Origin: an uncultured Bacilli bacterium
GTDB taxonomy: Bacteria; Bacillota_I; Bacilli_A; RF39; UBA660
DNA: 46,557 nucleotides
Reading direction: 5' to 3'
NCBI GenBank assembly: GCA_944331835.1
Contig: CALVIU010000004.1
Location: forward strand, 1-46,557
Part shown: positions 1-46,557 of the stretch, in pieces
How the letters are laid out: every line of letters begins with the position of its first letter
Numbering within the stretch: position 1 is the stretch's first letter
The notes under the pieces: model-generated
Seen by the model: the letters and a program-made list of their open reading frames with translations, nothing else
Database searches by the model: none
Told to the model about the DNA's origin: nothing
Position numbers and translations under genes: made by a program

Positions 1-147
1 CATATTACCACATTATCGGTTCCTGAAATTTTGATGGCAAATTGGAATAAATGTTACATATCTATTATAACTGCACAGTGTATTACATTATTATTATATC
101 CAAATATGTAAAATTAATACATAGTTTATAAAAAAAATACAAAATCA

Positions 148-176
148 TTTTCAAATAGTTGATAATTAGATATAAT
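148..176 (+). promoter_or_regulatory. Probable sigma-A promoter for the ABC operon
   Basis: A -35-like TTTTCA (148-153) is followed by a 17-nt spacer and a perfect TATAAT (171-176). The leader contains GAGGAG (185-190), well placed for the ATG at 201. Bases 1-147 hold nothing I can assign. Confidence 0.55.
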
Positions 177-200
177 AATTATACGAGGAGAGTAGGAAGT

Positions 201-878
201 ATGAGTATATTAAAAGTCCAAAATTTAACAAAAACTTATGGCAAAGGAGATACTTTAGTTAAAGCGGTTGATGACGTTTCATTTACAGTTGAAAAGAAAG
301 AATTTATTGCTATACTCGGGGCATCAGGTAGTGGTAAATCAACTCTTTTACACATAATCGGCGGAGTAGACACCCCAACCAGTGGTAAAGTTTTAGTAAA
401 TGATGTTGACATTTACTCTTTAAACGATGAATCACAATCACATTTACGAAGAACAGAAGTTAGCATTATTTATCAATTTTACAATTTAATATCAACACTT
501 AACGTCAAGGAAAACATAACTTTACCCCTTGACCTTGACAAAAAATCTATTGATGATGCATACTTACAAGAAATAATTAAACTTTTAAACTTAGAAAATC
601 GTCTTAAACACTTACCAAACGAACTATCCGGCGGTGAACAACAAAGAGTGTCAATCGGAAGAGCACTTTTAACTAAACCAAGTATAATTCTAGCAGATGA
701 ACCAACAGGTAATTTAGATAGTAAAAACAGTATCGAAGTTATGGAATTACTTAAAAGCGCCAACGAACTATTTGATCAAACTATAATTATGGTAACCCAT
801 GATGAAAATCTTGCCAAATATGCTAAGAGAATCATAACCATTGCAGATGGAAAAATAGTTAGTGATAAGGTGTTATGA
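201..878 (+). CDS. ABC transporter ATP-binding protein (MacB/LolD-like, FtsX-permease type)
   Basis: Cytoplasmic ATPase subunit of about 225 residues that powers the FtsX-type permease encoded next. Visible motifs are Walker A GASGSGKST (residues 40-48), a Q-loop glutamine in IYQFYNL, the signature LSGGEQQR, Walker B with D-loop ILADEPTGNLD, and the switch histidine in MVTHD. The start at 201 is chosen because GAGGAG lies about 10 nt upstream and the family begins at this point; the upstream in-frame ATG at 159 lies before the -10 box. The stop overlaps the next start (ATGATG at 875-880), indicating translational coupling. The family exports peptides or lipoproteins or acts in cell-envelope signalling; the substrate here is unknown. 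Confidence 0.93.
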   Translation: MSILKVQNLTKTYGKGDTLVKAVDDVSFTVEKKEFIAILGASGSGKSTLLHIIGGVDTPTSGKVLVNDVDIYSLNDESQSHLRRTEVSIIYQFYNLISTLNVKENITLPLDLDKKSIDDAYLQEIIKLLNLENRLKHLPNELSGGEQQRVSIGRALLTKPSIILADEPTGNLDSKNSIEVMELLKSANELFDQTIIMVTHDENLAKYAKRIITIADGKIVSDKVL

Positions 879-3331
879 TGAAAATCCTAAATAAACTTAC
901 TTATCGATACTTAATGTTAAACAAAAAGAAATCTTTAATTACAATAATAAGTATTGTTCTTATGACTACTCTTATTTTTTCACTTGGCCTTGGAGCATCA
1001 ACAATTAGAAAGAAAACTGTTGATGAGACCATTGAATATTCCGGCCCCCAACATTTAAAATTATATGATTTAGAATTTTCTACAATAAACACTTTAAATA
1101 ACAATTCTGATATAAAAGAAATTGCTTTAATGCAAACTATAAATACTATAAATTCTAATGACTATCAAATAAATTTTATAACAGTTTCCGAAAATGCTAA
1201 AAATTATTTTTTAAATTTACAAGGCAGTTTTCCAAATAGTGATAACGAAATTATAATATCATCAGAATTTGCTCAAAAGGAAAATTATGCCATTGGTGAT
1301 ACTATAAACAACAAAAAAATTGTTGGTATATTTACTAGTACTCCCTTAAATCATGAAAGATATGATGGCGATAATTTTTATGCCTACACGTTTGGCTCAT
1401 TTAGTGATTCTTCTCTAACAACTTTTCTAATAACTTTTAAATCAACTAGAAATGCCTATAGTAAAATTAATGAAATAGCAAGTTCCCTTGATTTACAAAA
1501 AATATCTAATCCTGGTGGAGCGGTTATTTATGATAATGCCGTAATTAATGATTCATTATTGCAAGCAAATGGTGAATTTCATTTACTAAGCACAAAGTTT
1601 GGTGTTTATGCTATATTTTCAACTATTTTAATAGTTGTAAGTGTTTTTTGTGTTTTAATAGTTCGCAATGCTTTTACTATAAGTTTATCTGAACGCAAAA
1701 AACAATTTGGTGCCTTGCGAAGTATCGGAGCAAGTAAAAAACAAATATTTAAAATGGTTATGGTTGAAGCCTGTATGTTAAGTATCATTGCTATTCCTTT
1801 AGGTATTATATTAAGTTTTCTTTTAGTTTCAGGTATACTTGCTATTTTTAACAAAATCCTCGCCGATTTAATTGTTCCATACCAACTATATTTATATCCG
1901 GAATTTATTATAATTTCTTTAATTTTTATATTGCTAACTATATTTGCATCGGCCTTATATCCAGCCATCAAAGCAAGCCTAGTAACTCCAATGGAAGCAA
2001 TTCGCCTAAATAATGTTTATAAAATAAGAAGAAGCAAAGAAAATTATCCTTTAATCAAAAAAGTTTTTGGAGTTGAAGGAGAAGTAGCATACAAAAATAT
2101 GAAAAGAAATCGCCATAAATTTACATCGAGTACAATTTCTTTATGTATCTCCGTTATCCTTTTTATAACATTTGCTACATTAATAAAATATATTTTAGTA
2201 AATTATGCTACTAATTTTGAAGAAGAATATGATATTTACATTCAAGTTCCTACTACTAGTCCTGAAATTTTACAAGAAATATCAGATATTTCTGCGATAG
2301 ATGAAATAGTAATTTATCAAAATGAATACCTATTTTTCAGCAATAAAGAATATTTAACAGATGAATTTATTGAAAATAATCCTGATGATAACTATTACTA
2401 TCTCCAATTATACGGATTAGATGATAAAACATATAATGCTTATTTAAATAAGTTAAAAATTTCTAATAATTATTTTGGGATATTAGTAAATAATGCTTAT
2501 ACTAAAGATCCAGACACTAATGAAACAGTTCCTTATAATGCATTTATAAATAATCCTAACATACAAATAGAATTAAATACTAATGAAACAATATATCATC
2601 CAGAAACAGATACTTATGAATACATAAATAATCCATCTTATCTGACTATATCAAATTTATATTTAACTAATGAATTTTCTTATTTCAATTTAAATAACCC
2701 TGCTTTAATCGTCGACTTTGATACATTTACATATATTAAAAATGCTATGCCAAGCACTATAACTACACATCAATTATATGAAATTTGTATTAACTCTGAA
2801 CACTATCAAGAGTTTGACCGAGAAATGACTAAAATAATTGAAGAAAATCCCAATATAAACATAGGTTATGATAATTATGAGTATTGGAACTACGAAAATA
2901 AAATGGTAGCCATATCTATAGCCTTTATTCTTTATTCCATTTTAACATTTATTGCTTTAATAAGTATTACAACAGTATTTAGTTCGATAAATGCTAATAT
3001 AGAAACTAGAGAAAAAGAATTCTCTGTCTTAAGAAGTATTGGCCTAAGTAAAAAAGGCTTAAATAAAATGTTAATTCTTGAAGGTACATTTTTAGGTCTA
3101 AAAGTTTTATTCTTTTCCATACCTATTTCCATGATTATCATTTGGTTTATTAGAGAAGCCTTAAAAATGATGGATATAATTTCAAAATCAATGATAATTC
3201 CATATCCTACTAATTATTTAATTGCTGCAATAATAGTTGTACTAGTTTTAATATTCTTAATAACTATGTTTAGTGTTCGTAAAATAAAAAGAAAAAATAT
3301 AGTTGATTCAATAAAAAATGAAAACATTTAA
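875..3331 (+). CDS. FtsX-like ABC transporter permease, two FtsX domains
   Basis: Membrane permease of about 818 residues, partner of the preceding ATPase. It has a TM helix near residues 20-40, an extracellular domain of about 200 residues, and a three-TM FtsX block around residues 240-370 containing the coupling motif RKKQFGALRSIGASKKQ. After a second TM and a second extracellular domain rich in Asn, Tyr and acidic residues, a second FtsX block carries REKEFSVLRSIGLSKKG near residue 710. The two coupling motifs show the internal duplication typical of the long permease form. It starts inside the ATPase stop. A hairpin terminator follows directly. The substrate cannot be deduced. Confidence 0.92.
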   Translation: MMKILNKLTYRYLMLNKKKSLITIISIVLMTTLIFSLGLGASTIRKKTVDETIEYSGPQHLKLYDLEFSTINTLNNNSDIKEIALMQTINTINSNDYQINFITVSENAKNYFLNLQGSFPNSDNEIIISSEFAQKENYAIGDTINNKKIVGIFTSTPLNHERYDGDNFYAYTFGSFSDSSLTTFLITFKSTRNAYSKINEIASSLDLQKISNPGGAVIYDNAVINDSLLQANGEFHLLSTKFGVYAIFSTILIVVSVFCVLIVRNAFTISLSERKKQFGALRSIGASKKQIFKMVMVEACMLSIIAIPLGIILSFLLVSGILAIFNKILADLIVPYQLYLYPEFIIISLIFILLTIFASALYPAIKASLVTPMEAIRLNNVYKIRRSKENYPLIKKVFGVEGEVAYKNMKRNRHKFTSSTISLCISVILFITFATLIKYILVNYATNFEEEYDIYIQVPTTSPEILQEISDISAIDEIVIYQNEYLFFSNKEYLTDEFIENNPDDNYYYLQLYGLDDKTYNAYLNKLKISNNYFGILVNNAYTKDPDTNETVPYNAFINNPNIQIELNTNETIYHPETDTYEYINNPSYLTISNLYLTNEFSYFNLNNPALIVDFDTFTYIKNAMPSTITTHQLYEICINSEHYQEFDREMTKIIEENPNINIGYDNYEYWNYENKMVAISIAFILYSILTFIALISITTVFSSINANIETREKEFSVLRSIGLSKKGLNKMLILEGTFLGLKVLFFSIPISMIIIWFIREALKMMDIISKSMIIPYPTNYLIAAIIVVLVLIFLITMFSVRKIKRKNIVDSIKNENI

Positions 3332-3332
3332 T

Positions 3333-3360
3333 AAAATGGTAAGAAATTACCGTTTTATTT
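3333..3360 (+). terminator. Rho-independent terminator after the ABC operon
   Basis: A 10-bp stem (3333-3342 pairing with 3347-3356, one G-T wobble) with a GAAA loop, ending in a T-rich tail. It begins one base after the permease stop codon. Confidence 0.8.
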
Positions 3361-3402
3361 TGGTCAATATTGACTAAAAAATAACTAGATAGTACAATTT
3401 TT

Positions 3403-5040
3403 ATGGCGATATTTATGAACAAGACAAAATTAAAAAAATATTCTTTTATTACTGCTATTATTTTAGCATTATTTATGGTAGTAGGAATAATTTATGATAA
3501 ATATTCTTCTATTTTTATTCCTTTTACTAAACCATTAGAAATAATTGATATTTTTATTTCTTTTACTTTTTGGATATCATTAATTTGGTTAGTTATTTTT
3601 TCTTTATATTCTTATCTTGATAATTATAAATATCACAAACCTCATAAACTTTCTATCTTTAGAAGGCATCCTTTTTTATCAATATTTATTTTAACATTTT
3701 CTATTAGTCTTATTTATTTTGTTATTTTTTATCCAGGTATTGTCACTTGGGATGGATTTTGGCAACTTGATATGTATTATGGTATTAGAGCAATGTCCAA
3801 TCACCATCCGGCATTCTTAAGTGTTATTATGGGATTACTAGCTGATTTAGGTCGATTTCTAATAAATGATAATTTTGGTATATCTTTATTTATAATTATG
3901 CAAATGCTTTTTAATGCCTTTGTTTATTCATATACTATAAAAGTTTTATCTAAACTAAAAATACCTAACTTTTTATACAATATTATAATTATTTTCTATG
4001 CTGCCTTCCCATTATTATCTTTATATTCTGTCACTTACATCAAAGATACACTATTTTATTTAACTTGTTTACTAATATTTGTATTTCAATATAATAACTT
4101 AGTATTAGAAAATAATCACAATAAATCTACATATATTATATTAACATTACTTTATATTTTATTAATACTTTTACGTAACACAGGTATTTATATTGCTGTT
4201 ATATCATTAATCACTCTGATTTTATATTATCGTAAGAAAGTTACTTTAATATTTAAAAGAATATCTATCATATTTGGCATAATCATAGTATTTCAAATAG
4301 GTTATAATATTTTAATATATCAAGTACTCGATGTAAATCATGCTTCAGTTAGAGAAATGTTGTCAATTCCTTTACAGCAAACCGCTAGATATTTGAAAAA
4401 TTATTCTGATGATTTAAATGAAGAAGAAAAAGAAGCAATAGAAAATTTATTTACTGTAGATATCACTGAATTAGGAGAGTTATACAATCCTAATAAAAGT
4501 GATCCAATAAAGTGGAAATTTAAAAGCAATGCAACTACTGAAGAATTATTAAACTATTTTAAAGCGTGGTTTACAATGTTTTTAAAACACCCTGGAACTT
4601 ATGTTGATGCCACTTTAAATAATACTTATGGCTATTTTTATCCGGGGATGCTTAATAGTATCGAAGAAGGCTTAGGTTTCTTTGAAATAGAAGATAATAC
4701 TAGAGTAAATACTGGATATCTTGATATCTCTTTTAATACATCAACTCATGCAGCTCGTGAATTCATATATAATATGAGTGATACTTTAAGTAAAATCCCA
4801 GTACTTGGTAAGATTTACTATTGTTCAACATATACTTGGGCATTAATTGCTATAACAATTTATCTTTTATATAAAAGATACCATGAATTATTAGTTTATT
4901 GTGCACCATTATATATGGGAATTATTGTTTGTCTAATTTCCCCATTAAATGCTCATATGCGTTATTTAATACCTGTAGCAATTTGTATTCCAGTCTTAAT
5001 TGCTTTTGTATTTCATCGAAAAGCTAATGCTAAAAAATAA
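3403..5040 (+). CDS. Polytopic membrane protein, DUF6020-like
   Basis: Integral membrane protein of about 545 residues with many hydrophobic helices separated by short loops. The stretch FYPGIVTWDGFWQLDMYYG followed by NHHPAF resembles the conserved PG-x-WD/S-x-x-Q and HP motifs of DUF6020-type proteins, which look like GT-C glycosyltransferases; that resemblance is recalled, not computed. A large extracytoplasmic segment lies around residues 315-420, and the C-terminus ends in further TM helices with a basic tail. The start could be 3403 or 3415 (both ATG, in frame); neither has a good ribosome site. It stands alone between the ABC-operon terminator and an extended -10 promoter. The function is unknown, possibly envelope glycan or polymer modification. 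Confidence 0.75.
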   Translation: MAIFMNKTKLKKYSFITAIILALFMVVGIIYDKYSSIFIPFTKPLEIIDIFISFTFWISLIWLVIFSLYSYLDNYKYHKPHKLSIFRRHPFLSIFILTFSISLIYFVIFYPGIVTWDGFWQLDMYYGIRAMSNHHPAFLSVIMGLLADLGRFLINDNFGISLFIIMQMLFNAFVYSYTIKVLSKLKIPNFLYNIIIIFYAAFPLLSLYSVTYIKDTLFYLTCLLIFVFQYNNLVLENNHNKSTYIILTLLYILLILLRNTGIYIAVISLITLILYYRKKVTLIFKRISIIFGIIIVFQIGYNILIYQVLDVNHASVREMLSIPLQQTARYLKNYSDDLNEEEKEAIENLFTVDITELGELYNPNKSDPIKWKFKSNATTEELLNYFKAWFTMFLKHPGTYVDATLNNTYGYFYPGMLNSIEEGLGFFEIEDNTRVNTGYLDISFNTSTHAAREFIYNMSDTLSKIPVLGKIYYCSTYTWALIAITIYLLYKRYHELLVYCAPLYMGIIVCLISPLNAHMRYLIPVAICIPVLIAFVFHRKANAKK

Positions 5041-5044
5041 TTTG

Positions 5045-5053
5045 TGATATAAT
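5045..5053 (+). promoter_or_regulatory. Extended -10 promoter (TGATATAAT)
   Basis: TGATATAAT fits the TGn-TATAAT extended -10 pattern. No good -35 is present, as expected for this promoter class. It would start the run of genes from 5076 to 7800. Confidence 0.55.
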
Positions 5054-5075
5054 TAATATAGAAAGGATTATAAGT

Positions 5076-5501
5076 ATGGATATATCAATAATAGATTTTT
5101 TTTCTAATTTAGATTTTGATAATATGAAATATTTTTATCATATAACAGAACAAGGAAGTGGAGATAAGATTCTCGAAGAAGGTCTTTTAATGGCAGATAA
5201 ACATTTATGGAGCACTACAATAGAAATAACACCAGAAATGATTAAAGACCCTTATAACTTTATTAAAGGAGAAAGGGGAAATAATATAAGAAATACTGAT
5301 GAAATGAATATAATTGGTTGTGAAAAAGAAGATATAGATTATTTGGTTACTAAAAATGATTTTTACGGTTGGAACCAAGAAGAAGATGCTAATTATATAA
5401 TACCCAGAGATTTTATTATGGGCTATATTGACATGCGTTCGGATGATGAAGATTATTCATTAATATTAAACCCTAATTATTTTAATTATGGAGGAAGATA
5501 A
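5076..5501 (+). CDS. Hypothetical protein, 141 aa
   Basis: Small, acidic, soluble protein with no signal peptide or TM helix. The start is supported by GAAAGGA 9-15 nt upstream. The N-terminal stretch FYHITEQGSGDKILEEGL resembles the Y-H-x-T...IL...GL pattern seen at the start of ADP-ribosyltransferase-like folds, but the full set of active-site residues cannot be traced, so I do not assign that activity. It is the first gene of a tightly packed run and ends 1 nt before the next start. The product is not recognised. Confidence 0.7.
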   Translation: MDISIIDFFSNLDFDNMKYFYHITEQGSGDKILEEGLLMADKHLWSTTIEITPEMIKDPYNFIKGERGNNIRNTDEMNIIGCEKEDIDYLVTKNDFYGWNQEEDANYIIPRDFIMGYIDMRSDDEDYSLILNPNYFNYGGR

Positions 5502-5502
5502 T

Positions 5503-6048
5503 ATGAAAATATTATTTATATCTGATATCCATGGTATTACTAAAAACTTAGATAAAGTAAGAAGATTAATAGAAAAAAATAACTTTGATAAAATTGTCAA
5601 TCTTGGAGATATGTACTACTGTGGATTATCAATAAGAGGAATGCTTGAAGTTGACCCTAATACAGTTAAGGATTTTTTAACAAATTATCAACACAAACTT
5701 TTAAGCTTACAAGGAAATTGTGACTCTGAAGTCGATATTGAAAAATCGGAATTTCCAATATGCAGAGATCTTGCTTTGATAAATGTAGATGATATAAATA
5801 TTTATTGTACCCATGGTCACATTTATAATATTGATAAAAATAGTAAATTTGTAAATGGTGGAGTTTTAATTTATGGCCACTTCCATGTGCCTTATATTAA
5901 AAAAGTCGCTAATATGACCTATGTTTGTGTTGGTTCCATATCTCTACCTCGAGATAAATATGGTCCAACTTATGCTATCTATGAAAATAGAAAAATATCA
6001 ATTTATTCTTTAATGGATGATTCAATAGTTTTTGAAAGCGAGGTATAA
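5503..6048 (+). CDS. YfcE/MJ0936-family metallophosphoesterase
   Basis: Cytoplasmic phosphodiesterase of 181 residues with the calcineurin-like fold. The full set of metal ligands is visible in order: SDIHG (residues 7-11), NLGDMYYCG, QGNCDSE, a THGH and YGHFH. Family members hydrolyse phosphodiesters such as model compounds and cyclic nucleotides; the natural substrate is generally unclear. The start is set at 5503 because GGAGGAAG lies directly upstream and the protein then begins with the family's MKILFISD; an earlier in-frame ATG at 5488 lies before that site. It is followed after 1 nt by the MBL-fold gene and is probably in the same transcript. Confidence 0.92.
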   Translation: MKILFISDIHGITKNLDKVRRLIEKNNFDKIVNLGDMYYCGLSIRGMLEVDPNTVKDFLTNYQHKLLSLQGNCDSEVDIEKSEFPICRDLALINVDDINIYCTHGHIYNIDKNSKFVNGGVLIYGHFHVPYIKKVANMTYVCVGSISLPRDKYGPTYAIYENRKISIYSLMDDSIVFESEV

Positions 6049-6049
6049 C

Positions 6050-6769
6050 ATGAAATTACAAATAATTGGTTCCGGTGGCATGTGGCATAAAGAAAATAGC
6101 GCAAGTTATTTAATTGATGACCATATTTTGATTGATATACCTAATGGTAGTTGCAAAAATTTATATAATTTAGGAGTTAAAACTGAAAAAATAGACAATG
6201 TTTTAATCACGCATTTTCATGGTGACCATTTTTTTGATATCCCATTTTATCTTCTTAAGAAGAGCAAAGAAGATGAATTAGATGTAAATATTTATTGTAC
6301 TAAACCGGGTAAGAAAAAAATTGAGGCTCTATTTAAATTGGGGTTTCCCACATCTTCCAAGAAAGTTTTAAAACGTCTTCAATTAAACTATAATTTTAGT
6401 GCTAATTTTACAATAAATAATTACGAAGTATCTAGAGTTAAAGTTAGCCATGGTGATTTTAAACCAGCATATGGCTATATATTTAAAAGTGATAATCTAA
6501 CTGTTGGTTTTACTGGTGACACCGGTTACTGTGATACTGTTGATTACATGGCAAGCATTTGTGATTATCTAATTTGTGATTGTAGTTTTATTCTAGGTAA
6601 TGAATCCCACATGGGAATTGATGATATTAAAAAGTTAGCAACCAAATATCCTGATCATAAATTTGTAACTTCTCATATGTTCAGTGAGACCATTAAAGAA
6701 GCCAAAAAATTAAAAATAAAAAATATAATTGTTCCGAACGATGGCGATTATATATCAAAAGGAGAGTAA
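6050..6769 (+). CDS. MBL-fold metal-dependent hydrolase (RNase Z-like subgroup)
   Basis: Metallo-beta-lactamase-fold hydrolase of 239 residues. The signature HFHGDH (about residue 60) supplies the dinuclear metal site. Later ligands are the histidine of KVSHGDF, the aspartate of FTGDTGYCD, and the histidine of FVTSHMF. The layout is that of the short RNase Z/YcbL-like hydrolases, but the flexible-arm exosite of true RNase Z is not evident, so tRNA 3' processing is not claimed. The start at 6050 follows GCGAGGTATAAC. It sits between a phosphodiesterase and an acetyltransferase with 1-nt gaps. Confidence 0.88.
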   Translation: MKLQIIGSGGMWHKENSASYLIDDHILIDIPNGSCKNLYNLGVKTEKIDNVLITHFHGDHFFDIPFYLLKKSKEDELDVNIYCTKPGKKKIEALFKLGFPTSSKKVLKRLQLNYNFSANFTINNYEVSRVKVSHGDFKPAYGYIFKSDNLTVGFTGDTGYCDTVDYMASICDYLICDCSFILGNESHMGIDDIKKLATKYPDHKFVTSHMFSETIKEAKKLKIKNIIVPNDGDYISKGE

Positions 6770-6770
6770 C

Positions 6771-7343
6771 ATGGAATTTATTGGAACAAAACCATTAGAA
6801 ACAGAAAGGCTAATACTTAGAAGAGCAACGCTTGCTGATGCCGATGTTGCTTACCAAAGTTGGTGCACGAGTGATGCTGTTGCTAAATACGTTATGTGGG
6901 AAAAACATAAGAGTGTAAATGAAACAAGAGCTATTTATACTAAATGGATTGAAGCATATCAAGATTTAGACACCTACCGCTGGATTGCCGAGTTAAAGGA
7001 TACTGGTGAAGTCATTGGAACTATTGATATCAGTAAAAAGTTTTTGCCATATGGAACATGTGAAGTAGGGTACTGCTATGCTGAAAAGTATTGGGGCCAA
7101 GGATATGGAACTGAAATATTAATGCGAGTAATAAAATTTTTATTTGAAGAATGTGATGCTGATATCATCGTTGGTGAACACATGGATAACAATCCCGCTA
7201 GTGGCAGAGTAATGGAAAAATCCGGATTAAAGTATGAAACCAGATTACGAGCTAGAATCAATGACAAAATGGGTAGAAAAAATGATTTAATAGTTTATTC
7301 GCTAACTAAAGAAGAATATGAAAAGGAGAAACAAAATGGATGA
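6771..7343 (+). CDS. GNAT acetyltransferase (RimJ/RimL type)
   Basis: Cytoplasmic N-acetyltransferase of 190 residues. It begins with the subgroup signature LETERLILRRATLADAD. The acetyl-CoA-binding region shows EVGYCYAEKYWGQGYGTEI, containing the (Q/R)-x-x-G-x-G/A motif, and the C-terminal NPASGRVMEKSGLKYE is typical of ribosomal-protein or small-molecule acetylases of this branch. The start at 6771 follows AAAGGAGAG. Its last 8 nt overlap the cinA-like start. The substrate is unknown. Confidence 0.9.
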   Translation: MEFIGTKPLETERLILRRATLADADVAYQSWCTSDAVAKYVMWEKHKSVNETRAIYTKWIEAYQDLDTYRWIAELKDTGEVIGTIDISKKFLPYGTCEVGYCYAEKYWGQGYGTEILMRVIKFLFEECDADIIVGEHMDNNPASGRVMEKSGLKYETRLRARINDKMGRKNDLIVYSLTKEEYEKEKQNG

Positions 7344-7800
7344 AGTTGTAAAAATTTTAACCGAAAAGCATAAAACCATTGCTACTATGGAATCTTGCAC
7401 TGGTGGTGGAGTAGTAAATGCTATTACCAATATTGAAGGAGCTAGTGAAGTCCTAAAGTTTAGTGCTGTAACTTATTCTAATGAATACAAAATAAAAATG
7501 GGAGTTGACTCCCAAATTATCGATAAATATAGTGTCTACAGTATGGAAACTGCTATCGAGATGAGTACAAATATTGCCAAATTTGCTAATGCCAACTATG
7601 GTGTAGGTATTACAGGTAAATTAAATCGTATCGATAGATTTAATCCTGAAGGCCAAGATAATCAAATTTTTGTAAGTATATATGATGTTGACAATAATAA
7701 ATATTATAACTTCGATTTATTAGCAACCAAACCAACCCGAAAAGAAAATAAAGCCTTGATAATCGAAGCTATTGCCAATAAATTACTAACAATTATTTAG
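7336..7800 (+). CDS. CinA C-terminal domain protein, nicotinamide-nucleotide amidase-like
   Basis: Stand-alone CinA C-terminal domain of 154 residues (PncC type). The family deamidates nicotinamide mononucleotide in the pyridine-nucleotide salvage cycle. Diagnostic sequence includes ATMESCTGGGVVNAIT with the conserved serine and glycines, FSAVTYSNEYK, and GVGITGKL in place of the usual GVTGxAGP, so the substrate loop departs from the common form. The N-terminal MoCF-like half of full-length CinA is absent. The start at 7336 has GGAGAAAC upstream and overlaps the acetyltransferase end. It is convergent with the methyltransferase, sharing 8 nt. Confidence 0.82.
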   Translation: MDEVVKILTEKHKTIATMESCTGGGVVNAITNIEGASEVLKFSAVTYSNEYKIKMGVDSQIIDKYSVYSMETAIEMSTNIAKFANANYGVGITGKLNRIDRFNPEGQDNQIFVSIYDVDNNKYYNFDLLATKPTRKENKALIIEAIANKLLTII

Positions 7801-8719
7801 GTAAGGCAATTAATACTACTTCCGTAGGATAATATCTATTTCCAAAATAACGTAAATAGAAAGTATAATTGTCATTAATAGTATTTATGAGTTTAGGTAA
7901 TTTCCACAAATCATCATGATTATGATACACTGAAATTAAAAGTTTTGGTGTATCATTTTTTATATGATTAGTTGCCCCAATTAAAGCCTTTTCTTCACTA
8001 CCTTCAATATCCATTTTAATCAAAGTAACTTTTTCTTTTACATCATCATCCAAAGTAACACTTTTTACTATTTCCTCTCCGGAATCTGCAACAGTATTAG
8101 CAGAAGCGCTTGTGCTATTACTATTTATATAAAATTCACCATTTATATCACTAAGAGCCTTCTTTTTAATAACTATATTACCAAAATCCTTTAAAGTATT
8201 TTGCATGAGTTTAATACTTGACTCTGTTATTTCAAAAGCGTAAATTTTTTTGTAAATGCCATAAGTATTTATGTAATTTAATATAGTATCTCCAGTATAT
8301 GCTCCAACATCGACATACACTTCTTCTTTATTTTGCTTAATTAAGTCCAAATCAAAATATTGACTATAATTTCCTTCATAAGCTATAGCTAAGGAATTAA
8401 AATCAGAATTATACCAATAATTTAAAATTCCATACAATACTTTTTTAGAACGATAATCTCCTAAATTATTATATAAATTATCAAAATCATCAGCATGATT
8501 TTTTAATACTTCTGCTCGCAATTTTAATTCTTCAAATTCACTTTCTTCATATTTTAGTTTTCCCCAATAATTGAATTGAGCCAAAAACCTTTCAATCGCT
8601 TGCTTATTAAATTCATCAATATTTAAATAACTATTTTTAATATTATTAAATATCATCTCCGGACTAAGAACTTTTAAAGAAGCAATTAAATTTTTAAAAT
8701 GTATATCTAACTTATTCAT
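7793..8719 (-). CDS. FkbM-family methyltransferase
   Basis: SAM-dependent methyltransferase of 308 residues. The SAM-binding motif I is VYVDVGAYTGDT (about residue 160), followed by KIYAFEITE and, later, the FkbM hallmark LIKMDIEGSEEKAL. Members methylate hydroxyl groups on glycans or natural products. The N-terminal 140 residues are helical and not recognised. The start at 8719 is chosen over the upstream in-frame ATG at 8746 because GGAGGAATT sits just ahead of it. It is divergent from the Rel-like gene and overlaps the cinA-like stop by 8 nt. The target is unknown; surface glycan modification is plausible. Confidence 0.88.
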   Translation of the reverse strand: MNKLDIHFKNLIASLKVLSPEMIFNNIKNSYLNIDEFNKQAIERFLAQFNYWGKLKYEESEFEELKLRAEVLKNHADDFDNLYNNLGDYRSKKVLYGILNYWYNSDFNSLAIAYEGNYSQYFDLDLIKQNKEEVYVDVGAYTGDTILNYINTYGIYKKIYAFEITESSIKLMQNTLKDFGNIVIKKKALSDINGEFYINSNSTSASANTVADSGEEIVKSVTLDDDVKEKVTLIKMDIEGSEEKALIGATNHIKNDTPKLLISVYHNHDDLWKLPKLINTINDNYTFYLRYFGNRYYPTEVVLIALPK

Positions 8720-8752
8720 AATTCCTCCATGATTAATAATATGCAAAATATT

Positions 8753-8781
8753 TTGACTTTTTTCTAAAATTAGTGTATATT
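8753..8781 (+). promoter_or_regulatory. Sigma-A promoter of the RelA/SpoT homologue
   Basis: TTGACT (8753-8758), a 17-nt spacer, and TATATT (8776-8781): a near-consensus housekeeping promoter about 28 nt upstream of the start codon. Confidence 0.75.
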
Positions 8782-8809
8782 ACTAGGCAACAAGATGTGG
8801 GGTGGTAAT

Positions 8810-10288
8810 ATGGATGTAAGTTTAGAAACTTTAATAAATACCGTTTCTAGGTATAATTTATATGGTATAGAAAAGGTAAAGAAAGCTTATGAATTTGCTA
8901 AGATAAAGCATGCCGGTCAATATCGTGAAAGCGGCGAAGAATATATTACTCATCCTTTAGCAGTTGCCATTATATTAGCCAGATTGAATGCTGATACTGA
9001 TACAATTTGTGCTGGATTACTACATGATGTTATTGAAGATACTAACACCACCCAAGAGGATATAGCAGCAGAGTTTAGTTCATCTGTTGCTACTTTAGTT
9101 ATGGGGGTAACCAATTTAACTAGAGCATCTTTTAATAGTAAAATATCTTCTAATAATGCTAATTTACGAAAACTTATTTTAGGAATGAATAAAGATGTAC
9201 GTATTTTAATAATCAAACTTGCCGATAGACTTCACAATATGATGACCTTACAATACAAAAAAAATGTTGAAAAACAACATATGAAGGCAATGGAAACGTT
9301 AAGTATCTATGTCCCTATTGCTGAAGCGCTAGGGCTATATAATGTCAAATGTGATTTAGAAGATAAATGCTTTATGTTTTTAAAACCAGATGAATATAAA
9401 AAATATACTGATATTAGAAATAGATACAAAGAAAGTACCCAAAATTTAGTTGCAGAGGTAATCAGAAGAATAAATGAAGTCTTACTAGCCAACGATATTC
9501 CCAATACTATAAAATTTCGTTTGCAAAATGTTTATGGTATTTTTAAAAGTCTAATGTTGCGTGAATCACTTGAAGATATTCATGATTTTTTAGCTTTTAA
9601 AATTATCTTGGATGACATTGATGCTTGTTATTTATCCCTAAGACATGTTCATGAAACTTTTAAACCATTAACGCAATATTTTAAAGATTATATTAGTCTT
9701 CCCAAGCCTAATCACTATCAAGCTTTGCATACTACTGTAATTGGCCTTGAAAGTAAAATCTTACAAATGCAACTTAAAACTGCAAGTATGGAAAAAATTG
9801 CTAAATACGGTATAACTGATTTTTGGCATGGCGATGAAGATATCGGTGCCAAAGAAATGCAAGAGGCCTTAAAAGAAAATTATCATTTTTATAAAGCAGT
9901 CTTAGAAATAAACAAACTTGCAAGCAGTAATCAAGAATTTATTGAACTTATGAAGGATGAAGTTTTTGCTGAAAAAATCCATGTATTTACTAAAGATGGT
10001 ATTCTAATTGATGATTTAGCTAAAGGATCTACAGCACTGGATTTTGCATATCGTATTCACTCTGATATTGGAAATTCTATGGTTGCAGCTTTAGTAAATG
10101 GTAAATCTGTAAATTATGATTATGAACTAAAAGATGGAGATACTATTAGAATTATTACTGATTTCAATGCCGATGGTCCAACCAAAGAGTGGTTAAGTAT
10201 GGCTAAAACTGCTAGAGCTCACAAAAAAATAAGAGAATTTTTAAATAAACAAAAAAGAAATGGTCAATCGCGAACAAGATCACTTTGA
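8810..10288 (+). CDS. RelA/SpoT homologue: HD hydrolase, degenerate synthetase, TGS; no ACT domain
   Basis: Long RSH-type protein of 492 residues. The (p)ppGpp hydrolase (HD) site is complete: YRESGE (R39), H48, HDVIEDT (H72-D73), and LADRLHN (D139, N143). The synthetase region keeps D259 and Y303 (NHYQALHTTV), but the catalytic glutamate of the usual E-x-Q-I-R-T is glutamine (Q319 in LQMQLKT). The ATP-binding RPKHIYSIYRK segment reads RLQNVYGIFKS, losing key Lys/Ser positions. A TGS domain follows (about 389-450); the protein ends near residue 492 without the helical/ACT region of full-length Rel (about 730 residues). I infer a (p)ppGpp hydrolase with no synthetase activity. The start at 8810 follows GGGGTGGT; ATG 8795 lies upstream of that site. 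It overlaps the next gene end-to-end by 25 nt. Confidence 0.9.
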   Translation: MDVSLETLINTVSRYNLYGIEKVKKAYEFAKIKHAGQYRESGEEYITHPLAVAIILARLNADTDTICAGLLHDVIEDTNTTQEDIAAEFSSSVATLVMGVTNLTRASFNSKISSNNANLRKLILGMNKDVRILIIKLADRLHNMMTLQYKKNVEKQHMKAMETLSIYVPIAEALGLYNVKCDLEDKCFMFLKPDEYKKYTDIRNRYKESTQNLVAEVIRRINEVLLANDIPNTIKFRLQNVYGIFKSLMLRESLEDIHDFLAFKIILDDIDACYLSLRHVHETFKPLTQYFKDYISLPKPNHYQALHTTVIGLESKILQMQLKTASMEKIAKYGITDFWHGDEDIGAKEMQEALKENYHFYKAVLEINKLASSNQEFIELMKDEVFAEKIHVFTKDGILIDDLAKGSTALDFAYRIHSDIGNSMVAALVNGKSVNYDYELKDGDTIRIITDFNADGPTKEWLSMAKTARAHKKIREFLNKQKRNGQSRTRSL

Positions 10289-11181
10289 TAAATGTTCCTT
10301 TTTACCATTTCTTTATCTATTTCATTTAAAACACAAAACTTTTTAACCAACCATGTCGGTGCAATTAATTCATCGGCGATAGGGTCTCCAGTAATTCGTT
10401 CAACTACTATATTTTCATTTAAATATCTTAACTCTTCACACACGATATCGACATATTCATCCCGACTTAATACGTGAAAATTTTTCTTTTCATAAATACT
10501 CGCCAACTTTGTATTCTTAGGAATATATAACATATGAATCTTTATTCCATCTATTCCAAGATTATTTAAATATTTAACAGTATTTATCATATCTTCTTTA
10601 GTCTCATTGGGAAGCCCATTGATAATGTGAGCTACTGTAAATATGCTTCTTTCTTTAAGTTCCTTTACAGCCTCAGTAAAACACTTTACATCGTGACCCC
10701 GGTTGATATATTTAAGAGTATTATCATTGCTACTCTGAAGTCCTAACTCAATAGTTAAAAAGGTTTGTTTATTTAATTCACTTAAATAATCTAACCATTC
10801 ATCACTTAAGGCATCTGGCCTAGTTGCAATAGATACTCCTACAACTTTATCAATTACTAACAACTTATCAACCATATTTTTAAAATCTTGAATATTACCA
10901 TATGTATTAGTTCCCGACTGAAAGTAGGCGATATATAAACTGTTCGGCCACTTACGTTCCATAATATCTTTTGCTTTATTAAATTGACTAACAATATCCA
11001 TACTTCCATCACTAATGTTAGATGCACTTCTGCCACTGCAATATATGCAACCACCACTAGCATAATTTGGACAACTACTACCAATATCTAAAGGCACTTT
11101 AAATACTTTAGAACCAAACTTTCTTCTAAAAAAACAATTTAAAGTATAATATCTTTTATTATCGATTGTATTTTTAAACAT
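10264..11181 (-). CDS. YhcC/TIGR01212-family radical SAM protein
   Basis: Radical SAM enzyme of 305 residues. It opens with KRYYTLNCFFRRKFGSKVFK and then the cluster motif CPNYASGGCIYC, the unusual spaced cysteine pattern of the TIGR01212 group. It continues with FQSGTNTY, IATRPD and ELGLQSSND, all features of this family. The biochemical role is not established. The start at 11181 (MFKNTIDNK) is preferred because GGGTGATGGT lies just upstream; longer in-frame starts (to 11211) pass over that site. The upstream flank holds a tRNA fragment and terminator marking the edge of an island. Confidence 0.88.
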   Translation of the reverse strand: MFKNTIDNKRYYTLNCFFRRKFGSKVFKVPLDIGSSCPNYASGGCIYCSGRSASNISDGSMDIVSQFNKAKDIMERKWPNSLYIAYFQSGTNTYGNIQDFKNMVDKLLVIDKVVGVSIATRPDALSDEWLDYLSELNKQTFLTIELGLQSSNDNTLKYINRGHDVKCFTEAVKELKERSIFTVAHIINGLPNETKEDMINTVKYLNNLGIDGIKIHMLYIPKNTKLASIYEKKNFHVLSRDEYVDIVCEELRYLNENIVVERITGDPIADELIAPTWLVKKFCVLNEIDKEMVKRNIYQSDLVRD

Positions 11182-11220
11182 ACCATCACCCGACATTTCA
11201 TATTTTATCATATTCTAAAA

Positions 11221-11241
11221 TAAAAAGCCCATAAATACGGG
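11221..11241 (-). terminator. Hairpin with T-run downstream of the tRNA-Thr fragment
   Basis: On the minus strand GCCCG...TGGGC folds into a short hairpin followed by a T5 run. It closely resembles the hairpin downstream of the intact tRNA-Thr (18713-18735), so the copied segment extends past the tRNA 3' end. Confidence 0.6.
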
Positions 11242-11259
11242 CGAGTTTAGCATAATAAA

Positions 11260-11304
11260 TGGTGCTGGAAGCAGGATTCGAACCTGTGACCTATGCGTTA
11301 CGAG
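11260..11304 (-). pseudogene. 3' half of tRNA-Thr (attachment-site copy)
   Basis: The minus strand reads the anticodon loop CTCGTAA, the 3' anticodon-stem strand, variable loop, T-arm (TTCGAAT loop), acceptor 3' strand TTCCAGC and CCA. The 5' half (acceptor, D-arm, anticodon-stem 5' strand) is missing. The 17 nt at 11288-11304 are identical to 18782-18798 in the intact tRNA. The break at the anticodon loop is what a tRNA-targeting tyrosine recombinase leaves. Confidence 0.85.
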
Positions 11305-11397
11305 AACTATATTTTCATTTTTAAAAATTCTCACTTTATTTAAAAATAGACCTTTTTAAGGGCTTTTTTTGAATTTTTTTAAAATTTTTCAAAAAAA

Positions 11398-11424
11398 AAT
11401 AATGTGTTTTTATCACATTATTTT
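11398..11424 (-). terminator. Terminator downstream of the integrase remnant
   Basis: A perfect 9-bp stem (AATAATGTG/CACATTATT, 7-nt loop), with a run of nine T on the minus strand. It also has four T on the plus strand, so may act both ways. Confidence 0.7.
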
Positions 11425-11440
11425 AATGCGCTTTTTGTTA

Positions 11441-11461
11441 ATTCGCGACATTTTCGCGACA
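11441..11461. repeat. Left copy of the 21-bp island-end repeat
   Basis: ATTCGCGACATTTTCGCGAC plus A matches 18641-18661 with one mismatch in 21 bases. The unit itself contains TCGCGAC twice as a short direct repeat. It lies just beyond the integrase stop and may be a recombinase arm site or a remnant of a duplicated end. Confidence 0.6.
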
Positions 11462-11478
11462 ATAAAATTTTTACCTTT

Positions 11479-11967
11479 TTATAGTGCTTGTATAAGAAAT
11501 TCATCACCATATTTTTGTTTATATTCATCTAATTTATCCCATACGTTGTTAATGTCTAATTTGGATATATCAAGACTTTTAAAGATTGGATATTTTCGTT
11601 CTATATGTTCCTTTAATAATTTTATTTTTTCTTCTTCAGATACTAAAGTATTATGGAATATGACCTTATATAGTTCGTTTATCTCTTTGGTTGGGGCAAA
11701 GTTTATTCCATCGTATAAAGACAGCAACTGATTAAAATTAATTTTTATTATATTGTTATCATAATATTTATCAAAAACGCTAATTACCTTTTTATTTTTC
11801 TTTTTGTTTGCATGAGTATAAATAAAAGTGGTTGATAGTTGAGAGTGTCCCATGACTTCTTTAACTGTTGATGGACTAACATCTGGATTTTCATTTATTT
11901 GCATAATGCAATAACTATGCCTTAGACCGTGTAAAGTTACTTTTTTTAATTCATCAATATATCTTAA
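11479..11967 (-). pseudogene. Truncated tyrosine recombinase/integrase (C-terminal part)
   Basis: The readable frame runs from just after a stop codon (11968-11970) and holds the catalytic C-terminus only: the HxxR box as HGLRHSYCIM, then EVMGHSQLSTTFIYTH with the second histidine and the tyrosine nucleophile (the Y of IYTH). The N-terminal arm-binding and core-binding domains and the first catalytic arginine are missing. An ATG within the fragment at 11904 would drop the HxxR box, so no functional start exists. A long helical tail of about 110 residues follows the tyrosine, which is unusual for the family. The neighbouring tRNA 3' half identifies it as the remnant of the island's integrase. 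Confidence 0.82.
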
Positions 11968-12240
11968 TCAAATGATCAATATTGATTTTACCAACAAATA
12001 TATCGATATCAGGAAAAAGACAAATTGGTATATTTTCATCATAATATTTATAATCAAGTAATTGTTGAATTGTGTACTTTGGAGTTGATAATATTTTTTG
12101 TTTTAGTATTATTATCTCCACTACTTTGTAAAAAACAATATTTACAACCATTTGGACATCCTAAAATTAAATTTACTGCTAACCAGCTTTAATACATTTC
12201 AATAACTGCCATAACCCTATCGCTTCCTAATGGCTTATAG
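11954..12240 (-). pseudogene. Remnant of a radical SAM gene
   Basis: Reading the minus strand, KPLGSDRVMAVIEMY is followed by an in-frame stop, then AVNLILGCPNGCKYCFLQ with a perfect CxxxCxxC cluster motif. After about 15 more residues the frame ends and similar-looking sequence continues in another frame (TIQQLLDYKYYDENIPICLF to about 11954). One stop and at least one frameshift within 290 nt mark it as decayed. The GC-x3-C-x2-CFLQ context recalls spore-photoproduct-lyase-like proteins, but the family is uncertain. Confidence 0.6.
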
Positions 12241-12315
12241 TATAGTATGAAAAAAGCAGTTTTCTTCACTGCAATTTTACAATTACATTTGCATATTTGA
12301 AACCAATTATAAAAT

Positions 12316-12352
12316 AGAAAGTTAGTTAAACAATTTATTTAACTAACTTTCT
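12316..12352 (-). terminator. Terminator of the radical SAM-HprK-HelD operon
   Basis: A perfect 15-bp inverted repeat (12316-12330 with 12338-12352) and a 7-nt loop that contains the helD-like stop codon. A TATTTTAT tail follows on the minus strand. Confidence 0.75.
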
Positions 12353-14500
12353 TGAACTGGGAAATTCTCTTGTAATATTAAAAACTGGACATAATTCTTT
12401 ATCGTAAAGTATCTCTAATTTATGTAATGCTCTAGTACATGCAACATATAATAAGTGCATATCAACATTATCATTAATATCATATGTATTGCTTGAAGCA
12501 TCGTTGATAATTACTGCATCAAATTCTAACCCCTTTGCCAAAGCACTTGTAACCACACAAATACCACCATTATATTCATTGTCTTTAGCGGTAATATGTG
12601 TTGCATCAATATTTTCACTAATTAGACTATCATAAACCTTTTTGGCTTCTTTTTCATTTTTACAGATTATTGCAATTGTTTTATAACCTTGATTTTGCAA
12701 TTCTAGTATTTTATTTACTTTATAACTATTGTTTTTAGTTTTTTCTTCAATTAATACCGAATCACCATGTCTAATTACTGGTGTGGCATCTGGTAATCCC
12801 AAACAATACAAAATATTATTAGCATTTTCAGTAATTTCTGCAGTTGTTCTATAACTTCTATCAATTTTTATTAACTCACAATCACCATTAAAAATGCTAT
12901 CGCCAACTTCTTCCCAATTTGCAATACTTCGATATGAATATATTGATTGAGCTAAATCACCATATATCGAAAATGTACTATTTGGAAACATTTCTCTTAA
13001 CACTGCAAAATGAAACAATCCATAATCTTGAGCTTCATCAATTACAATATGACGATATTGATTATCATTACCATGTAGCATATAATTTAAATGTAATAAT
13101 GGTGCCATGTCTTCAAAAGAAATTTTCTTTTTTCTTAATAATCCGAGCGTATCATTTTGTAATGCAGTTATTTCCGCTTCTGTTATGTCATCAGCATATA
13201 ATTGTATATTTGCTACAAAAATTTTGTATAAGTCTAAAACTTTAACATTTAATTTTTTAAAATATTCTCTAATATACTTTACTCCCTTATTTTTAACAAA
13301 GTCGTATAGTTTTTGACTTTCTTCAATTGCTTCAATTCTCTTTGGATCATTTTTTGGTAAATTAATATAAATTTTACGATATTTTTCATTTAGTTTTTCA
13401 TAAATCTCATTCATATTATCCTTATATTTTTTCACAAAATAATTACAAGCGGAAGCAAAATTAGGATAATTTGATGAAGCGGTAAACAAAAGGTTTCTAA
13501 TTTCTTGTCTACTAAATATTTCTTCTCCATCAATAATAATTCCTTTACCAACAATATTAAAATCAAGATAATCTTTAATAAATTTATCTAAAGCATTTTT
13601 ATATCTTAATGAGGATTTAAAATTTCTAACAGCTTTTATTTCTTCGCTTACATAACTAGTGTCATCTACAGTAAATTTTTCACCCAAAATATCGTTTAAC
13701 ATTTCCAAAAATGTTTTTTGTTCTACCGGAGAAGTTTCTAATTCAGGTAATATTGAAGAAATATAATTCAAGAAATATTTATTAGGACCTATAATCAAAA
13801 ATTCAGTAGATTTGATTTTATTTTCCAAAGCATATATTAAATATGCTATTCGGTGTAATGCTACTGATGTTTTTCCAGAACCTGCAACGCCTTGAACTAT
13901 AATATTATCAGTTATTGGCTTTCTTATTATTTGGTTTTGTTCTTTCTGAATTGATGCTATTATTGTTTTCATTTTATTATCAGCATTTGTTGACAAATAT
14001 GGTTTAAGCAATTCATCATTTGTAACCAAACTTGTATCTTGAACATCAATTAATTCACTATTTTTTATATTTATTTGTCTCTTTAAATTTAATTTACCTG
14101 TAACAACTCCCATTGGGCTATTGTATGCAACATCTCCCAACTCACTATCATAATACAAACTACTTATTGGAGCTCTCCAATCAGTTACTAAACTTTCAGT
14201 ATCAGAAGAAATCCCCTTTCTTCCAATATAAATTTTTTGACTATTATCTGAATCAGTTAATGAAAAATCAATTCTTCCAAAGTAAGGAGTAGGAATAGAT
14301 CGTTTTAAAGACTCAATTCTTTCTGTAGCATCAGATGCTTTAGCATTAATATTAAAATGCTCTCCTCGTTTTCTATCCTCAAAAGACAAAGAAATACCAG
14401 TTTTATGTAATTCTCGTAATTTTTCTTCTTCCTTTGCTATTTCTATATCAATTTTTTCTAAAACATGATCCAAATATTTCTTTTCTTCTAAATCTATCAT
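12335..14500 (-). CDS. helD: HelD-like RNA polymerase recycling ATPase (UvrD/Rep superfamily 1)
   Basis: Protein of 721 residues. A charged N-terminal coiled coil (residues 1-50) matches the HelD arm that enters the RNA polymerase secondary channel. The segment VTDWRAPISSLYYD and a long insertion in the first motor domain are also HelD-like. Motor motifs: GVAGSGKTSVALHR (Walker A), VIDEAQDY, FSIYGDLAQSIYSYR, IDRSYRTTAEI, ALAKGLEFDAVII and YVACTRALHKL. Known HelD proteins release stalled polymerase and nucleic acid, and some (HelR) displace rifampicin. It is the last gene of the island operon: the HprK-like gene ends 19 nt upstream. AGGAGGTTAATA supports the start. Assignment to HelD rather than a DNA-repair helicase rests on the N-terminus and DWRAPI motif. 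Confidence 0.85.
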   Translation of the reverse strand: MIDLEEKKYLDHVLEKIDIEIAKEEEKLRELHKTGISLSFEDRKRGEHFNINAKASDATERIESLKRSIPTPYFGRIDFSLTDSDNSQKIYIGRKGISSDTESLVTDWRAPISSLYYDSELGDVAYNSPMGVVTGKLNLKRQINIKNSELIDVQDTSLVTNDELLKPYLSTNADNKMKTIIASIQKEQNQIIRKPITDNIIVQGVAGSGKTSVALHRIAYLIYALENKIKSTEFLIIGPNKYFLNYISSILPELETSPVEQKTFLEMLNDILGEKFTVDDTSYVSEEIKAVRNFKSSLRYKNALDKFIKDYLDFNIVGKGIIIDGEEIFSRQEIRNLLFTASSNYPNFASACNYFVKKYKDNMNEIYEKLNEKYRKIYINLPKNDPKRIEAIEESQKLYDFVKNKGVKYIREYFKKLNVKVLDLYKIFVANIQLYADDITEAEITALQNDTLGLLRKKKISFEDMAPLLHLNYMLHGNDNQYRHIVIDEAQDYGLFHFAVLREMFPNSTFSIYGDLAQSIYSYRSIANWEEVGDSIFNGDCELIKIDRSYRTTAEITENANNILYCLGLPDATPVIRHGDSVLIEEKTKNNSYKVNKILELQNQGYKTIAIICKNEKEAKKVYDSLISENIDATHITAKDNEYNGGICVVTSALAKGLEFDAVIINDASSNTYDINDNVDMHLLYVACTRALHKLEILYDKELCPVFNITREFPSSRKLVK

Positions 14501-14519
14501 TATTAACCTCCTGATATAC

Positions 14520-15515
14520 TTATTTTTTTAAAACAAGTTTTCTTATAATATTTGTAAATTCTCTTGTTGTATTTTCATTTTGTCTACAACTATAACTTGG
14601 TATATTAATTGCTTCTTCTAATGTAATGTTTCGATTTATTTCCCTACCTAGTTGTATGTCCCTAAAGAAAATGGTAGTATCGTGAACTAGGCTCATATAT
14701 TGGTCTAAAATTAAATCACGAACTTGCTCAGGTTTTAATCTTTGAAATACAGGTTGTTCAATAAATGGATCATAAGTAGGAGTTATAATACATGTGATAG
14801 GAGCATCAAAAACTTGTTTTACATTATTTAAAGAAGCAAGCTCATTATCATTTAAAACAATATTATTTCCTTCAAGCATATTCTTATTTTTAATGGCTAT
14901 TCCTCTTTCTAAAGCCAGTTTAACATATTTTTGATTTTCTGGCCGTGCACAAAATTGAGGGCTGAGCCTAATTGATACAGACTGTGCAATACCATATCCC
15001 ATCATTTGTTGCCCATTGTATTTTAATGCGATTTTATCATTTGTAACGCTATTGAATCCATTATTCATTAAATTTAACATGCAAATTGTTTTGCCACTAT
15101 TTCTTCCAGCAACAAACAATACTCCATTTCCATTTTGTTCCACACAAGATGAATGTACACCTAGATATCCATCTATTTCCAAAAATCTATTAAATAAATT
15201 AGCAACAAAATATTGAATTAAAAAATTTCTATACTCTATTGTGCTAGCCTGAAAATTTGTTGCAAAACACATTTTAGAACTATTATCAATATAACAATCT
15301 AAAGTTGCATTATCAAACCATTTATCTACCATCCTATAATATTTTCCATTTGGTTTTGAAATATTTTCGGATATAATCAATGTATAAGTCGGATTACTAT
15401 TACACTTGGAAAATAACAAATGATTTTTGAAATGTTCTTTAATTAGTTGTTCAATATATTCATCACAAATTATATTTAATACAATATTATTATACACTAA
15501 ACTAAACTCTTTCAT
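14520..15515 (-). CDS. HPr-kinase-like P-loop protein of a modification operon
   Basis: Protein of 331 residues resembling the HprK C-terminal kinase domain found in peptide-modification clusters. Visible: GVHSSCVEQNGNGVLFVAGR with a conserved histidine (H121), Walker A variant AGRNSGKT (136-143), and the following NGFNSVTNDKIAL where the usual catalytic DD is ND (159-160). The N-terminal 115 residues are unlike HprK's regulatory domain. Such HprK-like proteins occur with lasso-peptide and radical SAM clusters; at least one (in the paeninodin cluster) phosphorylates its precursor peptide. It lies 15 nt downstream of the SPASM gene and 19 nt upstream of helD, all on one strand, so it is probably co-expressed with them. 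Kinase activity is an inference. Confidence 0.72.
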   Translation of the reverse strand: MKEFSLVYNNIVLNIICDEYIEQLIKEHFKNHLLFSKCNSNPTYTLIISENISKPNGKYYRMVDKWFDNATLDCYIDNSSKMCFATNFQASTIEYRNFLIQYFVANLFNRFLEIDGYLGVHSSCVEQNGNGVLFVAGRNSGKTICMLNLMNNGFNSVTNDKIALKYNGQQMMGYGIAQSVSIRLSPQFCARPENQKYVKLALERGIAIKNKNMLEGNNIVLNDNELASLNNVKQVFDAPITCIITPTYDPFIEQPVFQRLKPEQVRDLILDQYMSLVHDTTIFFRDIQLGREINRNITLEEAINIPSYSCRQNENTTREFTNIIRKLVLKK

Positions 15516-15530
15516 TTTGCCTCTTATATT

Positions 15531-16661
15531 TTACTTTAAGTTTCTTTTCAACGGACAAAGCGGATCAACATCATCTAAATTTCCTAATTCAAATAACACT
15601 CTAGCTCTACAACCCCCACGACAAACTTTATAATTAGAACATTTTTTGCAAATTTCATTTCCTTTAATATTAGATACTTGTAAACTTTTTTTCCAAAGTT
15701 CACTATAATCATCATTTTTTATATTTCCAATATTAAAATCACTTCCCCAAAAAATACAAGGAGAATAGTTTCCTATTTCATCTATCCAAACTGCTTCTTT
15801 TCCACAGTGACATCCAAAACCATTTGTTCCTATCCAAAATTTATTATTGGGCATATTTGGATAAACAATTTCAATTTTATTAGATTTGATTTTTTTCATA
15901 TTATCTAGAAATCTAATATACTCATCTTGATTAATTGTTAAATCTTTACCAACAGCTCGTCCAAACGATAATAGAGGTGTATATCTAACTAAATCTATAT
16001 CATATTTTTCAGCAATTTTCAATAAATCATCTACCTCATCTATATTATATTTATTTATAGACATTCTTAAAGCTGTCCTACCTTTATAATATTTTTTTAA
16101 CAATTGAAGAGCTGCAATTGTTTTATCAAATGTGCCTTTCCCCCTTAATTTTTCATGATTATCTTTCATTCCTTCAAAACTAACCCATAAATAATCTACA
16201 TCTAAATTATTTAGTCTTTCAATAATTTCCTTTGTCAACAATAATCCATTTGTAACTATAGAAACGGCCAATTGTTTTTCTTTTCCATATTCCAAAATAT
16301 CAAACAAATCGGTTCTTGTAAATGGCTCACCTCCGCCTAAGCATATAAAGAATGTTCCATTTTCTACCATAGAATCAAATAAATTATACATATCCTTTGT
16401 TGTTAGCTCTTTATCTTTTAAATTTCCAGAATCAGAAAAACATTGTATACATCTTAAATTGCACTTTTTCGTTAAATTCATTGAAATCTTTAAAGGAGCA
16501 CTAATAGAATTTTCTCTACCATTATTTATTAACTTATACTCACCATCAAGCATTTTTTTTATTTGATTAGCAACATTTTTGTCATAATAAAACTCCTTTT
16601 TCATTTTAGAATCATATACTCTAATTCCAAAATATTCTTCTACTATAAAATATCTTTGCAT
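15531..16661 (-). CDS. Radical SAM/SPASM peptide-maturase-like protein
   Basis: Protein of 376 residues. A short N-terminal segment (1-55) resembles a degenerate PqqD/RRE-like leader binder. The radical SAM cluster motif is CNLRCIQC (C67, C71, C74), followed by CLGGGEPF, IVTNGLLL and VSFEG. The C-terminal SPASM domain has CHCGKEA, YSPCIFW, CKKCSNYKVCRGGCRA and DPLCP, enough cysteines for two auxiliary Fe-S clusters. This layout is typical of enzymes that cross-link or epimerise ribosomal peptides (PqqE, AlbA, sactisynthases) and anaerobic sulfatase maturases. The start follows AAGGAGGGAAA and overlaps the end of the upstream radical SAM gene by 19 nt. No precursor peptide gene is visible. Confidence 0.85.
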   Translation of the reverse strand: MQRYFIVEEYFGIRVYDSKMKKEFYYDKNVANQIKKMLDGEYKLINNGRENSISAPLKISMNLTKKCNLRCIQCFSDSGNLKDKELTTKDMYNLFDSMVENGTFFICLGGGEPFTRTDLFDILEYGKEKQLAVSIVTNGLLLTKEIIERLNNLDVDYLWVSFEGMKDNHEKLRGKGTFDKTIAALQLLKKYYKGRTALRMSINKYNIDEVDDLLKIAEKYDIDLVRYTPLLSFGRAVGKDLTINQDEYIRFLDNMKKIKSNKIEIVYPNMPNNKFWIGTNGFGCHCGKEAVWIDEIGNYSPCIFWGSDFNIGNIKNDDYSELWKKSLQVSNIKGNEICKKCSNYKVCRGGCRARVLFELGNLDDVDPLCPLKRNLK

Positions 16662-17803
16662 TTTCCCTCCTTATACTTTATTGATGTTGTATGTCCATTT
16701 TTATGTGCATCTAAATTTTTTCCACAAGTTCTCGAGCAACATTTTGGTTTGCCGCTTTTTATTGAATTACATTTAAAATTTTTAACTAATTGTTCAAAAA
16801 AATAGCCATTAACTATTTTCTCAATAGAATTATCAAATGCTGACAAGTTATCCTTAATATATAAATTATATTCATTCAACTCACTTACATCAGTTACATT
16901 ATGAACGGTTTTATAACAAACTTGCTGGTATACAGAACAACACGGAAATACTTCTCCCTTTGCACTAATAAAAATGCCTCCAGTTTTTAAAGCTTCACAA
17001 TCAATTTCATTCATGTCCAAATAATTGTCTATATTGCCATACCGTTTCATAAGCTCAAACATTTTATCTTCAGTACTATTTCGATATAATGGATTTTCTG
17101 GTAATTCAATATAATATTTAATATTTCCGTCATTATCATATACAGGATGCTTCCCATAATCAGCAATAGTACTATCTAGGTTACAATCCTTTTCATATAA
17201 GTTTTTTAAAAATCTGCTTGTTTTTTTTACTTGAAAACTTTTAAATCCTAATTCTTCACTTATCTTTTTTGCATCTTCAACTTGATTCTCATTATGTTTA
17301 AATACGATAAAATCCCATTGAGCTTTACCACCATTATTTATAAATGCACTTGCATTTTTTATTATTCTGTCATATTTCGTATTGCACCTATGAAGTGAAT
17401 GGATATCTCCAATGCCATCAATACCAAATATTACTGAGCAATTATAATCTTTTACTATTAAAGCTAAATCTTTCCACCAATTTTCATCATATAATCCACC
17501 ATTAGTATAAATATCTATATCAACATTATTATTACATTCATAAAAATATTTTAAAATTGCTTTTAAATCTTTATTACAAATTGGTTCGCCATATACTCCA
17601 CATATACTTATTAAATTTAATTTTTTTATAAAACTAGGTTTTAAAATTTTTTTGATATCATTTAAAGTCAATTCTAAAATTGACAAGTCCTTTCTCACCT
17701 TGCCTTTAAAATTCCTATTACACATAGGGCACATAGCATTACATTTAGTTGTTAGTTCTAAATGTAATCCACTTATATAATCATAAACAAAACCTTTTCC
17801 CAT
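16643..17803 (-). CDS. Second radical SAM protein of the island operon
   Basis: Protein of 386 residues. The cluster motif is CNAMCPMC (C21, C25, C28) very near the N-terminus after HLELTTK. ICGVYGEPICN replaces the usual GGEP motif, and IYTNGG and VIFGIDGI follow. The C-terminal part has GEVFPCCSVYQQVC and CCSRTCGKN, giving a SPASM/twitch-like auxiliary cluster site. It therefore differs clearly from the SPASM partner downstream; the two are not simple duplicates. It is the first gene of the operon; its ATG sits almost at the predicted transcription start and has no Shine-Dalgarno site. The substrate is unknown. Confidence 0.8.
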   Translation of the reverse strand: MGKGFVYDYISGLHLELTTKCNAMCPMCNRNFKGKVRKDLSILELTLNDIKKILKPSFIKKLNLISICGVYGEPICNKDLKAILKYFYECNNNVDIDIYTNGGLYDENWWKDLALIVKDYNCSVIFGIDGIGDIHSLHRCNTKYDRIIKNASAFINNGGKAQWDFIVFKHNENQVEDAKKISEELGFKSFQVKKTSRFLKNLYEKDCNLDSTIADYGKHPVYDNDGNIKYYIELPENPLYRNSTEDKMFELMKRYGNIDNYLDMNEIDCEALKTGGIFISAKGEVFPCCSVYQQVCYKTVHNVTDVSELNEYNLYIKDNLSAFDNSIEKIVNGYFFEQLVKNFKCNSIKSGKPKCCSRTCGKNLDAHKNGHTTSIKYKEGKCKDIL

Positions 17804-17810
17804 GAGTTTT

Positions 17811-17838
17811 ATTTTACACTATTTATTTTTTTTGTAAA
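17811..17838 (-). promoter_or_regulatory. Promoter of the island operon, apparently leaderless
   Basis: On the minus strand TTTACA (17838-17833), a 16-nt spacer, and TAAAAT (17816-17811). Only 7 nt separate the -10 box from the ATG at 17803, so transcription would start at or next to the start codon. Confidence 0.55.
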
Positions 17839-17892
17839 GAGTTAATTTGATATAAAACATTAATTTAATCAAAAAAAATGAATTTTTAGTTA

Positions 17893-18303
17893 TCACAAAT
17901 CCATTTTTTCCTTAACTGTTTTAAAATATAATCTAAAAGTATCTGGATAAGTAAGATTATTTGGTAAATCATCTGAAAACATAATTTTTGACATCTCATA
18001 ATCTTCTGGTAACTTTTCCATTTCCAAAATTTCACAAAAACACAATAAAGCAAAAGTGCTAATTTTATATACACTAACTGGAGTTACTTCAATTTTCGTT
18101 GCTCCAGTTTCTTCATACATTTCTCTTTTAGCGGCCTCTTGCCAAGTTTCCCCGCTCTCTATATGACCACCAGGAATTTCCCAACCATTTCTTTTTTTAT
18201 TATAACAAAATACATATTTACCATGGTAACGACATACACAAACTACTCTAGTGTATTCAGATTCATCACAATATCCCAAATCATACAATTTTACTTCTAA
18301 CAT
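17893..18303 (-). CDS. Nudix hydrolase (MutT-like)
   Basis: Soluble protein of 136 residues with a complete Nudix box from GHIESGE through REMYEETGA (residues 46-68), matching G-x5-E-x7-REUxEExGU. Preceding WEIPGG is typical of MutT/YtkD-like NTP pyrophosphohydrolases. The substrate, a nucleoside triphosphate or nucleotide sugar, cannot be told from sequence. The start is supported by GTGAGGTAA upstream. It lies inside the island upstream of the radical SAM operon but is separated by about 90 nt holding that operon's own promoter, so it is probably a separate transcript. Confidence 0.88.
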   Translation of the reverse strand: MLEVKLYDLGYCDESEYTRVVCVCRYHGKYVFCYNKKRNGWEIPGGHIESGETWQEAAKREMYEETGATKIEVTPVSVYKISTFALLCFCEILEMEKLPEDYEMSKIMFSDDLPNNLTYPDTFRLYFKTVKEKMDL

Positions 18304-18389
18304 ATTATTTACCTCACTATAAACAAGTTTATCATATTTATTAATTATTTTAAACTAGATTTTTTAAATTTTCATAATTTAACTATTAT

Positions 18390-18510
18390 TTATTTTAATA
18401 TATTTCTTAATTCATCAATAATAATAGTTTTAGTAATATATCCATCAAATCCCGTAAATAAGCATTTGCTTTTGGCATATCCCTAAGGTCACAATTGAAG
18501 CACATAAGCC
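18390..18510 (-). pseudogene. Decayed receiver-domain C-terminus
   Basis: The minus strand reads LFTGFDGYITKTIIIDELRN-ILK-stop (ending 18390-18392), the alpha4-beta5-alpha5 tail of a response-regulator receiver with the conserved lysine, here KT instead of KP. Upstream sequence (about 18464-18510) matches no continuous frame. No helix-turn-helix follows, so it may be the end of a hybrid kinase. The rest of 18304-18753 holds only the 21-bp repeat and the tRNA terminator. Confidence 0.5.
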
Positions 18511-18640
18511 TGTATATTCAGTTTTAAGTGGAATATAGTGTTTAATAACAAGCGTTTTTATACTACAAGCCACATAATTTTCTAAAAAAAATGATGTGAT
18601 TTTTTCGAAAAACAACGAAAATTTCAAACAAAAAGTAGGT

Positions 18641-18661
18641 ATTCGCGACATTTTTGCGACA
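18641..18661. repeat. Right copy of the 21-bp island-end repeat
   Basis: Matches 11441-11461 at 20 of 21 positions in the same orientation, exactly 7,200 bp away. It lies about 90 nt inside the intact tRNA-Thr. Confidence 0.6.
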
Positions 18662-18712
18662 CTTTTTTTGTCAAAATTGTGTGACACTCTAAAATTGAGT
18701 ATTTATTAAAAA

Positions 18713-18735
18713 TAAAAAAGCCCGCAAATACGGAC
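18713..18735 (-). terminator. Terminator of tRNA-Thr
   Basis: Minus-strand hairpin GTCCG...CGGGC (5-bp stem with one G-T pair) followed by a T-run at 18719-18713, about 20 nt beyond the tRNA CCA end. Confidence 0.65.
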
Positions 18736-18753
18736 AAAAACAAGCATAATAAA

Positions 18754-18829
18754 TGGTGCTGGAAGCCGGGCTTGAACCAGCGACCTATGCGTTACGAGGG
18801 CATTGCTCTACCAGCTGAGCTATTCCAGC
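18754..18829 (-). tRNA. tRNA-Thr (anticodon CGT)
   Basis: Full cloverleaf on the minus strand: acceptor GCTGGAA/TTCCAGC, D-arm GCTC...GAGC with AGCTGGTA loop, anticodon stem ATGCC/CGCAT with loop CTCGTAA, variable AGGTC, T-arm GCTGG-TTCAAGC-CCGGC, discriminator A and encoded CCA. The last anticodon-stem pair (31-39) is C-C, a slight irregularity. It is the likely integration target of the island. Confidence 0.93.
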
Positions 18830-19021
18830 ACAAATTAATTTTAGCAAATAAATAATCAAAATTCAATTACTTATGATAAAATAACCTTAGTTAATAGTAA
18901 ACAAGAAAACTTAGTAGAATTAAATATTAATCAAAGATAGCAACTATACAAAATTAGGGTATCGATATAATGAAATATACAATGTATTTATTGGTAGAAA
19001 TAATCCTTAAAAAGTCAAAAA

Positions 19022-19038
19022 TGCACAATGATTGTGCA
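19022..19038. repeat. Palindrome TGCACAAT-G-ATTGTGCA
   Basis: A perfect inverted repeat with 8-bp arms around a single base. The same GCACAAT/ATTGTGC arms recur 25-60 nt downstream in a terminator-like hairpin. It could be an operator or part of a tandem hairpin; no gene is clearly controlled. The stretch 18830-19391 otherwise holds only that hairpin and a doubtful small frame. Confidence 0.45.
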
Positions 19039-19058
19039 AAATAGCATAAAAATTAACA

Positions 19059-19095
19059 AAAACGCACAATTTTTTGAAATTATTGTGCGTTTTTT
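19059..19095 (+). terminator. Terminator-like hairpin
   Basis: Stem AACGCACAAT/ATTGTGCGTT with an 11-nt loop, T6 on the plus strand and T5 on the minus strand. No gene obviously reads into it. Confidence 0.6.
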
Positions 19096-19122
19096 GCCAT
19101 CTGAATATAAAATACCATATTT

Positions 19123-19326
19123 TTGAACATAATAAGCAGCAGAGTAATTACTGCCGATAAATCATTTTCTATTTTAACAGATCAAGACCGAGTAGTAACA
19201 ACATCAATTACTTATGAAGCTTTTAGCATAAAAAATATAGCTTTGAAAAATTGCCATTTATCATTTTCAGAACTACAAATGCTTTATGAACAACAATTAA
19301 GAGAAAGTGAAAGTATAAGTAGATAA
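19123..19326 (+). CDS. Doubtful short ORF, 67 aa, possible remnant
   Basis: Begins with TTG and has no Shine-Dalgarno site. The frame opens at 19111 after a stop. The peptide (TITYEAFSIKN-like centre, SELQMLYEQQLRES near the end) looks protein-like but matches nothing I know. It may be the tail of a decayed gene rather than a working one. Confidence 0.25.
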   Translation: MNIISSRVITADKSFSILTDQDRVVTTSITYEAFSIKNIALKNCHLSFSELQMLYEQQLRESESISR

Positions 19327-19391
19327 AATAAAAACTATCTACTTTTAATTTGTCAATTATTTTTGTATAATGTTCCTGGAGTATACTAATT

Positions 19392-21134
19392 ATGGAAAAA
19401 GATTATTATAAAGACTATGATAAACGTGTCTCATGGGACTTAACAAGTATCTTTAAAGATGATGAAGAGTTAAATAAAAAAATAGATGAATTAAATACTA
19501 GTATTAATAAAATAACAATTCCTGATTCTTTAGATACTAACAACTTAATATCTTTATTAGATGAATATTCTTTAATTAAAGAATTAAGTACCAAAATATT
19601 AATGTACGGTTCATTAAAATATTATCAAAATACCAGTGATGAAAATTTAGCATTAAAAAATAGGGTAGAAAAAATTAATAATGAAGCAACAACTAAATTA
19701 AAAATAATTGAAAATTATCTAACTAAATTTTCTTACGATAATTTAATTAAGTTACCAAGTATAAAAAAGTATAAGTTTTATTTAGATAATTTATTTCGTA
19801 TGCAAGAGTATGTTAAAGACGCAAAGACCAATGAAAAAATAAAAGATAATACTGACTTAATTAATAAATATATTAACAAACAAAACAATTTAATTAACAA
19901 TATGACCTATCCTGATATTCAAGTTGAGGATAAGACTTATGAAATAACTAACTTTAATATGACCAAATATTTGGCTTCTCAAAATAGGGAATTAAGAAAA
20001 CTTACTTTTCTAAGCATTAATAATTCTTTTAAAGAAAAAGAAAGTGAATTTTCTTCTATTTTAAATAATATTTTTGCTCTAAGAAATGATAATGCCTTAC
20101 TTGCAGGTTACCAAAGCGTTTTAAAAAAATCTTTATTTGAAGAAAATTTACCCAATTCTTTAATAGAAACATTAATTACATCAGTTCATAAAAATTTGCC
20201 AATAATGCAAAAGTATTTAGAATTAAAAAGCAAGTATTTAGATATTAAAGATCCTCATTTATACGATTTGGGAGTATCTCTAAATAAAGAAGTTAATCAA
20301 AAATATAATATTGCTGAGGCAATAAATGTAATAAAAACTGCTTTAAAACCATTAGGAAAGGAATACTTACAAACTGTAGATATTTTGCTTGATGGCCATA
20401 TCGATGCTACTCCTAATGAATTAAAACATCAATCTATTACTTTTTCTTGGCAAGATTATGCTTTCTTAAATTTTCGCGGAGCATATGGAGATTTAAAAAA
20501 TTTAGTTCATGAATTTGGACACATTATCAGTTACCATTTAGCTAAAAATAAAGAACCATTTATTTATGCTGATAGCACCATTTTTATCGGAGAAATAGCA
20601 TCTATTGTTAATGAAATTCTTTTAAATGATTATCTATATAATAATGCTAAAAATAAAGAAGAAAAAATATTTTTCTTAAGTAAAAAAATTGAAAACTATT
20701 TTACCTCAGTTTTCAAACAAACATTGTATACCGAATTTGAAAATTATTTATATAGTTTAGATAACATAACTGCTAATATTTTATCAACTAAATACTATGA
20801 ATTATTAACCAAATATTATGGTAGTAACATTATTGTAGATAGTGAAGCTAAGTTTGAATGGATGCGCTTAGGACACTTATATCGTCATAGTTATTATCCA
20901 TATAAATATGCAACTGGTCTACTTATGGCAAGTAGTATAGTTGCTGATATCTCTACTAATAATTTATTAATAGAAAAATATATAGAATTTTTAAAAAGTG
21001 GTAATAGCAATTATGCTAGCGAGTTATTAAAAATGGTTAATATAGATATAACTAATAGTAAAACATTTGATAATGGCTTTAAATTACTTGAAAATGATAT
21101 TAAGAAATTAGAAAAAATAATGGAAGGTGAGTGA
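19392..21134 (+). CDS. pepF: Oligoendopeptidase F (M3 family)
   Basis: Zinc metallopeptidase of 580 residues, the usual PepF length. The zinc motif HEFGH lies at residues 373-377 and the third ligand glutamate about 25 residues later in IFIGEIASIVNE (E401). The N-terminal WDLTSIFKDDEE is the standard PepF opening. It cleaves short peptides in the cytoplasm. The C-terminal RHSYYPYKYATGL is the conserved substrate-binding region. GGAG sits 9 nt upstream of the ATG. The start of the next gene follows within 5 nt, so the two are probably co-transcribed. Confidence 0.95.
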   Translation: MEKDYYKDYDKRVSWDLTSIFKDDEELNKKIDELNTSINKITIPDSLDTNNLISLLDEYSLIKELSTKILMYGSLKYYQNTSDENLALKNRVEKINNEATTKLKIIENYLTKFSYDNLIKLPSIKKYKFYLDNLFRMQEYVKDAKTNEKIKDNTDLINKYINKQNNLINNMTYPDIQVEDKTYEITNFNMTKYLASQNRELRKLTFLSINNSFKEKESEFSSILNNIFALRNDNALLAGYQSVLKKSLFEENLPNSLIETLITSVHKNLPIMQKYLELKSKYLDIKDPHLYDLGVSLNKEVNQKYNIAEAINVIKTALKPLGKEYLQTVDILLDGHIDATPNELKHQSITFSWQDYAFLNFRGAYGDLKNLVHEFGHIISYHLAKNKEPFIYADSTIFIGEIASIVNEILLNDYLYNNAKNKEEKIFFLSKKIENYFTSVFKQTLYTEFENYLYSLDNITANILSTKYYELLTKYYGSNIIVDSEAKFEWMRLGHLYRHSYYPYKYATGLLMASSIVADISTNNLLIEKYIEFLKSGNSNYASELLKMVNIDITNSKTFDNGFKLLENDIKKLEKIMEGE

Positions 21135-21138
21135 TACA

Positions 21139-21453
21139 ATGGCTTTTAACAAATTAGTTCGTGATAAAATACCAGAAATTATCAAAAATAATAATGAAAC
21201 TCCAATTACCAGAATTCTTTCCGATGAAGAATATAAAATAGAACTTGAAAAGAAATTGTATGAAGAATACCAAGAAGTATTAGAATCAAGTGGAGAGAAT
21301 CGCTTAGAAGAACTGGCGGATATGCTTGAAGTAATGATTGCTCTAGCAAATACGCAAAATGCTTCTTTAGAAGATATAATAAAAATTGCTGATAAAAAGC
21401 GAACTAAACGCGGGGGATTTCAAGAAAAAATATTCTTAGAAAATGTTAAATAA
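21139..21453 (+). CDS. MazG-like/PRA-PH-type NTP pyrophosphohydrolase
   Basis: All-helical protein of 104 residues in the MazG/HisE superfamily. It opens with the recurring FNKLVRDKIPEII. The metal-binding acidic motifs are LYEEYQEVLE and RLEELADMLEV (EExxE...ExxD), and it ends with KRGGFQEKIFL. Stand-alone members are thought to clean up non-canonical NTPs; histidine biosynthesis is not suggested by the context. The start at 21139 follows GGTGAGTGAT; a GTG at 21127 is possible but overlaps this site. It lies 4 nt after pepF. Confidence 0.85.
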   Translation: MAFNKLVRDKIPEIIKNNNETPITRILSDEEYKIELEKKLYEEYQEVLESSGENRLEELADMLEVMIALANTQNASLEDIIKIADKKRTKRGGFQEKIFLENVK

Positions 21454-21467
21454 TTGCAAATTTTCTT

Positions 21468-21495
21468 TTGTGAAAAAATGATTTTATTGTATAAT
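21468..21495 (+). promoter_or_regulatory. Promoter of the CaCA exchanger gene
   Basis: TTGTGA (21468-21473), a 16-nt spacer, and TATAAT (21490-21495), followed by a short leader with GGTGG before the ATG at 21513. Confidence 0.6.
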
Positions 21496-21512
21496 TAACA
21501 TATGGTGGTACT

Positions 21513-22472
21513 ATGCAAATACTTTTATTAATAATAGGTTTCGTTATAATTATAAAAGCATCAGATTTTTTAGTTGATGCTTCTTCAGCACTTGCATTAA
21601 AATTACGAGTTCCTAAAATGCTCATTGCCTTAACTATTGCGGCATTTGGAACCTGTGCTCCAGAGATTGCCATTTCATTTCAAAGTGTCAGTGCTGGAAA
21701 TGGGGAGATTGCATTTGCTAATGTTGTTGGTAGCTGTGTTGTAAATGTATTTTTAATAATTGGTTTGGCAAGTTTTATTAGACCTATCAAAGTCAAGCAT
21801 GCTACCATAAAAAAAGAGCTGCCAATTCTTGTAATAATAACATCTGTCTTTGCAGTACTTATGCTCGATAGTATATTTAATCCTTATACCAGTGATGCTT
21901 TTTCTAGATCAGATGGTATAATTTTACTTTTACTATTTGGATTATTCGTCATTTATTTAATTCAACTTCTATTTAAAAGAAGTGAATATTCTGAAGAAGA
22001 AATTGAAAAAATAAAATATAGTCCAATTGTTGCCATAATAATTATTATAGTTGCCATAATCTTAATAATTTACAGCAGCGATTTAATTGTAGCATCTGCT
22101 AAAGAAATTGCTACCCGTCTTCACATCAGCGAAAAACTAATTACAATGTTTGCCATAGTTATTGGAACAAGTCTTCCTGAAATGGTTATGACCGTAACAA
22201 GTGCCAAAAAAGGAGAATTTGATATAGCTATTGGTAACATCATAGGAACCAATATATTTAATATTTGTATAGTTTTAGGTTTGCCAGTTATTATTTATGG
22301 CGATGTTTTACTAACAGGTTTTGGTATTGTTGATATTATCGCAGTATTTTTGTCTTCTGCTCTTTTATTCTTATTTGCCCGAAGTGAAAAAACAATCGAT
22401 AAAAAAGAAGCAATAGTTATGCTCGTTATTTTTGCTATTTATTATGTCTTTTTATTAGTTGAAGGCTACTAA
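21513..22472 (+). CDS. Sodium/calcium exchanger family (CaCA, YrbG type) membrane protein
   Basis: Integral membrane antiporter of 319 residues with about ten TM helices in two inverted halves. The alpha-1 repeat has GTCAPEIAISF and FANVVGSCVVNVFLIIG; alpha-2 has IGTSLPEMVMTVTSA and IGNIIGTNIFNICIVLG. The conserved Pro-Glu pairs for cation binding are present in both. Alpha-1 departs from the usual GTSxPE and GNxxGSN by carrying cysteine and alanine, so ion specificity is uncertain. It has its own promoter and is followed by another for rlmB. Confidence 0.92.
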   Translation: MQILLLIIGFVIIIKASDFLVDASSALALKLRVPKMLIALTIAAFGTCAPEIAISFQSVSAGNGEIAFANVVGSCVVNVFLIIGLASFIRPIKVKHATIKKELPILVIITSVFAVLMLDSIFNPYTSDAFSRSDGIILLLLFGLFVIYLIQLLFKRSEYSEEEIEKIKYSPIVAIIIIIVAIILIIYSSDLIVASAKEIATRLHISEKLITMFAIVIGTSLPEMVMTVTSAKKGEFDIAIGNIIGTNIFNICIVLGLPVIIYGDVLLTGFGIVDIIAVFLSSALLFLFARSEKTIDKKEAIVMLVIFAIYYVFLLVEGY

Positions 22473-22506
22473 ATTACAAATAACGACATTTTTTTTAGTT
22501 ATCATA

Positions 22507-22515
22507 TGGTATAAT
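22507..22515 (+). promoter_or_regulatory. Extended -10 promoter of rlmB-sigH
   Basis: TGGTATAAT fits the TGn-TATAAT pattern; no clear -35 is seen. The start codon is 27 nt further downstream. Confidence 0.6.
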
Positions 22516-22541
22516 TAATAAAAAAGCGAGGTATTATTTAT

Positions 22542-23210
22542 ATGTTAGCATATGGAGTAAATGTATTAAAAGAATTAGACAGTAAAAAAATTAAGAAAGT
22601 TATGACATCTCGAACAGAGATAATTGATTATTGTAAGGAACATAAAATAAAATATGAACGCACAGATAATCATATTTTAAATAAATTAACTAAAGAAAAT
22701 CATCAAGGAGTAGTAATTGATATTTACGATTATGATTACTACAAATTAGAAGATGTTGATGGCAACTTTGTAGTTATGTTAGATCATTTGGAAGACCCTC
22801 ACAACTTCGGAGCAATAATTCGAACCTGTGCTGCTGCTGGCGTAACTTCGATTATAATTCCTAAAGATCGCTCTGTTAAAGTAACTGATGTTGTCATGAA
22901 AACAAGTGTTGGAACAATTAACTATGTCAAAATAATAATGGTCAGTAATTTAGTAGATGCCATAAAGAAATTAAAAAAGCAAGGCTATTTTATCTATAGT
23001 GCTGATATGCATGGCGAAAATTATCGTACACTTGATTACAGCGGCAAAAGAGTATTAGTAATTGGTAATGAAGGTAAAGGTATAAGTAACTTAGTAAAAG
23101 ATAATAGTGATTTTTTAGTAACTATTCCAATTAACCCTAAAGTAGAAAGTTTAAATGCCTCAGTTGCTGCTGGAATTTTAATTTATCAAATGGAAAATGC
23201 TGATGAATGA
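22542..23210 (+). CDS. rlmB: 23S rRNA 2'-O-ribose methyltransferase, TrmH/RlmB (SpoU) family
   Basis: SPOUT methyltransferase of 222 residues. The three knot motifs are present: DHLEDPHNFGAIIRTCAAAG, VLVIGNEGKGIS and IPINPKVESLNASVAAGI. The N-terminal L30e-like substrate domain (residues 1-70) is compact. RlmB methylates G2251 of 23S rRNA in E. coli. In Bacillus the orthologue lies upstream of sigH, secE and nusG, as here, which supports the name. GCGAGGT supports the start. The stop overlaps the sigH start. Confidence 0.92.
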   Translation: MLAYGVNVLKELDSKKIKKVMTSRTEIIDYCKEHKIKYERTDNHILNKLTKENHQGVVIDIYDYDYYKLEDVDGNFVVMLDHLEDPHNFGAIIRTCAAAGVTSIIIPKDRSVKVTDVVMKTSVGTINYVKIIMVSNLVDAIKKLKKQGYFIYSADMHGENYRTLDYSGKRVLVIGNEGKGISNLVKDNSDFLVTIPINPKVESLNASVAAGILIYQMENADE

Positions 23211-23799
23211 TTATGAATTAGTTTACCTAGCTCAAGAGCAAAACGAGGAGGCTTTAGAATATCTTTACCAAAAATATGATAAATTAATAAAAGGGTTAAT
23301 TTTTAAAAGATTTTTCAATTTAATTAAATTGGGAATAGATTTAAATGATGTTTACAATTGGTGTTTAAATGCTTTAAATAATGCTATTAAAAGTTATAAT
23401 GCTGATAATAACGCAATTTTTTCTACTTACGCAACTACGATTGTTGAAAATTCTATCAAAAATTACTTGCGAAATAATTGTAAAACAAATGAAAAACTAA
23501 ATATAGTAATTGAACCATTTTATGAAAACCAAGCTATTACATATTTAGATTTTACTATCAATTATAACACTGATCCTTATTACACTCTAAGCGATCAAGA
23601 ACATCTTTCTGAATTATTGATTGCAATAAAAAATGCTTTATCTCCATTTGAATATAAGGTATATGTTTTATTGTTAAATAATTTAAAATATCAAGATATT
23701 GCTAAAAAGCTAAATAAAACACCTAAACAAATAGATAATGCTATTCAAAGAATAAAAAATAAATTAAAAATGGTGCTTAAATCTATGAAAATCGCTTGA
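23203..23799 (+). CDS. sigH: Sigma-H-like RNA polymerase sigma factor
   Basis: Sigma-70-family protein of 198 residues. Region 2 begins at NDYELVYLAQEQNEEALEYL and includes a divergent 2.3/2.4 segment (FSTYATTIVENSIKNYLR). Region 4 is a helix-turn-helix with LSPFEYKVYVLLLNNLKYQDIAKKL and PKQIDNAIQRIKNKL, close to the SigH pattern. The position between rlmB and secE equals the Bacillus sigH locus, although rpmG and rae1 are missing. In Bacillus SigH runs stationary-phase and competence genes; the role here is unknown. The start at 23203 is chosen for a GGAAA 6 nt upstream; ATG 23197 is an alternative. Confidence 0.85.
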   Translation: MNDYELVYLAQEQNEEALEYLYQKYDKLIKGLIFKRFFNLIKLGIDLNDVYNWCLNALNNAIKSYNADNNAIFSTYATTIVENSIKNYLRNNCKTNEKLNIVIEPFYENQAITYLDFTINYNTDPYYTLSDQEHLSELLIAIKNALSPFEYKVYVLLLNNLKYQDIAKKLNKTPKQIDNAIQRIKNKLKMVLKSMKIA

Positions 23800-23824
23800 A
23801 ATTAATTAGTGTTTATGATATATT
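23796..23824 (+). promoter_or_regulatory. Promoter of secE-nusG
   Basis: TTGAAA (23796-23801), a 17-nt spacer, and TATATT (23819-23824). The -35 box overlaps the sigH stop codon. Transcription would start near 23831, directly in front of a hairpin. Confidence 0.7.
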
Positions 23825-23831
23825 ACTAATG

Positions 23832-23850
23832 AACACGAAAGTGTTTTTTT
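23832..23850 (+). terminator. Hairpin AACAC-GAAA-GTGTT with T-run
   Basis: A 5-bp stem with a GAAA tetraloop and seven T. It can end sigH transcripts. It also lies at the very 5' end of the predicted secE-nusG mRNA, where it could stabilise or attenuate that message. Confidence 0.6.
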
Positions 23851-23869
23851 AAATGGAGGTTTTTTAAAA

Positions 23870-24133
23870 GTGGCAAAAGAAGAAAAGAAAGTGTCCAAAA
23901 AAGAATTAAAAGTCAAAAAACAAGATAAGAAAAAGAAAGAAAAAAAAGAGACTAAAAAGCCTAGCGAAGGCTACTTTAAACAAGTTCGTAAGGAAATGAA
24001 ACTTGTTAAATGGCCAAGTGGCAAGGATGTTTTAAAATATACTATCTCAACAATAATATTTTGTGTATTTTTATGCTTAATATTTATGGGATTAAATTTA
24101 ATAATGTCATTAATTAGAGGATGGGTTGGATAA
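23870..24133 (+). CDS. secE: Preprotein translocase subunit SecE
   Basis: Small membrane protein of 87 residues. It has a highly charged Lys/Glu N-terminus (residues 1-35), the amphipathic SecE motif GYFKQVRKEMKLVKWPSGKD, and one C-terminal TM helix. SecE clamps SecY in the translocon. The start is GTG at 23870, supported by GGAGG 10 nt upstream. The stop overlaps the nusG start as TAATG, so the two are translationally coupled. Confidence 0.95.
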   Translation: MAKEEKKVSKKELKVKKQDKKKKEKKETKKPSEGYFKQVRKEMKLVKWPSGKDVLKYTISTIIFCVFLCLIFMGLNLIMSLIRGWVG

Positions 24134-24666
24134 TGGAAAAACAATGGTACGTAGTAAATACTTATTCTGGTCATGAAAGTAAAGTTAAAGAAAAATTAGA
24201 GGCTAGAACTGAATCCATGGGAATGCAAGATTACATTTTCCGTGTTATAATACCCGAAACTACTGAAGTAGAAGTAAAAGATGGTGTTAAAAAGGAAAAA
24301 GTAAAGAAAATGTTTCCTGGTTATGTTTTAGTTGAAATGATTATGACTGATGAAGCTTGGTATATCGTTAGAAATACTCCAGGTGTAACAGGATTTATTG
24401 GTTCAAGTGGAAAAGGTGCCAAACCAACTCCATTATTACCTCAAGAAATCGATAGAATTCTTGCTAACATGGGCATGAGTAGAGTAAATATTGAAAATGA
24501 TTTAAATGTTGGTGATACAGTAAATATTATTGATGGACCATTCAATGGTATGAGTGGTAAAGTTGATAACATTGACATTAAAAATAATCGACTTAATATT
24601 ATTATTGATTTATTTGGTCAAGAAACAAATGTCGATGTTGAATTATATCAAGTAAGTAAAATATAA
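24133..24666 (+). CDS. nusG: Transcription termination/antitermination protein NusG
   Basis: Protein of 177 residues: an N-terminal NGN domain beginning QWYVVNTYSGHESKVKEKL with FPGYVLVEM and RNTPGVTGFIG, and a C-terminal KOW domain with GDTVNIIDGPFNGMSGKV. It binds RNA polymerase and modulates pausing. The start at 24133 is chosen for the TAATG coupling with secE. Unlike most genomes it is not followed by rplK-rplA: a terminator and a convergent gene lie directly behind it. Confidence 0.96.
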   Translation: MEKQWYVVNTYSGHESKVKEKLEARTESMGMQDYIFRVIIPETTEVEVKDGVKKEKVKKMFPGYVLVEMIMTDEAWYIVRNTPGVTGFIGSSGKGAKPTPLLPQEIDRILANMGMSRVNIENDLNVGDTVNIIDGPFNGMSGKVDNIDIKNNRLNIIIDLFGQETNVDVELYQVSKI

Positions 24667-24667
24667 A

Positions 24668-24698
24668 ACGAATAGCTAGTAACTCTATTCGTTTTTTT
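24668..24698 (+). terminator. Terminator of secE-nusG
   Basis: Stem ACGAATAG/CTATTCGT with an 8-nt loop and T7. It overlaps the end of the convergent VanZ-RDD gene. Confidence 0.85.
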
Positions 24699-25830
24699 CT
24701 TTGCCATCAACATCATTTGGTTTAACTATTACCTCAGCAGTAGTGCTAACCATTCGAGTTTTGCTCCATCTTTCATAAAATATTTTCTTGCTTACTGCTA
24801 ATTTGAAGAAACATATAACATAATAAATGAATATAAATAGTAATACTAATAATACAGAATATACTAGAATAGTATCTTTAAGATAAGAAATAATATTTGA
24901 ACAAATTATTAATAGTATTATTGGTAAACCTACATACCCTAAATAAAATAAAGCAGTCCTTAAAATCATTTGCAATAATGATAATTTTTCACTTTTAGTA
25001 GAAACAATTTTAATTTTTAAAAACTTACATCCCAGTGTTTGTCCTTTAAATAAATATGGAAGCAAAATAAAGTAAGCGACCATAAATACAAAATAATGTG
25101 GAAACCTTGAAAAATCAAATATAGAATATAAAATAACGTATATAAATGTTGCAATAAACCAATCTAAACAGTAAGCCAAACTTCTTCTAATGATTGAAAC
25201 CTTTCTTCCTAGAGCCTTGGCTGTATCATCGATTTCCTCTCTATCTGGTAAAAATTTAAGTAACAAACTACCAACAAAGTATCCAATTAATCCCCCGAAA
25301 GTATTTAATATTAAATCATCAACATCAAATAATCTATAACCGCGAGGATAAATAAAATATAATCCTGTAACTTGTGTAAGTTCAAAAAACAAACTTAATA
25401 AAAATGACCATAAAACAGTCTTTTTAAAACTAAATTTAAAATAATAATGCAAATATGCTCCGAAAGGAATTGTTAAAATAATATTAAATACTGGAACAAT
25501 AAATTGACTACTTTTTAAAGCGGTAATATATGTAGAAAAATCATTTAAAACAAATCCGCTATTATTTATAAAATCAGTTATAAAATTAAATGGTATAAGT
25601 TGTGTTGTTGGAGTAGTTAAAGCCATAACTTCTTCTCGTGATGGCAGTGGTAAAATTACTAAAAAATAAGCAGTTAGTAAATAAAGAATAAAAGAATAGA
25701 TAATCAAAGCTCTATACCAATATACAGAACCATATTTATGATATTCTTTTAAAACATAAGGTAAAGTTATCAAAAACGCAATAAATGGAAATGTAATAAG
25801 TGCAATTTTTATTATAGATAAATAGTTCAT
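24685..25830 (-). CDS. VanZ-RDD fusion membrane protein
   Basis: Integral membrane protein of 381 residues. The N-terminal VanZ domain (about 35-195) shows VILPLPS, LIPFNFI, FELTQVTGLYFIYPRGYRLF and DVDDLILNTFGGLIGY. The C-terminal RDD domain (about 210-350) begins RRSLAYCLDWFIATFI and includes KGQTLGCKFLKIKIV. VanZ proteins can give low-level glycopeptide tolerance; the role of RDD fusions is not established. It lies 4 nt after the HD-domain gene on the same strand, and AAGGAC supports the start. It is convergent with nusG. Confidence 0.9.
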   Translation of the reverse strand: MNYLSIIKIALITFPFIAFLITLPYVLKEYHKYGSVYWYRALIIYSFILYLLTAYFLVILPLPSREEVMALTTPTTQLIPFNFITDFINNSGFVLNDFSTYITALKSSQFIVPVFNIILTIPFGAYLHYYFKFSFKKTVLWSFLLSLFFELTQVTGLYFIYPRGYRLFDVDDLILNTFGGLIGYFVGSLLLKFLPDREEIDDTAKALGRKVSIIRRSLAYCLDWFIATFIYVILYSIFDFSRFPHYFVFMVAYFILLPYLFKGQTLGCKFLKIKIVSTKSEKLSLLQMILRTALFYLGYVGLPIILLIICSNIISYLKDTILVYSVLLVLLFIFIYYVICFFKLAVSKKIFYERWSKTRMVSTTAEVIVKPNDVDGKEKNE

Positions 25831-25834
25831 ACTT

Positions 25835-26572
25835 CTAGTCCTTCTCTCTTAACTTTTTATTCTTTCCTGTAACTAATGCTAGATATCCTTCCAAACTGTG
25901 AAGATCTTTTCTCATGGCAACGATTTTATCAGCCTTTGACATTAATCTGCCTTCAATATAAAATGATTTCCTAAGGGAAAACGAACCAACTTTTCCAATT
26001 AATGTAGAAGCAGTCATTATTTTCTTGAAATTTTCTGGCAAAGCATCATATTTTTCTTGGTTGTTTAACTCTAATGGTGTTCCGTCAATTGCTCTAACAG
26101 GTAAAGGAAACATATGATGAATTATGCCATCGATAATCATTAATGTATCATGTTCATTTGTAAATATTTGAGGAAACCATGTTATTGCATTGACACATGC
26201 TTCCAAAGGATGAGCAAAGCCATGTAAATTTTTAAATTTTTTTTCTTTCGACTTTAAATTATTTTGCCAAGGTTCTTCATATAAATCATGAAACATAGCA
26301 ATATATATAGCAACATTTAAATTTATAAAGTTAAATTTACTTCCTTTTTTCTTTAATCTAGTTATAAGTTTATAAGTAACAATAGCATCACAGATAATAT
26401 GTTCTCCGATTGTTTTACAATCGTGATGCCAAAATGGATCTTTCATTCTTTTAATAAATTCTTTGTGATAACAAATTGGTCTTATGATAGACCAAAGTTT
26501 TTTTATATTATAACCAGTTAATTTATATTGTGCACAAAAAAATTTGTATTTTTCGTAAATTTCTTTTTTCAT
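25835..26572 (-). CDS. HD-domain phosphohydrolase-like protein
   Basis: Soluble protein of 245 residues. A probable first ligand is in KTIGEHI, the HD pair is in MFHDLYEEPW, later histidines are in GFAHPLEA and IIHHMFPLP, and the final aspartate is in MSKADKIVAM. This order matches HD-domain metal-dependent phosphohydrolases. No regulatory domain is attached and the substrate cannot be named. GAGGAC lies upstream of the ATG. It is probably the first gene of a two-gene operon with VanZ-RDD. Confidence 0.8.
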   Translation of the reverse strand: MKKEIYEKYKFFCAQYKLTGYNIKKLWSIIRPICYHKEFIKRMKDPFWHHDCKTIGEHIICDAIVTYKLITRLKKKGSKFNFINLNVAIYIAMFHDLYEEPWQNNLKSKEKKFKNLHGFAHPLEACVNAITWFPQIFTNEHDTLMIIDGIIHHMFPLPVRAIDGTPLELNNQEKYDALPENFKKIMTASTLIGKVGSFSLRKSFYIEGRLMSKADKIVAMRKDLHSLEGYLALVTGKNKKLREKD

Positions 26573-26713
26573 GATTGTCCTCTTTAAAATTTATATTCTA
26601 TTTAGTTGCTTGTACTTCTATTATAAACTATTAAATATTTTTTTGAAACCTTTTTGTATTACAATTTAGTCACATTAGTAAATAGATAATTATCATTTCT
26701 AATAATAAATATG

Positions 26714-26722
26714 TTGCATATC
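26714..26722 (+). promoter_or_regulatory. CATATnnTA box upstream of collagen-like gene 1
   Basis: CATATCTTA lies about 12 nt before AAAGGAGG. A similar box, CATATTCTA, precedes the second collagen-like gene, and CATATATTA precedes the binding-protein gene at 38614. It could be a -10 element for an alternative sigma factor; no convincing -35 was found. Confidence 0.35.
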
Positions 26723-26746
26723 TTATATAGAAAGGAGGTTTTTAAA

Positions 26747-27784
26747 TTGAACAATTATGAAAGAGCCGTCAAAAAAGTTCAATGTTCTGGTTTAGATCAA
26801 CAATGTTGTTGTTGCTTTGGCCCAACCGGCCCAACCGGTCCAGCAGGTCCAGCAACTATAACTGCTGGTGTAACTGTAACAACCGCTCCGGGAACTCAAG
26901 CTGAAGTTACCAATGTAGGAACAAATGAAAATGCTGTTTTAAGATTTGCAATTCCCGCCGGTGCGACAGGAGCGACGGGACCTACCGGTCCAACTGGCCC
27001 AACCGGACCTCAAGGATTAACAGGAACGACTGGTGCCACTGGTCCAACTGGAGCAACCGGAGCAACAGGCCCGACCGGCCCTGCCGGTACTGGATCAGCT
27101 GGAGCCACTGGTCCAACGGGACCTGCGGGAGCTACAGGCCCAACCGGAGCTACGGGACCAACAGGTGCAAGCGGAGCGACAGGTCCAACAGGCCCAACCG
27201 GACCGAGCATTAACTTAACCATAGGTACTGTTTCATCAGGAGCAACTGCATCTGCTACAATAACGGGAGTAACACCAAATTTAGTTTTAAATTTAGTATT
27301 ACCAATAGGTGCAACTGGAGCAACTGGTATTACAGGCCCAACCGGTCCAACAGGATCAACAGGACCTACTGGCCCAGCAGGAACAACAGGAGCCACTGGA
27401 CCAACAGGTGCAAGTGGAGCAACCGGTGCAAGCGGGGCAACAGGCCCAACAGGCCCAGCAGGAGCAACTGGAGCGACAGGTCCAACAGGTGCAAGTGGAG
27501 CAACTGGACCTACGGGACCAACAGGCCCAGCAGGAGCAACCGGAGCCACTGGACCAACAGGTGCAAGTGGAGCAACCGGTGCAAGCGGGGCAACAGGCCC
27601 AACAGGCCCAGCAGGAGCAACTGGAGCGACAGGTCCAACAGGTGCAAGTGGAGCAACTGGACCTACGGGACCAACAGGCCCAGCAGGAGCAACCGGAGCC
27701 ACTGGACCAACAGGTGCAAGTGGAGCAACAGGACCAACAGGACCAACTGGACCAACAGGACCGACGGGACCTACAGGACCTTAA
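26747..27784 (+). CDS. Collagen-like Gly-X-Thr repeat protein
   Basis: Protein of about 345 residues made mostly of GPT, GAT, GAS and GPA triplets, as in BclA-type collagen-like proteins. A short N-terminus contains a cysteine cluster (QQCCCCFG). Two small non-collagen beta-type segments interrupt the repeat (near 35-80 and 162-195), each followed by [10 protein letters not shown] or [10 protein letters not shown]. There is no C-terminal trimerisation domain: the repeat runs to the stop. It has no classical signal peptide. The start is TTG at 26747 with AAAGGAGG 8 nt upstream; ATG 26711 lies ahead of that site. GC content is well above its neighbours because of the repeat. Thr-rich triplets are known O-glycosylation sites, and a glycosyltransferase follows 10 nt downstream. 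Confidence 0.9.
27391..27696 (+). repeat. Two perfect 153-bp tandem copies inside the collagen-like gene
   Basis: Bases 27391-27543 and 27544-27696 read identically (51 codons, 17 triplets each), and a third partial copy starts at 27697. Identity at the DNA level points to recent slippage or unequal recombination. Confidence 0.9.
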
Positions 27785-27793
27785 CAGGAGAAT

Positions 27794-28873
27794 ATGAAAA
27801 ATTTAAAAATTTGTGTTTATGCTATATGTAAAAATGAAAGTAAGTTTATAAAACGATGGTTAGAATCAATCAAGGATGCAGATTATATTTGCGTCCTTGA
27901 CACTGGTTCTACTGACAATAGTATTGAATTATTAAAAGATGCCAACGTCATACTTGGTGAAAAAACTTTTGAAAAGTTTAGATTTGATGAAGCACGTAAT
28001 GAATCTTTAAAATTAGTTCCAAAAGATACTGATGTTTATATCTGTTTAGATATTGATGAAGTTATGTTGCCGGGATGGCGAGAAGCAATCGAAAAAGTTT
28101 GGCAAGACGATACAACTAGACTTCGTTATATCTATAATTGGAGTTTAGATGAACATAATACTCCTAAAGTAAGTTTCTATCAAGATAAAATCCATGGGAA
28201 AGATTACATTTGGGTAAACCCAGTCCATGAAATTCTAAAATATCTTGGTGATAATGAAAATTATGTTCAAAGTGATGAGCTAATAATTAATCACTATCCA
28301 GACCAAAATAAATCTCGTGGTTCATATTTACCTTTATTAGAATTAGCAGTAAGTGAAGAACCTGAAAATGACCGTAATATGCATTACTTAGGAAGAGAAT
28401 ATATGTATTATGGTAAATGGGAAGAATCTATTGCTACTCTAAAAAGACATCTAAATATGAAAAATGCTACATGGAACGATGAAAGATGTGCATCGATGCG
28501 CTTTATTGCTAGAGATTATAAAAACTTAGGAGATATTATTTCTGCTAGAGTTTGGCTAGAAGCAGCAATAAAAGAAGCACCACATTTGCGTGATCCACTC
28601 GTGGAACTAGCATTGCTATATTATGATCAAGGAGATTGGCAAAATGTCATTCATTATTGTGAAACGGCTCAAAAGATACCTATAAATTATAAAACATACA
28701 TTAATGAAGTATTTAGTTTTGATGAAACTATCGATGACATTTTATCACTCGCTTATTACAATATAGGAAATATTCCTAAAGCAATCGAACACGCAAATAA
28801 TGCATTAGCAATTAATCCCGATAATGAACGTATTCAAAATAATTTAAGAATTATGCAAGAAAGATCTCAATAA
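27794..28873 (+). CDS. GT2 glycosyltransferase with C-terminal TPR repeats
   Basis: Protein of 359 residues. The GT-A fold begins ICVYAICKNESKFIKRWLES, followed by VLDTGSTDNS and the DxD-like LDIDEVMLPGW; a probable acceptor-site region is WVNPVHEILKY. From about residue 190 to the end, helical TPR-like repeats appear (for example YNIGNIPKAIEHANNALAIN). The same architecture is common in glycosyltransferases acting on repetitive surface proteins. AGGAG supports the start. The 10-nt gap after the collagen-like gene suggests it glycosylates that protein's Thr residues; this is an inference from context. Confidence 0.9.
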   Translation: MKNLKICVYAICKNESKFIKRWLESIKDADYICVLDTGSTDNSIELLKDANVILGEKTFEKFRFDEARNESLKLVPKDTDVYICLDIDEVMLPGWREAIEKVWQDDTTRLRYIYNWSLDEHNTPKVSFYQDKIHGKDYIWVNPVHEILKYLGDNENYVQSDELIINHYPDQNKSRGSYLPLLELAVSEEPENDRNMHYLGREYMYYGKWEESIATLKRHLNMKNATWNDERCASMRFIARDYKNLGDIISARVWLEAAIKEAPHLRDPLVELALLYYDQGDWQNVIHYCETAQKIPINYKTYINEVFSFDETIDDILSLAYYNIGNIPKAIEHANNALAINPDNERIQNNLRIMQERSQ

Positions 28874-28893
28874 CGAGACCTTTCTATTTTTTT
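28859..28893 (+). terminator. Terminator of the collagen-glycosyltransferase operon
   Basis: A 10-bp stem with one A/C mismatch (28859-28868 with 28875-28884) and a T-rich tail. It overlaps the glycosyltransferase stop. Confidence 0.75.
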
Positions 28894-28967
28894 GGAAAAA
28901 ATAAGTTATAAAAAAAAGGAAATAAAGATATTTTGGGGTATATAAATATGAAAGGAGGTATTTGTAA

Positions 28968-29312
28968 ATGAAATTTACTGAAAAAGAATTTAAAGATTCT
29001 ATCACTGATCCTGAAAAACGCTTATATGTTGAACTGGCTATTAGTGATATTTTAGGAATAGATTTTGATTTAATCCACAATCAAATGGTTATCGATGATC
29101 CTAAGATTATAGATGATGAAGATATTCCTATTAAAGAAAGACCATATGCTACAGTAATTACCTTTAGTGATTACATTATAGTTCTTTTTAAAAATAATTC
29201 TTATGAAGAAAAAAGTTCCCGAGTAGTAGATGATATCATGCATAAAATCTCTAGTAAATATCCTGAGAAAAAACTTGCTGGTATCAATTTCAATGATTTT
29301 GAAGATAACTAA
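28968..29312 (+). CDS. Hypothetical protein, 114 aa
   Basis: Acidic soluble protein with no TM helix. AAAGGAGG lies upstream of the ATG. The sequence alternates predicted helix (N-terminus, KEFKDSITDPEKRLYVELAI), strand-rich middle (YATVITFSDYIIVLFKNN) and a C-terminal helix. No family is recognised. Its stop codon overlaps the BceR-like site of the next gene, so it may be unrelated to the Bce module it precedes. Confidence 0.7.
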   Translation: MKFTEKEFKDSITDPEKRLYVELAISDILGIDFDLIHNQMVIDDPKIIDDEDIPIKERPYATVITFSDYIIVLFKNNSYEEKSSRVVDDIMHKISSKYPEKKLAGINFNDFEDN

Positions 29313-29323
29313 CATAATTGTAA
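29310..29323 (+). promoter_or_regulatory. BceR-like binding site TAACA-N4-TGTAA
   Basis: An exact match to TNACA-N4-TGTAA, the site described for BceR-type regulators in Bacillus. It lies about 20 nt upstream of the extended -10 box of the regulator gene. Confidence 0.55.
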
Positions 29324-29343
29324 TATTAAAGTATCATGCTTCA

Positions 29344-29352
29344 TGGTATAAT
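29344..29352 (+). promoter_or_regulatory. Extended -10 promoter of the Bce-type module
   Basis: TGGTATAAT, fitting TGn-TATAAT. The regulator ATG at 29368 is only 15 nt past the box, giving a leader of about 8 nt. Confidence 0.6.
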
Positions 29353-29367
29353 AATTACGTGATTGTT

Positions 29368-30030
29368 ATGAAGAAAATTCTTATAGTTGAAGACGATTTT
29401 ACTATTCAAAGAGAACTATTATCTTTACTAAAAAACGCCGGATATAATCCGGTGGTTTTAGAAAGTTATGAACATGCCTTAGAAGAAATTGCAGAAGTAA
29501 ATCCCGATTTAATATTATTAGATATTTGTATTCCCCATTTAAATGGCCAAATTTTATTGAGTGAAATTAGAAAATCATCAAATGTTCCCATAATAATGGT
29601 AACTAGTAAAGATAATGAAGTTGATGAGGTTCTAGCCATGAGTTATGGTGCTGATGATTATATAACTAAACCTTATAATCCCACTCTTTTACTTCTGCAT
29701 ATCGGGGCAGTTTTTAAAAGACTAGAAACCTCTTATAATGTAGCCCAATATGCTGGTCTTACAATCAATTTTTCTAAAGGCATTATTACTAAAGATGATA
29801 AGGAGGTATATTTAACTAAAAATGAAATGATAATTTTTTCTTATCTTTTTAGTAATAAAAATAAATTAATAAGTAGAGATGAACTTATGACTGAACTTTG
29901 GAATAATGATGAATACATTAATGATAATGCTCTTACAGTCAATATCAGCAGGCTACGTAGCAAATTAAAAGAATTAGGGGCTGATAATTTAATAACTACT
30001 AGAAAAGGGCAAGGGTACATATTATCATGA
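29368..30030 (+). CDS. OmpR/BceR-type response regulator
   Basis: DNA-binding regulator of about 220 residues. The receiver begins KKILIVEDDF; the phosphoacceptor is D52 in ILLDICIPHLNG and the conserved lysine is in DDYITKPY. The C-terminal winged helix ends ALTVNISRLRSKL and GQGYIL. Sequence and neighbours match the BceR branch. The start at 29368 is chosen for the receiver opening; a GTG at 29359 is possible, and the frame upstream is not coding-like. The stop overlaps the kinase start (ATGA). It probably activates the downstream ABC genes. Confidence 0.92.
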   Translation: MKKILIVEDDFTIQRELLSLLKNAGYNPVVLESYEHALEEIAEVNPDLILLDICIPHLNGQILLSEIRKSSNVPIIMVTSKDNEVDEVLAMSYGADDYITKPYNPTLLLLHIGAVFKRLETSYNVAQYAGLTINFSKGIITKDDKEVYLTKNEMIIFSYLFSNKNKLISRDELMTELWNNDEYINDNALTVNISRLRSKLKELGADNLITTRKGQGYILS

Positions 30031-31046
30031 AATTAAGTAGATATTTAAAAGATAAACTATATTTTATAATCCTTTTTATTACATTTTTAAGTTTAATCAT
30101 TCTACTCTTAGTAGGATTTAAAGTTTCTTTAGAACTAATTATAGTTATAATTTCTTTACTTGTTATATTTGCCATATTAGTGTTAATAATAGAATATTTA
30201 AAGAAAAGAAGTTTTTATAATGAGTTTATAAATATTGTTGATAAATTAGATAAAAAATATTTAGTAATTGAAATGCTTAACTCTCCAAATTTTCAAGAAG
30301 GGGAAATTTTATATAATGAATTATTTGAAATAAATAAATCGATGCTTGAAAATATTAAAAACTATGAGATTAGCATGAACGATTTTAAAGATTATATTGA
30401 AATGTGGATACATGAAGTAAAAATCCCTTTATCAAGTCTAATTTTAATGATTCATAATAATAAAAATAATATATCTAGTAAAATGGTTGACCAAGTTAAT
30501 AGGTTAGATAATTATGTTGACCAAGTTCTTTTTTATGTAAGGGCTGAAAATGCCGAAAAAGATTATTTGATTAAAAAAACAGAGTTAAATAAAGTTATTA
30601 ATAAAATTGCTCTAAAAAATAAAGACTATATTTTAGAAAACAATATTTGTTTTAGTGTTTTAAATTGTGAAAAAAAGGTTTTAACAGATTCTAAATGGTT
30701 AGAATTTATAATTGATCAGATAATTAACAACAGCATAAAGTATAAAAGAGATATTGCCTCTTCTTTTATTAAAATATATACTGAAGAAAATAACGAAGAA
30801 ATAAGGCTAATAATATATGATAATGGCATCGGAATAGATGCTAAAGATTTACCAAGAGTTTTTGATAAAACCTATACTGGCACAAATGGGCGACTTAAAT
30901 CTAAATCGACGGGAATGGGATTATATATTGCCAAAAACTTATGTGAAAAATTAGGCCATAAAATTGCCATTGAATCGAAAGTTAATGAATATACAAAAGT
31001 AATAATTACTTTTAATAAAGAAAGTATCTATGATGTTTTAGATTAA
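30027..31046 (+). CDS. BceS-type intramembrane-sensing histidine kinase
   Basis: Kinase of 339 residues. Two TM helices lie close together in residues 10-60 with almost no extracellular loop, the hallmark of kinases that sense through their partner transporter. The H-box is MWIHEVKIPLSSL. The catalytic domain has IINNSIKY (N box), DNGIGID (G1) and STGMGLYIA (G2). It overlaps the regulator by 4 nt and is followed after 88 nt by the ABC ATPase. Confidence 0.93.
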   Translation: MKLSRYLKDKLYFIILFITFLSLIILLLVGFKVSLELIIVIISLLVIFAILVLIIEYLKKRSFYNEFINIVDKLDKKYLVIEMLNSPNFQEGEILYNELFEINKSMLENIKNYEISMNDFKDYIEMWIHEVKIPLSSLILMIHNNKNNISSKMVDQVNRLDNYVDQVLFYVRAENAEKDYLIKKTELNKVINKIALKNKDYILENNICFSVLNCEKKVLTDSKWLEFIIDQIINNSIKYKRDIASSFIKIYTEENNEEIRLIIYDNGIGIDAKDLPRVFDKTYTGTNGRLKSKSTGMGLYIAKNLCEKLGHKIAIESKVNEYTKVIITFNKESIYDVLD

Positions 31047-31048
31047 TA

Positions 31049-31062
31049 TTACAAAAAAGTAA
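31049..31062 (+). promoter_or_regulatory. BceR-like site upstream of the ABC genes
   Basis: TTACA-AAAA-AGTAA, one base from TNACA-N4-TGTAA. TGTAATATTAAA, present just downstream (31068-31079), also occurs at the regulator's promoter (29319-29330), supporting shared control. Confidence 0.5.
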
Positions 31063-31134
31063 TAACCTGTAATATTAAACGAACGACAAATGCTCCACAG
31101 TATCATAAAATTAAGTCAAGAAAGGAAAATGTAT

Positions 31135-31899
31135 ATGAATATTTTAAAAATTGACAAGATTGAAAAATATTATGGCAACAAATCTAGCCTTACTAAAGCA
31201 ATAGATAATATCTCATTTAGTGTTGATAAAGGTGAATTTGTTGCTATCATGGGAGCAAGTGGTTCTGGTAAAACAACTTTATTAAATTCGATTTCGACAA
31301 TCGATAAAGTTACTTCTGGTCACATTTATGTTGAAGGTGAAGACATTACTAAATTAAAAGGAAATGAATTAAATGCCTTTCGGCGTGATAAGTTAGGTTT
31401 TATATTTCAAGATTTTAATTTGTTAGATACCCTTACTGCTTATGAAAATATTGCACTTTCTTTATCGATTAAAAATGTTAATTATAAAGAAATAGATGAA
31501 AGAATAAAGAAAGTAGCAGAAGAACTTAGCATTAAACATGTTTTAAAAAAGTATCCATATCAAATGAGTGGGGGAGAAAGACAAAGAGTTGCTGCTGCTA
31601 GAGCCATTATAACTAATCCAAGTATCATTTTAGCAGATGAACCAACTGGTGCTCTTGATTCTAAATCATCTAAAATGCTTTTAGAAAAATTTAATTATTT
31701 GAATCAAGAACTAGATGCTACTATTCTTATGGTAACACACGATGCCTTCACTGCCAGTTATGCATCTCGAGTTATATTTATTAAAGATGGTAAAATATTT
31801 AATGAAATAATCCGAGGCAATGATACTCGTAAAGCCTTTTTTGATAAAATCATTGATGTCGTAACTCTTCTTGGAGGAGATTTAAATGATGCTCTTTAA
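31135..31899 (+). CDS. BceA-type ABC transporter ATPase
   Basis: ATPase of 254 residues. Motifs: GASGSGKTT, IFQDFNLLD with the Q-loop, MSGGERQR, IILADEPTGALD, MVTHD. A C-terminal extension after KDGKIF is typical of the peptide-sensing Bce/Psd ATPases. The start at 31135 follows AAAGGAAA; an ATG two codons earlier (31129) overlaps that site. It overlaps the permease start by 14 nt. It forms the sensing and resistance transporter with the gene downstream. Confidence 0.92.
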   Translation: MNILKIDKIEKYYGNKSSLTKAIDNISFSVDKGEFVAIMGASGSGKTTLLNSISTIDKVTSGHIYVEGEDITKLKGNELNAFRRDKLGFIFQDFNLLDTLTAYENIALSLSIKNVNYKEIDERIKKVAEELSIKHVLKKYPYQMSGGERQRVAAARAIITNPSIILADEPTGALDSKSSKMLLEKFNYLNQELDATILMVTHDAFTASYASRVIFIKDGKIFNEIIRGNDTRKAFFDKIIDVVTLLGGDLNDAL

Positions 31900-33949
31900 A
31901 CTATCATTAAAAAATATTCGTAAAAGTTTTAAAGATTATGCTATTTATTTTTTCACTCTAATTTTAGGAGTTGCAATATTTTATGTTTTTAATGCTATTG
32001 AAAGTCAAACAGTTTTATTAAATGTTACTGCCACGACTAGAGATATAATAACGCTCATGACTAATATGCTTTCAGGTGTAAGTGTATTTGTATCATTAAT
32101 CTTGGGCTTTTTGATAATTTATGCTAGTAGATTTTTAATTAAACGAAGAAATAAAGAATTTGGTATTTACCTAACATTAGGAATGAGTAAAAGAAAAATA
32201 TCGACTATTTTATTTATTGAAACTTTGTTTATTGGTATTATTTCTTTATTTGTTGGTCTTTTTATCGGAGCCATCTTATCCCAAGTTATGAGTTTACTAG
32301 TTGCTAATATGTTTGAAGCAGACATGACTAAATTTACTTTTATCTTCTCTAAAAGTGCTTGTATTAAAACGTTATTATATTTTAGTATCATGTATTTAAT
32401 TGTCATGATCTTTAATGTCATAAATATTAGTAGATGTAAACTAATTGATTTAATCAATCATAGTAAGAAAACTGAAAAAGTTAAATTAAAGAATCCTATT
32501 CTTTGTATAATGATATTTATTATTGCTATAATTATGCTTGTATATGCTTACTATAAGGTAACGATTGATGTTGAATCACTGAGTACTCCAGATAAAATAT
32601 TTATTCCTATAATTTTAGGATGCATTTCGACATTATTGATATTCTGGTCTCTATCCGGACTAATATTAAAAATAGTTAAATCTATTAAAGGCCTTTATTA
32701 TCGAGGATTAAATAGTTTTATCTTAAAACAAATAAGTAGCAAGATAAATACGACAGTTGTCTCGATGACTATCATTTGCTTGATGTTATTTGTTACAATT
32801 TGTGTTCTATCAAGTTCTTTATCAATTAAAAATTCTATGTCCGCCAACTTAGAAGAACTAGCTCCAGTGGATATTGCCTTAACAAAAACCCGAAATATAA
32901 CTGCAGAAAAAGCCCAAGAATATGGTTATAATACAGCTTATATAGAAGACTCGTTCTTGCCAATTGCTGATTCTCTATCTAAATTAGATTTTGATGTTTC
33001 CAAGTATTTAAAAGATATGGTAACAGTTCATTATTATGTTGATGAAGCCCTAACAGTTGAAAAAACGCTAGGAAGTTACTATGAAGAAACCAAAAAAACA
33101 TTGCCTTTCTTAACATATAATATGCCTGAAGAAATCGTAACTGTTAGTGAATACAATGAAGTTGCCAAACTTTATGGTAATGAAACTTTTACTTTGGATG
33201 AGGATGAATATATAATAATTGCTGATTATGATAGTATGATTGAAGTCAGAAACGAGGCCCTAAAAAGAAATACTCCAATTACTTTATTAGGTAAAACATA
33301 TTATCCGAAGTATTCAGAATGTCAAAACGGTTTAATTGCTATTTCTAGTAATCATATAAATGCTGGTATTATCATTGTTCCAGATAGTGCAGTAGATGAT
33401 TCATTATTGGAAAGAGAATCCTTAATTGCTAATTATAAAGCAAGTGATGATACCGGTAGAAAAAATATTGAAGAAGTAGTCATTAACTTAGCAAATCATC
33501 CTTATATATCTAGTACTAATCTAGAAGCCTCAACTAAATTGAGCATTTATGAATCCAGTGTTGGTCTTGGGGCAATGGTTACATTTATTGGCTTATATTT
33601 AGGAATAATCTTCTTAATATCAAGCGCAGCAATATTAGCCTTAAAAGAATTATCTGAAAGTACTGATAATATCGATCGCTACAAAATGCTTCGTAAACTA
33701 GGAGTAGAAGAACGTATGCTTAACAAAGCCTTATTTATGCAGATATTTATTTTCTTTATCTTTCCTCTTATCCTAGCAATAATTCATTCCATTTTTGGTA
33801 TCGAATTTTGTAAATTTATTCTTGAAACATTTGGAGATGAAGAAATGACTAAATCGATTACAATGACAGCCATATTCCTAGTTGTTATTTATGGTGGTTA
33901 TTTCCTAATCACTTATTATTCAAGTAAGAATATAATAAGGAATAGATAA
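31886..33949 (+). CDS. BceB-type FtsX permease
   Basis: Permease of 687 residues. TM1 lies near residue 20, then the first FtsX block with RRRNKEFGIYLTLGMSKRKI, four more helices, an extracellular domain of about 210 residues (about 305-560), and a C-terminal FtsX block with YKMLRKLGVEERML. This 10-TM plan with one large loop is diagnostic of BceB. The loop is thought to bind the peptide antibiotic or its lipid-bound target. TGGAGGAG lies 7-13 nt before the ATG. Its stop overlaps the next small ORF. Confidence 0.92.
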   Translation: MMLFKLSLKNIRKSFKDYAIYFFTLILGVAIFYVFNAIESQTVLLNVTATTRDIITLMTNMLSGVSVFVSLILGFLIIYASRFLIKRRNKEFGIYLTLGMSKRKISTILFIETLFIGIISLFVGLFIGAILSQVMSLLVANMFEADMTKFTFIFSKSACIKTLLYFSIMYLIVMIFNVINISRCKLIDLINHSKKTEKVKLKNPILCIMIFIIAIIMLVYAYYKVTIDVESLSTPDKIFIPIILGCISTLLIFWSLSGLILKIVKSIKGLYYRGLNSFILKQISSKINTTVVSMTIICLMLFVTICVLSSSLSIKNSMSANLEELAPVDIALTKTRNITAEKAQEYGYNTAYIEDSFLPIADSLSKLDFDVSKYLKDMVTVHYYVDEALTVEKTLGSYYEETKKTLPFLTYNMPEEIVTVSEYNEVAKLYGNETFTLDEDEYIIIADYDSMIEVRNEALKRNTPITLLGKTYYPKYSECQNGLIAISSNHINAGIIIVPDSAVDDSLLERESLIANYKASDDTGRKNIEEVVINLANHPYISSTNLEASTKLSIYESSVGLGAMVTFIGLYLGIIFLISSAAILALKELSESTDNIDRYKMLRKLGVEERMLNKALFMQIFIFFIFPLILAIIHSIFGIEFCKFILETFGDEEMTKSITMTAIFLVVIYGGYFLITYYSSKNIIRNR

Positions 33950-34050
33950 TGTTTGAAAAATTTGTTGATTGGTTTTGGGTATTTATTCCTTTCTTAATAC
34001 TGTTCCTATTCTTTATTATTCTGGCTATTATAAAGAGGAATAAAAAGTAA
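33949..34050 (+). CDS. 33-aa single-TM protein coupled to the BceB-type permease
   Basis: Begins MFEKFVDWFWVFIPFLILFL and ends AIIKRNKK: a short amphipathic start, one strongly hydrophobic helix of about 20 residues, and a basic tail, i.e. an inner-membrane micropeptide. The ATG overlaps the permease stop as TAATG, and AAGG lies upstream, so it is almost certainly translated by coupling. A terminator follows 4 nt after its stop, placing it as the last gene of the Bce operon. I know of no standard Bce component of this kind; it may regulate or stabilise the transporter. Confidence 0.7.
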   Translation: MFEKFVDWFWVFIPFLILFLFFIILAIIKRNKK

Positions 34051-34053
34051 AGA

Positions 34054-34092
34054 AAAACTACTAGAGGAAATGAAAACTAGTAGTTTTTTGTT
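34054..34092 (+). terminator. Terminator of the Bce operon (bidirectional)
   Basis: Perfect 11-bp stem AAAACTACTAG/CTAGTAGTTTT (34054-34064, 34077-34087) with T-runs on the plus strand. It also serves the convergent collagen-like gene. Confidence 0.85.
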
Positions 34093-34095
34093 TTA

Positions 34096-34990
<895 letters not shown>

Positions 34991-35003
34991 TAATAGAATA
35001 TGA

Positions 35004-35012
35004 GGGATTAAA
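35004..35012 (-). promoter_or_regulatory. CATATnnTA-type box upstream of collagen-like gene 2
   Basis: On the minus strand CATATTCTA lies about 14 nt before AAAGGAGG. It shares the CCTCATAT context with the box upstream of the 38614 gene. Approximate placement; function inferred only from recurrence. Confidence 0.3.
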
Positions 35013-35110
35013 TAAAACGCATGTGCAAATATACTAAATTAATAAAAAAATTCAAAAAAATATTGCTAGTTTTCTTAAAATGGGGTATATTTAAAATAGG
35101 TGAGCAGTAT

Positions 35111-38100
35111 ATGAGGAAACGTAAATTGTTATATTTTTTTATCCCGTTAGTAATTGTATTTATAATTGGATTAGCTTTTTATTTTAAAACAGATAACGCC
35201 CAAGCAGCATATTCTCATAACTTTGAAAGAGTTGAAACATATGAGGATACTGATGGTAAAACTGTATATGTTTATGACTTTTATGTCGAACTTACACAAA
35301 ATAGCACATTTAATCATGTAGAGGCTAGTTTTGAAACTGTAGGTCTAGAAATATTAGATTTTGAAATAAAAGAAGACTTTGTAACTGAATCTTTAGATTT
35401 GGGATCAGGTGATGGAGGAAGCTTTAGTTTAACTTCTAATACAATATATACCTCTGATACCGGCAAAGTTGTTTATGCAACAATTACTGTTAAAGCAACA
35501 GGAACAGAAGATTGTTTTTTAAGATTTATTCCATCTCCGCCTCAAACTGTAAACACTAATGATGTCGATATAACAAAAACTGCCTTAGCTACTCAAGAAT
35601 CGAGTACGCCAATACGTGAAGTAGAAGATAATGAAACTTTTTATTATAAAATATTATTAGAAAATAACAGCCCGATTCCTACAGATAATTTGGTTGTAAC
35701 AGATAGAATACCTGATGAATTTGAAATATTGAATGCTTATACTGGTAATGTATCCGGTCAAAATATTACTTGGAATATAGATTCAATGGATGTCGGAGAA
35801 ACTATCGAATTATTTGTTCAAGTTAGAGTTAAAGAAGACTTTGATAGAACTGATTTCACTATAACTAATACAGCAACCGTAACAATTAATGGTGAAGAAA
35901 AAAGTGACGATGCAACAGTAGAAATACTACAACCTGACTTAACTATTACTAAGGAAGCAAGTGTAAATGTCATTAAACCAGGAGAAGAATTTAGTTATAC
36001 TATTACAGTTACTAATAGAGGTGAAGGAACTGCTAAAAATGTAGTAGTTTTTGATGACATATCTAGATACTTTACTATTGTTAATTCGAGTATTTTCAAT
36101 AGCGGAAGTGGTAATAGTACTAGATTTGTTATTGGAGATCTTGCTTATAATGAATCAGCTTCTATAACAATAATTGTTCGTGTAAATTATAATGCACCAT
36201 TTGATACAATCGATAATATTGCTATTGCTAGGGCTGATAATAATGATCGAGTTGATGATAATGATACAGTCGTTATTAGTGATTCAAATTTAACAATTAC
36301 TAAAACTGCTACTAAAAATGAACTTCGTCCTGGAGAAGAATTTACTTATAATATAGTTATTACTAATGAAGGAGACACTAGTAGTAATCCTTTAACTGTA
36401 ACTGATATTATTGATTCGAGATTAGAAATAGTTTCAGCTCCCGAAGCAAATATTAATGGTCAACAAGTAAGTTGGAGTTTATCTAGCCTTGCATCATCAA
36501 GAAGTCAGACATACACTATAACTGTTCGCGTTAGAGATAATGTTGCTACTGGTTCAAATATTCCAAACGTAGCAATATTAGAAGAAAAAGGCAAAGCTGA
36601 TAAACAAGACGATGAAGATATTACAGTAGTTGATTCAAATGTTACTATAAGTAAGACAGCAAGTAAAAATGAAGTAAAACCTGGCGAAGAATTTGAATAT
36701 TATATTGATGTAGTCAATAATGGTGATGTACCAAGCCGTGATTTGACTATTACAGATGTAATTGATTCACGTTTAGAAATAGTAAGAGCATCTGGAGCAA
36801 GCATCAATGGTCAAACAATTACATGGCATATATCTAGTCTTGATCCAAGCGAAAGCGAAAGATTTACAGTAGTTGTTCGTGTTAAAAGTGATGTTGCTAA
36901 TAATACAGTTATTAACAATGTTGTAACACTAAGAGAACCTGGTAAACCAGATCAAACAGATGATGAAGATGTTACTGTGAAAAAGCCAATTTTAAATATA
37001 ACCAAAGTAGCATATAATGATGAAGGAGAAAAAACTATTGCTCCTGGTGAAGAATATTATTATCAAATAACTGTTACCAATACTGGCTCAATAGCAAGTG
37101 GCTTAATAACTATTACGGATAATATAAACTCCTTACTTACAATAGTTGATAGTGATGGAGGAACTGTAAATGGCAATCGTATAACTTGGACTATCGATTC
37201 ATTACCAACCAGTGGCAATATTACCTATACTGTTAAAGTACGACTTTCTACCTCAGCAACAAGTGGTACAAGTATTCCAAATACAGCAGTACTAACTCAT
37301 GAAGACGAAACTCTTGAAGATGATGATACAGTTGAAGTTGTTGATTCTGATGTTTATCTACTTAAAAGAGCCAGTCAAGAAGTTGTCCACACCGGTGAAG
37401 AATTTTATTATACGATAACCATTGGTAATAATGGAACAAATGCTGCAGAGAATTTAGTTTTAACAGATTCTATTCCCGAAAAATTAGAATTGCTCGGAGT
37501 AGAATATACCAATGGTAATACCAGTCATAATATTTCTGGAAATAATCTTACTGTCAACATTTCTGAACTGGCTGTAAATGAAACTATCAATTTGACTGTT
37601 CGTGTTAAAGTAAGAGATAATGTAGTAATGGATGAAGTTATTCTTAACAAAGCTATATTAACATATGATGATAAGACTAAAACAAGTGAAGATGATGTTA
37701 TAGTGGTTGATTCAAATTTGACGGTTGATAAAGTTAGTAGCAAAGATAAAGTGTTAAATACTGAACATTTCTTTTACACTATAACTGTAAGTAATACCGG
37801 AACTTATCAAGCAGAAAATGTCCAAGTAGTTGACACTTATGATGAAAATCTAACAATTGTAAGCTGCGATAATTGCGTTGCTAGCAATAACACTTTAACT
37901 TGGGATGTAGGAACAATTGCAGTTGGTGAGTCTGTTACGTTTACAGTTGAAGCCTATATTGAAAACCAAGATTCTGGATACATAATTAATAATGAAGTAG
38001 TTGTTAAAGAACCTGGCAAGCCAGACATTACTGATGAAGTAGATGTTGAAGTTGTCGATTATATTGTTACGATATCTAAAGAAGTAAGTGCCAGTGAAGT

Positions 38101-38530
38101 ACTTGTAGGTCAAGAATTTAAATATTATATTCATATTAAAAATGAAAGTGCAATAGCCATTCAAAATATTAAAGTTAGTGATGTTATCGATGAAAGGCTT
38201 ATTATTATTGATAGCGGCAATGCACTAATGAATGGAAACACTATTGAGTGGGAATTTTCTCTTTTAGCTAATGAAGAAAAAGTAATAGAAATAACGGTGA
38301 TGGCTAAAGAAGGAACACAGCCCGGAGAAGAAATACCTAATACTGCAATTTTAACAGTAGATGATGAAGATACACCAAGTAATGAAGTAATTGTTAAAAT
38401 AGTTGAAGAAGTTATCGAAAATCCTAAAACTGGTAGTAAATTAAATTATTTTCTACTTACTATCGGTTTAGTTAGTGTTGTAGGTATAGCAATTTATACT
38501 AAAAAACATAAAACAATCTATAAACTTTAA
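35111..38530 (+). CDS. DUF11-repeat surface protein with NPKTG sorting signal
   Basis: Protein of about 1,139 residues. An N-terminal signal/TM segment (FFIPLVIVFIIGLAFYF) is followed by a unique domain of about 150 residues. About eight DUF11-type Ig-like domains then follow, each opening with a variant of LTITKTATKNELRPGEEFTY and containing ITVTNxG and VTDxIDxRLEI. The C-terminus has ENPKTGSK, a hydrophobic helix and KKHK, which is a sortase sorting signal of the NPKTG type. The protein should be exported and linked to the wall or anchored at the membrane as a stalk or adhesin. The start at 35111 follows AGGTGAG; earlier in-frame ATGs would bury the signal peptide. Confidence 0.9.
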   Translation: MRKRKLLYFFIPLVIVFIIGLAFYFKTDNAQAAYSHNFERVETYEDTDGKTVYVYDFYVELTQNSTFNHVEASFETVGLEILDFEIKEDFVTESLDLGSGDGGSFSLTSNTIYTSDTGKVVYATITVKATGTEDCFLRFIPSPPQTVNTNDVDITKTALATQESSTPIREVEDNETFYYKILLENNSPIPTDNLVVTDRIPDEFEILNAYTGNVSGQNITWNIDSMDVGETIELFVQVRVKEDFDRTDFTITNTATVTINGEEKSDDATVEILQPDLTITKEASVNVIKPGEEFSYTITVTNRGEGTAKNVVVFDDISRYFTIVNSSIFNSGSGNSTRFVIGDLAYNESASITIIVRVNYNAPFDTIDNIAIARADNNDRVDDNDTVVISDSNLTITKTATKNELRPGEEFTYNIVITNEGDTSSNPLTVTDIIDSRLEIVSAPEANINGQQVSWSLSSLASSRSQTYTITVRVRDNVATGSNIPNVAILEEKGKADKQDDEDITVVDSNVTISKTASKNEVKPGEEFEYYIDVVNNGDVPSRDLTITDVIDSRLEIVRASGASINGQTITWHISSLDPSESERFTVVVRVKSDVANNTVINNVVTLREPGKPDQTDDEDVTVKKPILNITKVAYNDEGEKTIAPGEEYYYQITVTNTGSIASGLITITDNINSLLTIVDSDGGTVNGNRITWTIDSLPTSGNITYTVKVRLSTSATSGTSIPNTAVLTHEDETLEDDDTVEVVDSDVYLLKRASQEVVHTGEEFYYTITIGNNGTNAAENLVLTDSIPEKLELLGVEYTNGNTSHNISGNNLTVNISELAVNETINLTVRVKVRDNVVMDEVILNKAILTYDDKTKTSEDDVIVVDSNLTVDKVSSKDKVLNTEHFFYTITVSNTGTYQAENVQVVDTYDENLTIVSCDNCVASNNTLTWDVGTIAVGESVTFTVEAYIENQDSGYIINNEVVVKEPGKPDITDEVDVEVVDYIVTISKEVSASEVLVGQEFKYYIHIKNESAIAIQNIKVSDVIDERLIIIDSGNALMNGNTIEWEFSLLANEEKVIEITVMAKEGTQPGEEIPNTAILTVDDEDTPSNEVIVKIVEEVIENPKTGSKLNYFLLTIGLVSVVGIAIYTKKHKTIYKL

Positions 38531-38558
38531 AATTCTAGTCAGTCTAGAATTTTTTTTC
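38529..38558 (+). terminator. Terminator of the DUF11 gene
   Basis: Perfect 10-bp stem AAAATTCTAG/CTAGAATTTT, 5-nt loop, T-run. Confidence 0.85.
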
Positions 38559-38613
38559 TATTACAAGCAAAATTTAAAATTCCTCATATATTATTCTAGA
38601 AGGAGGAATATTT

Positions 38614-39609
38614 TTGAAAAGGAAAATTATTATAATTTTAATTGCTTTAATAGTTTTAGTTGGTGTATCTTTAATATTAATAAAAGTTTTTGATAAAAAA
38701 GAGGATTCATCTCTTACGAAAGTTCGTCTTGCCGAAGTTACTCACAGTTCATTTTATGCTCCTTTATATGTAGCAATTGAAAATGGTTACTTTGAGGAAG
38801 AAGGAATAGATTTAGAACTTATTTTAACTCCAGGTGCTGACAAAGTAAGTGCCGCTGTCTTATCCAATGATGTTGAAATTGGCTTTGCTGGTGCTGAATC
38901 TGCAATATATGTATATGATCAAGAAGAAAGTGATTATCTGCGCATATTTTCAGGACTAACCAAAAGAGATGGTCAATTTATTGTAGCCAGAGATAATTAT
39001 GAAGACTTCTCTTTGGAAGATTTATATGGTAAAGAAATTTTAGTAGGTAGATCCACCGGAATGCCAGCCTTAAATTTCTTAAATGGACTTAAAAATATGG
39101 GGATAGATATTGATAAAATAAATATCAATTACTCAGTAGAATTTGCAGCATTGTCCGGATCATTCATCGGAGGAACTGGAGATTTTGTCAATTTATTTGA
39201 ACCAAATGCAACCTCACTTGAAGAAAATGGCTATGGTCATGTTGTTGCTAGTGTTGGAGTAATGAGTGGCGAAGTTCCTTATACAGCATTCTATGCTCGT
39301 AAAAGTTATATCGAAGAGAATCCAGAAATAATTGAAGGTTTTACTAAAGCAATAGCTAAAGCCATAACTTACACATTAGAAAACGATGCTACTAAAGTTG
39401 CTGAAGATATCATTGATCAATTTCCAGATACTGATGTAAGTGAACTTGCTTTAATGATTGATCGTTATAAAGAATATGATTGCTGGTTAGAAAACCCATT
39501 TGTTAGTGAAGAATTATTTACTAATTTAGAAGACTTTTTAATAGACTTTGATCTTTTGAGTGATTATGTACCTTACGAAGATCTAGTAAATAATTTCTAT
39601 GAAGAATAA
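38614..39609 (+). CDS. ABC substrate-binding protein, SsuA/THI5 (NMT1)-like, membrane-anchored
   Basis: Protein of 331 residues. An N-terminal TM helix (IIIILIALIVLVGVSLILI) has no lipobox cysteine, so the protein is tethered by the helix rather than by lipid. The body begins VRLAEVTHSSFYAPLYVAIE and NGYFEEEGIDLEL, the standard opening of the THI5/SsuA class that binds thiamine precursors, sulfonates, riboflavin and related compounds. GAESAIYVYD and GRSTGMPALNFL are also class features. The ligand cannot be named. The start is TTG at 38614, with GGAGG 7 nt upstream. It overlaps the following ATPase by 11 nt; the permease is absent from the window. Confidence 0.85.
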   Translation: MKRKIIIILIALIVLVGVSLILIKVFDKKEDSSLTKVRLAEVTHSSFYAPLYVAIENGYFEEEGIDLELILTPGADKVSAAVLSNDVEIGFAGAESAIYVYDQEESDYLRIFSGLTKRDGQFIVARDNYEDFSLEDLYGKEILVGRSTGMPALNFLNGLKNMGIDIDKININYSVEFAALSGSFIGGTGDFVNLFEPNATSLEENGYGHVVASVGVMSGEVPYTAFYARKSYIEENPEIIEGFTKAIAKAITYTLENDATKVAEDIIDQFPDTDVSELALMIDRYKEYDCWLENPFVSEELFTNLEDFLIDFDLLSDYVPYEDLVNNFYEE

Positions 39610-40021
39610 ATTATTAGAAGTAAAAAAATTAAGTAAAAATTATCATACTAAGATGGGTGAAGTAAAAGCCATCGACAATATATCATTTGATGTTTATGAA
39701 GGAGAGTTTTTATGCATTATTGGGCCTTCTGGTTGTGGTAAATCTACCGTTTTAAATATACTAGCAAATCTAGATGATAAAAGTTCTGGAGACATAATCC
39801 AAAACAAGAAATTAAAAGTAGGGTATATGTTACAAGAAGATGCTTTATTTCCTTGGTTAAATATATTAGATAATGCTCTTTTAGGATTAAATATAAGACA
39901 TGAACTTACTCCTGATAATATTGCTTATACCAAGTATTTATTAGAAAAGTATGGACTTAAGGATTTTTTAGAAAAATATCCGCATCAACTATCTGGAGGA
40001 ATGCGTCAGCGAGTAGTATGA
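39599..40021 (+). pseudogene. Truncated ABC ATPase (SsuB/TauB-like)
   Basis: The first 140 residues of a nitrate/sulfonate/taurine-type ATPase: Walker A GPSGCGKST, the Q-loop in GYMLQEDALFPW, and LSGGMRQRV. The frame hits a stop two codons later. Walker B, D-loop and H-loop (about 110 residues) are missing and are not found in other frames downstream, so the protein cannot hydrolyse ATP. The break at about 40015 marks the boundary to a block of unrelated genes, either an insertion or an assembly join. Confidence 0.85.
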
Positions 40022-40095
40022 ATACAGTATAGACACAGGTAATAATTATGTAAAGTTGCTTATAACCCTTATAAATAAAGGAAAAGAGGTAAATT

Positions 40096-40491
40096 ATGTT
40101 GTTAGATAATAATACAAAAAAGGTAATAAATTTAATAAATAATTTTGATACTTTAAACAATATTGACAAATTAAGATTAAGTATTTGTATATTAGAAAAC
40201 AAGAATTTTAATATTAATTTTAATACTAGAGATATAATCATTCTTTTAAAAGAAGTTTTATCTAAACTAGATTCTAATTATGGTAAAATCATTGTCAATT
40301 TTAGTAGATATAAACATTTATTATTTTTTTCAGCCAAATATTTAGAATTAAATGATTTAGAAAAGAAAAAGTTTACTGTGGAAATGTTATTTAATATTTA
40401 TGAAACTGATTTTAATGATGAAATAATTAATAATGAGATAAATAAATTATTACCAATTTATGATTATTCATATTGCATATTAAACAGTTAA
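40096..40491 (+). CDS. Hypothetical protein, 131 aa
   Basis: Mostly helical, Asn/Lys/Leu-rich soluble protein, no known motif. AAAGAGG lies upstream of the ATG. It is the only plus-strand gene in the final 6.5 kb and lies 75 nt past the break in the ABC ATPase. A strong terminator follows. The product is not recognised. Confidence 0.6.
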   Translation: MLLDNNTKKVINLINNFDTLNNIDKLRLSICILENKNFNINFNTRDIIILLKEVLSKLDSNYGKIIVNFSRYKHLLFFSAKYLELNDLEKKKFTVEMLFNIYETDFNDEIINNEINKLLPIYDYSYCILNS

Positions 40492-40529
40492 AAAATACCT
40501 AGTGGGAATAATCCTGCTAGGTATTTTTT
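40490..40529. terminator. Strong bidirectional terminator
   Basis: AAAATACCTAG pairs with CTAGGTATTTT around an inner GGGA/TCCT stem; T8 on the plus strand and T5 on the minus strand. It serves the convergent genes at 40096 and 40530. Confidence 0.85.
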
Positions 40530-40736
40530 TTATTGATTGTTATTAGATTTTTCTTTAATAGTTTCTAGAAAATCTTGTAAATTTTGTGGATGTTCATGAA
40601 TATAATTTAATATATCCTGTACATCATTACCATTTTCAGAATTATCGTTTGATGATTCCAATTTGATTTCCTCTAACTTTTCGTCAATTTTTTTGATTAA
40701 TTCGTTAATATTTGTTGTGCCATTTTCATGATTCAT
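40530..40736 (-). CDS. Small acidic hypothetical protein, 68 aa
   Basis: Asn/Glu-rich, two predicted helices (INELIKKIDEKLEEIKLE and the NLQDFLETIKEKS end) with a polar linker. The start is backed by a strong TAGGAGGTATAAATT. No family recognised. Confidence 0.65.
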   Translation of the reverse strand: MNHENGTTNINELIKKIDEKLEEIKLESSNDNSENGNDVQDILNYIHEHPQNLQDFLETIKEKSNNNQ

Positions 40737-40822
40737 AATTTATACCTCCTATACTATTTTATCATATAAATCATTTTTTATAATTAAAACCTTGCTTTTA
40801 AATATTTTTATAAATATATTAT

Positions 40823-42442
40823 TTATCTATGTATTCCTTTGTTTTCTTCTCCAAATCCATCTAAAATATATGGTTGATAATTTGTCTTAGATTTTTCTTT
40901 CTCATTGATATGATTTTTAACAATTGTATTAATCTCCAATGCTAATATTTGCGATATATTGCTATTTATATTATACCGTGATTCTAAATCATCTGGAGTA
41001 ATTGGTACAAAAGGAAAACCATTATTATATTTTTCATACATATCAAAAATTATATTCCATTTCACTTCATCAGCAACCATCATACTTAAATCATCATTTA
41101 CCTCTCCCTCGATAGATGAATTATTAGTTTGACTAATTTGAGTTGGTTTGGTGTTTGATATAGAATCAACATTTTGCAATGAACCAGTAGTTTCTACTTC
41201 TTCTGCTTTTTGTGTCATAGTTCCTAATCTATTTAATTGATCTTCTTTTATCAACATATTAACAATTTTAAAAAGTTTTTTATTAATTTGCTCAATAATC
41301 ATATCCCATTCTTCATCCGATATAGGATATCTTGGTATATGATAAATCGATTTAAAATGCTCTTTATATGAAGAAACGTCAGCATCTTTTAATGAATATG
41401 GGTAAGTCCTGTATATTTTATTAGCAAAATCCATTACAGTTGAATTAATAAAATTATCCATTATTTGTTGTTTTCTTTTTAAGTATTCTTCATCTTCTTT
41501 TGATTGTTCCACTTTAGTTTCTTGTTTTACAGATACTCCATTTAATTGTTGACTATTATTAGAACTTAATATTTTATTCATAGAACTTTCAAGTTTTTTT
41601 ATTTCTTCAAGTGCAGGGATCTTATGAGAAATAAAACTTTCTATGGCTATATCTGAAATATCACTTAATTGTTCGTTATATGTTCCTTTTGATAATTCTT
41701 CAATCAAATTTGCTAATTGTCTTGAAGTTTTTGCAATAACAGATTTATCAGAACTATAGTTTGGATTTCTAAACATATCATCTAATTCTTTTTTTCTTCT
41801 TTGACATATATCTATTGTTTTTTCTAACAATGCTTGTTCAGTAGTCTTTTTCAAGTCTGATGAAACAGCAAGTGCTTCATCACTCTTTCTGGCATACTCA
41901 GGTGCAGTGTATATTGTTCTTTTTTCATTTTCAAATTTTAACTCTTCAATTAATCTTGGTGTTAAATTCACTAATGCACTTACAACACTTTTATTGTACG
42001 ACTTTAGCATATTAACAATATTTTCTTGTCTAGCAATAAAGTAATTATAATATTCTTCTTGTGTATGAAATTCACTTGCAATCCTACTAGATAAGTCTTT
42101 AAAATCATTTTCCAAAGATATATCAAATTCACGTAAACTTTCTAGTCTTTCGATTAAATTATTACCAAATAACTCATAATTTCTACTTGTTGTAATTTTT
42201 TCTAATTCTTCTTTTATAATTCTTTGAATTAAACTTAAAAATTGTTCTTCTTGCAAATTAAAATTAAAAGTTTCAATGCTTGTCTTAATTTGTTCTAATA
42301 ATCTTTCATTATCAATTTTATTAGGCAATATTATTTTTCCATCTAAATCAAGTAATTTATAAACTTGCATTTTTAATTCTCTTAATATATCTGCAGAATT
42401 ATTTAAAAGCATTTCAAAAAATTTAGTTGCTTCTTTTTCCAT
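40823..42442 (-). CDS. Long helical/coiled-coil hypothetical protein, 539 aa
   Basis: Soluble, Glu/Lys/Asn-rich protein predicted to be almost all helical, without TM segment, signal peptide or nucleotide-binding motif. A low-complexity Ser/Thr/Gln/Asn linker (about 410-450) separates the long N-terminal helical part from a C-terminal domain starting near VADEVKWNIIFDMYEKYNNG. AAAGGAGG supports the start. It is the largest unrecognised gene in the window, downstream of the 219-aa gene and on the same strand (about 75-nt gap), so the two may be expressed together. Confidence 0.75.
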   Translation of the reverse strand: MEKEATKFFEMLLNNSADILRELKMQVYKLLDLDGKIILPNKIDNERLLEQIKTSIETFNFNLQEEQFLSLIQRIIKEELEKITTSRNYELFGNNLIERLESLREFDISLENDFKDLSSRIASEFHTQEEYYNYFIARQENIVNMLKSYNKSVVSALVNLTPRLIEELKFENEKRTIYTAPEYARKSDEALAVSSDLKKTTEQALLEKTIDICQRRKKELDDMFRNPNYSSDKSVIAKTSRQLANLIEELSKGTYNEQLSDISDIAIESFISHKIPALEEIKKLESSMNKILSSNNSQQLNGVSVKQETKVEQSKEDEEYLKRKQQIMDNFINSTVMDFANKIYRTYPYSLKDADVSSYKEHFKSIYHIPRYPISDEEWDMIIEQINKKLFKIVNMLIKEDQLNRLGTMTQKAEEVETTGSLQNVDSISNTKPTQISQTNNSSIEGEVNDDLSMMVADEVKWNIIFDMYEKYNNGFPFVPITPDDLESRYNINSNISQILALEINTIVKNHINEKEKSKTNYQPYILDGFGEENKGIHR

Positions 42443-42517
42443 TTTTACCTCCTTTATTATTGAACATATTCGTATATTATTCTATTAAAGTTCTTCTTTA
42501 TTAAATCTTCTTTTTGC

Positions 42518-43153
42518 CTAATCATAATCAATAAAAGGATTTTTTTCTGATGGTGTCTGCCAATCTAAATTATATCTTTCTTTTAGTATCTTTTTTTCAA
42601 TAGACCATCTTCTTTGACAACTACCAAATGAGGGGATTATATTTCCGTTTTCATCCTTATGATAAAGTCCTTCTTTTATCATTAATTCATCAACTTCATC
42701 ACTTATTTCATTTAAATATTTTTTTTCTAATTCTAATTTTCCTATATTTTCTTTAGAAGATATATTTAATTTAATTGGCTCTATCTTTGAAAAACCAAAA
42801 TTTAATGCCATTTTAGTCTCTTCAGGTGCATCTCTTAACGACTGCAAAATTGTATATACTCTAATTACATCATTAAAGTTAGACTTTAATTCAGAAATTT
42901 GTTTTGCAGTATATCCTTCTATCATTATTTGATTTGGAAAATTAAAACTATCATTGGTTAAACATTTAATAAATTCATTTAATATGTCGTCGTATTTAGA
43001 TAATCCTTCAAATATAATCTTACAAATTGTATCATTTGTATTAACATTATTTTTAAAATAACTAACAATACTATCTACTGCAATAGGATCTGAAACCTTT
43101 AATTTTACCATCTTTTCAAACGATATATTAAAATCATTAGTTTTTTCACTCAT
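42518..43153 (-). CDS. Hypothetical protein, 211 aa
   Basis: Soluble helical protein. The C-terminal end has a distinctive signature: SFGSCQRRWSIEKKILKERY followed by NLDWQTPSEKNPFIDYD. I recall similar RRW-x-x-EKKILKE-x-Y-x-DW tails in other uncharacterised low-GC proteins but cannot name the family. The start at 43153 follows GGGTGAAG; the longer in-frame ATG at 43177 lies inside the promoter region. Its promoter and a palindrome lie upstream. Confidence 0.7.
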   Translation of the reverse strand: MSEKTNDFNISFEKMVKLKVSDPIAVDSIVSYFKNNVNTNDTICKIIFEGLSKYDDILNEFIKCLTNDSFNFPNQIMIEGYTAKQISELKSNFNDVIRVYTILQSLRDAPEETKMALNFGFSKIEPIKLNISSKENIGKLELEKKYLNEISDEVDELMIKEGLYHKDENGNIIPSFGSCQRRWSIEKKILKERYNLDWQTPSEKNPFIDYD

Positions 43154-43175
43154 TATCTTCACCCTACTTTTTTTC

Positions 43176-43184
43176 ATTATAACA
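43176..43184 (-). promoter_or_regulatory. Extended -10 promoter of the 211-aa/539-aa genes
   Basis: Minus strand TGTTATAAT, 22 nt upstream of the start codon, fitting TGn-TATAAT. Confidence 0.55.
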
Positions 43185-43208
43185 CAAAAATATTTGATTA
43201 TTTTATAA

Positions 43209-43227
43209 TTTTACACATTTTGTAAAA
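43209..43227. promoter_or_regulatory. Palindrome TTTTACA-N5-TGTAAAA
   Basis: 7-bp perfect arms with a 5-nt spacer, about 25-45 nt upstream of the extended -10 box: a typical place for an activator or repressor dimer. Confidence 0.45.
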
Positions 43228-43366
43228 CTTAACATATACTTGTCAGATTAGCCTATTTTAATAATGACTTTTTCACATATACTACAATATTTTATTTTTA
43301 AATAATCATACTAGGTATTTCTCTTAATTTTGAATCAAACATTTAGGCATCCCTCTCTTATTATAT

Positions 43367-45097
43367 TTAAACAAGTTCTTGATTATAAAGTTGTTTATAA
43401 TATTTATTTTTTTCTAATAATTCTTTATGAGTTCCAACTCCGACAATTTTACCTTTATCCATTACATAAATTCTACTGCATTCTTTTATAGTTGATAGTC
43501 TGTGAGCAACTATTATGATAGTATAATCTGCAGAAATGTTGTTAATTGATTTTTGAATTTCTTTTTGAGTAATGTTGTCTAAAGCAGAAGTGGCTTCATC
43601 AAATAAAATAATCTTACTTTTTTTAATTAAAGCTCTTGCAATTGCTATTCTTTGTCTTTGTCCACCGGACAAATTAACTCCACCCTCACCAATAATAGTA
43701 TTATATTTATGAGGTAAAGTTTGAATGAAATCATGAATTTGAGCAATTTTACAAGCTTCAACAATATCTTTATCTTTTACATTCTCACCCATAAGTTTTA
43801 AATTATCTTTAATACTTAAATTAAATAAATAAGGAGATTGAGTTATAACGGAAATATTATCTCTTATACTATCTTTAGATAATTTATTAATGTCAACATC
43901 ATCAATAAAAATTGAATCATTATCAACATCATAACTTTTACTTAAAAGATTAAATAATGTTGTCTTTCCACTACCACTTGCGCCTACAATTGCTACAGTA
44001 TCATTAGGTTCAATAGTTAAACTAATATCATTTAAAACACGTTCTTTATCATAACTAAATGTTAGGTTTTTAATTTCTATTTTCCCATTGATATTTTCTA
44101 ATTTTTCATTACCAAAATTTTCTTTTGGAAATTTCTTTTCATTCATAATTTCAAAAATTCTTGATGATGAGACTTTATATTTTGTATAGTAATCTTTTAT
44201 ACTTGTATAACATAATACTAAATCATATATATTAGTACGATACATAAAAATAACTAATAAACTTGTTACAGTCAATTTTTCTATACTAACTAGATAGATT
44301 CCACAAGCAACAACTAAAACAGTAGTGATTGCTTTAACTATTTCCACAGTGTCAGTTATTCTAATGTATTGTAAATTCATTTTAGAATCACATTCAGTAG
44401 ACTCATTTAAGTTCTTACAAATCATTGTATAAATTGGATTAGATATATTTAATATCTTTATATCTCTAATTCCTCTCATAGATTCATTTAATAATGTAGC
44501 ATTTCTATCTTTTATTTGACTTGTAATTTTATTAGTATGTTCATATTTTTTAAATGCTTTCTTTTCATAAAAATATACAAATATTACACATAGTAAATAA
44601 AGCAAACCTATAACAATATTTAAATAAAATACATATATTAAAACAATTAAATCTGTTAACATACATAATGAACTATATTGAACAACCCCTAAAATACTAG
44701 ATATTGCTTCAGGATCACTTTTTAATCTTTCTGATAATTCCCCTGATGTATGTTTATCAAAATTAATAGTTTTCATTTCAAAAATATTTTTAACCATATC
44801 TTTTCTAATATTATATATAATCATATTTTTTAATTTCTTTAAATACACAACATTAGTGAGTTCATTTATTATAATACTTGCTAGAGAAACAATTAAAAAT
44901 AATATTGAAAAAATAAAAGCACCTTTAATATTAAGTTCAGTTATACTTGTAAGTAATTTAGCACTTACAATAGGATTAAAGACATTAACAACTGCTAACA
45001 ACAGCATTAAAATTGCTAATACTCCTAACCATATTTTAATATTGTAAAAATATCTTAATATTTTAATATGATCTTTATTACCTTTCTTTTTTTTCAT
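43367..45097 (-). CDS. ABC exporter, fused TMD-NBD (MsbA/LmrA-like)
   Basis: Half-transporter of 576 residues. Six TM helices (about 20-320) are followed by the NBD: GASGSGKTT, a Q-loop in ISVITQSPYLF, LSGGQRQR, ILFDEATSALD and IIVAHRLSTI. No N-terminal C39 peptidase domain is present, so any peptide substrate would need separate cleavage. It works as a homodimer in this family. AAGGAG lies upstream of the ATG. It lies 14 nt downstream of the JAMM peptidase gene on the same strand, suggesting a processing-export pair. Confidence 0.93.
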   Translation of the reverse strand: MKKKKGNKDHIKILRYFYNIKIWLGVLAILMLLLAVVNVFNPIVSAKLLTSITELNIKGAFIFSILFLIVSLASIIINELTNVVYLKKLKNMIIYNIRKDMVKNIFEMKTINFDKHTSGELSERLKSDPEAISSILGVVQYSSLCMLTDLIVLIYVFYLNIVIGLLYLLCVIFVYFYEKKAFKKYEHTNKITSQIKDRNATLLNESMRGIRDIKILNISNPIYTMICKNLNESTECDSKMNLQYIRITDTVEIVKAITTVLVVACGIYLVSIEKLTVTSLLVIFMYRTNIYDLVLCYTSIKDYYTKYKVSSSRIFEIMNEKKFPKENFGNEKLENINGKIEIKNLTFSYDKERVLNDISLTIEPNDTVAIVGASGSGKTTLFNLLSKSYDVDNDSIFIDDVDINKLSKDSIRDNISVITQSPYLFNLSIKDNLKLMGENVKDKDIVEACKIAQIHDFIQTLPHKYNTIIGEGGVNLSGGQRQRIAIARALIKKSKIILFDEATSALDNITQKEIQKSINNISADYTIIIVAHRLSTIKECSRIYVMDKGKIVGVGTHKELLEKNKYYKQLYNQELV

Positions 45098-45111
45098 AAA
45101 TCATTCACTCC

Positions 45112-45852
45112 TTACTTATGCTTTTTACATAATATTTGTCCAGAACAACAAGGAATATCAACAATTTCATTTTCTTGATTAATTGCTTGAACATTATTGC
45201 TTTTAGAAATCGAGCCGTCATCTATAGTGATAAAATCGCCATTATACATTATAATTGTTTGTAAAACTTTTTTATTTGAAATTTGACTTGCTATACTTTT
45301 AAACGCCTCGTGTTGCCAAATATCTGCTATTGATAAGTTTAATCCAACATCACGAATAGAATATTTCTCCCTTATATCACTTGGAAGTAATTCAGTAAGT
45401 GTATTATTCTTTTTTTCTTCCGAAACATTTCCATGAGTGTGACCTATTGAAATAATTGAATAATTAGAATCCATTAATAATTTTTTAAACTTTTGTTCAT
45501 CAAGAGAAACCCTTAAATCATCTAAATTGTCATCTATTGAATAAATTATTTTTTCAATAGATATAACATCTTCACCATTGACTATTTTATTATTACCTAA
45601 TAAATAAAAAGGAATTTCTTCTGCAGTTTCAGGATTTTTAATTCTTTCAACTAATTTTTTATATTCTTCTAAAATATCAGTGCTTAATACTATATGTTGT
45701 TCACTATTCCTAATAGATATAGGTGATAATGGAATATCACTAACTTCTTTACTAGGATCAGTTTCAAAAGCCATAACTATATCAATAATTTGATCTTCAT
45801 ATCCATTTTCAAATAATTTTCCCATTACAACTGTTGGAACATCAAACTTCAT
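45112..45852 (-). CDS. JAMM/MPN-domain metallopeptidase
   Basis: Protein of 246 residues with the JAMM zinc site: E79 in EEIPFYLLG, HTH at 138-140 (SIGHTHGN), and S174/D177 in GLNLSIAD. An insertion of about 30 residues separates HxH from S-x-x-D. The N-terminal 70 residues and the C-terminal tail (with CCSGQILCKKH) are outside the core. JAMM proteases cut isopeptide or peptide bonds next to ubiquitin-like or peptide substrates. AAGGAGAAA supports the start. It is the first gene of an operon with the ABC exporter. No ubiquitin-like partner is visible. Confidence 0.8.
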   Translation of the reverse strand: MKFDVPTVVMGKLFENGYEDQIIDIVMAFETDPSKEVSDIPLSPISIRNSEQHIVLSTDILEEYKKLVERIKNPETAEEIPFYLLGNNKIVNGEDVISIEKIIYSIDDNLDDLRVSLDEQKFKKLLMDSNYSIISIGHTHGNVSEEKKNNTLTELLPSDIREKYSIRDVGLNLSIADIWQHEAFKSIASQISNKKVLQTIIMYNGDFITIDDGSISKSNNVQAINQENEIVDIPCCSGQILCKKHK

Positions 45853-46013
45853 AAATATTTCTCCTTTTTTTGTTAAATAAATTATTTATAACTTCTTTAA
45901 TTAATAAAAGATAATTTTACTACTTTATAAAAGTATAACATAGTTGTAGTCAAAAATAACCAGTTTGTAATCAAAAATACATATATTTCACAAAAAATTA
46001 AACTTATGTATGC

Positions 46014-46041
46014 AAAAAGAAGCAAATTTTTGCTCCTTTTA
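46014..46041 (-). terminator. Terminator downstream of the 157-aa membrane protein
   Basis: Minus-strand stem AAAGGAGCAAA/TTTGCTTCTTT (one G-T pair) followed by T5. Confidence 0.65.
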
Positions 46042-46080
46042 TAATGACAGATATGACACTTTTTTATGTGAGGGATACTC

Positions 46081-46554
46081 CTACTTTTTAGTGTCACAAG
46101 TGTCATTTTTGCCAACCCTATTCTTTTTTATAACTTTTAATGTTTCTTTATATGCTTTTTCTTCTACAATAAATGCTATAATTTCTGCAACAATAGTAAA
46201 TAAATAAAAGCATACTATTACATATATATTATCCGTAAGTGAATCATTCATATTTTGTATAAACACTATTCCCAAATACACAAGTACATAACAAACTATA
46301 AATGCCATAGTTATATTACTTAATTCTTCCAAAATTCTTTTAGATTTATGTACATCAGCATTAATGCCACCTTTTGTCCATTTCCCTAAAAAAAGCATAA
46401 GTCCAAAAATATTTATTGTTACTGAAAGCCAATAAAGACTAATCATTACATCTTTTATATTATCTTTTGAAAAAATACTGCCAATTACTGTTATTAACAT
46501 CAAAATATTACTTATTATTTGAATTAAGTTCATACTTTTAATTTTTTCTTTCAT
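46081..46554 (-). CDS. Small four-TM membrane protein, 157 aa
   Basis: Four hydrophobic helices: LIQIISNILMLITVIGSIF, MISLYWLSVTINIFGLMLFL, ITMAFIVCYVLVYLGIVFI and IYVIVCFYLFTIVAEIIAFI. They are linked by short charged loops and end in a basic/acidic tail. The start codon lies 3 nt from the window end, so the ribosome site, and possibly a longer N-terminus, cannot be seen. No family recognised. It is on the same strand as the JAMM-ABC genes but separated by a terminator. Confidence 0.7.
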   Translation of the reverse strand: MKEKIKSMNLIQIISNILMLITVIGSIFSKDNIKDVMISLYWLSVTINIFGLMLFLGKWTKGGINADVHKSKRILEELSNITMAFIVCYVLVYLGIVFIQNMNDSLTDNIYVIVCFYLFTIVAEIIAFIVEEKAYKETLKVIKKNRVGKNDTCDTKK

Positions 46555-46557
46555 TCT

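Follow-up and report, generated by a model that had tools for sequence, protein, structure and literature searches.

A tRNA-Thr island of an uncultured Bacilli bacterium with an operon of radical SAM enzymes, an HprK-like kinase and a terminal HelD: possible production of a small molecule directed at RNA polymerase

The window analyzed here, the entire 46,557-nucleotide stretch of contig CALVIU010000004.1 from an uncultured Bacilli bacterium (host genome 1.25 Mb, 91% complete), contains a genomic island with genes for a NUDIX hydrolase, two radical SAM enzymes, a P-loop protein with a predicted HprK/PEPCK kinase fold and a class I HelD, an RNA polymerase recycling factor. The NUDIX-SPASM-HprK core of this gene set recurs in other genomes, and HelD proteins of the same clade have been recruited repeatedly to the ends of short enzyme operons. 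The parts are ordinary but their recurrent combination is unusual; a literature search with weak, mostly open-access coverage identified no relevant report that connects HelD to a biosynthetic cluster, or HprK to radical SAM enzymes. The best explanation, which we favor tentatively and rate a little below an even chance, is that the acquired operon makes a small molecule, nucleotide-like or of another kind, that interferes with RNA polymerase and that HelD would provide self-protection.

The integration target is tRNA-Thr (CGT) at 18754-18829 (minus strand). The attachment site at the 3' end of this tRNA (18743..18798, minus) has a directly repeated copy, corresponding to the 3' half of the tRNA, at 11249..11304 (minus); the two 56-nt repeats are 89% identical, with longest exact runs of 24 and 17 nt. 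Next to the distal repeat is a remnant of a tyrosine integrase (11479..11904, minus; C-terminal part only), with matches to Phage_integrase (2.1e-4, below the cut-off) and TIGR02249 (5.7e-6) and with an HxLRH box immediately upstream in another frame. The remnant adjoins a decayed radical SAM gene fragment of unassigned family (11954..12190, minus), with the motif CPNGCKYCF in a broken frame. Thus, the tRNA 3'-half repeat around the cargo, the integrase remnant and the radical SAM fragment delineate an island, about 7.5 kb long and inserted at tRNA-Thr, that also encloses the NUDIX gene (17893-18303). The preliminary description, which placed the operon in an island, is borne out in this respect, even though it had missed the tRNA-Thr, the 56-nt repeats, the integrase remnant and the NUDIX gene.

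In most congeners examined, tRNA-Thr is found near MnmL without island cargo. One congener (G651; loci L130 and L132) retains a remnant of the island, in which tRNA-Thr is accompanied by NUDIX and by the N-terminal 60 residues of rSAM1, a radical SAM gene of the window operon. This remnant is 97-99% identical to the window at the DNA level, whereas MnmL of the same genome shares just 78% identity, a difference that points to recent transfer. The tRNA-Thr and the island (window 10264-18829) are inverted relative to MnmL, the two genes being divergent in congeners. Two other congeners (L101 and L112) carry a serine recombinase gene near the same tRNA-Thr/MnmL site, so that this site may be an integration hot spot.

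The operon comprises four minus-strand genes, rSAM1 (16643..17803), SPASM2 (15531..16661), HprK-like (14520..15515) and helD (12335..14500), all located as originally described; an overlap of 19 nt and gaps of 15 and 19 nt follow from the coordinates. The intrinsic terminator proposed at the end of the operon is real (12316..12352, minus) and strong for its composition (z = -6.0; 0/200 shuffles equally stable). Its stem, initially given as a perfect 15 bp, measures 17 bp (12352-12316). The stem-loop is followed by ATTTTAT and contains the HelD stop codon. The single promoter proposed for the operon corresponds to TTTACA-16-TAAAAT at 17811..17838 (minus), immediately upstream of rSAM1; this is a consensus match only (10/12), and promoter-like sites are about equally frequent in shuffled sequences (67 observed in the region vs 55 +/- 7.7).

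The domain identities of the two radical SAM proteins hold. SPASM2 contains the CxxxCxxC motif and the full 7-Cys SPASM pattern, both read from the sequence, and matches PF04055 (3e-25) and PF13186 (24.9 bits vs a cut-off of 21.5); it has no relatives in the viral collection searched. A viperin identity was rejected for this protein, given the match to mycofactocin MftC at 7e-46 vs pVip at 6e-25 (values from different libraries) and the presence of the SPASM domain. rSAM1 matches Radical_SAM, with a sub-threshold SPASM/twitch match. Its homologue on Nocardia plasmids is 34% identical; on two Nocardia farcinica plasmids (L144 and L145), the neighborhood of this homologue includes a phosphoketolase, a mandelate-racemase-type (enolase-family) enzyme, a HAD protein, methyltransferases and further radical SAM proteins. 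The fifth gene, NUDIX (17893..18303, minus), is conserved together with SPASM2 and HprK-like, and its family is also found alone within the genus.

The HprK-like protein (331 aa) shows weak sequence similarity to Hpr_kinase_C (0.0076) and TIGR04355 (2.3e-6) and does not reach the cut-offs of the HPr kinase families (TIGR00679, 17.6/240; PF07475, 16.2/33.3), so that it differs from HprK/P in family membership by sequence. Nevertheless, it shares with the HprK/P and PEPCK kinases the Walker A GKT, a conserved ND and the predicted fold: its structural model (pLDDT 88) matches HprK/P with Z 13.8 (1ko7_A, 134 residues, VIA) and PEPCK with Z 13.4. Thus, the P-loop protein is predicted to adopt the kinase fold that had been supposed for it. 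By context, it is probably a small-molecule kinase.

The product of the last gene (721 aa) scores 468.9 bits with the HelD_BACSU profile NF041464 (curated cut-off 419), and its nearest solved structure is that of B. subtilis HelD (6wvk, 4e-98). In the AlphaFold model (pLDDT 86), 687 residues align to 6wvk_H, spanning residues 1-713 with the N-terminus included, and an N-terminal helical hairpin (4-36 and 47-68) is predicted with the acidic residues E41, D42 and E47 at or near its turn. The model thus combines the N-terminal secondary-channel arm with the SF1 helicase core, in agreement with the original assignment to HelD, and the protein does not group with the DNA-repair UvrD helicases. Specifically, a UvrD/PcrA repair helicase was rejected (TIGR01075, 54.6/1144 bits; TIGR01073, 50/911 bits), as were the matches to GajB, which reflect the common UvrD helicase core.

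The B. subtilis class I HelD shields RNA polymerase from rifampicin, for which the N-terminal arm is required, and the arm-tip residues D56, D57 and E60 matter for this protection (PMC12802891). The window HelD has in common with it the score above the family cut-off, the full-length fold and the predicted acidic-tip hairpin; E41, D42 and E47 may correspond to D56, D57 and E60. The two proteins differ in that the region N-terminal of the shared core is about 30 residues shorter in the window HelD than in 6wvk and in that the window gene ends an island operon of radical SAM enzymes and a kinase. HelR and the actinobacterial class II HelD proteins, which displace rifampicin, belong to the same superfamily, share the general role, and the HelR models match the N-terminus; however, the scores of the window protein stop well short of the cut-offs for HelR and HelD_MYCSM, and it is of class I.

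The preliminary description held that its reading would be refuted if the four operon genes did not occur together elsewhere. Taken literally, this applies to the exact set, which was not found in the family genomes searched: rSAM1 was not detected in the other 140, and close relatives of SPASM2 are present in only two (G261 and G110) and on one Clostridia contig (L094). What is conserved is the core, NUDIX + SPASM2 + HprK-like, which is kept in these three genomes, all lacking rSAM1, along with the habit of HelD to join such operons (see below). The gene order in G261, adenosine deaminase - NUDIX - SPASM2 (frame broken) - HprK-like, is as in the window, and SPASM2 is convergent with NUDIX and HprK-like in G110 and L094. 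The G261 SPASM2 orthologue (L014:11148-12282) is split by a frameshift that reflects either decay or an assembly error. No HelD is encoded near the core in the DNA seen of these genomes (for G110 and G261, this DNA amounts to short contigs), and therefore HelD is not obligatory for the pathway. The window operon is the NUDIX-SPASM2-HprK core together with rSAM1 and HelD. A search of the genome contigs with the single HprK-like protein detected no relative, and a search of plasmids with the HprK-like protein of L055 yielded no match.

HelD is encoded in 60/145 family genomes, and the copies split into two clades, one of which (clade A; 23 copies, support 100/100) includes the window protein. 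Clade B genes are mostly found among housekeeping genes (TsaD/TsaE, PGM, Obg, L10). In clade A, helD frequently closes short enzyme operons with radical SAM, B12-radical SAM, HprK-like, NUDIX, pyrophosphatase, PNP phosphorylase, APH kinase and glycosyltransferase genes; its upstream neighbors include Radical_SAM (11/72), B12-binding (6), NUDIX (6), pyrophosphatase (5), PNP phosphorylase (3) and APH (3) proteins. The length of the predicted tip varies within the clade, being greater in the window protein, L015, L051 and L052 than in the rest. Counted per locus, the contrast between clades A and B is moderate and no more than borderline (12/23 vs 4/22, Fisher p 0.029; 10/21 vs 4/22, p 0.055, after removal of two loci that had not been sampled through HelD). 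Two stronger points are independent of this sampling. First, a query with the B12-radical SAM protein identifies a SPASM / PNP / HprK / B12-radical SAM / PPase operon in 4/141 genomes, with HelD in the last position in 4/4. These four loci (L054:9157-16204, L055:8748-15591, L060:3608-11132 and L019:521-9505) form one operon family of the order SPASM / PNP phosphorylase / (cytidine deaminase) / (DUF4406-like) / HprK-like / B12-radical SAM / inorganic pyrophosphatase / HelD, which resembles a nucleoside-type pathway. Second, a single clade of the HelDs of this operon type together with that of the partial operon L066, a group defined with the tree already in view, is rejected (AU p 7.8e-7); thus, HelD was gained or exchanged on more than one occasion at one and the same position. 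In addition, of nine accessory HprK-like loci identified through sequence searches, three lie only a few genes from a clade A HelD, with a chance of about 3e-7 by a rough estimate in which genomes have about 1,150 genes and the events are independent. Taken together, the clade A contexts and the operons ending in HelD support the proposal that HelD accompanies biosynthetic operons, and the comparison of loci links it to what appear to be cryptic small-molecule operons.

As to the chemistry, proteins related to the HprK-like protein and to the window HelD accompany nucleoside, SAM and sugar enzymes. Around the related HprK-like genes, there are adenosine deaminase (G261), PNP phosphorylase, cytidine deaminase, a DUF4406/deoxyribosyltransferase-like protein, an MTAD-like amidohydrolase and a SAM synthetase, the MTAD, SAM-synthetase and deoxyribosyltransferase names resting on our reading of the sequences. 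The HprK-like gene of a conjugative Parageobacillus plasmid (NZ_CP040554.1; L096) is accompanied by genes for methionine adenosyltransferase, myo-inositol-1-phosphate synthase, SurE and NUDIX; this cluster, which also includes PqqD and HAD genes, has the appearance of a pathway to a carbocyclic or SAM-like nucleoside. These neighborhoods, with that of the rSAM1 homologue on the Nocardia plasmids, point to small-molecule metabolism. On the other side, NUDIX is the sole nucleoside-type enzyme in the window island, and its family also occurs by itself in the genus, both of which count against the preferred explanation. The most economical reading is that the product would be a nucleotide-like small molecule, because the NUDIX protein, the nucleoside enzymes and the protection of RNA polymerase then fit together. 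There is a parallel by enzyme kinds with nucleoside antibiotic pathways that contain radical SAM enzymes (blasticidin S with BlsE, oxetanocin): the related operons likewise pair B12/SPASM radical SAM proteins with phosphorylase, deaminase and N-glycosidase-like enzymes, although no homologous gene set emerged.

The gene set had originally been read as a RiPP system, with a modified peptide as the product and HelD as immunity, the precursor being encoded elsewhere; the nearest known systems would be SynChlorMet-like (ScmC/E/F) cassettes or the lasso-peptide kinases. The usual substrates of SPASM radical SAM enzymes are peptides, the window operon has in common with the SynChlorMet cassette an HprK-like protein (ScmC) next to SPASM radical SAM enzymes (ScmE and ScmF), and there are weak matches to ScmC (6e-4) and to ScmE/ScmF. 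However, the scores are far below the cut-offs (19.1/125, 109/400 and 86/400 bits for ScmC, ScmE and ScmF, respectively), so that membership in this cassette was rejected, and, unlike SynChlorMet, the window yielded no short peptide or PqqD-like partner in our searches. The search for small conserved ORFs beside the operon, suggested at the outset, revealed none across the four core loci compared: only shadow frames of conserved genes matched, and these precursor candidates were rejected. PqqD (PF05402), the RRE type covered, has no match in the 91%-complete genome at E up to 1, and neither a transporter nor a leader peptidase or other protease is encoded in the window island. With no precursor, PqqD, transporter or protease, the RiPP reading is not supported, and we consider it improbable; a precursor peptide may nevertheless be distant or lineage-specific. 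Slightly less probable still is an anti-phage role, in which viperin-like chain-terminating nucleotides would stop the phage polymerase while NUDIX and HelD clear the stalled transcription of the host. The operon is the cargo of a tRNA island, SPASM2 matches the pVip profiles (5.9e-25) and viperin-like structures, and HelD removes stalled polymerase (PMC8655204). The pVip match, however, reflects the common radical SAM core, with mycofactocin, NirJ and heme enzymes scoring higher, and the island carries no other defence gene. Viperins, moreover, are not known to carry a SPASM domain.

A stronger competitor, if on balance an unlikely one, is that HelD is a general polymerase-recycling or drug-tolerance accessory that is parked at the ends of operons and bears no relation to the product of its neighbors. 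This possibility is compatible with the absence of a nearby HelD from the core in the three relatives, the limited spread of HelD among the family genomes, the clade A copies with housekeeping neighbors (L057, L063, L067 and L068) and the spread of the HelD family via horizontal transfer (PMC8655204). Against it, HelD closes all four operons of the B12-radical SAM type although these HelD proteins do not form one lineage, and the adjacency of HprK-like and HelD genes is far above chance.

Under the preferred explanation, an operon for a polymerase-directed small molecule with self-protection by HelD, the horizontally acquired island would have brought in the NUDIX, rSAM1, SPASM radical SAM and HprK/PEPCK-fold kinase genes together with the terminal helD. 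A small compound, probably nucleotide-like or sugar-phosphate-derived, would be built or activated by the kinase and both radical SAM enzymes, while NUDIX might trim a nucleoside-diphosphate intermediate or remove toxic product that has gone astray. RNA polymerase would be hindered by this compound, either as such or once activated, and the class I HelD made from the same transcript would protect or recycle the producer's own polymerase.

The repeated occurrence of clade A HelD at the ends of small-molecule operons suggests that the respective products block transcription. More speculatively, and with greater doubt than attaches to the explanation of the window operon, one HelD clade could be a resistance marker for a large, unrecognized set of nucleotide-like transcription inhibitors made by small-genome relatives of this bacterium. 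If so, operons of different chemistries would each have recruited HelD as self-immunity, and the position of HelD could guide mining for RNA polymerase inhibitors, a resistance-guided route to new compounds in uncultured bacteria. Such a role would also suggest one reason why many bacteria have multiple HelD paralogues and would make the part played by the HelD arm in immunity directly testable.

Two further arrangements of HelD genes were observed. In L059 (274-4693), a tandem pair of clade A HelD genes lies behind a run of APH kinase genes and genes for a GT61 glycosyltransferase and for a PHP protein. A clade B HelD belongs to a cassette present in three genomes (L057:16342-19999, L081:7581-12944 and L084:6525-11883), which consists of a 533-aa SPASM protein, a 209-aa P-loop protein, HelD, a protein of about 180 aa with the motif GSSCVKYIL, and a HAD phosphatase.
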